DNA from: Porphyromonas bennonis DSM 23058 = JCM 16335
Lineage (GTDB): Bacteria; Bacteroidota; Bacteroidia; Bacteroidales; Porphyromonadaceae
Length of the DNA stretch: 56,533 nucleotides
Reading direction: 5' to 3'
Assembly (NCBI RefSeq): GCF_000375645.1
Contig: NZ_AQWR01000009.1
Coordinates: forward strand, 1 to 56,533
Part shown: one piece after another, positions 1-56,533 of the stretch
Layout: the number at the start of each line of letters is the position of its first letter
How positions within the stretch are numbered: the stretch's first letter is position 1
Translations under genes and position numbers: made by a program
The notes under the pieces: generated by a model
The model's database searches: none
What the model was told of the DNA's origin: nothing
What the model saw: only the letters and a program-made list of their open reading frames with translations

Positions 1-1550
1 TGTTTCTGCTGGTCTACGGTTTCCTTCGTTTCTCCTACGAGCCCATAGAGGAGCAAAAGAGCCCGCTCGCACGACGCATCCTCGGAGCAGTCGTCACAGT
101 CGGTCTCATCGTGATCGGTATGCGCGGCACCCTCAGACCCCATGAGCGTCCACTCAGTGAGACCATAGCCGACAGATACATCGAGGACTATCGGGAGGTG
201 GCGTTGGTGCAGAATACCCCTTACTCGCTCTCACGAAGCTCCGGCGCACGCTTCGTCCGGTACCGCTTCTACGACCCGACCGAGCTCAGGGAACTCTTTG
301 ACCCCACCTATCAGGCGAAGCCTCTGGCACCGGATGACAGTCTCTACGGCTCGCTCCGGGGGTACAATGTGATGGTCGTCCTGATGGAGAGTATGGCGAG
401 GGAGTTTGTCGGCGTGCTCAATACGGACATACCCGGCTACGAGAGCTACACGCCCTTCCTCGACTCGCTGATCCCCCATACGCTCTACGCGAAGTATGGG
501 TATGCCAATGGGAAGCGCTCCGTCGAGTCCTTTCCCACGATCTATGCGTCGCTGCCTACCTTTGGTGCCACCTTCAATGACAAGGAGTTTCAGATGCAGG
601 ACTATCAGCAGTGCCACGCCTTCACGTCAGGACTGCCGACAATGTTGAGGGACGAGGGGTATGACCTAAAGTTTTACCACGGTGATGAGCCGGGAGCGAT
701 GGGCTTCTACGGCTTCCTCCACCGGATGGGACTTGAGCGCCAGTACACGGCGGAGGACTTCCGTCAGGAGGTGCCGGATGCCGATCGGTACTTCATGAAG
801 TCGTGGGGCGTCTTCGACGACCCCTTTGAGCAGGCTATGGCGCGGGACATGAAGCACTCACTGAGAGAGCCCTTCGGAGCCTTCTTCTTTTCCCTCACCA
901 ATCACCACCCCTTCCAGATCCCTCGTGGGTATGAGAAAAGGTGCAAGCAGGGCACGCTCCCGATCCACCGCACGGCGCAGTATGCCGATGAGGCGCTCCG
1001 AAATTTCTTCGACTCCATCAAGGATGAGCCGTGGTACGATCATACGATCTTCGTGATCACCGGCGATCATACCAATCAGACCGACCGCCCCGAGTACGAC
1101 TGCTCGGCGGGTAAGTCGATGGTGCCGATCTGCTTCTATGTCCCCGATGGATCCCTCTGGGGCGAGATCTCAGATCGAGTGGTGCAGCATATGGACATCT
1201 ATCCGACGCTGCTCTACCTGCTGGGCATTGAGCGCCCGATCTACGCCTATGGGCACAATATCTTCGATGATACGGTGGACCACTATGCGCTCAATAACTT
1301 CTTTGACCGCTACTTCCTCTTCACGAAGGAGCTGACCGTGGTGATGCGGCGCGATGGTGAGGTCTCTGTCGAGGCACCGAGTGCACCGGTGCAGACTGAC
1401 CACGGGGATCCTGGGCTGCCGAGCGACTCTGTCCGAGACCACTACAGCCGCCTGCTCAGGGCGATTGCGCAGGACTATAGCGAGCGGCTCTTCTCCTCGG
1501 GCTTTGTGCTGACCGACTCTGACGCAGACGATCCGAGCGCACGGCATTGA
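1..1550 (+). CDS. LTA synthase family sulfatase-fold membrane protein (5' end missing)
   Basis: The reading frame is open from base 3 and enters from outside the window, so only the C-terminal part is present; the ATG at 111 is internal, not a start. A hydrophobic segment (ILGAVVTVGLIVIGM) just before it is the last membrane helix, followed by a large extracytoplasmic catalytic domain of the alkaline phosphatase/sulfatase superfamily. Visible motifs are NVMVVLMES (first metal-site strand), GKRSVES, where the serine sits at the place of the nucleophile of LtaS-type enzymes, and FVITGDHTNQ, which carries the late metal-binding Asp-His pair. In Gram-negative Bacteroidota such enzymes are not thought to make lipoteichoic acid; they are probable phosphoglycerol- or phosphoethanolamine-type transferases acting on envelope lipids or glycans. 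The exact substrate cannot be read from sequence. The gene ends about 20 bp before a 22-bp-period repeat array. Confidence 0.85.
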   Translation, partial: FLLVYGFLRFSYEPIEEQKSPLARRILGAVVTVGLIVIGMRGTLRPHERPLSETIADRYIEDYREVALVQNTPYSLSRSSGARFVRYRFYDPTELRELFDPTYQAKPLAPDDSLYGSLRGYNVMVVLMESMAREFVGVLNTDIPGYESYTPFLDSLIPHTLYAKYGYANGKRSVESFPTIYASLPTFGATFNDKEFQMQDYQQCHAFTSGLPTMLRDEGYDLKFYHGDEPGAMGFYGFLHRMGLERQYTAEDFRQEVPDADRYFMKSWGVFDDPFEQAMARDMKHSLREPFGAFFFSLTNHHPFQIPRGYEKRCKQGTLPIHRTAQYADEALRNFFDSIKDEPWYDHTIFVITGDHTNQTDRPEYDCSAGKSMVPICFYVPDGSLWGEISDRVVQHMDIYPTLLYLLGIERPIYAYGHNIFDDTVDHYALNNFFDRYFLFTKELTVVMRRDGEVSVEAPSAPVQTDHGDPGLPSDSVRDHYSRLLRAIAQDYSERLFSSGFVLTDSDADDPSARH

Positions 1551-1572
1551 CCCCTCTCTCGGGGGCAGAATA

Positions 1573-1654
1573 CTATTACCGGTATTAGGCTCATCTAATA
1601 CCGGTAATAGGTTTCACTAATACCAGTAATAGAATTCACTAATACCGGTAATAG
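1573..1654. repeat. 4 x 22-bp palindromic array, copy 1
   Basis: Four 16-bp near-palindromes start at 1573, 1595, 1617 and 1639, exactly 22 bp apart: CTATTACCGGTATTAG, CTAATACCGGTAATAG, CTAATACCAGTAATAG, CTAATACCGGTAATAG. The 6-bp spacers (gctcat, gtttca, aattca) differ. The array lies between the end of the sulfatase-family gene and the glnS promoter. The same four-unit architecture recurs at 30475, 40090 and 48039. Confidence 0.95.
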
Positions 1655-1734
1655 TTGACCGCCTGTAGGAGTGGGCTTTAATCCTCTTGCACTGAGGGCG
1701 TGGTGTGGGTGGTGGATAGGTGGGGTAATTGTAG

Positions 1735-1742
1735 TATCTTTG
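1735..1742 (+). promoter_or_regulatory. Putative -7 element of the glnS operon promoter
   Basis: TATCTTTG fits the Bacteroidota -7 consensus TAnnTTTG. It stands about 80 bp before the glnS start and after the repeat array. No good TTTG -33 element is visible at the expected distance, so the call rests on the -7 match and on position. Confidence 0.55.
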
Positions 1743-1820
1743 TGATCAGTGGTGTGGCATCGTGACCGGCTTCCCGGGCGCTGTCGTCCGCCCTGTTTTT
1801 TACCCTATTAAGAGCCTTGT

Positions 1821-3542
1821 ATGAGCGAGATAGTAGAACCAGTAAAAAGCGGCGAGGAGAAGTCGCTCAATTTTATACAGCAGATCGTGGAGCGTGACCT
1901 CCGGGAGGGACTCCACAACGGACGCATCCAGACGCGATTTCCCCCGGAGCCTAATGGCTACCTCCACATCGGCCACGCTAAGGCGGTCTGTATAGACTTC
2001 GGCATCGCCGAGAAGTATGGCGGGGTCTGCAACATCCGCTTCGACGACACCAACCCCGTCAAGGAGGATCAGGAGTATGTCGATGCGATCCTGCGGGATA
2101 TCGAGTGGCTCGGCTTCCACTGGGGCAATGTCTACCACGCCAGTGACTACTTCGAGAAGCTCTATGACTTTGCCGTCGACCTGATCAAGCGGGGACTGGC
2201 TTACGTCGATGAGCAGACCTCCGAGCAGATCGCAGCGCAGAAGGGGACGCTCACCGAGCCGGGGACAGACAGCCCCTATCGGGATCGTCCCGTGGAGGAG
2301 AATCTTCGGCTATTTGAGGAAATGCGCCAGGGCAAGCACGCCGAGGGGTCGATGACCCTCCGGGCGAAGATCGACATGGCGCACCCCAATCTCCTCTTCC
2401 GCGACCCGATCATCTACCGCATCATCAAGAAGCCGCACGCACGCACCGGGACGGACTGGTCAGTCTACCCGATGTATGACTTTGCTCATGGGCAGAGCGA
2501 CTATTTCGAGGGAGTAACCCACTCGATCTGTACGCTTGAGTTTGTCCCCCACCGCCCCCTTTACGACTATTTCATCGATCTCCTCAAGCCTGAGGACAGC
2601 GACTACCGCCCGCGCCAGTATGAGTTTAATCGGCTCAACCTCACCCACACGGTGATGAGTAAGCGGAAACTCCTGGAGCTGGTGCAGCGCGGTCTCGTAC
2701 ACGGCTGGGATGATCCGCGAATGCCCACCCTCGTCGGGATGCGCCGGAGAGGCTACACCCCGCAGAGTATCCGAAACTTCATCGGCGCCATCGGCTACAC
2801 GAAGTACGACGGCACCATCGAGGAGGAGCACCTGGAGCACTATGTCCGGGAGGATCTGAATAAGGTCGCCACCCGTGCCGCTGTGGTGCTGGATCCGGTG
2901 AAGCTGGTGATCACTAATTATCCCGAGGGAGAGACTGAGGAGATGGAGTGCGTCAATAATCCGGAGGATCCCGATGCAGGCACTCACACGCAGACCTTTG
3001 GCCGTGAGCTCTGGATCGAGCGCGAGGACTTCATGGAGGATGCACCCAAGAAGTACTTCCGCCTCACGCCCGGGCGAGAGACTCGGCTCCGCTCCGCCTA
3101 TATCGTCACCTGCACCGGCTGCGAGAAGGACTCCGAGGGACGTATTACCACCGTCTATGCCGAGTATGATCCGGAGAGCAAGACCGGCGGTGCCACCGCC
3201 AATCGTAAGGTAAAGGGGACCATCCACTGGGTCTATGCTGCCGGCGCGCAGCCGGTCGAGGTCCGTATGTACGACCACCTCTTCTCCGCCGAGGATCCGA
3301 TGGCGGAGGAGTACGAGGACATCAGCGAGCTGATCAATCCTCTGAGTGAGACGATCCTTTACCCCTGCTATGCCGAGAAGTTTATCACGGAGGCTCAGGT
3401 GGAGGACCACTACCAATTTGTCCGCAAGGGGTACTTCACTAAGGACAAAGACAGCACAGACGAGCTGCCGGTATTCAATCAGACTGTCTCCCTCCGCGAC
3501 TCGTGGAAGAAGATGGTCAATAACGACAAAGCCAATAAGTAA
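1821..3542 (+). CDS. glnS: Glutaminyl-tRNA synthetase
   Basis: This class I aminoacyl-tRNA synthetase charges tRNA-Gln in the cytoplasm. The class signature is complete: PPEPNGYLHIGHAK holds the HIGH motif at residues 49-52 and TVMSKRKL the KMSKS-equivalent at about 279-281, between which lie the Rossmann-fold catalytic core (RFDDTNP for ATP and amino acid binding). The C-terminal half forms the two beta-barrel anticodon-binding domains. The length of 573 residues is normal for GlnS, and the N-terminal PPEPNGYLHIGHAK form is the GlnS type rather than the GltX type. It is the first gene of a five-gene operon; the SurA-like gene starts 6 bp after its stop. Confidence 0.97.
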   Translation: MSEIVEPVKSGEEKSLNFIQQIVERDLREGLHNGRIQTRFPPEPNGYLHIGHAKAVCIDFGIAEKYGGVCNIRFDDTNPVKEDQEYVDAILRDIEWLGFHWGNVYHASDYFEKLYDFAVDLIKRGLAYVDEQTSEQIAAQKGTLTEPGTDSPYRDRPVEENLRLFEEMRQGKHAEGSMTLRAKIDMAHPNLLFRDPIIYRIIKKPHARTGTDWSVYPMYDFAHGQSDYFEGVTHSICTLEFVPHRPLYDYFIDLLKPEDSDYRPRQYEFNRLNLTHTVMSKRKLLELVQRGLVHGWDDPRMPTLVGMRRRGYTPQSIRNFIGAIGYTKYDGTIEEEHLEHYVREDLNKVATRAAVVLDPVKLVITNYPEGETEEMECVNNPEDPDAGTHTQTFGRELWIEREDFMEDAPKKYFRLTPGRETRLRSAYIVTCTGCEKDSEGRITTVYAEYDPESKTGGATANRKVKGTIHWVYAAGAQPVEVRMYDHLFSAEDPMAEEYEDISELINPLSETILYPCYAEKFITEAQVEDHYQFVRKGYFTKDKDSTDELPVFNQTVSLRDSWKKMVNNDKANK

Positions 3543-3548
3543 TAGGTC

Positions 3549-4970
3549 ATGCTAATGAGTACGCAACTCCATACCCTGTCCCATCAGAGGCAGCTCCTTA
3601 CTCTCCTCTGCCTGCTCCTCACTCCGCTGACGATGCTCGCCCAGAGCCGCAAGAATGTGGTGGATGAGGTAGCCTGGGTCGTGGGCGATGAGCCGATCCT
3701 GCTCTCCGACATTGAGCGACAGAGGATGTACTACGAGAGCATGGGTCAGCCCTTCCAGGGCGATCCGCGCTGCATTATCCCCGAGCAGATGGCGATCTCG
3801 AAGCTCTTCCTCAACCAAGCCAAGATCGACAGTATCGAGCCCAATCAGCAGATGATCAATGCCAATGTCAATCAGTGGCTGGAGCAGGTGACCAATCAGC
3901 TGGGCAGTAAGGAGAAGCTGGAGGAGTACCTCGGTCAGAAGTACTCCCAGATCCGCGAGGACCGCCGAAAGATCGTCGCCGAGCAGTACACCGTCATGCA
4001 GATGCAGCAGAAGATCGTCGGTGAGGTGATGGTGGCTCCATCGGAGGTCAATCGCTTCTATGAGCAGATCAATAAGGACTCCCTGCCCTTTGTCCCCACG
4101 ACGGTGGAGGTGCAGATCCTCACCCTTCAGCCCAAGATCTCTATCAAGGAGGTCGATGCGGTGAAGCAGCGACTGGTCGACTTCACAGAGCAGGTCAATA
4201 GCGGGAAGTCAGACTTTGAGACCCTGGCTCGCCTTTACTCTAAGGACAATGAGACTGCCCTCAGGGGTGGTGAGATCGGCTTTGTCGGTCGTGCAGAGCT
4301 GGAGCCGGAGTTTGCCAACGTCGCCTTTAGCCTCAATGACCCGAAGAAAGTGTCACGCATCGTGGAGACAAAGCGTGGCTACCACATCATTCAGCTGATC
4401 GAGAAGCGGGGTGACCTGATCAATGTGCGGCATATCATGCTGAGTCCGGAGGTCAATCAGGAGGAGCTCCTTGCGACCAACACCCGGATGGACTCCATCG
4501 CCGGCATCATCACGAGGGACAGCGTCCCCTTTGCCACCGCTGCACTCTACTACTCCTCGGATGAGGATACACGGCTGAGTAATGGACAGATGGTGAATGC
4601 CAATCAGCAGAGCTCCCTCTTCGGCACCTCTCGCTTCCAGATGTCAGACTTGCCGCAGGAGATGTCGCCACTCGTAGCGGAGCTGAGCGAGGGCGAGATA
4701 ACCAAGCCCTTTACCATGACGGATAAGAATAACCACCTCGTGGTGGCGATCGCCCGCCTCAAGAGCCGCAAGTCCGGACACCGTGCCAATGTCGTCGACG
4801 ACTATCAGGTGATCAAGGATATGGTGGAGGGGAAGAAGCGTGAGGAGCTGCTCGATGAGTGGATCCGAGAGAAGCAGAAGACCACCTACGTCAGCATCGC
4901 TCCCGCCTATCGTCAGTGCACCTTTCAGTACCCCGGCTGGGTGCTTCGTGAGGGTACGGAGAAGAAGTAA
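3549..4970 (+). CDS. surA: SurA-like periplasmic peptidyl-prolyl isomerase/chaperone
   Basis: A signal peptide ending near MLAQ sends the protein to the periplasm. The mature N-terminus (VVDEVAWVVGDEPILLSDIE) is the typical SurA N-terminal chaperone segment. Two parvulin (PpiC/rotamase) regions follow: one at about residues 180-285 containing the characteristic LARLYSKD, LRGGEIGFV and RGYHIIQL stretches, and a second, more diverged one starting at INVRHIML. SurA-type proteins escort unfolded beta-barrel proteins to the outer membrane. Two in-frame ATGs (3549 and 3555) precede the signal peptide and cannot be separated by sequence. It is followed by an OstA-like gene, so the pair suggests an envelope-assembly role. 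Confidence 0.9.
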   Translation: MLMSTQLHTLSHQRQLLTLLCLLLTPLTMLAQSRKNVVDEVAWVVGDEPILLSDIERQRMYYESMGQPFQGDPRCIIPEQMAISKLFLNQAKIDSIEPNQQMINANVNQWLEQVTNQLGSKEKLEEYLGQKYSQIREDRRKIVAEQYTVMQMQQKIVGEVMVAPSEVNRFYEQINKDSLPFVPTTVEVQILTLQPKISIKEVDAVKQRLVDFTEQVNSGKSDFETLARLYSKDNETALRGGEIGFVGRAELEPEFANVAFSLNDPKKVSRIVETKRGYHIIQLIEKRGDLINVRHIMLSPEVNQEELLATNTRMDSIAGIITRDSVPFATAALYYSSDEDTRLSNGQMVNANQQSSLFGTSRFQMSDLPQEMSPLVAELSEGEITKPFTMTDKNNHLVVAIARLKSRKSGHRANVVDDYQVIKDMVEGKKREELLDEWIREKQKTTYVSIAPAYRQCTFQYPGWVLREGTEKK

Positions 4971-5001
4971 GCTTGTCCCACAACTGCATGAGTAGCCCCC
5001 T

Positions 5002-7116
5002 ATGAACGAAGGTGACCCTCGTCATCCCTTTCTCCTAGCTCTGGCACTGACGCTCCTGTCGGTGGCAGGGCTTATGGCTACTCAGGCACGGCCATCGGCT
5101 CCTGGGACTGTCGGCTTGCTCTCTTCCCTACAGACGGCGCCCTCGGACACGACCGGCAAGGAGCGGATCATCATAGAGCACGTGGACCTGTGGCGCTTCG
5201 ATAAGGAGATCAATCCCGATGCGCAGATCCTGACGGGGAATGTCGTCTTCAAGCACGACAATGCGCTGATGTACTGCGACAGTGCACTCCTCTATAGGGA
5301 GGCCAATCGCTTCGAGGCCTTTGGCAACGTACACATCCACCAGGCGCAGGATACGGTAGATATCTACTGCAACTACCTGGACTACGACGGCTACACGAGG
5401 CTGGCACGACTCCGGGAGCTGGTACAGATGGAGCAGGGTGAGAATACCCTCCTCACAGATAGCCTGGACTACGATCGTATGTCGGGGATCGCCTACTACT
5501 TCGACTACGGATCGGTGGCCGACAGTCTCAATGTGCTCTCGAGTGTCTATGCGGAGTACTCCACGGTGGATAAGACGGCGGTCTTCTATAACGACGTCGT
5601 GCTGCAGAATGACAACTTCACCCTCTACTCCGATACGCTGCACTACGACACCAATACCAAGATCGCTACCATCCTCGGCCCCACAACGATCGAGGGCGAC
5701 AGCGGTATCATCTACGCTACACGCGGAACCTACCGGACGGAGGAGGACGTGGCGACGCTCCTTGACCGGGCTGAGATCGTCTCCGGCAGCCGATGGATGA
5801 CGGGTGACTCGCTGATCTACGACCGACCCGCACACTTTGCCGACCTCTATGGGAGCGTCATCCTCCGGGATACAGCTGAGAGTATGGAGCTGAGGGGCAA
5901 TCATGTGATGTACAACGACTCCACCGAGTGCGGTGAGGCGATAGACCATGCCTACATCTACGAGTACTCCGACTCCGATCACCTCTTTACCGGTGCGGAT
6001 CGGATGCAGCTGATCAAGGTCGACTCTGTCAATAATATCGCTAAGGGAGTAGGTAATGTCCGCACCTGGCGCAGAGATGCACAGGCTGTGGCTGACTCTA
6101 TGGTCTACCTCACTCAGGACTCAGTGATGAAGATGTACGGTCGTCCCTTCGTCTGGAGCGGTCTCTCTCAGGTCACCGGCGACTCGATCCGCCTTTTTAT
6201 GAAAAATGGCTCCGTCGAGCGAGCCCTGATCGGGGAGAATGCCTACATGTCGCAGCATCTGCGGAATAAGTACTACAATCAGATGCGTGGCCGCGAGGTG
6301 GAAGCCTACTTCCACGAGGGCGAGATGGACTCTGTATGGACGCGAGGAAATGCGGAGACGATCTACTTCAGTGAGAATAAGGACTCCATCCAGACCGAGC
6401 AGACACATACTCAGAGCAGCGAGATACTGACACAGCTGGAGGATCGCGAGGTGGTGCGGATCCTACTCCTGGGGCAGACGAAGGGGCGTACCAAGCCGAT
6501 CTTCCTCGTCGAGGAGAGCGATCTGGTCTATCCCGACTTCGTCTGGTTCCCAGAGGGGCGTCCGGTCGACTCGCTGGACATCTTCCGTCGTACCCCGACG
6601 CCGGGCGAGGGTGGAGGCGAATTGGTGCCGCGCCCACCGACGACCGGTCTCCTACAGGACCTCCCGACGCCAAAGGAGGAGCAGCCAAAGCAGGTGGCGC
6701 AGTCCACCCTCCCGTCGGACTCGCTCGTGACGGCGCTGACCGACTCGATCATCCGGACGCTGGCGGACACCACCGGGATCTCCATCGACTCGATCAGGAG
6801 TCATGTGATGGACTCTCTTGCCGTCTCCCTGCCACAGGCGGGTCGTGAGATCCTGCAGGGAGCAGCCGACAGCACTCTCAGAGCTACCTCCGGGCAACGA
6901 CTCACCGAGTTCCTCGACGGGCGGCAGCGCCCCACCGAGGTGACCGACTCCCTCCGTCGCGTTGGTGCCGCACAGCTCGACTCCCTCGGACTGACGCCGA
7001 AGGCAGTGACCGACCAGGCAGAGACCACGGTTCGTCAGGCGATCACGGGGCTCAAGAAGGAGCAGCAAGCCACGATCCGCAAGGAGGACGAAGTGACACA
7101 ACCTAAGAAGAAGTAA
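5002..7116 (+). CDS. OstA/LptA-like LPS transport family protein with long C-terminal tail
   Basis: The N-terminus is a hydrophobic signal segment. From about residue 60 the protein shows the repetitive beta-strand pattern of OstA/LptA-like proteins (GNVVFKHDNALMYCDSA, FGNVHIHQAQDTVDIYCNYL), which build the periplasmic beta-jellyroll slide for lipopolysaccharide. The OstA-like part runs to about residue 480. The remaining roughly 220 residues are low-complexity, rich in Pro, Thr, Asp and Ser with repeated TDS/DSL motifs and a Lys-rich end, and are probably disordered. E. coli LptA is far shorter (under 200 residues); the large form is seen in Bacteroidota. It lies 31 bp after the SurA-like gene. 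The family is clear; the LPS transport role is inferred. Confidence 0.85.
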   Translation: MNEGDPRHPFLLALALTLLSVAGLMATQARPSAPGTVGLLSSLQTAPSDTTGKERIIIEHVDLWRFDKEINPDAQILTGNVVFKHDNALMYCDSALLYREANRFEAFGNVHIHQAQDTVDIYCNYLDYDGYTRLARLRELVQMEQGENTLLTDSLDYDRMSGIAYYFDYGSVADSLNVLSSVYAEYSTVDKTAVFYNDVVLQNDNFTLYSDTLHYDTNTKIATILGPTTIEGDSGIIYATRGTYRTEEDVATLLDRAEIVSGSRWMTGDSLIYDRPAHFADLYGSVILRDTAESMELRGNHVMYNDSTECGEAIDHAYIYEYSDSDHLFTGADRMQLIKVDSVNNIAKGVGNVRTWRRDAQAVADSMVYLTQDSVMKMYGRPFVWSGLSQVTGDSIRLFMKNGSVERALIGENAYMSQHLRNKYYNQMRGREVEAYFHEGEMDSVWTRGNAETIYFSENKDSIQTEQTHTQSSEILTQLEDREVVRILLLGQTKGRTKPIFLVEESDLVYPDFVWFPEGRPVDSLDIFRRTPTPGEGGGELVPRPPTTGLLQDLPTPKEEQPKQVAQSTLPSDSLVTALTDSIIRTLADTTGISIDSIRSHVMDSLAVSLPQAGREILQGAADSTLRATSGQRLTEFLDGRQRPTEVTDSLRRVGAAQLDSLGLTPKAVTDQAETTVRQAITGLKKEQQATIRKEDEVTQPKKK

Positions 7117-7124
7117 CTAGTACT

Positions 7125-7487
7125 ATGGGATGGGGAAGCTTTTATAAGTCTAAGAAGCCAAGGGGATTTAGGTACACCTACCTCACCTTTGATCCAAAGA
7201 AGAAGGAGCTGGAGCGCAAGATCCGGCTCTCCAAGCATAGGGTCGATCCGGAGGCGAATCCCCTCACGGAGGAGGACTTAAAGGAGAATCTCAAGGGACA
7301 CTTTCGGCGCAACTCTGAGCGACTTGCCAAGTATGGCGACCCGGAGGACTTCTCAGAGAGCATCGGGAAGAAGAATAGGCAGCTCGTCTTCGTCCTCGCC
7401 ATCCTCTTTGCCTTCAGCTACTGGATCTTCGAGAGCTTAGGCATCACCACATGGGCTGACTTCGCACGCCTTTTCATCTTCTGGTAA
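7125..7487 (+). CDS. Small conserved membrane protein of unknown function
   Basis: This 120-residue protein has a strongly basic, hydrophilic N-terminal two thirds (FYKSKKPRGFRYTYL, FDPKKKELERK) with no signal peptide, then one transmembrane helix near the C-terminus (LVFVLAILFAFSYWIF) and a short aromatic end. The topology is therefore most simply a cytoplasmic basic domain tethered to the inner membrane by a C-terminal anchor. It sits between the OstA-like gene (8 bp upstream) and mutL (8 bp downstream) and must be cotranscribed with them. I recognise it only as a Bacteroidota hypothetical; no function can be assigned. Confidence 0.85.
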   Translation: MGWGSFYKSKKPRGFRYTYLTFDPKKKELERKIRLSKHRVDPEANPLTEEDLKENLKGHFRRNSERLAKYGDPEDFSESIGKKNRQLVFVLAILFAFSYWIFESLGITTWADFARLFIFW

Positions 7488-7495
7488 GCGATCGC

Positions 7496-9391
7496 GTGGA
7501 CAGCAGAGTACATCTACTCCCGGATAATATTGCCAATCAGATCGCTGCCGGTGAGGTGATTCAGCGACCTGCTTCTGTCGTCAAGGAGCTGGTCGAGAAT
7601 GCCATCGATGCCGGTGCGACCGATATCCAGGTCATCATCAAGGATGCCGGCAAGACACTGATCCAGATCATCGACAACGGCTCTGGGATGGGAGCCGTCG
7701 ATGCCCGGATGGCCTTTGAGCGGCATGCGACGAGCAAGATCCGCGAGGCGGCTGACCTCTTCTCCATCGTCACCATGGGCTTCCGAGGCGAGGCACTCCC
7801 CTCCATTGCTGCGGTGTCTCATGTGACTCTGCAGACGCGTATGGAGGATGCGGAGCAGGGGACCAAACTCGAGATAGAGGGATCCAAGGTAATCTCCCAG
7901 GAGCCGGTCGCCTGCCCAGTAGGGTGCAACTTCCAGATCCGGAATCTCTTCTTCAACGTCCCGGCGAGGCGCAAGTTCCTCAAGGCAGACACGACCGAAT
8001 TTGCCCACATCCTCACCGAGCTACAGAATATTGCAGCCGTGCGGCATCGCGTTGCCTTTACCCTTGTCCACAACGGCAATATCCAGCTCCAGATCTCGGC
8101 GGCACCGCAGAAGCAGCGGCTCCTCGACCTCTTCGGCAGCCGGCTCACCAAGCACCTCCTCCCGCTCCATATTGAAACACCCTTAGTGACCATCGAGGGC
8201 TTTGTCACGGAGACCAAGTACACTCGCAAGCGAGGAGCGTGTCAGTACTTCTTCGTCAACGATCGCTTCATGCGGCACCCCTACTTCCATCGTATGGTGC
8301 TCAATGCCTACGGCGAGATGATACCGAAGGGGGAGAAGCCGGAGTACTTCCTCTTCCTCTCCTGCGACCCCGCCTCCATCGATGTCAATATCTCGCCCAC
8401 GAAGACGGAGATCAAGTTTGAGGCAGAGAATGACATTGGCACCATCCTCTTCTCTGCCATCCGTGAGGTGCTGATGAAGGGGGCGGCAATGCCTACACTC
8501 GACTTCGACGAGGATCGTATGGAGATCCCCATCGCCGATACCAGCCGGCGAAATGCGCCCGAGCCGCCCACGTCGGGCAATTTCTTAGAGGTTGGGAGCC
8601 GGCTCAATGACAATGATGAACTGATGCTGACACCCAAGATCGGCGATACCTTCCCCGCCGTGGGAGGTGAGACCGCTATGCCGGATATAGCCGATTGGGA
8701 CAGCTTCTATGAGGACTTCCAGAAGCGGCGTGAGGAGATGCCGAGACAGGTCCCGCTGTCGGATAGAGATGGCACGATGACGACACTGACCTCCTCGCTC
8801 ACCGGCGAGAGCTCCGAGATAAGATCCGGGTACGATGTGCCGCCGCTGGTCTATGGGGACTATGGCGTCGCTCTCCAGCCCGAGGGAATTGCCGTGGTCA
8901 GTCTCTCCCGGGCTCGGGAGAGGGTCCTCTACGAGCAGTATATGACCTCCTTTAGAAACGGGCATGTGGTCTCGTCTCGCCTGCTATTCCCGGCACTCCT
9001 CGAGCTCTCTCACGAGGATGCCTCGCTGCTGCGAGAGTACCGGCAGGATCTGGCAGAGATCGGATTTGACATCTCCGATATGGGGCAAAATGCGATCGGT
9101 ATCAATGCCGTCCCCGATGGTCTACCCGCCGGAGGAGAGGAGGAGATCCTCCATGACCTCCTGCGAGAGTGTGAGCAGTCTGGTCGCTCCAGCCGGGAGG
9201 TCTTGTCCAATAGGCTTGTCCGAACCATCACCACCGCTCGTCTACGCTCCCTTCCCCGGCAGATGACCCCGGCGCAGGCGAAGCAGCTCCTCGAGCAACT
9301 CTTTGCGCTCCCGGAGTATCGGGTCACCCCCTCAGGTCGGCAGATCCTCTTCTTCCTCACCCCTCGGGAGCTCGCCAAGCACCTCCCCTGA
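7496..9391 (+). CDS. mutL: DNA mismatch repair protein MutL
   Basis: The GTG at 7496 begins the family-typical N-terminus (HLLPDNIANQIAAGEV). The GHKL ATPase motifs are intact: ELVENAIDAGA, IDNGSGM and GFRGEALPSIAAV, followed by the transducer domain to about residue 330 (the VNDRFMRHPYF and VDVNISPTKTEI-like stretches) and a linker to about 440. The C-terminal dimerisation domain is present, but the segment that in many bacterial MutL proteins reads DQHA-x2-E-x4-E is here SLSRARERVLYEQY, so the metal-binding Asp, Gln and His of the endonuclease motif are replaced. MutL couples MutS mismatch recognition to strand removal. The gene is the last of the operon and is followed by a terminator hairpin. 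Confidence 0.96.
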   Translation: MDSRVHLLPDNIANQIAAGEVIQRPASVVKELVENAIDAGATDIQVIIKDAGKTLIQIIDNGSGMGAVDARMAFERHATSKIREAADLFSIVTMGFRGEALPSIAAVSHVTLQTRMEDAEQGTKLEIEGSKVISQEPVACPVGCNFQIRNLFFNVPARRKFLKADTTEFAHILTELQNIAAVRHRVAFTLVHNGNIQLQISAAPQKQRLLDLFGSRLTKHLLPLHIETPLVTIEGFVTETKYTRKRGACQYFFVNDRFMRHPYFHRMVLNAYGEMIPKGEKPEYFLFLSCDPASIDVNISPTKTEIKFEAENDIGTILFSAIREVLMKGAAMPTLDFDEDRMEIPIADTSRRNAPEPPTSGNFLEVGSRLNDNDELMLTPKIGDTFPAVGGETAMPDIADWDSFYEDFQKRREEMPRQVPLSDRDGTMTTLTSSLTGESSEIRSGYDVPPLVYGDYGVALQPEGIAVVSLSRARERVLYEQYMTSFRNGHVVSSRLLFPALLELSHEDASLLREYRQDLAEIGFDISDMGQNAIGINAVPDGLPAGGEEEILHDLLRECEQSGRSSREVLSNRLVRTITTARLRSLPRQMTPAQAKQLLEQLFALPEYRVTPSGRQILFFLTPRELAKHLP

Positions 9392-9395
9392 TACA

Positions 9396-9437
9396 AAAAA
9401 AGGGGGTGTGCCGGATTATTTCCGACACACCCCCTTT
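9396..9437. terminator. Bidirectional terminator between mutL and the PHP phosphodiesterase gene
   Basis: The arms are GGGGGTGTG (9402-9410) and CACACCCCC (9426-9434), extended outward by AAA/TTT and inward, after one mismatch, by CGGA/TCCG around a TTATT loop. Runs of A on one side and T on the other let it work on both strands. It lies 4 bp after the mutL stop and about 20 bp from the end of the convergent gene. Confidence 0.9.
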
Positions 9438-9455
9438 CTGAGTCTGGACACTCGA

Positions 9456-10598
9456 TCACAGATCGAATGTCACACTTAGATGCTTATCGCTCCTGATGTA
9501 TGTATTGCTCACCTCGTAGGACACTGTGGACTGACCAGCCCTAGCAGTCAGTATCTGTGAAGATCGTGGATAGAGCACGACCCTCTTAGTGCCGTCACCG
9601 GACTGGAGATCGAGCTCGAAGTAGAGGTCGCTATTGTTGCTAATCGTGTAGTAATCGGTTTCCGCTTTCTTCCCCGAGACGCTGTGGTATGGTCTGCTGA
9701 TAGAGACGCATGCATCAAAGAGTGCCCTTACGTTTTCTTCCCTTCCAGCCAGCAGCTTGCTAGCCCATGCAATCGTACGACCAGACTCCAGAGCCTCTCT
9801 AATGCCATCGGCTGATCGATCCTTTGCGAGCACGAGTGTCATCGTGCGATGAATGTACCCTCTCGTGCGATCGTAGTCATGCCGTATGAGATTATGAATG
9901 TCTGATGTACCCATCACGGTCAGGTTGTGATCAACGCACCAGTCAAGGGCACGCTTATGGAAGCCAAAACCATTGATCACCTCGATTCCCCTCAGGGCTC
10001 CCTCACGGTAGATCTGGTCGATAAAAGGGAGCCAGGTGTAAGAGCCCTCGATATTTGGCTTCCAACCGGGGTGGTTCCAGAATATGAAGGCTCCCTGCTC
10101 CTTAGCTGCCATGATGCTCTCTAAGTCTTGCTTGCTGCTCTTGTCCTCGCTAAAGAGGGAGTTGTCAGTAGTAAAGATAGCGTTGAAGTGACCGGGAGGG
10201 GTGTCTCGGGTGATCTCTGACCCTCTGATGAGGATGAGATCCTTACGCAGAGCATCCTCCTGGGCGATGTCGTGAGCACGATTGTGTCCAGTAGAGACAT
10301 CGTTATGGTGTGGGTGGTACTCGATATGGTCTGTAATGGCCAGAGCATCTAGTCCCTCCTCCCATGCCTCTTGGGTCCTGATCGTGGGCCATACCAGCCC
10401 GTCTGAGAAGATGGTGTGCATGTGGAAGTCGCACTTAAGGACCGTATACTCCCCCACAGCTGGGATCATGATCTGCTCCCTCATCGCCGGGCGTCTCTGC
10501 TCCTGTAGATAGAGCATACCGTCGCCCTCTACGTTCTGAGCCCGGACATACAAGGAACTGCACATCAGTAGGGCTACAAATAGTGATTTGATCTTCAT
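9456..10598 (-). CDS. Secreted PHP-domain phosphodiesterase (Sb-PDE-like)
   Basis: I chose the ATG at 10598 because it starts a clean signal peptide (MKIKSLFVALLMCSSLYVRA); the frame also contains an upstream ATG at 10625 that would add nine residues. The mature protein opens with the PHP metal-binding motif (DFHMHTIFSDG, then ALAITDHIEYHPHH), and later metal ligands appear in the IFWNHPGW and MGTSDIHNL stretches. PHP proteins of this group are metal-dependent phosphoesterases; the Sb-PDE type cleaves phosphodiesters. The C-terminal roughly 90 residues look like a beta-sandwich. It follows susD by 36 bp, so it probably processes the ligand imported by this SusCD pair, which would then carry a phosphodiester. 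The substrate is not known. Confidence 0.82.
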   Translation of the reverse strand: MKIKSLFVALLMCSSLYVRAQNVEGDGMLYLQEQRRPAMREQIMIPAVGEYTVLKCDFHMHTIFSDGLVWPTIRTQEAWEEGLDALAITDHIEYHPHHNDVSTGHNRAHDIAQEDALRKDLILIRGSEITRDTPPGHFNAIFTTDNSLFSEDKSSKQDLESIMAAKEQGAFIFWNHPGWKPNIEGSYTWLPFIDQIYREGALRGIEVINGFGFHKRALDWCVDHNLTVMGTSDIHNLIRHDYDRTRGYIHRTMTLVLAKDRSADGIREALESGRTIAWASKLLAGREENVRALFDACVSISRPYHSVSGKKAETDYYTISNNSDLYFELDLQSGDGTKRVVLYPRSSQILTARAGQSTVSYEVSNTYIRSDKHLSVTFDL

Positions 10599-10634
10599 GT
10601 TGTTTCTTTGGATTATATGTAACACTTATATTAT

Positions 10635-12386
10635 TTATTTCCACCCGGGATTTTGCTTGAGGTTGGGGTTGAGTACCAGATCCTCCTCCGAGATGGGATG
10701 GAGGTAGTTCTTCTCGCTAAATACTCTCTTCTCCTCATTTCGCCATAGGACGTGTCCCTTGTCCCCCTCCGATAGGACGGCAGAGGTGCCATCAATGACG
10801 TAGTAGATAACGCCAGGAGTCTTCTTGGTCGGAGCTTTCCTGACGAAGGAAACATCAGGGGTACCATTGCCATCCAGATCCATAGGAGTATCCATGGCCG
10901 GGACGTAGATACCCTTCCACGGCATCTCCAGCAGATCTCCCTTGTGCCATCTGAGGAGATCCCTATATCTCAGTCCCTCGTAGCATAGCTCGATGCCTCT
11001 CTCTCGTCTGATCTCAAGTAGATACTTGTCGCTGATCTCGGGGAAGTACACCTCCTGCATATATGGGTCTGCCGAGTCGGGGATCTTTGGACTCACACCA
11101 GCACGCTCTCGCAGCGGAGCTATCGTAAGCTCCCAGGTAGACTGATCAAACTTCCCAAGCTCAGCCATTGCCTCAGCATAGTTGAGTAGGATCTCTCCAT
11201 AGCGAAGAAGGGTGACGGAATTGTAGGACTCTCCCACTCCATCTAATCTCTTATCATCGAGGCTGAACTTGAGGATATGATATCCGGTAAATGTATAGCC
11301 AAAGTTAGGAGGTGCCGGCGTCCCATCACTTCTCTTGTAGCCCAATGACCTGATCGTCTGAGATAGCCTCGGGTCACGATCCTTCATCTCGTCCACAAAT
11401 AGTATCCTATCGTAATCGGGATGATCGGTAAATCTAGAGCCATCCTTCATCAGATAGGTATTGACGAATTGCTTGTTGAGTCCCCATCTCGCTCCGTATG
11501 TGGCGCTATTGTACTTCCACGTGATATTATGCCATCTCCTCAGGGCGTTGTTGTACTCTACTGCAAAGAGGATTTCCTCTGAGACCGGCTTCTCACTAAT
11601 AAAGAGCGTACGATAGTCGGTGTCAGGATGCCCCGTGGAGTAGAGACGATACTTACCAGAGTCCATGACTTGCTTCGCAGCTCTAGCTGCCTCCTCCAAG
11701 AAATGCTCAGATGACTCCTCTAGACCGAGCTCAGGATGGTACTTTCTGTACGTTCCCTCGAAGAGACAAATTCTGGACTTTAGTCCCAGTGCTACTTGCT
11801 TGGTAATGGTCGTTGCGCTCTCGTCTTTGATATCATGGAGGTTAGCGACTGCATAGTCGAGATCTGCCATTATCGAGTCCATAACCATCGCCCTCGGGTC
11901 ACGTGGACGCATCAGCTGATCCTCATCATTAGGATCGATAGGCTTGCTGTACCATGGTACATCTCCGTAGGTGACAACTTTGTCGAAGTATTCCTTGGCC
12001 CTGAAGAGCCTAGCTACTCCTATATAGTGGCGCTTATGTGTTTCTTCAACTGGTGATGAGGAGGCTTTAGCAATGAAGTAATTAAGATTACGTATGTTGC
12101 TCCAGTTCCATTTACCCTCATTCACCGAGCTATAGGCTCCGGCAATAAAAGTGGGGGAGCTGTTTTTTGAGGTGAAGTCTCCCATCCCGTCTCTATTAAC
12201 TACGGTCAGCCCTCCCGGAAGCATTTTCTGGTAGAAGGAGTTAGTGTACAGCTCCAGGTCTGTTTCCGACTTGAAGAAATCTCCTGGTGACAACTTATTC
12301 ACGGGGGATAAATCCAAAAAGTCGGTGCATGATATAAGGCATATCAGGGTAGTTAGGACACCGAATACTTGCTTTATATTTTTCAT
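10635..12386 (-). CDS. SusD/RagB-like surface lipoprotein (pair 1)
   Basis: The N-terminus is a lipoprotein signal peptide ending in the lipobox LISC, so the protein is lipid-anchored, in this family usually on the cell surface. The SusD signature follows (FLDLSPVNKLSPGDFFKSE, residues about 25-45), then helical TPR-like segments (RLFRAKEYFDKVVTYGDVPW) and the C-terminal region typical of the family (RRERGIELCYEGLRYRDLLRW). SusD proteins form the lid of the SusC barrel and capture ligand. The 583-residue length is within the family range. It starts 10 bp after the susC stop. Base composition is lower in GC than neighbouring operons. Confidence 0.95.
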   Translation of the reverse strand: MKNIKQVFGVLTTLICLISCTDFLDLSPVNKLSPGDFFKSETDLELYTNSFYQKMLPGGLTVVNRDGMGDFTSKNSSPTFIAGAYSSVNEGKWNWSNIRNLNYFIAKASSSPVEETHKRHYIGVARLFRAKEYFDKVVTYGDVPWYSKPIDPNDEDQLMRPRDPRAMVMDSIMADLDYAVANLHDIKDESATTITKQVALGLKSRICLFEGTYRKYHPELGLEESSEHFLEEAARAAKQVMDSGKYRLYSTGHPDTDYRTLFISEKPVSEEILFAVEYNNALRRWHNITWKYNSATYGARWGLNKQFVNTYLMKDGSRFTDHPDYDRILFVDEMKDRDPRLSQTIRSLGYKRSDGTPAPPNFGYTFTGYHILKFSLDDKRLDGVGESYNSVTLLRYGEILLNYAEAMAELGKFDQSTWELTIAPLRERAGVSPKIPDSADPYMQEVYFPEISDKYLLEIRRERGIELCYEGLRYRDLLRWHKGDLLEMPWKGIYVPAMDTPMDLDGNGTPDVSFVRKAPTKKTPGVIYYVIDGTSAVLSEGDKGHVLWRNEEKRVFSEKNYLHPISEEDLVLNPNLKQNPGWK

Positions 12387-12396
12387 GATAGGGTGC

Positions 12397-15300
12397 TTAA
12401 TAGGTGATTTGTAGACCGAGAGTCCAGGATTTTAGCATCGGGTATGCGTAGCCCTGACCCTGTCCATTGGTAAGTTCTTTCTTTGGGTTTTCAATCACTT
12501 CGGGATCGAAGTTTGGAGCGTGCTTGAAGAGATTAGAGTACGTCAATACGTTCTGACCAGTCAGATAGAGCTGGGCTTTTGTGAGCTTGAGTTTGCTTAG
12601 GGCTGATGGGGCGAGGTCATATGTAAGGGTGATATTCTTTAGTCTGATGTAGCTTGCATCCTGCAGGTATCGAGTCTGCGGCGCCCCTAATGATCTGTTA
12701 GTCCGTAAGGCCGTATATCCTCTAAATCGAGGGAAGTACGCATCAGGCTTTTCCTCAGTCCAGTGGTTATTGATAAGGTAGGTGGGCTGGTAGCCGTAGG
12801 GCCTATTGTATGGGCCGTAGAATAGTCCCGCCTCTGGTGAGAAATACCAATCCCTCTTCCCTACACCTTGGAAGAAAAGTGAGAGTCCGACATTTGACCA
12901 ATTTGCGGACAGATTGAGTCCGAATTGGTATCGAGGGGAGTTGTTACCGATGATCCTCCTATCTCCGGGATTGGAGACAGTATTGGAGCCTTGATTGATG
13001 ACGTGATCATTATTCAGGTCGGCAAATTTCAGATCTCCTGGTAGCCAGACCCTGTTGTTGGAGTTTTGAAGATAGCTCTGGTCTGCGTGTGCTTTGATGT
13101 CCTCCTCATCCTTGAAAAATCCCAAGGTCTCGTAGCCCCATATCTCGCCTATGACCTCGCCTTTATAATGTTTCCCCAGTATCATCTCATCATTGTTGAA
13201 GCGGGTAATCTTGGAAGTGCTGTCCCACAATGATGCTCTGATGCTCCAGAAGAAGTCCTTACCGCCGAGATCAAACTGGTCTTTCCAAGAGATGGTTGCC
13301 TCCCAGCCGGTCGTCGACATATCTGCATAATTGCCAAAGGGGACCTTATTCCCAAAAACACTTGGCAAAGGCTTGCTCTCTGTAAACATATCCTTTGTCT
13401 GTCGGTCGTACCAGTCCAGAATTATCTCTAACCGATTGTTGAAAAGGTTGGCATCCAGACCGAAGTCGAGCGTATTGGCAGTCTCCCAAGTAAGTCCATC
13501 CGGTATGACATTAGGCATAGAGGTGTAGGTCTGCTTGACGCCATTGAGAAGCACAGAGGTCTGACCAACTCCCATTGTCTCCAAAAATCTATAAGGAGGG
13601 ACGTTCCCATTTCCAAGGGAGCCGTACGAGGCTCGTATCTTGAGGTTGTCGAGCCAGCTGTGAGTCGCGGACATAAAGGGCTCATCACTGATTCTCCAGC
13701 CCACGGAGAGTGAGGGGAAAAATCCGAAGCGCTGGCTCTTAGGAAACTTTGATGATCCGTCATACCTGCCATTGGTCTCGATCAAATAACGCCCTTGGTA
13801 GTCATAGGCCAGTCTGTAAAATAGTCCCATAAAGGCCCAGTCGCTGCCTCCACCTCCGATACTGTAATTGAGTCCATCCATCAGATCATAGTCAGGCAAT
13901 TGCTCTGATAGGAGTCCATCTCTGGACGTGCTAAGTCGACGTGATGATTGCTTCTCGATATTGTATCCTAGAAGAGTGGTGAGATGGTGCTTATCCTGGA
14001 AGGTATCCTTGTACTGTGCTGTGATGTTCCCTCCGAGATATGATGTTTGGTCATTATATGATCGTAAGAGACTTTTTCCAAATCGTCTGACCTCGCCGGG
14101 CCGTATGCTATAGTCGATGTAATTATTTGATCGACTCTCCTTCCTAAACGACTTGGAGAATGTGAAGTCCGCCTTGACCATTAATCTATTGTCCAGCGCA
14201 TATCCGGTAAGGCTGCTGATGGACTTAGTAGAGTCGTAGTCTGTGAGGGACTTGTTCTTCTGCTCTATAAATGCGGCCACCCCATTATATACCGCTGAGT
14301 GAGTATAGGTACCATCGGGATTACGTAGCACCGCAATTGGATAGCCCTGATGCTCAAATTGTCGCCAGATATTTCCGTCTCCATCTGATAGCATTGGGTA
14401 CTTGTATGAGTATTTATTGTACTCCACATTCTCTTCAAATGTTAGCCAGGGGGTGATCTTTACTGAGCCTTTGAGCCTGAGGTTGTACTTGTGAAATTTG
14501 TCAGCGTTGTAATTGAAGATACCATCTTGGAAGTAGTATCTGGCAGAGGCATACATACGCACTCGGTCTGACCCTCCGCTGACAGATGCCGCTTGCTCAG
14601 TTGCAAAGGACTGGCTCTTATAGATCGTCTTGTACCAGTCTGTATCTCCGAAGTACCAGTATCGACCCTTGCTCTCGTTATAGATAGCCTCTGGTGCTCC
14701 AGGGTTATTGTCCTGCGCCTTCAGCTCATCCAGATACTCTGCGGAGAATGGATAGATGTTATTGACCGAAATAGGGAATGACTTATAGTCGTACCATGCG
14801 TTAAAGGCATCTGAAAAGTTTTTTGCCCATGAGTAGCCGTCGGTATTGAGCTTCGGAACGACTGTCGGTTGGTTGATAGAGTAGTTGCTTGAGACATTTA
14901 CGTGGATCTTCCCCTCGCTGGCTTGCTTTGTCGTGATGAGGACTACTCCAAAGGCAGCTCGGGATCCGTAGATGGCCGATGAAGCTGCGTCCTTGAGTAC
15001 TGAAATGCTCTCGATGTCATTTGGATTGATCATCGATGGATCTCCCTCCACCCCATCGATGAGTACGAGAGCTGATCCGCCGGCTCCGATGGAGGTCCGA
15101 CCCCTGACGTTGAAGGAGACGGATCGAGTGGGACTGCCATCTGGCATGGAGATATTCAGATTTGGGACCATTCCTTGTAGACCTCTTGCGAGATTGGGAA
15201 GGGGTCTGTTCTCCAGCACATCGCCACCGACCTGACTTACAGCACCGGTGAGATTGACTTTCTTCTGACTTCCATAGCCGACTACTACCAGCTCGTCAAG

Positions 15301-15630
15301 TAGATCTGTGCTCTCCCTAAGTGTGACGTCTTGTGGAGATGTCCCATCCCATACGATTGTGACTTCGTCAAATCCTACATAAGAGAACCTGATCACTTGC
15401 CCGACCTCAAGCTTGATCGTATACCCGCCATCTGCACTCGTGACCGTGCCTTCTTTAGTTCCTTGGACTACAACCTTCACGCCTGGAAGAGGATCACCCA
15501 TGGAGTCTCTGACTACTCCTCTGAGTGATTCCTTCTCCTCTGCGTGGGACAGCATTGCGGAGGAGCTGAGGACAGTCATTAACAGTCCTGATAGCAGCAT
15601 TTTGAGGATCTGTCTGATTCTATAACTCAT
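12397..15630 (-). CDS. SusC/RagA-like TonB-dependent transporter (pair 1)
   Basis: A signal peptide (to about residue 30) precedes a carboxypeptidase-regulatory-like beta-sandwich domain (about 35-110, LRGVVRDSMGDPLPGVKV). Next comes the SusC-family hallmark DELVVVGYGSQKKVNLTGA, the plug domain with VLIDGVEGDPSMINPNDIES and SAIYGSRAAFGVVLIT, and a 22-strand-type barrel to the C-terminus (WTLGLQITY). It uses TonB energy to import ligands too large for porins, with SusD as the lid. It is the first gene of the susC-susD-PHP operon. GC content is clearly lower than in other operons here: two 60-base lines at 13921 and 14041 count 27 and 26 G+C. This suggests separate acquisition of the locus. Confidence 0.95.
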   Translation of the reverse strand: MSYRIRQILKMLLSGLLMTVLSSSAMLSHAEEKESLRGVVRDSMGDPLPGVKVVVQGTKEGTVTSADGGYTIKLEVGQVIRFSYVGFDEVTIVWDGTSPQDVTLRESTDLLDELVVVGYGSQKKVNLTGAVSQVGGDVLENRPLPNLARGLQGMVPNLNISMPDGSPTRSVSFNVRGRTSIGAGGSALVLIDGVEGDPSMINPNDIESISVLKDAASSAIYGSRAAFGVVLITTKQASEGKIHVNVSSNYSINQPTVVPKLNTDGYSWAKNFSDAFNAWYDYKSFPISVNNIYPFSAEYLDELKAQDNNPGAPEAIYNESKGRYWYFGDTDWYKTIYKSQSFATEQAASVSGGSDRVRMYASARYYFQDGIFNYNADKFHKYNLRLKGSVKITPWLTFEENVEYNKYSYKYPMLSDGDGNIWRQFEHQGYPIAVLRNPDGTYTHSAVYNGVAAFIEQKNKSLTDYDSTKSISSLTGYALDNRLMVKADFTFSKSFRKESRSNNYIDYSIRPGEVRRFGKSLLRSYNDQTSYLGGNITAQYKDTFQDKHHLTTLLGYNIEKQSSRRLSTSRDGLLSEQLPDYDLMDGLNYSIGGGGSDWAFMGLFYRLAYDYQGRYLIETNGRYDGSSKFPKSQRFGFFPSLSVGWRISDEPFMSATHSWLDNLKIRASYGSLGNGNVPPYRFLETMGVGQTSVLLNGVKQTYTSMPNVIPDGLTWETANTLDFGLDANLFNNRLEIILDWYDRQTKDMFTESKPLPSVFGNKVPFGNYADMSTTGWEATISWKDQFDLGGKDFFWSIRASLWDSTSKITRFNNDEMILGKHYKGEVIGEIWGYETLGFFKDEEDIKAHADQSYLQNSNNRVWLPGDLKFADLNNDHVINQGSNTVSNPGDRRIIGNNSPRYQFGLNLSANWSNVGLSLFFQGVGKRDWYFSPEAGLFYGPYNRPYGYQPTYLINNHWTEEKPDAYFPRFRGYTALRTNRSLGAPQTRYLQDASYIRLKNITLTYDLAPSALSKLKLTKAQLYLTGQNVLTYSNLFKHAPNFDPEVIENPKKELTNGQGQGYAYPMLKSWTLGLQITY

Positions 15631-15688
15631 TGTTCGTAAAATAAATTGCCGAGTGTGAGTGTATAATTATTTTCCTTTGATTGCGCTG

Positions 15689-15696
15689 CAAAAATA
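15689..15696 (-). promoter_or_regulatory. Putative -7 element of the susC-susD-PHP operon
   Basis: Read on the minus strand the bases are TATTTTTG, matching TAnnTTTG. It lies about 60 bp before the susC start codon in an AT-rich stretch. No clear -33 TTTG is seen, which is compatible with a regulated promoter. Confidence 0.45.
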
Positions 15697-15895
15697 TATT
15701 TATTGTGTTTCTCCGGGGTTTACATAGTGTTAAAGTTGTGTGACTGTGAGTTAGTAGCGGTATGAGTAGATCACCTAAAAGGTTGAGATTGTTATCGGAG
15801 TGGTCTAGACGCCTAAAATGAGCGTCCGATGACCAGTTCGTTATGATGTCCTGAGAGTCATTGACCTCGTTACCGGCTTCCTCTATTTCATAAAT

Positions 15896-15937
15896 GAGCC
15901 GGGACTCAGCGTATATGCAAACGCTGAGTCCCGGCTC
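15896..15937 (-). terminator. Terminator of the tpx-GH20 operon
   Basis: A perfect 17-bp inverted repeat (15896-15912 and 15921-15937) with an 8-base loop follows the GH20 stop codon by about 20 bp. On the minus strand the second arm is followed by an A/T-rich stretch (atttatgaaa) rather than a clean U run, but the stem is very stable. Confidence 0.85.
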
Positions 15938-15958
15938 TCTTGAGAGAGTGCTAAAGAG

Positions 15959-17914
15959 CTATTGGCGTAGTAGCCAGTCTATGCGGAGGTTGGAGAGGTC
16001 GCCGCTGAAGCGTCCTGTCCGCTCCAGCGGGAAGACCAGCGTCTGTACCCAGTAGCGAGGTCCCTTCAGCTCACGATCCTCAGGATGGACGATGATGCCG
16101 AGCGTCTCCTGCAGCTGACCGTCGATGTAGAGTCTGGTCTCCCGATTGGTCCCCTCAATAGTTACCGCTGTCTCTCGACCCTCTGGCAGGCGGTAATCCC
16201 AGTGGTATCGGTAGCCGTCCCGCTCGAAGCCCAGCATCCCCTTCTCCGGTGTGGACAGGTAGAGCGTGGCATTCTTCGAGGCAAAGAGGACAGTACCACG
16301 GGGATTATCCCCCGGGGTGATGCGGAAGGAGACTCGGTAGTCGTACCCAATCTCCGTGATCGGCAGACCCAGCGGGGAGTCCACCTTAGGCGATGAGACG
16401 CAGTAGGTGTGCCTATGCTTCTCCGGTCTCGCAAGCAGGTTTACTCCCGGTGCCTCGGATAGACCTCGACGCTTTTGGTCAAAGGTCTCGTAGGACACGG
16501 TTCCGCTCTTTCCCTGCCAATTCTTAGCGGCAATCGTCTGCATGGCGGGGAAGATCCTGTGGTAGACATCATGCTGGCTGATCCCATTGCCGCAGTGGTC
16601 ATTCCAGACGGCGAACATACCCCCCTTGATCTGCGGGTGATGCTCCTCGAAGGTCTTTCGTCCCACTGTTGCCGGAGTCCAGTTCTTATATAGCTCCTCA
16701 ATATTGAGGTAATTGTAGTAGTACCCCGCCTCCGGGACGATGTAGACCCATCCGTCAGGGATGCTGATGATGTCGTACCCGAGGTCGATCATCTCCTGTC
16801 CCTTGGCGTAGTCATCGCTCCAGCAATAGAGCAGGACGTCGTCCACCTTGACCGGCGTCTCGCCACGCGCATGGGTCAGCGAGCCCCAGACGGCTGCTTT
16901 CTTCCCCAGGTCCTCCACCTTGCGGATGTAGCGATCCGTGAAAGCCCGAAACTGCTCCACCACCACAGAGTCTCTGTTGCTGTACTCATCCGTCCCGATA
17001 TGGACGTATGGGGAGATAAAGGTGGGGGCTGTCGGATCGAGATACTCCTCCAGGAGATCGTCCACCACGCGATAGGTGTCGGGACTGAAGAGATCCATGT
17101 GGTCTGCACCATACTCCTTGCTCCCTATCGAGGACAGGTAGTGGGTAAAGGCGAGCGTATGCGCCGGCACATCGATCTCCGGGATGATCGTCACCCCGAG
17201 CGATGCCGCCTCCAGCTGAAGTTGCTTGAAGTCGGCCTTGCTGTAGTGCCCGTCCTGTGCCGTCAGCCCCGGGTGGGTTTCACTCTCGAGACGGAAGGCG
17301 GCGTAGGTCTTGTCCCAGTCCTCGCCGTAGAATTTCTTGAAGCCATTGTCGTTGAGGTGAATGTGGAAGGCATTCATCTTGTAGTACGCCATCAGCTTCA
17401 CGGTAGCGCGGAGGAAGTCGAGGGAGAAAAACTTTCGTCCCACATCCAGCATCATGCCACGTATCGGGTAGTCCGGGTAGTCCTCTATCACGCCGCAGGA
17501 GAGCTCCTGCCCCTGCTCAAGCAGCTGGAGCAGCGTTCGCGTCGCCCAGTAGAGTCCCTGACGGGAGTTGCCGGTGAGAGCGATGTGATCCGGTAGGATC
17601 TCTATCCGATAGGCTTCGGGACCCTTGTCGGAGAGTAGGGTGGGGTGGATCGCAAGGGAAATGGTTCCCGAGGATCCGGCCTTGGCGGTGTCGCCTAGTA
17701 GCTCTCGGAGGTCCTGCCTAAGCAAAACGGCGACCTCCGCCGCCTCCTCCCCCTCGGGGGTGAGACGACAGAGGCCGCTGTAATGGAAAGATCCCTCCGC
17801 CCCGCTCCAGCTCTTGACCTCAGGGATGGTGAAGGGCTTATCGCTCTGAGCAAGCCCCCGCACCGGGCTGAGGAGGATAGAGAGAAGGAGGGGGATTAGG
17901 AGTCCATACTTCAT
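15959..17914 (-). CDS. GH20 beta-N-acetylhexosaminidase
   Basis: A signal peptide ends near LAQ. An N-terminal GH20b-type domain (to about residue 145) leads into the GH20 catalytic barrel beginning at YPIRGMMLDVGRKFF. The catalytic Asp-Glu pair is D309-E310 in HIGTDEYS, and HIHLNDNG and IIPEIDVPAH are the conserved substrate-pocket strands. After the barrel a C-terminal region of about 150 residues (from about 500) resembles a LamG/concanavalin-like beta-sandwich and may bind glycan. The enzyme removes terminal beta-linked GlcNAc or GalNAc from host glycans or from peptidoglycan fragments, probably in the periplasm or at the surface. Its ATG follows directly on the tpx stop codon with no intervening base, so the two are translationally linked. 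Confidence 0.93.
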   Translation of the reverse strand: MKYGLLIPLLLSILLSPVRGLAQSDKPFTIPEVKSWSGAEGSFHYSGLCRLTPEGEEAAEVAVLLRQDLRELLGDTAKAGSSGTISLAIHPTLLSDKGPEAYRIEILPDHIALTGNSRQGLYWATRTLLQLLEQGQELSCGVIEDYPDYPIRGMMLDVGRKFFSLDFLRATVKLMAYYKMNAFHIHLNDNGFKKFYGEDWDKTYAAFRLESETHPGLTAQDGHYSKADFKQLQLEAASLGVTIIPEIDVPAHTLAFTHYLSSIGSKEYGADHMDLFSPDTYRVVDDLLEEYLDPTAPTFISPYVHIGTDEYSNRDSVVVEQFRAFTDRYIRKVEDLGKKAAVWGSLTHARGETPVKVDDVLLYCWSDDYAKGQEMIDLGYDIISIPDGWVYIVPEAGYYYNYLNIEELYKNWTPATVGRKTFEEHHPQIKGGMFAVWNDHCGNGISQHDVYHRIFPAMQTIAAKNWQGKSGTVSYETFDQKRRGLSEAPGVNLLARPEKHRHTYCVSSPKVDSPLGLPITEIGYDYRVSFRITPGDNPRGTVLFASKNATLYLSTPEKGMLGFERDGYRYHWDYRLPEGRETAVTIEGTNRETRLYIDGQLQETLGIIVHPEDRELKGPRYWVQTLVFPLERTGRFSGDLSNLRIDWLLRQ

Positions 17915-18412
17915 TTAGAGTGCAGCGATAGCCTTGTCGTAATTAGGCTCGTGGGTGATCTCCTCCACCTGCTCGGTGTAGAGCACCTTCCCCTCCTCAT
18001 CGAGGACGATGACACAGCGGGACATCAGCCCCTTCAGCGCACCGGAGACCAGCAGGCAGCCGTAGTCCTTTCCGAAGTCCGGACTCTTGAAGGTGGAGAG
18101 CGTCACGACGTTCTCCAGACCCTCGGCACCGCAGAAGCGTCCCTGCGCAAAGGGCAGGTCCGCACTGATGCAGAGGACGACGGTATTATCGAGTGAGGAA
18201 GCCTTCTTATTGAAGGTCCTGACGCTCTGAGCGCAGACCCCCGTATCGATCGACGGGAAGATATTCAGCACGACCCGCTTACCCTTATAGTCGGACAACT
18301 TTGCATCTGAGAGGTCGCCCTTGGTCAGGCAGAAGTCAGGTGCCTTGCTGCCTACCTCAGGCAGCTTACCGATCGTCTCTACTGTCTCTCCTGAAAACTT
18401 TACTTTAGCCAT
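17915..18412 (-). CDS. tpx: Thiol peroxidase (atypical 2-Cys peroxiredoxin)
   Basis: This 165-residue protein has the Tpx signature: peroxidatic Cys60 in [11 protein letters not shown] and resolving Cys94 in GRFCGAEG, with the conserved Thr at two residues before the first Cys pattern. Length and spacing match Tpx of other bacteria (about 165-168 residues). There is no signal peptide. It reduces hydroperoxides using thioredoxin. The gene is immediately followed by the GH20 gene on the same strand. The functional link between the two is not obvious. Confidence 0.97.
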
Positions 18413-18462
18413 AATTTCTTGTGATTGTTGTTATGTGATGTGTGAAAAAATAGATTTGTCTC

Positions 18463-21400
18463 TTACTCGCTCCTGCGGATCGTCAGTGATCCACCGGCGC
18501 TATTGCCCGCATACTCCGGGGCGTAGAAGCTCTGCACCTCGGCAGGACCGTAGCTGAAGTGTCCCGCCACGTTGGCCGTCGCCTCCAGCTCGATCACATG
18601 CTTCCCCCTCGGGAGGTAGTCGATGAAGATGAAGTCGACTGTCTCTCGTCGGCTGTAACCGTACCAGGTGCGGTCCGACATGCCGTAGCCGGCAAAGTCA
18701 TAGCCCGGCTCGGCACCTGCCGCCCGGTCATCCCGTATCGTCACGAGGCTCAGGTCCTGCTTCGTCTCCACTAAGTAGCGCACCACCAGCTGCTCACCGG
18801 CCACGGCCTCTCGCTCATCCGTCAGTCGAACGAGAGACGAGGTGCCGTCGACGATACGGCGGGCGTAGACCTCCTTGCCGATCGTCAGTTTCTCACCTGT
18901 GGGTGTCGCCTTTGCCGCCGGCTCAGTCACCCGATACCGGATGCCACCGAAGGCAAAGTCTGTCGTCACGCCCTCCCACCGGATCACCGTCTTGGTCTCC
19001 GGCTTCGGCAGGCCGAGGACAATGTGTCCCGTCGCCTTATCGAGCGCGGTAGGATGGTAGACCACCTGCCCCAGATAGAGCGTTGCATCCGGTTCAAAGC
19101 GTGTCGGAGTTACCGTTCGGAGCAGTGGCTCCACCGCATCCAGCGTCAGCGGATTGCTCCACAGCGTCCCTTGCTTGAGGCTCAGCATAAAACGCGTCAC
19201 TTCTGGCGAGAGTGCCTCGTCCGGCTGATCATTATGGAGGAAGACGGTCAGCGCCAGCAGCTCAGCGTCACTCTCGGTGTAGCTGCTTCGGTCGCGGATG
19301 AAGTCCCGCACCTCGCTGTACGCCGCCTTGTTGTCAAAGGCACGCGAGTACTCCCCAAAGTTGAGCAGGTATGAGGTCGATGCCGTCCGGTAGCTCTCTC
19401 GAGCGCCCTTTACCTGCTTCTCGAGCAGCTTCTTCACCTCTCCGCTGAGGGAGGGATCCTTCCGTCCCAGCTTATGAGTCAGCAGTCGATACTCCATCGC
19501 TGCCTTGTAGTAGCTCCGCTCCTTGGAGAGCTCGCTCTGCAGGTACTTCAGCGACTGGTCGATCGCATCATCCAGCTTTGCCGACCGGGTGGGTGTAAAG
19601 GCAAGATTCTCCAGTACCACATGGGTCAGCCAGGGAGAGGGCTCCGGCAGTAGCGCATCGTAGCGGAAGCCACCGGTGGGGAAGGTAAAGGCGAGGATCC
19701 TCTTCTCCAGTCCTCCAAGCAAGTCGCTCATCCGCTCCTCGCTCAGGAGCAGGTCGTAGAAGTCCGCCAGTGTCCTCGGGTCGGCCTGCCTATTAAAGGA
19801 AGACCTCGGCTCAGACTCCTGATCCCGTATCGCTGCCCGAAGTTGGGTGCGAGACATGGAGAGGCTCCGTTTCAGCTCCGGTGTGGAGGCGATCAGCGCC
19901 CTCAGGCGACTGTAGACCGCATACTTCGTGCTGGCCTCGAGGAGAGAGAGCTCCTCTGCAGGTGCCTCTGTAGCATAGGTGTCGGCGAGGGTGGTGAGGA
20001 GGAGGTGGATCGGGGAGAAGTAGATCTCCGCCACAGCCTGGCTGCCGCCGAGGTCCGCCTTGGGCAGTGCCAGGCTCACCTGCGACTGCTTATAGGACGA
20101 GAAGGGGACCGCCACCGTATACTCCGCCAGGTCGCTCCGGAGAGGGATCACTCGCTCCAGCGCATCGGTATACTGCGCCCCCGCTGCCGTGGCACGCAGT
20201 ATCAGCGAGTCGCCATCGGCACGCTTTGCCTCCACGACGAAAGGCATCGTCCCGGTCTGACCACCGGCTACCGACAGCTCTGCCTCGGATAGCTGCGTCT
20301 GACCCTCGGTGACGGTTGCACGGATGGTCTCGGGCGACTGCTCCGCATTCTGCACCCGAGCGAGTCCCTCCAGCCGGTCGCCCCATCTCAGGTAGCGGGG
20401 CAAGGACAGCTCCACGGAGAGTGGGGCAAAGACGCGGAAGTCATGATCCTCCAGCAGCTCCTCCTTGAAGTCTGGTGCAAAGGAGTAGACTTTCAGTACA
20501 TACTCCGTTTGGGTATCGGGCAGTTTAAAGTCCAGCTGCACTCGTCCCTCCCTGTCGCTCCTGAGGAGAGCGCTGAAGTATGCTGTCTCGGCAAAGTTTT
20601 GCCGCAGTCTCGGCTGCCCGTCTGAGCCGGCACCCTCAGCCACAACCATAACCTCATCATTGACGACGTTGCTCGTCTTCATCATCGCCCTCGGGGATGC
20701 CACCGCACTCTCCATCAGGACAGCGCCATATAGATTGCCACCCAGAGCGTTGTATAATATCGGAGAGCCGCCGATCTTGCTCCAGTGCTGCTCATCGCCC
20801 GAAGCCTCTGTGAGGGCCTTGTCAAAGACCGCAACCAGTACCGGCACCTCAGAGAGTGGCTTGCCGCCCGAGCGACTCACTACGGTGAAGCGTCGAGAGA
20901 ATTGCTCTCCCGGCACGAAACGACCCTCTCCCACCTTCATCTCCAGTCCAGCGGTGTGGGTCTTCTCCTTTTCTCCGGACTTCTCGCTATACTCAGTCAG
21001 GTCAATGCGAGCGGTGGTCTCCTCCCCTCTGTTGTAGGCCGAGAGCACCACAGACAGCGTCCCCTCCATCGGGCGTAGACGATAGAGCTTACCCGGCTCC
21101 ACAGACAGGAACCGATGATCACTCTTATTCTTTTCCTGGACCATCAACAGAGAGAGCGTCCCGCCGTGGCTCGAGCCGTAGAGGATCTCTCCCTCCTTCG
21201 TCATAGTGGCAAAGAGGGGCACCTCACCCACGAGCCGGTCATCGGTCGGGCTGTAGAGGTAGAGCGGGTCGCTCACGTCCGTCACCACCTGACCCCAGTA
21301 GTCTGTCGTCTCGACCTTCAGTCGGTAGCTCCCGCTGGGCAGACTTGCCAGGCTCAGCTCCCGCTTCCCCTTCATCGGCAGGTCAATCGGCTCTCCGACC

Positions 21401-23574
21401 TGCTTCCCCTTTGTATCGATCCAAGTGGCTGTGAGCTTGTATCTCGACAGATCCCCCAGTCTCAGTCTCTGGTAGGGCTGGCTCTCTGTGCTCAGCGTCA
21501 GGTCGAGGCGATTGAGTATCTCCTTGCCGTCCACCAGCAGGTTAGCCGAGAGCGGGAGGTTGGTCGTGTCCTTCTCCATCGCCAGAGACTCGTCCGTCAC
21601 ATCCCCTATCGCATCAGCAGCAGAGAGTGTGATCGGGTGATTCCAGTAGTAGCCGCCCGTCGCGGACTTTGTCAGCGGCTCCGTCTCCAGCATAAAGTGT
21701 CCGTCTGAGCCGCTCCGACCCGTCATCCGCTTGCCGTCCACATCGTACTGCAGCGTCAGTCGTGCCGCCATGGGGTGACCATTCAGGTCCTCTGTCCTAC
21801 CGTAGATCCGCATCGGGCGACCGGTGACATAGCCGGTCGGTATGCTGTCGATGATGAGCGACAGGTGCATCAGCTTATACTCCTCTACCTGTAGAGACTC
21901 GTCCCCATAGGCGGTACTGAGAGAGAAGCCTGATAGATGCTCGTCCTCGGGTAGGGTAAAAGTGGCCTCCGCCACCCCGCGATCGTCGGTGGTGATCGTC
22001 TGTGTCTCCAGCACTTCCTGCACCCCGTCACGGTATGCGACCAGCTTCACCTGCTGAAGTGTGTTTGGTTCGGCCTTCACCACCTCCCCCTTGCGGGTCA
22101 CGGTGACAATGCCTACCTTCACCGTCTGCCCCCTCTTGTAGATCGGTCTATCGGTGTAGAAGTGGGTCTCTGCCTGTTTCTTCGGATTAGCTGTCCCGGC
22201 AGGCCACTTTTGCTCCCCATAAATGGTGAAGAACCGCTCCTCAAGCATTCGGGGATCTTTGGCACTGACAAAGAGGTATCCCCCTCTCGGCGGAGTCTGA
22301 CGGACCACCACCTCGCCCCCTTCGCCTGTGTAGAGGGTGGCGATGGGGCGTTTGCGCTCATCACCGCGGAAGACCTTCACCTCCACGCCGGAGACCGGGC
22401 TGCCGTCCTGTCGGTCCATGGCATAGATCGTCCGGTCATACTGCCGCACGTCGATCTGATCCAGCAGAGCATTCCCCTGCCGAACCACCCCCTCGCGCTC
22501 GTTGTAGAGTGCCAGCCTATAGTACCCCACTCTCGGCAGGCGGAGGGACACCTTGTCGCTGATCCAGCGCGCCTTCCCCGCCGGAGCTGTGTACGAGGCA
22601 AGCTTCTTCGCACGACCCTTGCGGATCTGTTGCTCCACCTTACGACCACCGGTGATGAGGTAGAGGTCGAGCGCCTGCCGCGTCGGACCCTCTATCTTGA
22701 CGGTCGCCTCTCCTGTGTGGAGGTCGATGTAGGTCAGGTCTCCGATGGATGGTCTGTGCCCAAAGAGCTGCTTGCCCATCTCCCTCAGTCGCTTCTCATA
22801 GGGGTTTCCCGCCATGGATGGCTCTATCCTGAGGTACTCGGCGTAGAGCTTGCTCTCCTCTCGGATCCACTCCTCGGTCTTGTGATCCATCTCAAGAGGT
22901 GCGAGTAGGCGTGAGCTGCGCTCTCGGAGATCCAGCATACGAACCACCGTCTGCTCCGGATGTCCCGCAAAGCGCTCAATATATGCGGGGTAGATATTCT
23001 CCTCCGACCGCTTCCCCTCCCACTCCAGCATGGAGAGCGCCTGGTCGCTGTAGCCTACCCTCAGAGCTTGGTCCAGCTCCCGGAGGTGAAGCTCCCGGAG
23101 GGCGTCAAAGCCCTTTTCCGCCAGCTGCTCCATCAGCTCAGCGAGGAGGGAGTACCCATTGCCCTCAGAGGGCACACCCAGCCGCCAGCGGCGGACCTGC
23201 CATTGATAGCGAAGTCCGCTCAGGTCGGTGGTGGCGCGCCACAGCTCCCGACGCTCCAGCTCTCGAGAGATCATCCGGACCAGTTCCCTCTCGGTCCGCT
23301 TCTTACTCCAGAGGAGAGTGTCAGGAGACTCATCTGAGGTGTCGTACTCCTCGATGGTGCGACCGGCATTGGCTGCCAGCCGACTCAGGTTATCAAGGAG
23401 AGAGAGCATCTCCTCCTCGGGGATCTGTTGCTCGTCTGCCATAGCTTGCTTGTCGATGGACCTGTGGCTCGCGATCCCCGTTGCGGAGATCACCCCAGCC
23501 CCTATGAGAAGGGTGGGAAGCAGGAGTGCTGCCATCCGGGTCCGAATGATCTTATGTATCCTGTTATTCTTCAT
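18463..23574 (-). CDS. Alpha-2-macroglobulin family protein, thioester-less
   Basis: At 1703 residues this is the longest gene of the window. A hydrophobic segment (about 13-33) serves as signal peptide or anchor. An N-terminal helical part is followed by macroglobulin (MG) domains, including the MG2-like stretch AETHFYTDRPIYKRGQTVKV near residue 470. The A2M core lies around AETAYFSALLRSDREGRVQL and LPRYLRWGDRLEGLARVQN (about 1010-1090), then a helical thioester-type domain. The CxEQ thioester motif of protease-trapping members is not found, so covalent trapping is unlikely. Family members are periplasmic or surface proteins thought to protect the cell from proteases. The start codon overlaps the stop of the upstream TPR gene (ATGA). 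Confidence 0.9.
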   Translation of the reverse strand: MKNNRIHKIIRTRMAALLLPTLLIGAGVISATGIASHRSIDKQAMADEQQIPEEEMLSLLDNLSRLAANAGRTIEEYDTSDESPDTLLWSKKRTERELVRMISRELERRELWRATTDLSGLRYQWQVRRWRLGVPSEGNGYSLLAELMEQLAEKGFDALRELHLRELDQALRVGYSDQALSMLEWEGKRSEENIYPAYIERFAGHPEQTVVRMLDLRERSSRLLAPLEMDHKTEEWIREESKLYAEYLRIEPSMAGNPYEKRLREMGKQLFGHRPSIGDLTYIDLHTGEATVKIEGPTRQALDLYLITGGRKVEQQIRKGRAKKLASYTAPAGKARWISDKVSLRLPRVGYYRLALYNEREGVVRQGNALLDQIDVRQYDRTIYAMDRQDGSPVSGVEVKVFRGDERKRPIATLYTGEGGEVVVRQTPPRGGYLFVSAKDPRMLEERFFTIYGEQKWPAGTANPKKQAETHFYTDRPIYKRGQTVKVGIVTVTRKGEVVKAEPNTLQQVKLVAYRDGVQEVLETQTITTDDRGVAEATFTLPEDEHLSGFSLSTAYGDESLQVEEYKLMHLSLIIDSIPTGYVTGRPMRIYGRTEDLNGHPMAARLTLQYDVDGKRMTGRSGSDGHFMLETEPLTKSATGGYYWNHPITLSAADAIGDVTDESLAMEKDTTNLPLSANLLVDGKEILNRLDLTLSTESQPYQRLRLGDLSRYKLTATWIDTKGKQVGEPIDLPMKGKRELSLASLPSGSYRLKVETTDYWGQVVTDVSDPLYLYSPTDDRLVGEVPLFATMTKEGEILYGSSHGGTLSLLMVQEKNKSDHRFLSVEPGKLYRLRPMEGTLSVVLSAYNRGEETTARIDLTEYSEKSGEKEKTHTAGLEMKVGEGRFVPGEQFSRRFTVVSRSGGKPLSEVPVLVAVFDKALTEASGDEQHWSKIGGSPILYNALGGNLYGAVLMESAVASPRAMMKTSNVVNDEVMVVAEGAGSDGQPRLRQNFAETAYFSALLRSDREGRVQLDFKLPDTQTEYVLKVYSFAPDFKEELLEDHDFRVFAPLSVELSLPRYLRWGDRLEGLARVQNAEQSPETIRATVTEGQTQLSEAELSVAGGQTGTMPFVVEAKRADGDSLILRATAAGAQYTDALERVIPLRSDLAEYTVAVPFSSYKQSQVSLALPKADLGGSQAVAEIYFSPIHLLLTTLADTYATEAPAEELSLLEASTKYAVYSRLRALIASTPELKRSLSMSRTQLRAAIRDQESEPRSSFNRQADPRTLADFYDLLLSEERMSDLLGGLEKRILAFTFPTGGFRYDALLPEPSPWLTHVVLENLAFTPTRSAKLDDAIDQSLKYLQSELSKERSYYKAAMEYRLLTHKLGRKDPSLSGEVKKLLEKQVKGARESYRTASTSYLLNFGEYSRAFDNKAAYSEVRDFIRDRSSYTESDAELLALTVFLHNDQPDEALSPEVTRFMLSLKQGTLWSNPLTLDAVEPLLRTVTPTRFEPDATLYLGQVVYHPTALDKATGHIVLGLPKPETKTVIRWEGVTTDFAFGGIRYRVTEPAAKATPTGEKLTIGKEVYARRIVDGTSSLVRLTDEREAVAGEQLVVRYLVETKQDLSLVTIRDDRAAGAEPGYDFAGYGMSDRTWYGYSRRETVDFIFIDYLPRGKHVIELEATANVAGHFSYGPAEVQSFYAPEYAGNSAGGSLTIRRSE

Positions 23575-24452
23575 AATAAAGAGTGTTTTATCTGTCTCAC
23601 TTCCTCCCTCGCCTGTGCCACCTCGGCGGGTGTCGCTCCAGCCTCGGTTGCTCGGCGGAGATCCTCCTCCGCCTCCTTCTCCTCCCCATAGAGCAGCCAG
23701 ATCTCCGCCCTCAGGAGATACTCCTCGGCATCGACACGATCGCCACTACGGCGGATAATCTCCCGCACGTCGGCAAGTGCGTCCGACTTACGCCCCTGAC
23801 GCATCAGGAGCCGTGTCCTCGCCCGGTAGGCCGGTGCCATCGCCGGCTGCTGCTCGATCAGGTAGCTCAGCAGCTTCTCCGCCTCCACGAGACGCCCCTG
23901 CTTCTCGTACACCTCCGCCATCTTCACACGCGGAAGGTAGGCATCGGCATTGTGAGCGAGGATCTTCCTCAGATCCCCCTCGGCGGCACTCCAGAGCCCC
24001 ATCTGCTCGTAAGCGAGGACTCGCTTGTACCGGTAGATCTCACTATTAGGAAACTTTGACACCAGTTCGTCATAGTCCACCAGCGCTGTCTCCACACGCC
24101 CGATCCCTATGAGCAGGTCTGCCCGACGCTCCCGTAGCTCCGGGATCGCTGGCTGACGGCTCACCGCTTGCGAGAGGAGATCCACCGCCTCGGTAGAGTC
24201 GCCCCGCGCCACCACCAGCTCGGCTAGGTTACCGAGGAGGAGGAAGTTCCCCTCCGCCTCCGGACTCAGCTCCAGAGCCTGCCGAAGCATCAGCTCAGCG
24301 CTGTCCGGTCTCCCCGCCTCGTAGTAGTCGAAGTAGCGCTCTACGCAGTCGGCATACGTCGCCTCTCTCTCCTTGTCCGACTGGGCGGAGGCAAGGAGCA
24401 GGGGTGCGAGGGCTATGATGAGAGCAACCAGGGGTCTCGTTAGAGCATTCAT
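23571..24452 (-). CDS. Exported TPR protein, partner gene of the macroglobulin-like protein
   Basis: A signal peptide (MNALTRPLVALIIALAPLLLA) precedes about seven tetratricopeptide repeats that fill the rest of the 293 residues (for example ALVDYDELVSKFPNS and EAEKLLSYLIEQQPAMAPAY). TPR proteins are helical scaffolds for protein contacts; no enzymatic motif is visible. The stop codon overlaps the start of the macroglobulin-like gene by four bases, so the two proteins are made from one transcript and may act together in the periplasm. A possible promoter lies at 24711, about 250 bp upstream, with a structured region between. Confidence 0.88.
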   Translation of the reverse strand: MNALTRPLVALIIALAPLLLASAQSDKEREATYADCVERYFDYYEAGRPDSAELMLRQALELSPEAEGNFLLLGNLAELVVARGDSTEAVDLLSQAVSRQPAIPELRERRADLLIGIGRVETALVDYDELVSKFPNSEIYRYKRVLAYEQMGLWSAAEGDLRKILAHNADAYLPRVKMAEVYEKQGRLVEAEKLLSYLIEQQPAMAPAYRARTRLLMRQGRKSDALADVREIIRRSGDRVDAEEYLLRAEIWLLYGEEKEAEEDLRRATEAGATPAEVAQAREEVRQIKHSLL

Positions 24453-24559
24453 CGGTGTAATTCTTCCATACTATTGGTTAAGAAAGGTACCCAATTTCCC
24501 CCACCTGACCAATCCTGATTGTTAAAGAAAGTGGTGACCTCGATCGCAAGGATTGTGTG

Positions 24560-24704
24560 AGAAAAAGAAGAGACGACTTGTCCTGCCCCCTCAGTGCAGG
24601 GGGAGACTCCGCAGTCTCACCATACTTGGCCGAACCCGGATGACAATGGCGGATGTCCGTAGGACGCGAACAGAACCGTATACGATTCGTCTCAGTAAAG
24701 TTTC
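24560..24704 (-). ncRNA. Candidate structured RNA or attenuating leader
   Basis: On the minus strand, a transcript starting about 7 bp after the -7 element at 24711 would fold into a multi-branched structure. A closing stem GAGACGA/TCGTCTC joins 24687-24693 to 24570-24576 and is followed by a T-rich run (CTTCTTTTTC). Inside are hairpins at 24586-24603 (CCCCCT/AGGGGG), 24603-24618 (GAGACT/AGTCTC), 24655-24665 (GTCC/GGAC) and 24673-24688. The structure with a terminal stem and U run suggests either an independent RNA of about 145 nt or a terminator-type leader ahead of the TPR-macroglobulin operon. I do not recognise it as 6S, SRP, tmRNA or RNase P RNA. Confidence 0.4.
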
Positions 24705-24710
24705 TTGCTG

Positions 24711-24718
24711 CAAAGATA
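24711..24718 (-). promoter_or_regulatory. Putative -7 element upstream of the structured leader
   Basis: The minus-strand sequence is TATCTTTG, a full match to TAnnTTTG. It points towards the TPR-macroglobulin operon and would place the transcript start near 24704, just before the predicted closing stem. Confidence 0.55.
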
Positions 24719-24878
24719 CGACAATCATGAGTCCCCATTGTCTCTTATCTGCACTTTCGGTCCATTACGCTCTCATCAGGTCAGCAGAGGGGCAGGTCAG
24801 GTAAGTCCGACAGGCTCATACCAAGGCTCACTAATACTTAGTGTAAGACCGTGCTATTGACCGCTTGGGGAGGAAAGG

Positions 24879-24915
24879 GTGAGGGCGCACATCGTACGCC
24901 GATGTGCGCCCTCAC
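24879..24915 (-). terminator. Terminator of the second susC-susD operon
   Basis: A perfect 16-bp GC-rich inverted repeat (GTGAGGGCGCACATCG at 24879-24894 and its complement at 24900-24915) with a 5-base loop lies 25 bp after the susD stop. Confidence 0.85.
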
Positions 24916-24939
24916 TGAAGAATGCAGTGTGAAGTGGGA

Positions 24940-26961
24940 TTACTTCGTCACATGGCCTGTCCCGGTAGGCCAGTAGATGTTTTGATAGAGATAGCTGTTC
25001 TCCGCTTTGTTATCTGGGCTACAGAGCTGCATCTCCGCAATGGAGAAGGGACTCAGATAGTGTCCCTCGTAGAATGTGTAGCCCCCATAGAGATCGTACT
25101 TCGTGCGGATCTGGTAGGGACGGAGGTACTTAGATACCTCTCTCGAGGAGACCTTGGAGTCCTCACCACCATCGGAGTACTTACCCTCGATCTGGCTCTC
25201 ACCGGTCTTCTCATCGACATATTTCTTGCTCTTATAGATCTCGTCCCAGAGATTGATGCCCTCGATGTGGTAGTTCTTTACCTGATCCATAGCTCTCCAG
25301 CGCTTGAGGTCCTCCATACGGAAGCCCTCGCCTGCCAGCTCGCAGCGACGCTCGCGACGGATCGAGTAGAGGGTAGCATCGATCGGCTGTCCGGCAGAGA
25401 ATGCCCCCCAGTCGTAGGAGGACCGATTGAGATCGGCCTCGTAGGACATATCTGTGGCAGCGATAGTGGTCTCGATAGGCGCAGTGATGCCGGCGCGCTT
25501 GCGGAGAGCATCCCAGTACTTGCGTGCGGTGGCATCGATGGTGTGATTCTTAAGGTACGATGCCTCGATATAATTGAGGTACGCCTCTTCGACACGGACG
25601 TGGATCAGTCCGCAGTCATCGCTGGGGGCGGTGCCGATGCCCTTAGCCGGGTCGTAGCTACAGAACTTCCTCTGGCGGTAACCTGTCACGTCTCTATTCT
25701 CCTCGATCACGATGATCTCAGGTGCGCCAAAGTCCTTCATACCGCCCTTCTTGATGTCATTGACCTTTGACTTCTCATCGTACATAAAGAGCTGGAGACG
25801 CTCGTCGCGATCAGTCTTGACCATGCTGATCGTCTTGTCCCCCTTGTAGCCTGATGCAGGCGCATAGATGGGAAGTCCGTTGTCCATCAGGAAGGACTCT
25901 ACGAGACCGCGGGTCCAGCCGGAGTTGAATCCTCGTGCCAGGTAGTGGCTGGTGAAGTGCAGCTTATTAGCAGACTCTCCAAACTCCTCCCAGAAGAGGA
26001 TCTCAGGATAGACACTCAGATCGGGGCTGGCGTACATATCGTAATAGGGGTTCCACCCGGAGTAAGCCTTCGGGTCTGTAGGATTCATGATGTGGGTATT
26101 CTCCGTCTGTAGAGAGACGGCATCGCCGACCTTCTTGGCGGCGTCCATGGCCTGGGAGAGGAAGAAGTCCACCTCGCCCGTCTGGTCAAAGGTCTTCCCC
26201 TTATTCCACTCCTTGTCCTTACCGGGCCAAGTGGCATCCCCGGGGACACGACCGGAGCCTCTGTGGTAGAGCTCGAAGGTTCCCTCGAAGAGAGCCACGC
26301 GAGACTTCAGAGCCAGTACAGATCTCTTGGAGAGACGCTGATTGCGGGGCGTCTTCTCGGGAAGCAGCTCGATGGCCTTGTCGAGATCCTTGAGGATATG
26401 TCGAGCTACCTCGTTTCGGGGCATACGCTTACTCTCACTGGCGAGATCCTCATCGACATTGAGTACCTTGTCAGCAATAGGGAAGTCTCCAAAGGCGACC
26501 AGCTTGTCGTAGTAGAGCATACCACGGATGGCATACGCCTCACCGATTGCTTGATTGATATCCTCAGGTCTGCCGGAGATCTTACCTTCCTTGTGGCGAG
26601 CCTCGTTCTCATTGATGAACATATTGACATCACGGATCGCTTCGAAGCCGATGCCTCCGGTGCTTGGCACTTTCCATCGATCGAGCGTGAACATACCGAG
26701 GTTTCCCCCAGTGGCTGCCTGATTGTCTGTGCCGTTGTCCCAAGTGGCCTTTCCACCATTGTATCCTCCCAGTCCGGGGAATACGGTAGAGTAGTAATCG
26801 ATCGTGAAGCTGGAGAGCTGCTCAGCGGTACTGTAGTAGGTGTCGGGACTGATCTGATCCAGTGGCCCCTTATTGAGAAAGTCGCAAGAAGTGGTCACGG
26901 CTCCTATCGCCAAGGCTGCGGTGAGTGCTCTAAGCCCCTGATATATAGTTGTCTTTTTCAT
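24940..26961 (-). CDS. SusD/RagB-like surface lipoprotein (pair 2)
   Basis: The lipoprotein signal ends in the lipobox TTSC, giving a lipidated cysteine near residue 26. The mature N-terminus FLNKGPLDQISPDTYYSTAE is the SusD-family start, and the helical core (INQAIGEAYAIRGMLYYDKL, then LVAFGDFPIADKVL) and the C-terminal LYSIRRERRCELAGEGFR segment are typical. At 673 residues it is longer than pair 1 and pair 3. It acts as ligand-capturing lid of the SusC protein encoded 20 bp upstream. No enzyme gene accompanies this pair, so the ligand cannot be inferred. Confidence 0.95.
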   Translation of the reverse strand: MKKTTIYQGLRALTAALAIGAVTTSCDFLNKGPLDQISPDTYYSTAEQLSSFTIDYYSTVFPGLGGYNGGKATWDNGTDNQAATGGNLGMFTLDRWKVPSTGGIGFEAIRDVNMFINENEARHKEGKISGRPEDINQAIGEAYAIRGMLYYDKLVAFGDFPIADKVLNVDEDLASESKRMPRNEVARHILKDLDKAIELLPEKTPRNQRLSKRSVLALKSRVALFEGTFELYHRGSGRVPGDATWPGKDKEWNKGKTFDQTGEVDFFLSQAMDAAKKVGDAVSLQTENTHIMNPTDPKAYSGWNPYYDMYASPDLSVYPEILFWEEFGESANKLHFTSHYLARGFNSGWTRGLVESFLMDNGLPIYAPASGYKGDKTISMVKTDRDERLQLFMYDEKSKVNDIKKGGMKDFGAPEIIVIEENRDVTGYRQRKFCSYDPAKGIGTAPSDDCGLIHVRVEEAYLNYIEASYLKNHTIDATARKYWDALRKRAGITAPIETTIAATDMSYEADLNRSSYDWGAFSAGQPIDATLYSIRRERRCELAGEGFRMEDLKRWRAMDQVKNYHIEGINLWDEIYKSKKYVDEKTGESQIEGKYSDGGEDSKVSSREVSKYLRPYQIRTKYDLYGGYTFYEGHYLSPFSIAEMQLCSPDNKAENSYLYQNIYWPTGTGHVTK

Positions 26962-26981
26962 GATTTCTTGTTCACTGGGTG

Positions 26982-29900
26982 TTAGAGATTCAGATTGAGT
27001 CCGACTGAGATCGTGCGCGCCAGCGGATAGATCTTACCCGGGCCCCAGTCACCACCGGTTGCCTCGGGGTCAAAGATCTTATTCATCTGAGTGAAGGTGT
27101 AGAGATTGTCCCCTGAGAAGTAGATTCTCGCTCTGGAGACGCCCAGCTGACTGGTCCACTCAGCAGGGAGGGTATAGCCGATCTGGAGGTTCTTGATGCG
27201 CATGTAGGCGGCATTCTGGAGATACCGGGTCTGGGTATAGAAGTTCTTACCTCCTTGATCGAAGAGTGGACGGGGGTAGAAGGCATCCAGATTGGCTCCG
27301 AAGTCCTTGTCTCCCTCCGGACGGAAGAAGTCGAGGTGCTCCTTGAAGCCTGCGGCCTGCCACATACCATGGTTGGCACCGGTGCTGTAGGGGCTGTTGT
27401 CCCAGAAGTCACGCTTACCGATACCCTGGAGGAAGATGGATGCATCAAGCCCCTTCCACGCACCGTCAAGAGTGATACCGAAGCGGTAGCGGGGAGAGCT
27501 GTTACCGATGATGGAGAGGTCTCCGTGGTCATCCAGCGTTCCGCGACCACCATTGACTTCGCCCTTGTCAAGTTGGTTCCCCTTATCATCTACCCGGTCG
27601 ATGATGTTCTTATACATCACGTCGCCGGCTGCCCAGTTGCTACCCCAGGAGGGCTTATTGTCCTTGAGGTGATTGGCCATCTCTTCATCAGTCTTCGCGA
27701 TGCCTACGGACTGGTAGCCCCAGATCTCGCCCATCTTCTTGCCCTCGTACCAGTCATAGATGTTGCCGGTGGGGTTGTAGTAGCGGGTGACGGTCTGGGT
27801 ATCGTCCGAGAGGACGAGCTTCACGCCATAACGGAAGTCTGCATAGCTGTCACGCCAGCTGATCTCTAAGTCCCATCCCTGTGAGCGCATATCGCTATTA
27901 TTAAGCGGGGGCTGATCTGCACCGAGGATGGAGGGCTTGGAGGGAGCGGGACCGACCATATTCTCCGTCGTGCGGACGAAGTAGTCGAAGTATCCCTGCA
28001 GGCGATTATTGAAGAGCCCGAAGTCCACTCCGATATTCCATGACTTAACGGTCTCCCATGTCAGATCCGGAGAGACCAGTCCCGGCATGGAGGAGGTGTT
28101 CTGCCGCTCCCCATCAATCAGCCAGCGAGAGTTCTTAGAGCCCACCGGCTGGGAGAGGAACCATGGGTAGAGCGCATCGATGCGGGTGTTGCCGAGCGTA
28201 CCCCACGAGCCACGGAGCTTCAGCATGCCGACGTAGTCGTTGAGTGGCTCGAAGAACTCCTCCTGAGCGATATTCCATCCGAGAGAGAAGGAGGGGAAAG
28301 TAGCCCAGGTCTTGTCACCGATGAAGCGGGAGGAGCCGTCGCGACGGATGGATGCCTCTACGAGGTAGCGGCCGTCGTAGGCATAATTGACACGAGCAAA
28401 AGCACCCATGGTGGACCAGTGGTTGTTACCATATCCGGGATGGGTGTCTTTATGAGTGGCGGTATTGATGGTCGGGACATCGGGGGTGATCAGGTCATCA
28501 CGCCAGGCAGAGAGGTACTTCCGCTCATTGGCCTCCATATCGAGACCGGCTACCACCTTGAAGTCATGCTTCTCATCGAAGATCTTGGCATACTCGGAGT
28601 AGAAGCGCCCATTGAAGTAATTATTCTTGTCGAAGCTCTCGCTCACACGAGACTTCCCGGGAGAGTAGTCTCCACTCCATGCGGCGGCGACAGGATTCTG
28701 ATCCGGGTCGTAGTAGTAGATCGGGAGTACGTCCCAGTGATTCTGTGCGTTGAGGGTATTGTAGTTACCCTCAGCACGGATGACCCAGCCCTCAAGCGGC
28801 ATGATCTCGAGCGTCACCTGCTGATTGAGTCGGTCGGTCTGCTTGCGATCCAGTCCTCCGTCACGCATCTGCAGGATCTCGGTCCCGAAGGCATAGTGAC
28901 CGTTGGGGTCATAGACAATGTTTGTTGGCCAGCGACGTGCAATGTTGTGGAAGAAGAGTCCGGTCAGATACGAGGGACGCTCATAGTCCTCGCGGGACCA
29001 CTTGTTGTTGTAGGTGAGGCGCAGCCACGAGGTGAGGTCGGCAGTGATCTTACCGCTCAGGTTATATCGGCGGAACTCATCCTTACCATGCCTGATCAGT
29101 CCACGCTGGTCGAGAATAGCCGAGCTGACGTAGTACTTGATCTTGTCAGATCCACCACTGACAGAGATATTATGCTCCTGTGACGGGACATTCTTCTTGT
29201 ACATCTCGGCAAACCAGTCTGTATTGGCCCAGCCGTCAGTGTACATTCCCCAGGGCTCATTGGCATTGTAGCCCCTCCAGACAGTCCCCCAAGCCTCTTC
29301 TCCTGTCAGAATGCCGGCCTGGTAACCTTTGATCAGGCGGATCTTATTGTCGTCAAAGGGGAGCTGATCGCCCTTATTGCGCGCTGCGGCATTCCAGTAG
29401 CGGGCAAATTCGTACGAGTCCATCATCTCCGGGATCTGCGTCGCGGTGGCAAAGCGGACGTTGCCGTTGTAGCTGATCCGTGCCTTACCCTCCTTACCGC
29501 TCTTGGTGGTGACAAGGATCACACCGAAGGCGGCGCGAGACCCGTAGATCGCACTGGCAGAGGCATCCTTTAGTACGGAGATGCTCTCGATGTCATTGGG
29601 TGCAAGGGAGTAGATGTCTCCCTCAGATCCATCGATCAGTACCAGTGGTGCGGACGATGATCCCTTGCCGATGGTACCGGTTCCACGTATGTTGAGTGCC
29701 ATCCGGCTGTCGAGGGCGCCACCGCTGTTGGTGACGTTGAAGTTTAGTCCCGGTACGACACCCTGCAGCGCTTGACCGACGTTCTGCACTGGACGTGCCT
29801 CCAAGACCTTACTGTCGATCTGCGAGACGGCACCGGTGAGGTTGGCTTTCTTCTGGGTACCGTAGCCGACGACGACGACCTCATCGAGGAGCTCGGAGTC

Positions 29901-30209
29901 CTCATGGAGGACGATGTCGATGTGCGTGCGTCCCTGCAGGGCGATCTCCTGAGTCTTCATGCCGACGAAGGAGACACGCAGCGTCGCATCTGCGGGCACC
30001 TCAGGGATGGTGAAGTTGCCGTCCAGGTCAGCGGACGCTCCCTTACCGGGGACGCCGACGACTGCCACGGTGGCGCCGATGACCGGCTCCCCTGTGGTGT
30101 CCTTGACGGTACCGGTGACGGTGACCGTCTGGGCCTGGGCAACAGTGGTGAAGAGTAAGACCAGCAGCGAGGCAATGCTTGCCAGCCTTAGTGATCTGAT
30201 GACATTCAT
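26982..30209 (-). CDS. SusC/RagA-like TonB-dependent transporter (pair 2)
   Basis: I place the start at the ATG at 30209 (MNVIRSLRLASIASLLVLLF), which begins a normal signal peptide ending at AQA; the frame runs 12 codons further upstream to 30245. A carboxypeptidase-regulatory-like domain (VTGTVKDTTGEPVIGATV) is followed by DEVVVVGYGTQKKANLTGA, the plug (VLIDGSEGDIYSLAPNDIES, SAIYGSRAAFGVILVTT) and the long barrel ending RTISVGLNLNL. The protein is an outer-membrane TonB-dependent importer working with the SusD encoded just downstream. GC is close to that of the surrounding chromosome. Confidence 0.95.
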   Translation of the reverse strand: MNVIRSLRLASIASLLVLLFTTVAQAQTVTVTGTVKDTTGEPVIGATVAVVGVPGKGASADLDGNFTIPEVPADATLRVSFVGMKTQEIALQGRTHIDIVLHEDSELLDEVVVVGYGTQKKANLTGAVSQIDSKVLEARPVQNVGQALQGVVPGLNFNVTNSGGALDSRMALNIRGTGTIGKGSSSAPLVLIDGSEGDIYSLAPNDIESISVLKDASASAIYGSRAAFGVILVTTKSGKEGKARISYNGNVRFATATQIPEMMDSYEFARYWNAAARNKGDQLPFDDNKIRLIKGYQAGILTGEEAWGTVWRGYNANEPWGMYTDGWANTDWFAEMYKKNVPSQEHNISVSGGSDKIKYYVSSAILDQRGLIRHGKDEFRRYNLSGKITADLTSWLRLTYNNKWSREDYERPSYLTGLFFHNIARRWPTNIVYDPNGHYAFGTEILQMRDGGLDRKQTDRLNQQVTLEIMPLEGWVIRAEGNYNTLNAQNHWDVLPIYYYDPDQNPVAAAWSGDYSPGKSRVSESFDKNNYFNGRFYSEYAKIFDEKHDFKVVAGLDMEANERKYLSAWRDDLITPDVPTINTATHKDTHPGYGNNHWSTMGAFARVNYAYDGRYLVEASIRRDGSSRFIGDKTWATFPSFSLGWNIAQEEFFEPLNDYVGMLKLRGSWGTLGNTRIDALYPWFLSQPVGSKNSRWLIDGERQNTSSMPGLVSPDLTWETVKSWNIGVDFGLFNNRLQGYFDYFVRTTENMVGPAPSKPSILGADQPPLNNSDMRSQGWDLEISWRDSYADFRYGVKLVLSDDTQTVTRYYNPTGNIYDWYEGKKMGEIWGYQSVGIAKTDEEMANHLKDNKPSWGSNWAAGDVMYKNIIDRVDDKGNQLDKGEVNGGRGTLDDHGDLSIIGNSSPRYRFGITLDGAWKGLDASIFLQGIGKRDFWDNSPYSTGANHGMWQAAGFKEHLDFFRPEGDKDFGANLDAFYPRPLFDQGGKNFYTQTRYLQNAAYMRIKNLQIGYTLPAEWTSQLGVSRARIYFSGDNLYTFTQMNKIFDPEATGGDWGPGKIYPLARTISVGLNLNL

Positions 30210-30338
30210 GCTGTTACTTATGATTAAAATATGGTTTGTGGTCAAGAGCTTCGGCGCCTATGCCGGCGTGATCGTCGCTCATGCGTAACTCTCAAGGAGC
30301 GGGGTAGAGGAGTCATGCTATACCCCCTGCTCACGTAG

Positions 30339-30346
30339 CAAAGATA
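30339..30346 (-). promoter_or_regulatory. Putative -7 element of the susC-susD pair 2 promoter
   Basis: The minus-strand bases TATCTTTG match TAnnTTTG and lie about 130 bp before the chosen susC start. A good -33 TTTG is not visible. Confidence 0.5.
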
Positions 30347-30474
30347 AGCAATTATTAAATCTTTTGCGATGGTTTTATGAATCACCGTTAGGACCAGCGT
30401 GTCAGAGGGTGCTATCCTATTGGGGCAAAGGCTTGAGTGCCTTGGCTCCGGTGTGCTGTTTCTGTCGGCAAAAT

Positions 30475-30556
30475 CTTTTATCGGTATTAGACTTATCTAT
30501 TACCGATAATAGTGTCGACTAATACCGATAATAGTTTTCTCTAATACCGGTATTAG
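30475..30556. repeat. 4 x 22-bp palindromic array, copy 2
   Basis: Units start at 30475, 30497, 30519 and 30541: CTTTTATCGGTATTAG, CTATTACCGATAATAG, CTAATACCGATAATAG, CTAATACCGGTATTAG. The last is a perfect 16-bp palindrome. The spacers are acttat, tgtcga and ttttct. The array lies downstream of the histidine kinase gene and upstream of the susC promoter. Confidence 0.95.
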
Positions 30557-30614
30557 TCTGAGGGGGTCTCTTGACCCTCGTCTGCTTGCCGCTCTATCGG
30601 CGGGGTGGGGTGGG

Positions 30615-32363
30615 TTACTTGTGGAGGGTGTAGAGGAACTCGAGACCGCCCTCGGGGCAGTGCCTCCGCGCCTGGATCTGTCCTCCGTGGAGGCGGATCG
30701 CATTTCGCACAATACTGAGTCCCAGTCCGGAGCCGCCTCTGTCACGCGTGCGGCCGGAGTCGATGCGGTAGAAGCGCTCGAAGATGCGGCTCAGCTTTTC
30801 CTCCGGTACCCCTCGCCCGGTGTCGTAGTAGGAGAGGTAGACGTACTCGTCGTCCCGGTGGTAGCAGGAGAAGCAGAGGGTGACCCCTTCGCCGGCGTAG
30901 CGGAGGGAGTTCTCGATCAGGTTCTGGAAGACGGAGTGGATGAGGGAGTTATTGGCGTGGATGGTGAGCCCGTCGGGGATCTCATTGACGAATCGGTCTC
31001 CACTCTGCTCTATGCGGTCGGCGAAGGCGATGCGCGCCTCCTCGACGGCGAGACCGAGGTCGAGCTCTTCCATACGGTATTCCTCGGCCTCCCGTTCGTC
31101 CATCTGGCTGATGAGGCGTATGTCGTCCATCATTGCGCTGAGCCGCTCTGCCTGGCGGTAGGCCTTGTCGGTGAAGGCGGCCTGCTGCTCCGGCGAGAGG
31201 TCGCTGTAGCGCAGTGTCTCCAGGTAGCCCCGTATGGAGGTGAGCGGCGTGCGGATCTCGTGGGTGATGTTGCTAGTCATCTCGCGCTTGAGCTGCGCTG
31301 TCTGGACAGATACGGTGACGTCCTCGATCGTGAGGTCAAAGGTCTCGGCTGCGGAGCGGAACGCTTTTACCTCAAAGATGTGGCTCCCTGAGGGGATCAT
31401 CGCTCTGCGGCTCCGCTCCTCGCCTCCGGGTGCGGAGCTGATGAAGTCGCCGATCGGTTGCATGCTCTCCTCGGTCAGTAGTTCGGACAGGCTCTCGAGC
31501 GGTAGGGCTCGGGAGGAGATCATGCTGGCAAACTGGATGAAGTGGGTATTGGCGAAGAGGGTCGTGCCGTTGCTGTCGAAGAGAGCGATGCCGATCTTGG
31601 AGAGGTCAAAGAGGGCGATCAGGTGCTGCCGCATCTCCTCCGTGCGCTGCACTTTTTCCTCACTTTTACTAAAGAGCTGTCGCAGCTCCTCTCCGAGGGT
31701 GCCGAGGTCATCGTCGGCAAAGAGGGTGCCCTCAGGGTGCTCTCCACGACGGAGGGCGCCGGTGAGCCGTCGCAGCCCGCTGACGGAGCGGTCGGTCGAT
31801 CGGAGGCTGAGGTAAGTGCCGAACAGCATGCCGAGGAGGATCAGGAGTGAGGGGAGGAGGCAGGCGAGCCAGAGCGTCTTGCGGTCGGTCGCCGGCTGCT
31901 CCCGGTAGGGTCGGGTCAGGTGGATGTAGTGTCCGTCGCAGTAGAGGGCATAGTGGAGCTGCCCGTCCGCAGTGTCGCTTTCCTCGGCGGTGCTGAGGTG
32001 GTCGCCGCTGTGATTGTAGTAGGCGAGCCTCAGCTCGGGGTCCTCGGAGAGGGAGCGCTGCGTACCCACCCTCATGGTGTCAGTGGCTGCGGTGACACGG
32101 AGATCGGGGTCGATCAGCTCTGCCTCGATGTCGTCGGGGAGGAGAGAAAAGAGGTTGTCGAGGGGAAGTGTGTCGTGGCTCTGCGCTATGAGATCAGCGT
32201 AGGTGGCGAGAGTGTTGCTGCTCTCCCTGAAGTGCTGCTGCTCCTCGTCGCGGGCATCTCTGTACTTACTCCAGCAGAGGAGGGTGATGGAGAGACAGAG
32301 GAGAGTGAGGCCGAAGTGGAGCCCGTAGCTCCTCTTTGAGGAAAGGGATGTGGAGCCTCTCAT
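30615..32363 (-). CDS. phoR: Sensor histidine kinase, PhoR-like
   Basis: Two membrane helices (about 14-32 and 164-185) enclose a periplasmic sensor part; a HAMP-like linker and a PAS-like domain (about 245-350) follow. The dimerisation helix carries the phospho-acceptor His368 in NITHEIRTPLTSIRGYLETL. The ATPase domain shows the N box (NLIENSLRYA), G1 (DTGRGVP, from residue 514), F box (FERFYRID) and G2 (GGSGLGL). It is the last gene of the pst operon, 9 bp after the response regulator gene, which makes phosphate sensing by far the most likely role. Without the neighbours it could only be called an orthodox histidine kinase. Confidence 0.9.
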   Translation of the reverse strand: MRGSTSLSSKRSYGLHFGLTLLCLSITLLCWSKYRDARDEEQQHFRESSNTLATYADLIAQSHDTLPLDNLFSLLPDDIEAELIDPDLRVTAATDTMRVGTQRSLSEDPELRLAYYNHSGDHLSTAEESDTADGQLHYALYCDGHYIHLTRPYREQPATDRKTLWLACLLPSLLILLGMLFGTYLSLRSTDRSVSGLRRLTGALRRGEHPEGTLFADDDLGTLGEELRQLFSKSEEKVQRTEEMRQHLIALFDLSKIGIALFDSNGTTLFANTHFIQFASMISSRALPLESLSELLTEESMQPIGDFISSAPGGEERSRRAMIPSGSHIFEVKAFRSAAETFDLTIEDVTVSVQTAQLKREMTSNITHEIRTPLTSIRGYLETLRYSDLSPEQQAAFTDKAYRQAERLSAMMDDIRLISQMDEREAEEYRMEELDLGLAVEEARIAFADRIEQSGDRFVNEIPDGLTIHANNSLIHSVFQNLIENSLRYAGEGVTLCFSCYHRDDEYVYLSYYDTGRGVPEEKLSRIFERFYRIDSGRTRDRGGSGLGLSIVRNAIRLHGGQIQARRHCPEGGLEFLYTLHK

Positions 32364-32372
32364 GGTGTGTCG

Positions 32373-33170
32373 CTATCGCCTGGATTGCTGCTCCACCCCG
32401 GCATCTCCTTCGCTCTCGGCATTGATCTCGTCCATGGTCATCGGTCGGAGACCGTAGCCGAAGCCGACACGATTGTAGAGCATGGTGCCGTACTTGCCGA
32501 GCTTCTTCCGGAGACGGGCGATATGCACATCCACCGTTCGGTCGAGGACTAAGCTCTCGCGGCTCCAGACGCGGTCGAGGATCTCGTGCCGGGTAAAGGT
32601 CCGTCCCGGGGCGGCGGCAAGCATCCGCAGGAGGTCGTACTCCGTCTTGGTGACATCGAAGTGGTGGCTGCCGTCGGAGACGGTCATGGCGATCTTGTCG
32701 ATGACGAGTGGACCCACCTCGATCCGGTCACTATCGACCGGCTCATGGTCTGCCGCAGTGGTGCGGTGGAGGACGCTCTTGACGCGAGCGACGAGCTCCT
32801 TGACGGAGAAGGGCTTGGTAAGGTAGTCGTCTCCGCCGACGGTGAAGCCGTGTAGCAGATCGTCCTCAGCACTCTTGGCGGTGAGGAAGATGATGGGGAT
32901 TTCGCACCCCTCGCTGCGGAGCTCCTCAGCCATCTCGAAGCCGGACATCCCCTCCATCATCACGTCGAGGACGATGAGGCTGAAGTAGTGGGGGTCGTCC
33001 TCTGCCTGCATGAGCCGAAGCGCCTCCTCGGCACTTGAGGCGGAGGTGGTCCGGAGACCTATCCGCTCGAGGTGAAAGGCGACGATCTCGCAGATGTCGT
33101 CCTCGTCATCGACGATGAGAATCCGTGCCGGGCTGTCGGTCTGGGAGAAGGGGCTTTCGTCTTTCTTCAT
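32373..33170 (-). CDS. phoB: OmpR/PhoB-family response regulator
   Basis: A receiver domain opens with ILIVDDEDD and has the phospho-acceptor Asp in LIVLDVMM (residue 69 counted from the ATG at 33170), plus FLTAK and the Lys of TKPFS. The C-terminal winged-helix DNA-binding domain of the OmpR/PhoB class ends with RTVDVHIARLRKKLG and RVGFGYGLRP. A GTG one codon upstream (33173) is possible, but the ATG forms a TGATG junction with the phoU stop and is preferred. Located between phoU and the kinase, it is expected to bind the direct repeats upstream of pstS when phosphorylated. The PhoB identity is inferred from context. Confidence 0.9.
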   Translation of the reverse strand: MKKDESPFSQTDSPARILIVDDEDDICEIVAFHLERIGLRTTSASSAEEALRLMQAEDDPHYFSLIVLDVMMEGMSGFEMAEELRSEGCEIPIIFLTAKSAEDDLLHGFTVGGDDYLTKPFSVKELVARVKSVLHRTTAADHEPVDSDRIEVGPLVIDKIAMTVSDGSHHFDVTKTEYDLLRMLAAAPGRTFTRHEILDRVWSRESLVLDRTVDVHIARLRKKLGKYGTMLYNRVGFGYGLRPMTMDEINAESEGDAGVEQQSRR

Positions 33171-33853
33171 CACTCCTCAAACTCGTGTCGTACGTCGGTT
33201 CCCTCGACTAAGTAAATGGTCGACTCGGCGAGGTTGGTGGCGGAGTCGCCGATACGCTCGAGATTATGCGCCACGGTGTGGATCTGCAGGAGGGCAAGGA
33301 TCTCCGCCTCGCTGTGTACCCGGTCGGCGCCCTCGGCGGTGATTAGCTGGATGATCTCGCGCTGCTGGCGGTCGATATTGTCGTCCGCATCGATCACCTG
33401 ATGCGCCACTTCGGTGTCCATGGTGGAGAAGGAGATGATCGCCGACCGGATCATCTCGGTCGTGTCGTCGAGCATCTGCAGCAGCCGCCGGGCGTACTCG
33501 TGCATGAAGTCGGAGGTGAAGTCGAGGTCGCGGGCGATATAGACGCCATTCATCACCATATCACCGACGCGCTCCAGATTGGTGGTGAGGTCGGGGTAGG
33601 CGATGATGCGCCGGAGGTCCTCCGCCTTGGGGGCAAACATGTATATGGTGTACGCCACCTCCTCGCGGATGCGGATCTCGAGCCGGTCGATGACGTGCTC
33701 ATTGGTGTCCGCTTCCTCGAAGAGCTCCTCGTCGAAGGGACCGGCAAAGAGCTTCCGCAGGATGGCCAGCTGGAGGAGGGTGACCTTAGAGATAAGCTCG
33801 TACTGGCTGTGGACGATCTCGAGCTTTCGGTCCTTGATGATACTGGTACTCAT
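33170..33853 (-). CDS. phoU: Phosphate transport system regulator PhoU
   Basis: The 227-residue all-helical protein has the two-fold PhoU repeat: DLTTNLERVGDMVMNGVYIA in the first half and TVAHNLERIGDSATNLAEST in the second, each with the E-R-x-G-D metal-binding pattern. PhoU links the Pst transporter to the PhoR kinase and keeps the Pho response off when phosphate is abundant. It lies 12 bp after pstB and its TGA overlaps the start of the response regulator gene. Confidence 0.95.
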   Translation of the reverse strand: MSTSIIKDRKLEIVHSQYELISKVTLLQLAILRKLFAGPFDEELFEEADTNEHVIDRLEIRIREEVAYTIYMFAPKAEDLRRIIAYPDLTTNLERVGDMVMNGVYIARDLDFTSDFMHEYARRLLQMLDDTTEMIRSAIISFSTMDTEVAHQVIDADDNIDRQQREIIQLITAEGADRVHSEAEILALLQIHTVAHNLERIGDSATNLAESTIYLVEGTDVRHEFEE

Positions 33854-33865
33854 GGTGTGTGGTGC

Positions 33866-34732
33866 TTAGCTAAATACTCCGGTGAGGTAGTCCTCCGTGC
33901 GCTTGTCGCTCGGGGTGGTGAACATCTTCTGCGTGTCGTCGTACTCGATCAGCTCACCGAGGTACATGAAGGCGGACTTGTCGGAGATGCGAGCCGCCTG
34001 ACCCATATTGTGCGTCACGATGATGATGCTGTAGTGCTCCTTGAGCTCGAGGATCAGTTCCTCGATGGTATTGGTGGATATGGGGTCGAGGGCAGAGGTG
34101 GGCTCGTCCATCAGCAGCACCTCGGGCCGGAGGGCGAGGGCGCGCGCGATGCAGAGCCTCTGCTGCTGTCCGCCGGAGAGGAAGGAGCCTCTCTGGTTTG
34201 TCACATCCTTTACTTCCTCCCAGAGTCCGACGCTCTCGAGGGAGGTCTGGACCACCTCCTCACGCTCTTCCTTGGAGAGGTGGATGCCGTTGAGCTTATA
34301 CCCGGCGAGGACATTCTCCGCGATGGACATGGTGGGGAAGGGGTTGGGTCGCTGGAAGACCATCCCCACCATTCGCCTTGCCTCCATGGGGCTTATCTGC
34401 ATCAGGTCGCGGTCGTGGAGTAGGATCTGTCCCTCGGTACGGATCTCGGGATAGAGGTCGTGCATGCGGTTGATCGCCCGGAGGAGGGTACTCTTACCGC
34501 ATCCGCTGGGACCCATGACGGCGGTGACGAGATGCTCGTAGAAGGAGCAATTGATGCTCTTGATCGCCCGCTTCTCCGGCGTGTAGGAGACGGAGAGATC
34601 GCGAACCTCGATGATCGGCGTGAGATCCTCCTCCCGGCTCGACTGATGAGTCGAGAGGATCTTGTCGGCTATGGGGATCTGACTCCCGGGCTGTCTCATG
34701 ACCTTCGTGGAGCTATTGGTGGTAGTGGACAT
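33866..34732 (-). CDS. pstB: Phosphate ABC transporter ATP-binding protein PstB
   Basis: The ABC ATPase motifs are all present: Walker A GPSGCGKST (residues 74-82), Q-loop VFQRPNPFPTMS, signature LSGGQQQR (185-192), Walker B VLLMDEPTSALD and the switch His in IIIVTHNM. The FQRPNPFP form and INRMHDL after Walker A are PstB-specific. An N-terminal extension of about 38 residues before the first ABC strand is longer than usual, so a start further in is possible, though no better codon stands out. It energises phosphate uptake through PstA and PstC. Confidence 0.97.
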   Translation of the reverse strand: MSTTTNSSTKVMRQPGSQIPIADKILSTHQSSREEDLTPIIEVRDLSVSYTPEKRAIKSINCSFYEHLVTAVMGPSGCGKSTLLRAINRMHDLYPEIRTEGQILLHDRDLMQISPMEARRMVGMVFQRPNPFPTMSIAENVLAGYKLNGIHLSKEEREEVVQTSLESVGLWEEVKDVTNQRGSFLSGGQQQRLCIARALALRPEVLLMDEPTSALDPISTNTIEELILELKEHYSIIIVTHNMGQAARISDKSAFMYLGELIEYDDTQKMFTTPSDKRTEDYLTGVFS

Positions 34733-34753
34733 ACAAATCTAAGATTTATTCGA

Positions 34754-35659
34754 TTATCTCTTGACGCCCCGCTTCGCAGCAATGGTCTTGGCAGCGAGAT
34801 TGAGAGCAAGAATGAGGATCAGGAGGAAGAGGGCGGTGGACCAGATCAGGTCGACGAGGTTGGGGTCGTTGTAAAACTCCCAGATCAACAGGCTCACGGC
34901 GGAGGTGGGGCTGGTGACGTCGAGATTGACATACGTGGCGCCGAGAGCGGTGACCATCAGCGGTGCCGTCTCGCCCATCACGCGGGAGATGGAGAGGAGG
35001 ATCCCGGTGATGATCGCTCCGATGGCGGAGGGGAGCAGCACGTGGAGCATGACGGAGGTGTAGGAGCTGCCGAGGGCGAGACCCGACTCGAGGAGGGAGC
35101 CTGGGAGCATATTGAGCGCCTCCTCGGTGCTACGGGTGATCATCGGGATCATCATCAGTGCGAGGGCGACCGCACCGGCGACGGCGCTGTAGCTGTGCAT
35201 GGCGCGCACCACCCACATATAGACGAGGATGCCGCAGATGATCGACGGCACGCCCTGGAGGATATCGGCAAGCGTGCGGACGAGGACCGCCATCTTCTTT
35301 CCTCTATTGATGTGGAGGTAGATGCCGCCGAGGAGACCGAAGGGGATCGAGATGAGCGAGGCGAGACCGACCATGATGAGGGTGCCGACGATGCCATTGA
35401 GGATACCTCCCGGGATCGGCTGACCGCTCTGCTTGGCCAGCATCGCCTCGATAGACGAGGGGACGACGCGGGTGAAGAAGTCGAGATTGAGCTGATGCCA
35501 GCCCTTGGTGATCAGTTCGATGAGGATCGCCAGGAGCGGGATCGCTGTGGCGAGACTGAGAATACAGACGAGAGCGAAGACGACCCTGCTGGTGACACGG
35601 CGGCGCTGCTGGTGCGTGGTTCTCAGGGAGTAAGTCTCAAGGGAGCTGTTGTTACTCAT
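34754..35659 (-). CDS. pstA: Phosphate ABC transporter permease PstA
   Basis: A 301-residue inner-membrane permease with about six transmembrane helices; the first follows a basic cytoplasmic N-terminus (THQQRRRVTSRVVFALVCIL). The EAA-type loop that contacts the ATPase reads roughly EALNMLPGSLLESGLALGSS. Features such as GGILNGIVGTLIMV and SRVMGETAPLMVTALGA are typical of PstA. The start overlaps the pstC stop by four bases, and pstB follows after 21 bp. Confidence 0.96.
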   Translation of the reverse strand: MSNNSSLETYSLRTTHQQRRRVTSRVVFALVCILSLATAIPLLAILIELITKGWHQLNLDFFTRVVPSSIEAMLAKQSGQPIPGGILNGIVGTLIMVGLASLISIPFGLLGGIYLHINRGKKMAVLVRTLADILQGVPSIICGILVYMWVVRAMHSYSAVAGAVALALMMIPMITRSTEEALNMLPGSLLESGLALGSSYTSVMLHVLLPSAIGAIITGILLSISRVMGETAPLMVTALGATYVNLDVTSPTSAVSLLIWEFYNDPNLVDLIWSTALFLLILILALNLAAKTIAAKRGVKR

Positions 35660-36525
35660 GGCTTAAGTCTGGAGATGATGATCTTGGCGGCGCAATTGAT
35701 CAGCGCCGTGATGAGGAAGAGGATCAGGCCGATGGCGAAGAGGGCACTGAGCTTGAGCCCCGTCGCTTCGCCAAATTGGTTGGCAATCACCGACGCCATT
35801 GTATTGCCGGTCTCGATCAGGTCGCCGCTCTCACTCATGGTGAAGGGGATGTTACTCGTATTACCGATCAGCATGGTCACCGCCATCGTCTCACCGAGGG
35901 CGCGACCGAAGGCGAGGGTGTAGGCGGCAAAGATACCCGATGCGGCCCCGGGTAGGGAGACGCTCCTGATCACCTCGAAGCGGGTAGCCCCGAGACCGTA
36001 AGCGGCCTCCTTTAGCTCCCCAGGCACCATCGAGATGAATTCGCTCGACAGCGACGAGGCGTAGGGTATGATCATGATCGCGAGGACGATCGAGGCAAGG
36101 ATGACGCCGAAGCCTTGCCCGCTCCAGCCCCAGACGATCATCAGGTGACGGATGGTGTAGAAACCCCAGAGACCATAGACGATCGAGGGGATCCCCGCCA
36201 GCATATCCACGACAGCGCTGACGACGGCGGCAATCTTCTTTCCCCTAAAGTACTCGCCCGAGAAGAGCGCCACGGCGAGGGAGAAGGGGACACAGAGCAG
36301 CAGTGCCAGGAGCGAGGTCTCCAGCGTACCGACGATGAAGGGCCAGGCACCGTAGTTCTGCGTCTTGTCGCTCCACTCGCTGCCGGAGAGGAAGTCGAAG
36401 AAGCCGAAGTGGCTCACCGCAGGACCGCTCATCGAGGCGAGCGTGTAGACGATTGCGGCAGTCAGGAGGATGAATCCGATGCCGACGATCGTCAGCAGGG
36501 CGTTGAAGAAACGGTCTTTTTTCAT
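35656..36525 (-). CDS. pstC: Phosphate ABC transporter permease PstC
   Basis: A 289-residue inner-membrane permease of the PstC type with about six helices. It starts with a short cytoplasmic segment (MKKDRFFNALLTIV), has FGFFDFLSGSEWS in the first periplasmic loop, a typical PstC stretch, and the EAA-type loop GELKEAAYGLGATRFEVI followed by AFGRALGETMAVTMLIGN. It pairs with PstA to form the channel. It overlaps pstS and pstA by four bases each, so translation of the three genes is coupled. Confidence 0.96.
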   Translation of the reverse strand: MKKDRFFNALLTIVGIGFILLTAAIVYTLASMSGPAVSHFGFFDFLSGSEWSDKTQNYGAWPFIVGTLETSLLALLLCVPFSLAVALFSGEYFRGKKIAAVVSAVVDMLAGIPSIVYGLWGFYTIRHLMIVWGWSGQGFGVILASIVLAIMIIPYASSLSSEFISMVPGELKEAAYGLGATRFEVIRSVSLPGAASGIFAAYTLAFGRALGETMAVTMLIGNTSNIPFTMSESGDLIETGNTMASVIANQFGEATGLKLSALFAIGLILFLITALINCAAKIIISRLKP

Positions 36526-37577
36526 GGTTCGCTCAGGGGCTTACCCTGGTAGGTCATGGAGGCGATGACGGCTCTCGCCTTCTCGAGGGCAAGGGGCGGG
36601 AGGGAGGCGTAGTGGGTCTTGCGTGCCGCCTCGTGGGTCTCCTCGCCGACGATGTAGTAGAGGAAGTCCTGCAGCAGCCGGGCACTCTCGAGGCTTCGGT
36701 GGCCGTAGCTCTGCTCCTTGTAGACGATGAGCCAGGTCATCGTGCTGATGGGGTATGCATCGGGGTCGGGGCTATCGGCGATCATCACCCGCGTGTCGTC
36801 GGGGAAGTCGCTCAGGTTGGCCGACAGCGAGATGCTCTCCATCGTGGGGGCGATGAAGTGTCCCGAGCGGTTGCGGATCGCTGCTGCGGGGATGCCGAGA
36901 GCCATGGAGTACTCCGAGCCGATGTAGCCGATCGCACCGGGGGTGGAGGAGATCACGCCGGCGACACCGGGATTGCCCTTGGCGGCATTGCCCACCTTGA
37001 TGTCCAGCGTCTTGGCAGCGCCCAGCTCCTCGCGCCACACCGAGTCGACCTTGCTCATGTAGCTCGAGAAGACAAAAGTGGTACCACTCCCGTCCGTACG
37101 GTAGATCGGGATCACTCTCTGGTCGGGCAGGGTGACGTCGGGATTGAGCTCCCGGATCGCCGGGTCGTCCCACTCTGTGATCCGTCCGGTGTAGATCCCC
37201 GAGATCACCTCGGGCGTGAGCCGAAGCTCCTCGATGCCCTCGAGGTTGTAGGCGATGACGATGCCGCCGATGCAGGTGGGGATATGGATGATCGGCATAG
37301 GCATGGCCTTGGCGATCTTCTCATCGGAGAGGAACTCGTCGGTGCCGCCGAAGTCGACCGTCGTCTCAGCCAGATTTCGCTGACCGGCGCCGCTGCCGAC
37401 ACCGCCGTAGCTCACATGGATGCCCTCCGCGTCGCCATACTGCTTCGCCACCTCGATGTAGAAGGGGGCAGGGAAAGTCGCCCCGGCGCCGCTCAGGGTC
37501 TTCGTCCCGGCGCAGCCACTCAGCCACGGAAGGAGCACCAGACCCAGCAAGGAGTAGATCAGAAATTGCTTTGCCAC
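36522..37577 (-). CDS. pstS: Phosphate-binding lipoprotein PstS
   Basis: The signal peptide ends in the lipobox LSGC, so the protein is lipid-anchored on the periplasmic side. The mature protein begins with the PstS phosphate-loop pattern (LSGAGATFPAPFYIEVA), then GVGSGAGQRN, FGGTDEFLSDE and RTDGSGTTFVFSSYM, all of which contribute phosphate ligands in this family. At 351 residues it is of normal length. It is the first gene of the pst-phoU-phoBR operon, and directly upstream lie a -7 element and an 11-bp-phased direct repeat resembling a Pho box. Confidence 0.96.
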   Translation of the reverse strand: MAKQFLIYSLLGLVLLPWLSGCAGTKTLSGAGATFPAPFYIEVAKQYGDAEGIHVSYGGVGSGAGQRNLAETTVDFGGTDEFLSDEKIAKAMPMPIIHIPTCIGGIVIAYNLEGIEELRLTPEVISGIYTGRITEWDDPAIRELNPDVTLPDQRVIPIYRTDGSGTTFVFSSYMSKVDSVWREELGAAKTLDIKVGNAAKGNPGVAGVISSTPGAIGYIGSEYSMALGIPAAAIRNRSGHFIAPTMESISLSANLSDFPDDTRVMIADSPDPDAYPISTMTWLIVYKEQSYGHRSLESARLLQDFLYYIVGEETHEAARKTHYASLPPLALEKARAVIASMTYQGKPLSEP

Positions 37578-37611
37578 AATATAGAATGAATGAGTATCTG
37601 TCTCTTTGTGG

Positions 37612-37619
37612 CAAAGGTA
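37612..37619 (-). promoter_or_regulatory. Putative -7 element of the pst operon
   Basis: The minus-strand bases TACCTTTG match TAnnTTTG and lie 35 bp before the pstS start. The expected -33 position has no TTTG and is instead adjacent to the direct repeats at 37640-37667, as in an activator-dependent promoter. Confidence 0.65.
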
Positions 37620-37639
37620 CTCAGGTGGTTATACCTTGC

Positions 37640-37667
37640 TGTTACGGCGGTGTGACATTGTTGTTAC
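37640..37667 (-). promoter_or_regulatory. Putative Pho box (three 11-bp-phased direct repeats)
   Basis: Read on the plus strand: TGTTAC (37640), TGTGAC (37651) and TGTTAC (37662), each 11 bp from the next; a weaker TTATAC sits one more step away at 37629. Known PhoB boxes are direct repeats with an 11-bp period and a TGTCA-like core. The block lies 20 bp upstream of the pst -7 element, where a PhoB-type activator would bind, and the operon encodes such a regulator. The repeat is seen; its function is inferred. Confidence 0.55.
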
Positions 37668-37677
37668 AAGGTGGATC

Positions 37678-37713
37678 GGACGAGTCGGATAAGTCGGACG
37701 AGTCGGACAAGTA
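37678..37713. repeat. 9-bp tandem repeat after the prfA stop codon
   Basis: Four imperfect units lie head to tail: GGACGAGTC, GGATAAGTC, GGACGAGTC, GGACAAGTA. The block ends two bases before the prfA stop codon and precedes the pst regulatory region. It is a short simple-sequence repeat; its function is unknown. Confidence 0.85.
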
Positions 37714-37715
37714 CG

Positions 37716-38801
37716 CTAGGCGGGATCAGTGCTGCCCTGCATGCGCTCGAGGTTGTCCTCCGTGGTGAGAGCATCTATGAAAGGAGCGATCCCGCCATCG
37801 AGCACACTGTCGATGTCGTGGATCGAGAGCCCGATGCGGTGGTCGGTGACGCGGCTCTGCGGGAAGTTGTAGGTCCGGATCTTCTCCGACCGATCGCCGG
37901 TGGAGATGAGAGAGCGCCGCTCGGAGGCGCGCTCCGCCTCCTGTCGCTCCCGCTCCTGATTGTAGATGCGGGTGCGTAGCTCCTCCATCGCCTTCGCCAT
38001 ATTTTGCCGCTGGGATCGCTCGTCCTGCGACTGCACGACGATGCCGGTCGGGATGTGCGTCAGCCGAACGGCGGAGTAGGTGGTATTGACCCCCTGACCA
38101 CCGGGACCAGAGGCGCAGAAGATGTCAGTGCGTATGTCCTCGCTCCTCAGCTCCACATCCACCTCATCTGCCTGTGGCAGCACGGCGACCGTAGCGGCGG
38201 AGGTCTGTATCCGCCCCTGCGACTCGGTCACCGGGACACGCTGCACGCGGTGAACGCCGCTCTCGTACTTGAGTCGGCTGTAGACCTTCTCCCCCTCTAC
38301 GGTAAAGATGATCGACTTGAAGCCGCCCATCGTCCCCTCGTTCATCGATGTGACGTGGCAGCTCCACCCCTGCTCGGCGCAGTACTTCTGGTACATCTTG
38401 AAGAGATCCCCCGCAAAGAGTGCCGCCTCGTCGCCCCCCGTGCCGGCGCGGATCTCCATGATCACGTCGCGGGAGTCGTCCTCGTCCTTGGGTAGCAGGA
38501 GCATCCTCAGCTCCTGCTCCAGCTCCGGCAGCTGTTCCTCGATCGTCTGCAGATCCTCCCTCGCCAGGTCGGTCAGCTCCGCATCCTCTCCGGCAGCGAT
38601 GAGCTTCTCGTCCTCATCTCGCTGGTGGAGGAGTGACTCGTACTGCTCCGCCTTATCGTCGATCTCCTTTAGGTCCTTGTACTCTAAGCTCAGCTTGCGG
38701 AAGAGCTTCTGATCGCTGATCACCTCTGGGTCGGTCATCCGGATGGTCACCTCGCGAAACTTCGCCCGCAGGGGAGCCAATTGCTCCGCCAGACCCATCA
38801 T
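37716..38801 (-). CDS. prfA: Peptide chain release factor 1
   Basis: The 361-residue protein has the codon-recognition tripeptide PVT (residues 190-192, in RVPVTESQGRIQTSA), which is the RF1 form, and the catalytic GGQ at 234-236 (SGPGGQGVN). It ends translation at UAA and UAG. Two consecutive ATGs (38801, 38798) are possible starts; the first overlaps the purM stop as ATGA. Interestingly its own stop is UAG. It is cotranscribed with purM. No hairpin terminator is visible after it; a 9-bp tandem repeat follows instead. Confidence 0.97.
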   Translation of the reverse strand: MMGLAEQLAPLRAKFREVTIRMTDPEVISDQKLFRKLSLEYKDLKEIDDKAEQYESLLHQRDEDEKLIAAGEDAELTDLAREDLQTIEEQLPELEQELRMLLLPKDEDDSRDVIMEIRAGTGGDEAALFAGDLFKMYQKYCAEQGWSCHVTSMNEGTMGGFKSIIFTVEGEKVYSRLKYESGVHRVQRVPVTESQGRIQTSAATVAVLPQADEVDVELRSEDIRTDIFCASGPGGQGVNTTYSAVRLTHIPTGIVVQSQDERSQRQNMAKAMEELRTRIYNQERERQEAERASERRSLISTGDRSEKIRTYNFPQSRVTDHRIGLSIHDIDSVLDGGIAPFIDALTTEDNLERMQGSTDPA

Positions 38802-39985
38802 TGGTACTCGAAACTGCCGAGACTACTCTCGATCACCACCTCGCTCTCGTCAGCCTCCTCGACCCGTCCGATGACCTGTGCGTCGATGTCGAAGTGGCGG
38901 GCTATGTCGATCACCTCGGCAGCGTACTGCTCGGGGAGGTAAACCTCCATGCGGTGACCCATGTTGAAGACCTTGTACATCTCCTTCGCGGGCGTCTTGC
39001 CGTCGCGGAGGATGGTGTCAAAGAGTGGGGGCAGGTCGAAGAGGTTGTCCTTGATGATCTTTTTCCCCTTCACAAAATGCAGCACCTTGGTCTGCGCTCC
39101 TCCGGTGCAGTGGATCAGTCCGTGGATCTCCGATCGAAGCTCACGCAGCAGCTCCACCAACACCGGAGCGTAGGTACGGGTAGGAGCGAGGACCAGATGA
39201 CCATAGTCGATGTCGAGTCCCTCCACACGATCGGTCAAGCTGTGCGAGCCGACGTAGACCACATCGTCCGGCAGGCAGTCGTCGTAGGACTCAGGATACT
39301 TTTCCGCATAGTGATGGGCAAAGACGTCATGCCGGGCGGAGGTGAGTCCGTTGCTCCCCATTCCCCCATTGTACTCCGTCTCGTAGGTTGCCTGTCCGAA
39401 AGAGGCGAGCCCCACGATCACGTCACCGTCAGCGATGCGAGCGGCATCGATGACCTCCTCGCGCCTCATGCGACAGGAGACGGTACTGTCGACAATCACC
39501 GTCCGGACGAGGTCGCCCACGTCGGCGGTCTCTCCGCCGGTATTGTAGATCCCGACGCCGAGGTCCCGGAGTTGCTCGAGGAGCTCGTCCGTGCCATTGA
39601 TCAGCGCGCTGATCACCTCACCCGGGATGAGCCGGCTATTGCGCCCGATGGTGGAGGAGTGGAGCAGGCCCTGTGTGGCACCGACGCAGAGTAGGTCATC
39701 GAGATTCATCACGATGGAGTCCTGCGAGATGCCGCGCCAGACGGATAGGTCACCCGTCTCGCGCCAGTAGAGGTAGGCGAGAGAGCTCTTCGTCCCGGCG
39801 CCATCGGCGTGCATGAGGTTGCAGTAGTCCGGGTCACCGCCCATGATGTCGGGCATGATCTTGCAGAATGCCTGTGGGAAGAGGCCCTTATCTATATTCT
39901 TGATCGCAGCGTGGACATCCTCCTTGTCGGCAGAGACGCCGCGGCGGCGGTAGAGTTCGTTGGGATTGACGTTGGTCGTGCTCAT
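38798..39985 (-). CDS. purM: Phosphoribosylformylglycinamidine cyclo-ligase (AIR synthase), Bacteroidota type
   Basis: A PurM-like ATP-dependent enzyme of purine synthesis that converts FGAM to AIR. Visible signatures are YRRRGVSADKEDVHAAI near the start, HADGAGTKSSLAYLYW, DDLLCVGATQGLL, YNTGGETADVGDLVRT and CTGGAQTKVLHF. The open frame continues to an ATG at 40039, but a complete promoter (TTTG-N19-TACCTTTG) occupies 40037-40067, so that ATG cannot be in the transcript; the ATG at 39985 gives 395 residues and a natural N-terminus (MSTTNVNPNELYRRRG). The enzyme is longer than the E. coli PurM (about 345 residues), as is usual in Bacteroidota. Confidence 0.92.
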   Translation of the reverse strand: MSTTNVNPNELYRRRGVSADKEDVHAAIKNIDKGLFPQAFCKIMPDIMGGDPDYCNLMHADGAGTKSSLAYLYWRETGDLSVWRGISQDSIVMNLDDLLCVGATQGLLHSSTIGRNSRLIPGEVISALINGTDELLEQLRDLGVGIYNTGGETADVGDLVRTVIVDSTVSCRMRREEVIDAARIADGDVIVGLASFGQATYETEYNGGMGSNGLTSARHDVFAHHYAEKYPESYDDCLPDDVVYVGSHSLTDRVEGLDIDYGHLVLAPTRTYAPVLVELLRELRSEIHGLIHCTGGAQTKVLHFVKGKKIIKDNLFDLPPLFDTILRDGKTPAKEMYKVFNMGHRMEVYLPEQYAAEVIDIARHFDIDAQVIGRVEEADESEVVIESSLGSFEYQ

Positions 39986-40036
39986 GATTTCCGTATTACT
40001 TCTTACTGTCATTCGGGCGAAGGACATACTCTCCGA

Positions 40037-40067
40037 CAAAGGTAACTCTTTAGAGGGTTAATTCAAA
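40037..40067 (-). promoter_or_regulatory. Promoter of the purM-prfA operon
   Basis: Minus strand: TTTG at 40064-40067, 19 bp, then TACCTTTG at 40037-40044. This fits both parts of the Bacteroidota housekeeping promoter (-33 TTTG, -7 TAnnTTTG) and is the best match in the window. It also decides the purM start codon. Confidence 0.8.
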
Positions 40068-40089
40068 TCTTATCCGGACGCCTCTCAGA

Positions 40090-40171
40090 CTAATACCGGT
40101 ATGAGGCAAAACTATAGTCGGTATTAGTCGAAACTAATACCGGTAATAGTTGACACTAATATCGGTAAAAG
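40090..40171. repeat. 4 x 22-bp palindromic array, copy 3
   Basis: Units start at 40090, 40112, 40134 and 40156: CTAATACCGGTATGAG, CTATAGTCGGTATTAG, CTAATACCGGTAATAG, CTAATATCGGTAAAAG. The spacers are gcaaaa, tcgaaa and ttgaca. The array begins 22 bp upstream of the purM -33 element, so a bound protein could affect that promoter. Unit 2 is the most degraded. Confidence 0.95.
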
Positions 40172-40237
40172 AAATGGGCGATCGCGGCCTGCTGACTATC
40201 AGTATGATGTGAGCTTCTGTGTCGGAGGCCAAGCAAA

Positions 40238-40280
40238 CAGAGGGCGGTGACCGGTCCTACGAACCGATCACCGCCCTCTG
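40238..40280 (-). terminator. Terminator of the 55-residue protein gene
   Basis: The arms CAGAGGGCGGTGA (40238-40250) and TCACCGCCCTCTG (40268-40280) pair perfectly over 13 bp, with a further 4-bp inner stem CGGT/ACCG after one mismatch. It lies 13 bp after the stop codon of the small gene. Confidence 0.85.
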
Positions 40281-40293
40281 TCTATCGTGGAGC

Positions 40294-40461
40294 TTAGTCC
40301 CTGTCGCTTAGTGCGCCTCCGATGATGAAGGCGATGCTGGTAATGGCAGCCCCACCCAGGGCGCCCATCAGGACGAGGGCCTTGCAGCCTCCCTCCATGG
40401 ACTCGTCGCCGATGTACCGGCCTAAGCGGCAGAGGCCGCTACTGATCTCATTTGCTCTCAT
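40294..40461 (-). CDS. 55-residue small membrane protein
   Basis: From the ATG at 40461 the translation is a hydrophilic N-terminal half (MRANEISSGLCRLGRYIGDE) followed by SMEGGCKALVLMGALGG and one hydrophobic helix (AAITSIAFIIGGAL) with a charged end (SDRD), then TAA at 40294. Support for a real gene comes from a -7 element (TAACTTTG) about 40 bp upstream, a strong terminator directly after the stop, and the isolated position with no overlapping longer gene. It probably inserts into the inner membrane. Two cysteines (residues 11 and 26) are present. I do not recognise a family. Small size makes chance occurrence possible. Confidence 0.65.
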   Translation of the reverse strand: MRANEISSGLCRLGRYIGDESMEGGCKALVLMGALGGAAITSIAFIIGGALSDRD

Positions 40462-40498
40462 AATGGTTTTATTTCTACTTGGTTACTAAGGTTCTCAG

Positions 40499-40506
40499 CA
40501 AAGTTA
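40499..40506 (-). promoter_or_regulatory. Putative -7 element of the 55-residue protein gene
   Basis: Minus-strand TAACTTTG fits TAnnTTTG and lies 38 bp upstream of the ATG at 40461. No -33 TTTG is visible at the right distance. Confidence 0.5.
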
Positions 40507-40602
40507 GCCATTTGCCCGCTCTTCTCGTGAACTATCTCTGCGGAGCAGATAAGTAGGTGCGGAGGACGATCCTTGAGAGGTATCCATGATGTCGGAGGAG
40601 GA

Positions 40603-41988
40603 CTACTTTACTGACAGGTAGGGGTTGTTCTCTCGCGCCTCAGCAGGTAGGGGGATGACGTAGCGAGGGTCATGATCCCTGAGGATCACTTCCTCCCCAT
40701 GGATCGTCTTCCGAAGCTCCGGCTGACCGGATCGCTTAAAGTCGTACCAGTCGTGTCCGCACTCTTGAGCAAATTCCTTGAGACGCTCACCAAGAATGTA
40801 TCGGACCATCTCTACGCCATGTAGGGTAGAGTACTTGGCCTTGGCCTGAGGGAGAGCCTCCGGTGACAGCCGCTGGCTCAGCAGGGTTGTGAGCATCTCA
40901 GCAGATCTCTCGTCCTCGCCCAGCTTAGAGAGGCACTCAGCCGCCGTCAGGTAGACCTCGGAGCGACGTATCGTGCAGTCGTATGTCTGGCCGACAGCCT
41001 TGCGTAGCCTGTAGCCATAACCCTCGTCCACGGGGAAGTACTTGTCTATCCTGAGATCTCCCTCCTCGTAGAGCTCGACTAACTGGTCGGAGAGCTTCTG
41101 GGAGAAGCTGATGGTCGTCTTGATAGACGGAGTGAAGCTGATGATGCACTCCTCTGACCTATAGTCCATAGGCAGCAAAGCCTTGTCACCGGTGTGGCGG
41201 AGGTCCTCCAGCTTGTCGCTTATACTGAGGACCTTGACAGCGTCATCAAGAGCCTCTCGCCACTCTCCTCGGTAGAGGTGGATCCGAGAGCTGAGCGCAT
41301 AGATCGCCTCGCCTGAGAAGCGGTAGCGGTAGCGTGGGTCACTGTAGCGATCCACCTGTACCTCCTCCTTAGCAGTGTTGATATCGGCGAGGATCTGATC
41401 GTAGAGCTGCTCCAGTGTGGCGGGTGGGAAAGACTGCTCGGTATCGATCGTATTATTGATAGGGACGACAGAGATGTCCTTCGTCGCATCAGACCAGACC
41501 GGTCCATACAGATTGGCCAGCTCAAAGTAATAGTAGGCTCGCAGCGCGTGAGCCTCGGCTCGGAGCTGACGGAAGCTGTCTTGCCTGTCGTCCTCCCTCA
41601 CCTTCTCAGCATCAGCGAGGAGGATGGAGTTGGCAAAGAAGATCCCCTTGTAGTAGGAGTAGTAGGGGTACGACTCAGAGCGTCCACTGTTATTATCAGT
41701 GTCCTCCCACTTGTAGATCGTCTTGTAGCTCTCATACTCGTCCAGCCCCATCCCGAAGGGATCCGGCTGTGGATCTATGGTAATGCCCCGCATATTGGTG
41801 AGGATATACCCGGGTGCCTGCTTGTACCCATTATTGAGCGTTGCTCGGTATTCTGATGTGGTAGAGGGGATCACCTGCCCCTTGGGGACAATATCTAAGA
41901 ACTTATCGCATCCGCTGAGGAGAAGCGTCATCAGACCGGTAAGTAGCGCAGGGAGTAAAGTCTTGTGGTAGCTGTTCATATCAGTCAT
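40603..41988 (-). CDS. SusD/RagB-like surface lipoprotein (pair 3, with protease)
   Basis: The lipoprotein signal ends in LLLSGC, followed by the SusD-type DKFLDIVPKGQVIPSTTSEY. The helical core includes LRAEAHALRAYYYFELANLY, and the C-terminal region EFAQECGHDWYDFKRSG replaces the usual RRERxxEL-type ending. At 461 residues it is shorter than the other two SusD proteins here and closer in size to RagB-like peptide-binding members. Its start lies 6 bp after the susC stop. With the metalloprotease gene at the head of the operon, a peptide ligand is likely, but this is inferred from context. Confidence 0.93.
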   Translation of the reverse strand: MTDMNSYHKTLLPALLTGLMTLLLSGCDKFLDIVPKGQVIPSTTSEYRATLNNGYKQAPGYILTNMRGITIDPQPDPFGMGLDEYESYKTIYKWEDTDNNSGRSESYPYYSYYKGIFFANSILLADAEKVREDDRQDSFRQLRAEAHALRAYYYFELANLYGPVWSDATKDISVVPINNTIDTEQSFPPATLEQLYDQILADINTAKEEVQVDRYSDPRYRYRFSGEAIYALSSRIHLYRGEWREALDDAVKVLSISDKLEDLRHTGDKALLPMDYRSEECIISFTPSIKTTISFSQKLSDQLVELYEEGDLRIDKYFPVDEGYGYRLRKAVGQTYDCTIRRSEVYLTAAECLSKLGEDERSAEMLTTLLSQRLSPEALPQAKAKYSTLHGVEMVRYILGERLKEFAQECGHDWYDFKRSGQPELRKTIHGEEVILRDHDPRYVIPLPAEARENNPYLSVK

Positions 41989-41994
41989 AGATGA

Positions 41995-44900
41995 TTAGAG
42001 TGTGACCTGGATACCAGCAGAGATGGTCTGTGCCACAGGCTGGGCAAAGATATTTCCGTAGCTCTCGGGGTCGAAGTAGCCGGTGTAGTCGGTACTGAAG
42101 ACAAAGGGGTTCTTGAGCTCAAGGTTAAAGCGCACGCGCTCAAGGGGCCAGTCTCCCATCGCCTCCTTGGTGAGGGTGTACCCGAGCCGAATACTGGTGA
42201 CACGGAGGTAGCTGAGGTGCTTAAACCAGATGTCATAGGCTGAGTAGGTGCCGGCGGGATCGTAGGAGTTGAGCCAGTCGGTAGCGAGATTTTGCTCCGG
42301 GGACAGGTCATCGCCCTTTTTCCCAAGGATCTTTGGTAGCGTGCCGCCCTTATTCTCCGGGCTCCAAGCCTCGAAGATATCAGCGGTGTAATTGACCCCG
42401 GGATCTACTCTCGTGGGATTGTAGGGCGGCTGCCTCTGAGCAATCTTATCGATGAAGAAGGAGCTGAAGAGTGAGAGGTCAAAGTGCTTGTAGCGAAGCG
42501 TCGTCGAGAGACCACCGGTAAACTTCGGGTCCCTGTCGCCGATGTACTCATAAAGATCTCTGAAGTGAGCGTGGTCGAGGTCCGTCACCACATCGCCCCA
42601 GATACCGGTGGAGAGGTGATAGAAGTCGGTGTACCCAGCAGTCCCGCCCTCCTTCGTCGCAAATCGCATCAATCCGGTCTCAGGGTCGATCCCGGCGGTA
42701 GGGATGGCAAAGGCGGCGTTGACCGGATAGCCCTCCAGCGAGGGCTGGTAGCTATTTTCCGACACGTTATAGGCGAGGACCTTACTCTTATTACGGGAGA
42801 TATTGAGACCAGTCGTCCAGGTCCAGTCACGAGTGGAGATGTTGGTGGTATTGAGCGCCAGCTCCCATCCCGTATTGGATACCTTACCCCAATTGAGGTT
42901 GACGAAGTTAAATCCATTCTCCAGAGGGATCGACTTAATCGATATCAGGTCGTCGGAGAACCTATAGTACCAGTCGAATGAGATGTTGATCCGATCCCAT
43001 AGACCGAGGTCAAATCCTGCATTCGTGGTGCTGGTCTTCTCCCAGCGGAGGTTTTGATTGGGTGGCGAGGTGACCGATACCAGGGGCTCGTTGATGTTGG
43101 GGAAGAAGGAGGTGGTCTTCCACTCTCCCTTCACGAACGGGCTCGTCTCTTTGTCAATATTGCCCTGAAGTCCGTAGGAGGCTCTTACCTTAAGTGTGGT
43201 GAGCCAGTCGATATCTCTCGCAAAGTCCTCTGCGCCGGCGTTCCATGCGCCTGAGACGGACCAGAGAGGGAGGTACCGGTACTTAGGATCGACTCCGAAG
43301 AGGTTGGAGCCGTCCAGACGCAAGCTCCCGAAGAATGTGTACCTGTCATCGTAGGTGTAGCTGAATGTGGAGAAGAAGGAGACGAACGCATTCTCCACAA
43401 ACTGCTTGTGGTAGGGGAGTAGGGAGACATCGTTCTTGCCCCCATAGTCCTCCGGGAGGATCAGAGGCTTGGTGGTAAGGCTCGCAGGGTCGAAGCCAAA
43501 GCCCTTCGTCCGAATGTTGGTGAAGCTATTACGGCGCAGCTCTACACCCGCCATAAAGTCGAGGTCGTGCTTCTCTGCAAATATGTGGTGGAGGAAGAGC
43601 TGATTTTTCCAGTTGTACTGGAAGAAGCGATCGTTCCAATTCTGGATGATACCTCCATCCGGCAGCACCGTCTGCTTTTTATAGATCTTGGAGGCCTTGA
43701 ATTGGCGGGTGTAGAACGAGTCCTCGTCCCCAAATTGCTCCGTGGCATTATTATCAAACTGTAGTCCCAGCTGAGTGGTGACCCTGAGCCACTGGATAGG
43801 GTGGTACTCCAGGTCCAGCACCGCCTTGACGGACTGTCCCTTGAGGGTGTACTGCGTATTCTCCTGCTCCTCTCGGTAGTTGAATGGGATGACCTTGTCC
43901 TCCGCATTGACCACATCCGGGTCGTAGATGTACTCTCCCTCCTCATCCAATAGTCTACGGTAGGGATTCACACGCCGGGTGTAATTTTGGGCATTGGAGT
44001 ACTGACCATTGGCCAGGTAAGTGCTGCGGTCGGTCTGATTGAGGAAAAGACTCAGGCGCGACGTGAGCGACTCTATGGGGCGAAAGTCAATGTTGGAGGT
44101 GAGGTTGTACCTATCAAAAGAGGTCCCCTTGGTAGTGCCGTCCTCGGTATAATAGCCGGCGGACAGGTAATACCTGGTCTTGTCGGACCCGCCGCTCAGG
44201 CTGAGGCTGTACTGCTGATTGACTGTAGGCTCATAGACCTCTGCAAACCAGTCAGTGCCCCGGCCCCTAAGGGCGTTGATCGCTGCAGTGGCTTCCGGGG
44301 TGAGGGCGGACGGACCCTGGGCAATGTAGCCCTCAGTCAGACCATGCCCCTTGATGATCCTTGCCACATCACCATACTCGGAGCGATAGGTGTGGAGAGG
44401 ATTGCGCAGCAGTCCGAGCTCGAGGTCGACCTTCTGGTCTGCCGTCAGGAGATTGAGCCGATCTGCATTGGGACGCCGGGTGGCAAAGACGTCACCTCGG
44501 AAATTGACCACCATCTTGCCTTCCTTGCCTCGCTTGGAGGTGATGACGATGACGCCATTGGCTGCTCGTGCTCCGTAGATGGCCGTGGCAGCGGCGTCCT
44601 TTAGGATCGTGATACTCTCGATGTCGGAGGGATTGAGTCCTGCGATGGATGTGTTGTGTAGCTGGTCAGAGATGTCTTGCGAAGCATCGACTCCTCCCGG
44701 CACCTGATCTCCGCTGAGCGGGATCCCGTCTAAGACCCAGAGCGGCTCAGAGTTGCCCGTGAGGGAGACGGTACCACGTATGCGGATCGAGCCTGCAGAT
44801 CCAGGACCACCGGATGAGGGGTCCACCACCACGCCGGCGATCTGCCCTGCGAGCATCTGGTCGACGCTCGGCACAGCCACCTGAGTCACCTTGTCGGCAC

Positions 44901-45327
44901 TGATGGTCTCGACGGACGAGGTCAGCTTGCGTTTCTCGATCTTCTGATACCCGGTCACGACCAGCTCGTCAAGTGTCTCACGATCCTCCTCGAGAGAGAT
45001 ATTGTAGACACCTTTGCCGGGCTCGATGGCTATCGTCTGTGAGACGTAGCCGATGTAGCTGACGATGACACTCTTGACACCCACGGGTATCTTGAGTAGG
45101 TAGTTGCCGTCGTAGTCCGTGACGGTGCCTTGCGGCTCAAAGCCCTTGCCGGCACTATCCTCCGGATTGATGAAGACAGTGGCACCGATCAATGACTCTC
45201 CGGTCCCCGCATCGGTCACCTGGCCTTGTATGGTTCGGACATTGTCCTGTGCTTGTACGCTCACCGCATACAGTACCATCAGGATGATGCTTAGGGCGAT
45301 GCGGATCAGTCTTTGTTTCATTTCCAT
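41995..45327 (-). CDS. SusC/RagA-like TonB-dependent transporter (pair 3, with protease)
   Basis: A signal peptide ends at VQAQ. The carboxypeptidase-regulatory-like domain (IQGQVTDAGTGESLIGATVF) carries an insertion compared with pairs 1 and 2. The family motif here reads DELVVTGYQKIEKRKLTSS instead of the usual VGYGxQKK. The plug (VLDGIPLSGDQVPGGVDASQ, TAIYGARAANGVIVITS) and barrel end in QTISAGIQVTL. Two ATGs (45327, 45321) are equivalent starts. The gene lies 27 bp after the metalloprotease gene and 6 bp before susD, so the three form one operon. Confidence 0.95.
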   Translation of the reverse strand: MEMKQRLIRIALSIILMVLYAVSVQAQDNVRTIQGQVTDAGTGESLIGATVFINPEDSAGKGFEPQGTVTDYDGNYLLKIPVGVKSVIVSYIGYVSQTIAIEPGKGVYNISLEEDRETLDELVVTGYQKIEKRKLTSSVETISADKVTQVAVPSVDQMLAGQIAGVVVDPSSGGPGSAGSIRIRGTVSLTGNSEPLWVLDGIPLSGDQVPGGVDASQDISDQLHNTSIAGLNPSDIESITILKDAAATAIYGARAANGVIVITSKRGKEGKMVVNFRGDVFATRRPNADRLNLLTADQKVDLELGLLRNPLHTYRSEYGDVARIIKGHGLTEGYIAQGPSALTPEATAAINALRGRGTDWFAEVYEPTVNQQYSLSLSGGSDKTRYYLSAGYYTEDGTTKGTSFDRYNLTSNIDFRPIESLTSRLSLFLNQTDRSTYLANGQYSNAQNYTRRVNPYRRLLDEEGEYIYDPDVVNAEDKVIPFNYREEQENTQYTLKGQSVKAVLDLEYHPIQWLRVTTQLGLQFDNNATEQFGDEDSFYTRQFKASKIYKKQTVLPDGGIIQNWNDRFFQYNWKNQLFLHHIFAEKHDLDFMAGVELRRNSFTNIRTKGFGFDPASLTTKPLILPEDYGGKNDVSLLPYHKQFVENAFVSFFSTFSYTYDDRYTFFGSLRLDGSNLFGVDPKYRYLPLWSVSGAWNAGAEDFARDIDWLTTLKVRASYGLQGNIDKETSPFVKGEWKTTSFFPNINEPLVSVTSPPNQNLRWEKTSTTNAGFDLGLWDRINISFDWYYRFSDDLISIKSIPLENGFNFVNLNWGKVSNTGWELALNTTNISTRDWTWTTGLNISRNKSKVLAYNVSENSYQPSLEGYPVNAAFAIPTAGIDPETGLMRFATKEGGTAGYTDFYHLSTGIWGDVVTDLDHAHFRDLYEYIGDRDPKFTGGLSTTLRYKHFDLSLFSSFFIDKIAQRQPPYNPTRVDPGVNYTADIFEAWSPENKGGTLPKILGKKGDDLSPEQNLATDWLNSYDPAGTYSAYDIWFKHLSYLRVTSIRLGYTLTKEAMGDWPLERVRFNLELKNPFVFSTDYTGYFDPESYGNIFAQPVAQTISAGIQVTL

Positions 45328-45354
45328 AATCAGTCTTACTGTAGGGCGTAGGTA

Positions 45355-47901
45355 TTACTTATGGAGTGCGTTCTCTATACGCAGTTTCATATCATAGTAG
45401 TGTGCTCTTGTAGCCTCATCACCAGAGGAGGTGAGTGGAGAGATCGTCCTGTAGATCCGCTGCATGAGCGCTCTCTTGGCAGAGATGGCATCTGAGGTTC
45501 GGTCGCTCAGTGTGCCATTGAAGTTGACCTCTCTCATCACCCCGGCCCTCTCAGCGTTTCGGGAGACAAGTGTCTTGCCGTCTTTCGTCACCTTAGCGGC
45601 GGAGACGCTCTCAAGCAGTGTATCGAGGAGGTTCTTCTGCACCCTCCTCTCTGCTACGGTGAGTGGACGCCGTGAGAGGGTAGGGGCAAAGATGGTGGAG
45701 AAGATGTCGTCCATAAGGTCGATCGGCTTGTACGCTGAGGCGCCGTTGATCCTCTCATTCTCGGACATCCTGACGAGTCGCTTATTGTCCAGCAGATCCC
45801 AGAGCAGGTAGCCCTGCGTGTTGCTGAGTACAAGTGTCGGAGACATCTCCAAAGTGCCGGATGGTGAGTTCTTAAGGGGGTAGGTGTATTTCAGCACCTC
45901 AGGCTCACTGAAGAGCCAGTCTGTATCTGTGATTGCCTCCTTAAGTAAAAACTGCACTGCCCGGCGCTGCCTCTCCTTGGGTACAAAGTTGTAGGTCTCC
46001 TGGTGATCACCTCTGAGAGGTGTCTCGAGGTACATACCACCTACCATAGCCATCGGGTGGAAGAGAAGAGTATTCCACTGGGCTATGAGGGCGTGGTACA
46101 TGAGACCCGCCTGCTCGTAGTTTCCGTGGCGCTCTGAGGAGGCTGTCATCGGCAGTATTCTCTTGCAGATACGCTTTAGGTTAGCGATGCCCAGGGTGGA
46201 GGCCTCGATGGGGTCGTCTGTCAGATCTTCCGTCTGTGCGCGTGGATCAAGTGCCTGACGGCTGTCCTGTGCCTCGCTGTAGCGGTAGAGGGGACCCCGG
46301 TGACTGCTCAGCAGCTCCTTAAGCCCACGTCGCTCGCTGTCCTGGTCGGGATACCACCTATAGCCATACTCAATGGCAAAGAGGTCGTATGGACCGATCT
46401 TGGGACCAAATGAGGTGACCCCGTCACCGGGCTGTGCCACATAATTGAATCGTGCATAGTCCATAATGCTGGGTGCCGTCCCATGCTTGGACGTAAAGTC
46501 CGGATCCCTCAGGTCTCTCACGCTGTAGGCTGAGGAGGAGGCCATATTATGCCTCAGACCCAGAGAGTGGCCGGTCTCGTGACAGGCAACAAAGCGCATC
46601 GCCTCACCTAACAACTCGTCCGGTATGTCCCAGGTGGCAGCCTCGGGACGAGAGGCCCCGGTCTGCAGAGCCATCCACTCCCGCAGGATATTGAGGACAT
46701 TATGCCACCAGATGATATCGGCCTGGATGATACTTCCGTTACGGGGATCGTACACCGAGGGACCCATGGCATTCTCCTGTGTGCTGGCGATGTAATTGAT
46801 CTTAGAGAAACGAAGGTCCAGAGGATCTACACTATCAGGGAGGATCTCCGCCCTTATCGCATCTCTGAAGCCTGCTCTCTCAAAGGCCTTATTCCAGTCC
46901 TCGATCCCCTTCTTCATATAGGTCCTCCACTTAGGAGGTGTATTCCGATCGATGTAGAAGACGATAGGATGAGTCGGTGGTACCAGCTGACCTGCAAGGT
47001 ATGCAGTCGTGTCGCTCGGGGCGAGGTGCCAGCGGGTGATCACCTCCTCGCTGATGATGTCATTTCTCTCGTCGGAGTAGAAGGAGCTGGGCACGGTGAA
47101 GTAGCCGATCCTCGGACTTAGTCGGCGACCGGCAGTAGGCTCCTGTGGCAGTAGAACAAATGAGGAGGCTGTGCGTACAGTCAAGTACACGGGACCGCTT
47201 CCCTCATCGACAGAGGTCGTCAGGTCGGAGACGACAGATAGATTGTCCTCAAAGACGTGACTGCTTACGATCCGTGACAGGTCGCTATCGATCCCCGTGG
47301 GGATGTTGATGCCCTGGTAGAGGTGGTTAAAGAGGGTACTCCTGCCGTCGAAGTACTTGGTGACCTTTACCATCACCCTGGTGGAGTCTCCGGAGAAAGC
47401 CGTGACCGGGAGCTTACCCATAAATGGGGATCTGTAGTTCTCCAGTACAGATCCTCTGATTGCATCCTCCTCAGGGACCCTGGGAAGAGGCTTGACATTA
47501 GTTACATAGAGGTTCTTCTCCCGATCATCGAGAGAGAGGGAGATGAGGATGTTCTCGTAATTGATCCCTGTATTGATGCCGGCATCGTTGATCTCAGGCG
47601 GTACCTCCAGCACCCTATTGACGATCAGGAAGTGACGTCCCAGGAGATCCCTCGGGATACTGAAGTAGAGCTCGCCGTCAGCGGTGCGAAAGAGATCGAA
47701 TAGTCCCTCGCCATACTTGTACTTCTCCACCGCTATCGTGTCGTAGGGGTTGGTCTTTGCCTCGTCAGTCGAGGACCTCTGCTGCTGCATTGCAGCGGTT
47801 TTTGATCTCAATAGCGGACGGGACCCACAGCCGGTCAGCTGGAGTCCTATCCCAAGTGTCATCGCACAGATAGCAAGCGTTTTTGCCGAGGAATTCTTCA
47901 T
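45355..47901 (-). CDS. Zinc-dependent metalloprotease lipoprotein (DUF4953/DUF5117-like)
   Basis: The N-terminal signal ends in the lipobox LTGC (Cys25), so the enzyme is a lipoprotein of the envelope. After a beta-rich N-terminal part (about 50-290) the catalytic domain has HETGHSLGLRHN with zinc ligands His441, His445 and His451, and a methionine turn in SIMDYARF (Met480), the arrangement of metzincins. The C-terminal 350 residues are mostly helical. The family is widespread in Bacteroidota and poorly characterised; a peptidase function is read from the motif. It heads an operon with a SusC/SusD pair, which suggests that peptides it releases are imported by that pair. Confidence 0.9.
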   Translation of the reverse strand: MKNSSAKTLAICAMTLGIGLQLTGCGSRPLLRSKTAAMQQQRSSTDEAKTNPYDTIAVEKYKYGEGLFDLFRTADGELYFSIPRDLLGRHFLIVNRVLEVPPEINDAGINTGINYENILISLSLDDREKNLYVTNVKPLPRVPEEDAIRGSVLENYRSPFMGKLPVTAFSGDSTRVMVKVTKYFDGRSTLFNHLYQGINIPTGIDSDLSRIVSSHVFEDNLSVVSDLTTSVDEGSGPVYLTVRTASSFVLLPQEPTAGRRLSPRIGYFTVPSSFYSDERNDIISEEVITRWHLAPSDTTAYLAGQLVPPTHPIVFYIDRNTPPKWRTYMKKGIEDWNKAFERAGFRDAIRAEILPDSVDPLDLRFSKINYIASTQENAMGPSVYDPRNGSIIQADIIWWHNVLNILREWMALQTGASRPEAATWDIPDELLGEAMRFVACHETGHSLGLRHNMASSSAYSVRDLRDPDFTSKHGTAPSIMDYARFNYVAQPGDGVTSFGPKIGPYDLFAIEYGYRWYPDQDSERRGLKELLSSHRGPLYRYSEAQDSRQALDPRAQTEDLTDDPIEASTLGIANLKRICKRILPMTASSERHGNYEQAGLMYHALIAQWNTLLFHPMAMVGGMYLETPLRGDHQETYNFVPKERQRRAVQFLLKEAITDTDWLFSEPEVLKYTYPLKNSPSGTLEMSPTLVLSNTQGYLLWDLLDNKRLVRMSENERINGASAYKPIDLMDDIFSTIFAPTLSRRPLTVAERRVQKNLLDTLLESVSAAKVTKDGKTLVSRNAERAGVMREVNFNGTLSDRTSDAISAKRALMQRIYRTISPLTSSGDEATRAHYYDMKLRIENALHK

Positions 47902-47979
47902 TTTTCTTGATGGGGTGAATAGATGTTGATGGCTGTGTCGGAGTATCCTTCCGGTATATATCCTTTCTCACACGGAATA

Positions 47980-47987
47980 CAAAAGTA
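47980..47987 (-). promoter_or_regulatory. Putative -7 element of the metalloprotease-susCD operon
   Basis: Minus-strand TACTTTTG matches TAnnTTTG, about 80 bp upstream of the metalloprotease start. The 22-bp array begins about 50 bp upstream of it. Confidence 0.5.
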
Positions 47988-48038
47988 GCGATTCTGGAGC
48001 AAGTTCACCAATTATCCCGGCTGAATGTTGCGCCTGGA

Positions 48039-48120
48039 CTACTATCGGTATGAGTCAACACTAATACCGGTATTAGTCGACACTGTTACCGGTAATAGTG
48101 AAGTCTAATACCGGTAATAG
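48039..48120. repeat. 4 x 22-bp palindromic array, copy 4
   Basis: Units start at 48039, 48061, 48083 and 48105: CTACTATCGGTATGAG, CTAATACCGGTATTAG, CTGTTACCGGTAATAG, CTAATACCGGTAATAG, with spacers tcaaca, tcgaca and tgaagt. This copy lies between two divergent promoters, in contrast to copies 1 to 3. Confidence 0.95.
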
Positions 48121-48276
48121 ATCCGGCGGATCGCCTGTTGCTGACAGACAGATGCTTGGAGCATCTCCTGTGCATCTTCTGTAAAGAGACTGTCCGCCCT
48201 GAGACTTTGGTGGTGCTCACCGGCGGATCGGGTCTGCGCAGAGGGGTGAGGATTAGGGAAATCGGTAAAAAGGGGG

Positions 48277-48284
48277 TACCTTTG
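48277..48284 (+). promoter_or_regulatory. Putative -7 element of rplS
   Basis: TACCTTTG matches TAnnTTTG about 95 bp before the rplS start. The resulting leader of roughly 85 nt contains GTGAG (48316-48320) able to pair with CTCAC (48334-48338) and could hold an L19 autoregulatory structure, but I cannot recognise a described leader. Confidence 0.6.
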
Positions 48285-48378
48285 CACCGCTTTGCGTAGC
48301 CTCTGGTGAGAGATATATGTGGCTCACGAATGCTGCGTTTAGTGATTTGACTAATTCATAAAGCTACATTTTTCTGAC

Positions 48379-48729
48379 ATGGACTTAATTAAGGCAGTCG
48401 AGCAGGAGTTTGCCACCGAGAAGGAGCTCCCCGCATTCAAGAGCGGTGATACGATCTCTGTCAACTATCGCATTACGGAGGGTGACAAGACACGTATCCA
48501 GGTCTTCAAGGGCGATGTGATCCGTATCTCCGGTGAGGGCGTCAATAAGCGCTTTACCGTACGTAAGATCTCCAATGGCATCGGCGTAGAGCGTATCTTC
48601 CCGATGAACTCTCCTTTCATCGACAGCATCCAGGTACACCGCGTTGGTCACGTCCGTCGTGCCAAGCTGTACTACCTCCGCAGTCGTCGCGGTAAGAGTG
48701 CTCGTATCAAGGAGCGTCGTTCCTTCTGA
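48379..48729 (+). CDS. rplS: Large ribosomal subunit protein bL19
   Basis: The 116-residue protein is a full-length L19. It has the conserved [20 protein letters not shown] stretch near the N-terminus, [20 protein letters not shown] in the middle and the C-terminal [20 protein letters not shown], which binds rRNA at the interface of the subunits. It stands alone here, with its own promoter and a strong terminator after the stop codon. Confidence 0.98.
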
Positions 48730-48751
48730 TATAGATTCTGTACAGGAAACA

Positions 48752-48801
48752 AAGAGCTATCGATCAGCATTTGAGTGCCGGTCGATAGCTCTTCTTTTTT
48801 T
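48752..48801 (+). terminator. Rho-independent terminator of rplS
   Basis: The arms AAGAGCTATCGA (48752-48763) and TCGATAGCTCTT (48782-48793) form a perfect 12-bp stem, followed by a run of T (cttttttt to 48801). It lies 22 bp after the rplS stop. Confidence 0.95.
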
Positions 48802-48811
48802 GTAGGGACTA

Positions 48812-51004
48812 GTGGGACGTCAGTTTCGGCTCTGGGCGGTGGCTTGGGTCGCCCTCGCTGCACTACTGCCTGAGGTGATGGCTCAGGAGGTGGCGTGGAT
48901 GGGAGACACCGACCTCTTCCTCATAGAGGAGGGGATGATCTCCCTCGCTCCACAGGCACGGGGGCGGGATCAGGCGGTGCTTCGTCGATCCTATTCGCTT
49001 CGTAGTGGGGAGTCCGTATCGTGGGAGATGGAGTGCCATTATGATCGGCGTCCATCGAGGTACAATACCTTTGCCCTTGATCTCCTTACGCTCGAGACAG
49101 CAGATGGGGTGGTGACTTATACCCTTTGCCCGGATCCAAAAGGGGTGGAGGTACAGCTGCTCCGGACGACCCATCCTACAGGGGGCGCACGAAGAGAGGA
49201 GCCTCTCCTGAGGCTGCCTATGGAGCTGCCTGACCAGGAGTGGCGGAAGTTGTCGCTCCGGGTGTTCTATGACGGGAAGGAGTCCATGAGTCTGAGTGTC
49301 CTCTCTCCTGAGGGAGGGCTTCGTCGAGCGACGACGGCGATACGGGTGGACAGTAGGGTCGATGCGGTGATGTCGCTTCGGGTCAGCTACACCTCGAGTC
49401 GGATGGAGTCTGTCTCCTGGTCGGAGCCTCTGGTCAGGTCTCCTCACCCGGTTGGGGATGAGCTTCGGCTGATCCGGTCTTTGGTGAGGAGTGATGGCAG
49501 CATCGCACTTTATCTTAGCCGTTCGGTCGACCTAACTAAGGCGAGGGCGCGGGTGAATGGGCGTGAGGTGTCCCTTGCCTATGGAGAGCGGCTTAGTGTG
49601 GTGATCCTTCGTCCCTCTTCCCCTGAGACCGGTGCGCTTGAGATCCGTCTCTCCGGTCTGGAGACTGCAGATGGTTCAGCCGGCGAGATAGAGATGACGG
49701 TCGAGCCCTTCTCAGACAAGAGTCGTCACTCCCTCCTGATCTCCGAGATCATGATCGATCCGCCGTCTGTGGGACCGCTAGCGCGGGTGCCGTATGTGGA
49801 GATCTGCAATAAGAGCACGTCGCCGATAGACCTGGGACGGGTGATCCTCCGCTACCGAGCGACAGCCTACGAGCTACCCGCAGTCTCTCTGCCTCCGGGG
49901 GGCTATGCGGTGCTTCACTCGTCCCGTCAGACTCTCGCTCGGGGGAGATTTGTCAAGGTGCCGATGGATCACTTCCCCTCGATGAGCGGCTCCTTTACAC
50001 TTGCCCTGGAGGGGCGTGACGGGCAGCCGTACGATAGGGTGGTGGTAGATGACAGGCTCCATGAGCCGGGGCTGCCTAAGGAGGGGCACTCCCTGGAGCG
50101 TATCGCATCAGACCCGCCGCAGTGGCGCTACTCCACCGCACCGATGGGAGGCACTCCGGGTGAACCGTCCCTCATGAGACCCTATACTAAGGTCGCACCG
50201 GGAGAGCTGGTGGTGAGCGAACTGATGCTCTCGCCGGAGAGTGTCGGGGAGAAGTATATCGAGCTGTATAATAACTCCTCTCATCCTGTGGAGCTGGACG
50301 GGGTCTATCTGAGCTACAGAAGCAGTCCCACGTCCTCCTTCTCTCACTGGCCACTGGTAGTATCGCCCTATACGCTGCCACCCGGAGCCTTTACTGTGCT
50401 GACCCCTTATCCTCCCGCCCTGGCGCGACTTTATCCGCTCTCAGACCAAACCACATTTGTTGAGCGAATCGACTTCCCCTCTCTCAGTCCAACTTATAGC
50501 GAGATTCGCCTGATTGCGCGTGTGGATCGTGAGGTGGTCGATCAGGTGACCTATCGGCGGCAGTGGCTGGGAGATACGACAGCTGACCGGACGAAGTACT
50601 CGCTGGAGCGGGTCTCTCCTAAGTCGGATGGGACGAGGAAGAGCTCCTGGCGCAGAGCCTCCGAGGCGACTCGGGGTGGTACCCCAGGCCGTGCCAATAG
50701 CGCCTCCGTGGAGAGTGACCCCGCCTCACTCTGGCCTGACGATCCACGACTGACCTACATGCAGATGATGGCACTCCTGCCGATCTATGGAGAGCTGTCG
50801 ACGCTGGAGCTCTTTACCCTCGACGGGCAGATGATCTATCGCAAGCAGGGGCGGGAGGTGAGTGATCTCCTCCGGAAGCTCCAGGAGGGGCGTGCCCCTC
50901 TTCCGACGCTAATCGTGGTGGTCCGGGTCGTCTTTACCCATCCCGATCCGGACTTTGCCCCACTCACTTACTCAGGTAAGTGGGTCCATGCCGGTGCGAT
51001 GTAA
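48812..51004 (+). CDS. Exported protein with two lamin-tail domains, possibly T9SS-secreted
   Basis: The GTG at 48812, directly after the rplS terminator, begins a signal peptide (LWAVAWVALAALLPEVMAQ). The N-terminal 270 residues look like a beta-sandwich (LamG-type) domain. Two lamin-tail domains follow: LLISEIMIDPPSVGPLARVP to about residue 450, and ELVVSELMLSPESVGEKYIE from about 470. Such domains occur in secreted bacterial proteins and bind other proteins or help surface display. The last 80 residues contain LELFTLDGQMIYRKQGREV and YSGKWV, resembling in outline a type IX secretion C-terminal signal. No catalytic motif is seen. Confidence 0.8.
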   Translation: MGRQFRLWAVAWVALAALLPEVMAQEVAWMGDTDLFLIEEGMISLAPQARGRDQAVLRRSYSLRSGESVSWEMECHYDRRPSRYNTFALDLLTLETADGVVTYTLCPDPKGVEVQLLRTTHPTGGARREEPLLRLPMELPDQEWRKLSLRVFYDGKESMSLSVLSPEGGLRRATTAIRVDSRVDAVMSLRVSYTSSRMESVSWSEPLVRSPHPVGDELRLIRSLVRSDGSIALYLSRSVDLTKARARVNGREVSLAYGERLSVVILRPSSPETGALEIRLSGLETADGSAGEIEMTVEPFSDKSRHSLLISEIMIDPPSVGPLARVPYVEICNKSTSPIDLGRVILRYRATAYELPAVSLPPGGYAVLHSSRQTLARGRFVKVPMDHFPSMSGSFTLALEGRDGQPYDRVVVDDRLHEPGLPKEGHSLERIASDPPQWRYSTAPMGGTPGEPSLMRPYTKVAPGELVVSELMLSPESVGEKYIELYNNSSHPVELDGVYLSYRSSPTSSFSHWPLVVSPYTLPPGAFTVLTPYPPALARLYPLSDQTTFVERIDFPSLSPTYSEIRLIARVDREVVDQVTYRRQWLGDTTADRTKYSLERVSPKSDGTRKSSWRRASEATRGGTPGRANSASVESDPASLWPDDPRLTYMQMMALLPIYGELSTLELFTLDGQMIYRKQGREVSDLLRKLQEGRAPLPTLIVVVRVVFTHPDPDFAPLTYSGKWVHAGAM

Positions 51005-51006
51005 AA

Positions 51007-51038
51007 AGAGAGGCGAAGCCAGACGGCCTCGCCTCTCT
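51007..51038. terminator. Terminator between convergent genes at 51004 and 51058
   Basis: The arms AGAGAGGCGA (51007-51016) and TCGCCTCTCT (51029-51038) form a 10-bp stem. A run of A before the first arm supplies the U-tract for the minus-strand gene; it can serve both convergent genes. Confidence 0.8.
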
Positions 51039-51057
51039 GCGTTTCTGTAATTGCCTC

Positions 51058-52923
51058 TTACAGCTCGAGGGTAATGCTGCCGTAGACGCCTATGCCGGGA
51101 CTGTAGTAGTGGCTCCAGCGCTGCATCCTCTGATTGAGGAGGTTCTCCACCGTGAGCGAGACACCAAGATTCTTCAGCACCTTATAGGAGACCTGAGCAT
51201 CGAGCTTGGTCGTGAAGGGTAGGGTGTAGACCACTTCTTCTCCCTCACGGACTAACTCGCGCGGGAGTAGCTGCTGCATCTTGATCCCTCCTAAGCCAAG
51301 GAAGTTAGCGCTCAGTGTCAGATCCTTGATCGGACTGTAGGCGAGGTCTGCCGTCAGCTCAAGTGCGGGTCTGCCGAGTACGCTCTCCATCACCTCGTGA
51401 TCCGCACTGGTGCCCTCCTCCTCTGCGAGTGCCTGGCGAGCGTAGTGATTGTACTTCACACCGAGCGAACCGCTGAGCCCCTCCGCTCCTACATAGCGAG
51501 CACCGAGGCTGAAGTAGCCGTGGCGTACAGACCCTAGATTACGGAGATCAAAGACCGCTACCTCTGCATAGGGCTCTCCTTGGTAGCCCTCCGGTGTGGG
51601 GGTGGAGCCGCTCTTGCTCGCAAAGTCGTAGAAGTCCCGGTAGTCGGCAAAACCGCCCTTGAGGTCGAGGGCAAAGCCGTACCAGGAGCCCAGCTCCAGC
51701 CCCAGTGCGACGTCGTAGGTCGAGGACTCGATGCCCTGCGCAATGCTCATCGGGTCAGCATACCTATTGATCCGATAGAGGTCGCGCATCGAGAGCATCG
51801 ACATGCCACCCGTAGCGGAGAGCAGCATAGAAGCCTTGTCGTGCATCCTCCAGCGGAGTAGCGCATCGGGTGTGATCAGCAGCTGCTTGGCGCCCATCGT
51901 GGGTAGCTGCACCTTCACCCCCGCCCGCACCTGGAGCGACGGGATGATGTAGTCAAAGTGGGGGACTAGGGTGATGATCTGTGACGCCTTCCCTCCCGCT
52001 ACTTCCTTATCGAGAGAGAAGCGATTGATCTCGTAGCCGGCGTCGACGCCGAATCTGAAGTCGTTGATCTTAGCTCCATAGGTGAGGCTTCCCTGCACGC
52101 CGGCATGAAGTGCATCGCCTCGCCCGTCGATGTAGACCCCGATCGGCTCGCCCTCCCGAGCAGCATTTACATCTGCATTGCGATTGCCGTAGTCGACAGT
52201 GGCGCTCAGGCTGTACTCCCAGGTGGAGAGGGCGCTGAGTGGTGCCGGTGAGAGGGAAACACTGAGTCCCGTGCCATAGTAGCTCATCAGCTCGGGCTTC
52301 TCGGGAGTGGCGGTGATGAAGTGGTAAGGCAGCTCACCAGACTTTACCGAACTCAGTGGATGTCCATACAGAGAGTGGGCGTGCCCGAAGCCGAATCCCT
52401 CGATCTCCAGCATTCGGTCGCTATCGGGTAGCTTCTGAGAGTATCTCACCAGCCCTTCCGTGTCGTGGGTCTCATTGATCGGAGCTTCGTCCAGCCTCCC
52501 CTTTTCCCCTATGACGTGTCGGGAGGTGTGGTCAAGGGCGAGCGTGATCGTCCCGTACTCACCGGCTCTGAAGTGAGCCCCGATATTACCTCCGGCCTTG
52601 ATCGGATAGCCGCCAAAGAGTCTGGCGTAGAAGTGGTGGCTCCCGTACTCAGGGAGGAGTAGGTTCTCGCTCGGTGAGAAGAGCCGAGGTCTCGCCTTCA
52701 TGCTCAGGCTGTAGCTGTTGCGCGCAAAGTCCAGTGGGTGGAGCTGGCGGGGTGTCTGACCGGCGAGGGGATTGAAGAACTCCTTCTTCGCCTGACCGGT
52801 CTCCGGTATGTAGGCTCTCTGCAGGGTCATCGACCGGCGGAGCGTGTCTGCCGGTGTCTGGGCGCTCAGACCGAGGAGCATCGACGATGCTGCGAGCGTG
52901 ACTAAGAGTTGTCTGATCTTCAT
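51058..52923 (-). CDS. Outer-membrane beta-barrel protein
   Basis: A signal peptide (MKIRQLLVTLAASSMLLGLSA) is followed by about 60 residues without a clear domain and then a long series of amphipathic strands (FYARLFGGYPIKAGGNIGAH, GTITLALDHTSRHV) ending in VYGSITLEL, the barrel-type C-terminus. The final 200 residues (LTLSANFLGLGGIKM, VSLTVENLLNQRMQRW) resemble the last strands of TonB-dependent receptors, but no plug domain or TonB box is visible, so it is probably a porin-like relative. It is cotranscribed with the TPR gene 46 bp upstream. The substrate is unknown. Confidence 0.78.
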   Translation of the reverse strand: MKIRQLLVTLAASSMLLGLSAQTPADTLRRSMTLQRAYIPETGQAKKEFFNPLAGQTPRQLHPLDFARNSYSLSMKARPRLFSPSENLLLPEYGSHHFYARLFGGYPIKAGGNIGAHFRAGEYGTITLALDHTSRHVIGEKGRLDEAPINETHDTEGLVRYSQKLPDSDRMLEIEGFGFGHAHSLYGHPLSSVKSGELPYHFITATPEKPELMSYYGTGLSVSLSPAPLSALSTWEYSLSATVDYGNRNADVNAAREGEPIGVYIDGRGDALHAGVQGSLTYGAKINDFRFGVDAGYEINRFSLDKEVAGGKASQIITLVPHFDYIIPSLQVRAGVKVQLPTMGAKQLLITPDALLRWRMHDKASMLLSATGGMSMLSMRDLYRINRYADPMSIAQGIESSTYDVALGLELGSWYGFALDLKGGFADYRDFYDFASKSGSTPTPEGYQGEPYAEVAVFDLRNLGSVRHGYFSLGARYVGAEGLSGSLGVKYNHYARQALAEEEGTSADHEVMESVLGRPALELTADLAYSPIKDLTLSANFLGLGGIKMQQLLPRELVREGEEVVYTLPFTTKLDAQVSYKVLKNLGVSLTVENLLNQRMQRWSHYYSPGIGVYGSITLEL

Positions 52924-52969
52924 ATATAGTGGTAGGATCTATCTTTAGGAAAAAATGAGTACGCCGAAG

Positions 52970-55966
52970 TCAGAGGCGTGAGAGACGCTCATCGATCTGA
53001 TCAATGATGCCGTCCTGCTGGTCCTTATACCCGGATCGCAGGCTCTCGAGGTAGGTCTTGGCGGTACTCTTGTCGCCGAGACGGACGTAGCTGTCGCTCA
53101 GGAGGATGATGGCTCGTGCCAGCCAGTAGCGGCTGTCGGACTGTCCGCTCACCACCTTCTCCATCCGGTCGCGGACCGTCTGGAACTGTCCCTGCTCATA
53201 GAGCTCCTCCGCCGTCAGCACGCGGGCAGCCGTCGTCTGGACGGAGGCGGGCAGCTGAAGCACCGCCCGGGCGTAGAGCCACGCCATATCCTTCTTCCCC
53301 ACCTGGTCGTAGCGGACTGCGGCTGCCGTCATCACCTCAGACTTAGTCTGCGGCGTGAGGTCCCACTTACTCCGAGAGACGTCATCGGCAAGGGCAAGGA
53401 GGAAGTCGTAGCTCTGACTCTTCTGCGCGTGGATCGCTGCGGCGGAGATGTAACGGCTGCGGTCGACCTGAGTGCTGCTTTCGTTGGCGAGCCGGAGGGC
53501 GACCTCCGCTGCTCGGGCGGAGTTGTCGCTTCGCTCATAATTCTCCAGCAGGAGCAGCTGCACATCGTGGCTCATCGTGGGCTCCAGCTGCATCGCTGCG
53601 AGACGCTCGAGGATCGGTGTCGCCTCCCTGTGCCGCTTATTGGAGGAGAGGATCAGAGCCTTGCTGTAGAGAGCCTTGTCGAGATACGCCCCGGAGGGGA
53701 AGCGGGTCAGGTAGTCGTCCAGTGCCTTGATCGCCTCGGCGGGCTTGCCCTCGGAGACGATCTTGTCAGCCGCGAGGTAGGTCATCTCGTCCATCTCGCG
53801 GTCGGAGATCGCTCCGGTACCACCGATAGAGCGCACCAGGCTATTGTACTCATTCACTCGATTGAGCTGGATACTAAGTGCCTTAAGGTTCTCCAGTGCC
53901 GTCTTCGCCGCATCGGACTTGGGGTAACTCCGGATCACCGCCACATAGGCATCCGCTGCCTCGGAGAAGCTCTCCTCGCTCATATAGGTAAGAGCCTTCT
54001 GTACGGCGGCCGAGGGAGCAAGCTCGTGACGGGGATAATTCGTCACCACGCGGTCAAACGCCTGCCTGGCGAGGGACTGCCTATTGAGCATGCTGTAGGT
54101 CTGTCCCAGCTCGTAGAAGCCCTCTGCGAGGAGTGAGGAAGAGGGGAAGGTCTGCTGCATACGAGAGAGGAGACTGATCTTCCCCTCGTAGTCCTTCTGC
54201 AGCCCGAGGACGATGCCACGGTGGAGGAATCCGTAGTCGGACTCTGCTCCCCCGGTTCGCGCTGCCTGGTCGAAGTAGTCTGCTGCCTCGCTGAGTCGCC
54301 GCTCCTGTACAGAGATATCGCCGAGGCGATTGAGCACAGCGGTGCGCTCGTTGGTAGAAGGAGTGGTCTGCGATAGGTAGGTCTGGAAGGCGCTCTTGGC
54401 CTGGTCGTAATTCTTATTATTGAAGTAGGCGTACCCTAAGGTGTAGTAGGCCTGAGGATTGAGCCTAAGGCTCTCGGGGCGATTGTCGAGATAGGCACGG
54501 GTGTCGCTGATCGCCCCCTTGTAGTCTCCCTTGCGGTAGGCAGCCTCTCCGCGCCAGAGATAAGCCTCTGCGACGCTCTCCGGGTCCTCGTTCTTCCCGA
54601 TGATCCGCCCGTACTGCTCGGTTGCCTTACGGAGGTCCCCACCGGCGAGAGACTGATTGGCCTCTCCGAGTTTCACCTTCTCCCTTACCCTCCTCAGTTC
54701 GGGCGGGAGCGGGCTTATCGAGGAGATCTCTCGAAGCACGTCTGCCCGTTTGGGGTCATTGAGGAAAGCGTCACTCAGGTGGGTGATCACCTTGGACCGG
54801 TAGGCTCCGGTCGGGTAGCGTCTGAGGTAGGAGGCAAAGCGCTTCGTACCGGCACCGAGACGTCCCTGATGTGCGGCGTAGGCCGCGAGAGCGCCATTGA
54901 ACTGCGCGTCCTCAGTCAGCGGGGCGTAGACGTCGATCTCTGCTGCCCGGTCAAAGGACGAAAGGGCGCTGCTGCTCTTCCCACTGCTTAGATTCGTGAG
55001 CCCAAGGTAGTAGTGCGATAGCTGAGACATAAAGTCCGGCGTGCCGTCATCGACCCGGGTAAGGTAGCCAATCGCTTCTGTCTCGTGGCCCAATTCGTAG
55101 AGGTTTTTTCCGAGTACAAGCAGGTCGATCCGTCCCGGTTGCTCAGCCTGTCTCATGTACTGCCGCAGGTAGTCGGTGGAGAGATCGATCCGCCCGGTCA
55201 TCGCTGCGGCGAGGCCTGCGGTGTGGAGTAGCGAGTGACGGGCGCCACTCTCGGTGGCATCCCGCTTTAGCCCTCTCTGTGCCAGAGTCAGAGCTCCCTC
55301 AAAGTCCTCTTGTGAGAGACGCGACTCGGCCACATAGGCGAGCGCCTCAGTGCCGTAGGTGGTGTTGCTGTAAAGTCCTGAGAGGAGCTTCTCTCCCTCG
55401 CTCGCCCGATCCGACTTGAGGAGAAGATAACCGCCATAGAAGTCTGCGGCACTGTGGAAGTCTCGGGAGTAGGTGAGCGGGAGGAAGAGCTTGAGAGCCG
55501 CCTCCTCGGAGCCGGTCTTCATCAGCGAGTAGGCGTGGTAGTAGTCGATCGCCTGCGCTCTCTCCTCCGGCAGCGCCGTCACTTCGGTTCGGTCCAGCCA
55601 GTAGACCGCACTGGAGTAGTCGCCCCGCACGTAGTACCACTCGCCGAGACGGCTCTGGGCATAGGGCAGGAGAGCACTGTGGGGATGTTGCTCGATGAAG
55701 TGGAGGAGCCTGAGGTCCGCCTCCTCGGCACCCATGCTACTACGGGCTATGGCGTCGAGGTAAAGCGCCTCCTCGCCCATGATGGGCATACTCCAGGTCT
55801 CCTTGTATAGCGGTGCCAAGCTCTCTACGACTCCGGCGTACGCCTGTAGCGACATCGCCTGACGAGCATGAAGTAGGTGCGTCAGTGGTGAGATGGGCTC
55901 CTGCGCTACGACTGTGGCAGAGAGTCCCAGGGCTGCCGTGACTAAAGCTAGTATTTTCTTATCCAT
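52970..55966 (-). CDS. Large exported TPR protein
   Basis: After a signal peptide (MDKKILALVTAALGLSATVVA) the remaining 970 residues are almost entirely helical tetratricopeptide repeats, for example AYLWRGEAAYRKGDYKGAIS, AYFNNKNYDQAKSAFQTYLS and FDRVVTNYPRHELAPSA, in the style of the periplasmic BamD/YbgF group. It probably forms a long superhelical scaffold in the periplasm. It heads a two-gene operon with an outer-membrane barrel, so a role in assembly or operation of that barrel is reasonable but inferred. A -7 element lies 36 bp upstream. Confidence 0.87.
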   Translation of the reverse strand: MDKKILALVTAALGLSATVVAQEPISPLTHLLHARQAMSLQAYAGVVESLAPLYKETWSMPIMGEEALYLDAIARSSMGAEEADLRLLHFIEQHPHSALLPYAQSRLGEWYYVRGDYSSAVYWLDRTEVTALPEERAQAIDYYHAYSLMKTGSEEAALKLFLPLTYSRDFHSAADFYGGYLLLKSDRASEGEKLLSGLYSNTTYGTEALAYVAESRLSQEDFEGALTLAQRGLKRDATESGARHSLLHTAGLAAAMTGRIDLSTDYLRQYMRQAEQPGRIDLLVLGKNLYELGHETEAIGYLTRVDDGTPDFMSQLSHYYLGLTNLSSGKSSSALSSFDRAAEIDVYAPLTEDAQFNGALAAYAAHQGRLGAGTKRFASYLRRYPTGAYRSKVITHLSDAFLNDPKRADVLREISSISPLPPELRRVREKVKLGEANQSLAGGDLRKATEQYGRIIGKNEDPESVAEAYLWRGEAAYRKGDYKGAISDTRAYLDNRPESLRLNPQAYYTLGYAYFNNKNYDQAKSAFQTYLSQTTPSTNERTAVLNRLGDISVQERRLSEAADYFDQAARTGGAESDYGFLHRGIVLGLQKDYEGKISLLSRMQQTFPSSSLLAEGFYELGQTYSMLNRQSLARQAFDRVVTNYPRHELAPSAAVQKALTYMSEESFSEAADAYVAVIRSYPKSDAAKTALENLKALSIQLNRVNEYNSLVRSIGGTGAISDREMDEMTYLAADKIVSEGKPAEAIKALDDYLTRFPSGAYLDKALYSKALILSSNKRHREATPILERLAAMQLEPTMSHDVQLLLLENYERSDNSARAAEVALRLANESSTQVDRSRYISAAAIHAQKSQSYDFLLALADDVSRSKWDLTPQTKSEVMTAAAVRYDQVGKKDMAWLYARAVLQLPASVQTTAARVLTAEELYEQGQFQTVRDRMEKVVSGQSDSRYWLARAIILLSDSYVRLGDKSTAKTYLESLRSGYKDQQDGIIDQIDERLSRL

Positions 55967-56001
55967 AGGATCGGAAATGTCTTATGAGATGTAAGTTCTC
56001 T

Positions 56002-56009
56002 CAAAGGTA
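56002..56009 (-). promoter_or_regulatory. Putative -7 element of the TPR-barrel operon
   Basis: Minus-strand TACCTTTG matches TAnnTTTG, 36 bp before the TPR start codon. At the -33 position the sequence is close to but not equal to TTTG (CTTG). Confidence 0.6.
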
Positions 56010-56039
56010 CCAAATTCTGACAGAGCAAGTAGAATAGCA

Positions 56040-56460
56040 GCAGTTGTGACTAGGGGTGACGCATTTGAGCATTGGGGTAATCATATATACCTAGAGGGCT
56101 TATCCGTGAGGCACCCGAAGGGTGCTCGCTCCATAGGCATCGGTCACCCGCGAAGCGGTGACCGATGTACAAAGACCCTTCCCTACCCCCTCGACCCCTT
56201 GTGGGTCGCCGAGCAGAGCCTTCAGCGACCCCGCTAGGGTGTCGCACATACCAGTCAGTCAATCAGTGCGACACCCTAGCGGGGTCGCGGGATCGCTTGC
56301 AACGCCTGACCCCCGGGTCGTCGGGGCTACGCCCCTCGACCCGGGTCTAAAAAGCGGGCACCCCTGTCGGGGTGCTTCGTTCACCACTCTTTACAATGAG
56401 TTGAATGATTTCTGTACCACTCAAAAGCGTCAGCCCTGCAGTTGTGACCAGAGGTGACGG
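56040..56460. repeat. Palindrome-rich element flanked by a 22-bp imperfect direct repeat
   Basis: The direct repeat GCAGTTGTGAC-T-AG-G-GGTGACG (56040-56061) returns at 56438-56459 with two changes. Between the copies lie six inverted repeats: GCACCC/GGGTGC at 56111-56125, an 11-bp pair at 56138-56148/56157-56167, CGACCC/GGGTCG at 56192-56208, a perfect 22-bp pair at 56225-56246/56267-56288, CCCGGGTCG with CGACCCGGG enclosing GGGGC/GCCCC at 56312-56345, and GCACCCC/GGGGTGC at 56358-56375. There is no transposase frame. It resembles a composite of repetitive extragenic palindromes or a non-autonomous element. Confidence 0.8.
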
Positions 56461-56533
56461 TTTGGAAACCTAAAGTGCTGTTTGTCAGAATTCTTCGGGC
56501 GCTTAGCTAAACCACTTACATCCATCCCGGGCA

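Follow-up and report, generated by a model that had tools for sequence, protein, structure and literature searches.

REP and BIME elements, which occur with RAYT enzymes, are palindromes without terminal repeats or target duplications. IS30 and IS911 insert next to resident inverted repeats, and ISPg2 of Porphyromonas gingivalis is a member of the ISAs1 family. The P. gingivalis MITEs BrickBuilt, MITE239, MITE464/PgRS and MITE700 carry IS5-type termini (GAGACC..., ACGTCA...; PMC4596501, Table 2), and the portions of that paper covered here mention no fixed promoter distance for them. Among bacterial transposons, previous descriptions treat insertion at a fixed distance from promoters as something unusual, confined to a few Mutator-like elements. 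As described in the covered portions of PMC3942029, TnGBS, ISLre2 and the ISKra4 group have Mutator-like transposases and insert upstream of housekeeping promoters at a set distance, which for TnGBS is 15–17 bp upstream of the –35 of sigma-A promoters; the term ISAs1 has no occurrences there. A search of titles and abstract openings, with subscription journals mostly outside its scope, returned no report of promoter-distance targeting by ISAs1 elements, and the covered portions of PMC5771137, PMC10969869 and PMC9208149 mention no ISAs1 promoter targeting.

The window analysed here is the whole 56,533-nucleotide stretch of Porphyromonas bennonis DNA, taken from assembly G000 (2.02 Mb, 87 contigs). 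Close to its right end is a palindrome-rich element that we interpret, with a probability of about 0.8, as a MITE moved in trans by an ISAs1-family DDE transposase and inserted at a point set by promoters. The preferred promoter distance, common to the MITE and ISAs1 elements, is the new part of this account.

Anatomy and copies of the element

The element is a 388-bp unit (56051–56438, unstranded) whose termini are common to dispersed copies. It is bounded by 20-bp terminal inverted repeats, TAGGGGTGACGCATTTGAGC on the left (56051–56070, plus strand; the most frequent form starts CAGGGG) and its partner on the right (56419–56438, minus strand; ACTCAAAAGCGTCAGCCCTG on the plus strand). The outer ends CAGGGGTGACGCATTTGAGC are common to the copies and are inverted at the opposite end. 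The original prediction suggested a search for target duplications, and an exact 10-bp duplication, CAGTTGTGAC, flanks the window copy (56041–56050 and 56439–56448, both unstranded). Directly 3′ of the right duplication is CAGAGGTGACGGTTTGGA (56449–56466, plus strand), probably the degenerate terminus of an older element, with four mismatches to the MITE terminus. The prediction had also set the borders at a 22-bp direct repeat. This repeat exists, with 20 of 22 positions identical between 56040–56061 and 56438–56459 (83% in a 29-nt register), but its copies straddle the borders of the true element: the left copy combines target duplication and MITE end, the right copy combines the duplication with the degenerate, probably older end, and the repeat is no simple target duplication. 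Direct repeats of the integrase type were ruled out by the duplications alone.

A single copy without relatives, which the prediction had named as the outcome that would count against it, is not what is seen. BLAST of 56000–56533 against G000 gives 81 matches, a large share of which are fragments or matches of a palindrome to itself; merged by hand, they amount to about 40 places. When at most three mismatches are allowed, the 19-bp terminus is matched at 130 sites in G000 and a reversed-pattern control at none. With up to four mismatches, the stretches fetched contain 126 terminus sites, which resolve into 27 pairs and 72 unpaired termini; many of the latter are close to the end of a contig, as would fit copies at which the assembly breaks off. 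Exact duplications of 8–11 bp flank 10 of the 27 paired copies and measure 10 bp in seven of these. When left and right flanks of different copies are paired (702 pairings), the best result is one match of 5 bp. In Porphyromonas sp. HMSC065F10 (G005), exact duplications flank 3 of 35 paired copies (9, 10 and 11 bp), and the 1190 control pairings include two 10-bp matches, which are explained by neighbouring copies, one in the stack L192 and one in L189. No exact duplication of at least 8 bp was found for 17 of 27 pairs in G000, 32 of 35 in G005 and 12 of 12 in genome G002 (0 of 4 in the first set and 0 of 8 in later regions).

Only four ORFs of at least 60 aa overlap the MITE (61–99 aa), and by ORF size, rather than by protein-family search, the element is without a transposase gene. 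The right flank of the MITE is readable thanks to contig C6, with which the window shares 221 identical bases at its right end. Elsewhere in G000, the same MITE with its flank is found at two contig ends (L037 on C37 and L038 on C1), as an overlap or an assembly duplicate. The palindromes TAATACCGGTATTA and TAATACCGATATTAG occur in tandem or scattered between genes on C6 to the right of the window (L022/L177) and in flanks in L040, L042, L116 and L210; they are apparently a separate repeat family near MITE ends. The size of 388 bp (within the range of 50–1000 bp), high copy number, terminal inverted repeats, target duplication, lack of a transposase gene and insertion polymorphism are together those of a MITE. 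This identification is firm, very probably correct, and the kind of element is ordinary. The non-autonomous mobile element offered in the original prediction is thereby borne out by termini, target duplications, dispersed copies and a locus without the element.

The inverted repeats of the window element form eight pairs, some of them long-range. The most conspicuous is a perfect 23-bp inverted repeat with an 18-nt loop (56225–56288; arms 56225–56247 and 56266–56288), accompanied by a perfect 11-bp hairpin (56138–56167; arms 56138–56148 and 56157–56167) and an imperfect 14-bp hairpin (56312–56345; arms 56312–56325 and 56332–56345), all three unstranded. The dense packing of inverted repeats noticed originally, including a perfect one, is real and far above expectation: the longest perfect arm is 23 nt against at most 10 in 500 dinucleotide shuffles, and three perfect repeats with arms of at least 8 and loops of at most 30 were observed against a mean of 0.12 and a maximum of 2. 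A hairpin resembling a terminator, with CCGCTTTTT after it (56358–56375, minus strand; identified by consensus match only), was found once, against a mean of 0.4 in shuffles; when the right halves of 28 copies are aligned, 17 keep at least four T residues after it. In its minus-strand direction (56375–56358), it faces transcription arriving from the OmpA side. The MITE hairpins, lying between an upstream gene and a promoter, may insulate the promoter.

Of 61 genomes, three have matches to the element (E ≤0.001), and these belong to a single genus: G000 itself, G005 and, weakly, G006. At the orthologous G005 locus the left flank matches with 88% identity across 1041 bases, and homology ends at window position 56040 and restarts 61 bases later on the OmpA-gene side. 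The MITE is absent from this locus, which supplies part of the empty site that the original prediction called for, but most of the neighbouring older segment is absent too. The locus is an interspecies difference comprising two changes, not a perfect empty site. In G006 (L010, L012, L014, L016, L018, L065–L074) mainly the hairpin part matches (70–83%), and one end passes the terminus filter; these sequences are perhaps an older relative of the MITE. G002 has 57 termini belonging to a sister MITE family with the terminus AGGGGTTACGCATTAGA. Neither PF13808 nor an ISAs1 protein is matched in the G002 genome, and the mobiliser of the sister MITE may therefore have been lost.

The phage and plasmid collections searched gave no match to the element. 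The exact 17-bp terminus is present in three viral contigs, of which one (L075), partly examined, was judged by eye to be a chance match. Terminus matches in the genome collection comprise 33 stretches, 27 from Porphyromonas sp. HMSC065F10 and six from other organisms (three Sphingomonas/Sphingomonadales records, an Eggerthellales MAG, an uncultured bacterium and a Nitrospirae MAG), where rough arithmetic gives a chance expectation of about 15. The Sphingomonas/Sphingomonadales records (L223, L239 and L253) carry an exact 18-bp terminus, which may be due to chance or to a related IS.

Position of element ends relative to promoter boxes

The MITE lies between an OmpA-family gene and a gene for a TPR-repeat protein of 998 aa (52970–55966), both on the minus strand, and the presumed promoter of the TPR gene adjoins it. 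A –7 promoter box, TACCTTTG (56002–56009, minus strand), faces away from the MITE at 41 bp from its end and is kept in the MITE-free G005 locus. The box fits TAnnTTTG, which we take to be the Bacteroidota –7 motif. Within 150 bp of element ends, the outward motif occurs in 43 of 101 G000 flanks and 26 of 70 G005 flanks; the inward motif occurs in 4 and 1, respectively, and of two reversed control words one occurs in 3 flanks and the other in none, in either genome.

The distribution of offsets has a sharp peak at 41 bp, measured from the element end to the first base of the –7 box. After removal of duplicates, the exact box is found at 39–44 bp in 25 of 103 G000 MITE ends and 15 of 70 G005 ends. 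Among ISAs1-type ends it is found there in 11 of 50, at exactly 41 bp in ten and at 42 bp in one. The corresponding count for control ends of ISPg1, an IS5-family element in G023, is 0 of 62 (one-sided Fisher tests against this control: 2e-6 for G000, 3e-5 for G005 and 7e-5 for ISAs1). Random noncoding ends in the window have a box at 39–44 bp in 66 of 7318 trials, with the noncoding background defined by a rough mask of ORFs of at least 100 aa. In a motif-free check of all words of the form XXnnXXXX at offsets 0–99 in 173 flanks, TAnnTTTG at 41 bp was the commonest combination, with 19 occurrences. Across the G000, G005 and ISAs1 sets, 72 ends have an exact box at 25–65 bp, 28 of them at 41 bp and 50 at 39–44 bp. 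All end sets exclude flanks shorter than 100 bp and duplicate flanks, and both ends of an element count separately. The G005 ends come from 49 regions, out of 101 terminus matches. The ISAs1 set is a subset of matches (loci returned or fetched), includes solo ends and excludes any end that starts with an exact MITE terminus.

The majority of ends lack an exact box at 39–44 bp (78 of 103 in G000, 55 of 70 in G005 and 39 of 50 of ISAs1 type), as expected if one side of an element faces a promoter, but this is no proof of such an orientation. Counted by element, complete copies with an exact box at 25–65 bp on at least one side number 17 of 26 in G000 and 13 of 33 in G005, leaving 9 and 20 complete copies, respectively, with none on either side. 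The boxes are presumably working promoters, judged here by the –7 motif alone. A –33 box was not definable: TTG is most frequent at a position 22 bp upstream of the –7 box, but is present there in only 9 of the 72 ends. Minor peaks occur near 29–33, 51–53 and 59–62 bp, and the phasing of the other 22 ends (R 0.52 at 10.5 bp) is only suggestive of helical spacing. By eye, the flank letters of L059 (G005, 41 bp) and L176 (G000, 29 bp) seem to belong to the same promoter with the element at different positions; these are probably two separate insertions at one promoter.

In the G002 loci analysed first, 1 of 9 ends has a box at 39–44 bp. For new G002 regions the distance was set as a prediction beforehand, with test ends drawn from 20 regions (57 terminus matches in the genome): 4 of 29 ends have a box at 39–44 bp (Fisher test against the control, 0.009), in agreement with the share predicted for this interval, and the predicted mode at 41 bp was missed, with two boxes at 42 bp and one at 41 bp. 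When three terminus mismatches are allowed, the count is 5 of 30, with two each at 41 and 42 bp. This outcome is supportive for the 39–44 bp region, not for the exact base. The single usable end in G006 has a box at 41 bp. Seven ISAs1 loci from other Bacteroidales supply 11 flanks, of which one (L318, from another Bacteroidales family) has a box at exactly 41 bp and the rest do not.

ISAs1 elements and stacked insertions

In related genomes, a terminus nearly identical to that of the MITE bounds intact ISAs1 genes (NF033564 matches of 6e-83 and 2.7e-85; PF13808 and PF01609). The outer terminus CAGGG(C/G)TGACGCATT is common to the MITE and the transposase-bearing elements, whose ends read CAGGGCTGACGCATTATA in G003, G005 and G021 and contain ATTAAA in G011, G016 and G023. 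The 13 terminus-paired ISAs1 elements have an exact 10-bp duplication in six cases, a 10-bp duplication with one mismatch in three and none in four. On sequence grounds, we infer that an ISAs1-family enzyme moves the MITE in trans. In the 87-contig G000 assembly the ISAs1 matches are nine fragments, with ends that read CAGGG(C/G)TGACGTTTTTGG, unlike those of the MITE, and no intact matching transposase was seen among them. Eight of the nine are at contig ends, and intact G000 copies may therefore be unassembled. Two ISAs1 copies in G021 (L107 and L132) have a common left flank and different right flanks, which suggests recombination between copies.

The degenerate end beside the window MITE is one of several cases in which element ends lie back to back. 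Within 200 bp, such ends are separated in G000 by spacers of 10 bp (window), 10 bp (L040), 10 or 19 bp (L031, depending on the end chosen) and 41 bp, and in G005 by 10 (L192), 83, 144 and 198 bp. Further stacks have spacers of 10 bp (L087, G002) and 11 bp (L107, G021). The 10-bp spacer was spotted before it was counted, and a looser search (17 rows, spacers of 0–60 bp) also gives 3, 5, 9, 11, 14, 28 and larger values. Most second ends in that search are poor by eye, and L039 (spacer of 14 bp) appears to consist of two real ends. In four of the six cases near 10 bp the spacer contains the exact duplication of an adjacent element (window, L040, L107 and L192, not L031 or L087). An exact box is located at 41 bp on the free side in four of the six stacks: the window, L031, L107 and L040 with L122, the last being two contigs that both carry GGCAGATGAC and are assumed to flank one IS. 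Of the remaining stacks, L087 has a box at 33 bp and L192 has none. With a fixed promoter distance, the newer element is expected between the older element and the promoter; the relative ages would follow from this arrangement rather than from dating. The G005 locus L189 (contig C41, 526–1131) has a different organization: its two MITE-type copies, 144 bp apart, are bordered on the outside by a shared 10-bp duplication, TTTTGTCCTG, as though both had been moved together in a composite unit. Between them, a repeat of about 22 bp forms an array.

Mechanism, alternatives and comparison with known systems

In the mechanism that we propose, an ISAs1-family DDE transposase would cut and join the gene-less MITE in trans, and a 10-bp staggered cut would give rise to the 10-bp duplication. 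The insertion point would be set by the promoter, with the element end 41 bp (mostly 39–44 bp) from the first base of the outward TAnnTTTG. The duplicated 10 bp would thus be just upstream of the expected –33 region, corresponding to the upstream edge of bound RNA polymerase. The transposase might read the promoter via RNA polymerase, a contact that we offer as a proposal, or via promoter DNA shape. Where a promoter is already occupied, the next element to arrive would be inserted by a cut at those 10 bp again and would come to lie between the older element and the promoter, with 10 bp on either side of it; such re-cutting would lead to the stack with a 10-bp spacer seen in this window. There is an even chance, in our estimate, that Bacteroidota ISAs1 transposases contact promoter-bound RNA polymerase (or the DNA bent by it) and make their 10-bp cut on one face of the helix, where the polymerase ends upstream, with the result that promoters become repeat targets, MITE and IS copies stack with 10-bp spacers, and hairpin insulators are seeded in transcription units.

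The alternative closest to this mechanism is that an ISAs1-type MITE inserts at random and selection keeps the copies that lie between genes and leave the promoter whole. MITEs are normally intergenic, according to the covered portion of PMC10969869, and some of the signal can come from selection against insertions that break promoters. What selection predicts is a lower limit of distance followed by a broad tail, whereas the observed boxes are concentrated at exactly 41 bp (28 of 72) and at 39–44 bp (50 of 72), the ISAs1-type ends with a box at 39–44 bp fall almost wholly on a single base (ten at 41 bp, one at 42 bp), and none of the 62 ends of ISPg1, an IS from one genome of the same family, has a box in this interval. 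Later selection alone would not be expected to make the peak. We consider random insertion followed by selection unlikely, and targeting quite probably the better explanation than selection alone.

The two other explanations offered in the original prediction concern the palindromes themselves. A conserved structured RNA, or a regulatory hairpin array kept for host function, would account for the strong folding (–209 against –139 in shuffles, sd 6.1, n=200; z –11.5) and for the right-half stem pairs, many of which are nearly invariant across 28 aligned copies. Against this, two-sided compensatory change affects only 2 of 45 predicted pairs, Rfam contains no family that the element matches at gathering score, and the matches are confined to 3 of 61 genomes in one genus, with a G005 locus that does without the element. 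The folding appears to come along with the element, the weak covariation giving no support to conservation of an RNA function, and we regard a host RNA as very improbable. Nested REP/BIME palindromes moved by a RAYT enzyme of the IS200/IS605 type would likewise be dense, GC-rich and located between genes; the defined transposon-type termini and 10-bp duplications of the copies, together with the matching ends on ISAs1 DDE elements, make this explanation hardly credible.

Targeted insertion of an ISAs1-type MITE has several implications. MITE ends may mark promoters, given that the –7 box is often 41 bp from an end, and stacking on a shared promoter target is a simple account of tandem elements one duplication apart. 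That a further DDE family inserts at a fixed distance, precise almost to the base, and at the different promoter type of Bacteroidota suggests a convergent way of sparing genes while settling beside active promoters.

Among known systems, the ISAs1 family is the closest to the window element, with the same terminus (CAGGG(C/G)TGACGC...), 10-bp duplication and box offset of 41 bp. The window element differs in being without a transposase gene and in its inner termini (ATTTGAGC as opposed to ATTATA/ATTAAA). The definition of REP/BIME elements does not apply here because termini and duplications are present. IS30 and IS911 resemble the stacks in placing elements beside element ends, but here the spacer is mostly one 10-bp duplication, which a shared promoter target can explain. 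The P. gingivalis MITEs, as far as they are described in the covered portions of PMC4596501, are likewise intergenic MITEs of Porphyromonas; the termini of the window MITE are not of the IS5 type, unlike those of BrickBuilt and the others, and it is not a member of these described MITEs. TnGBS, ISLre2 and the ISKra4 group, as presented in the covered portions of PMC3942029, share with the elements described here a fixed promoter distance, where our promoters are judged by the –7 motif alone. They combine Mutator-like transposases with sigma-A promoters, whereas the present elements combine ISAs1 (NF033564) with Bacteroidota –7 boxes, and thus appear similar in working without being members of those groups.
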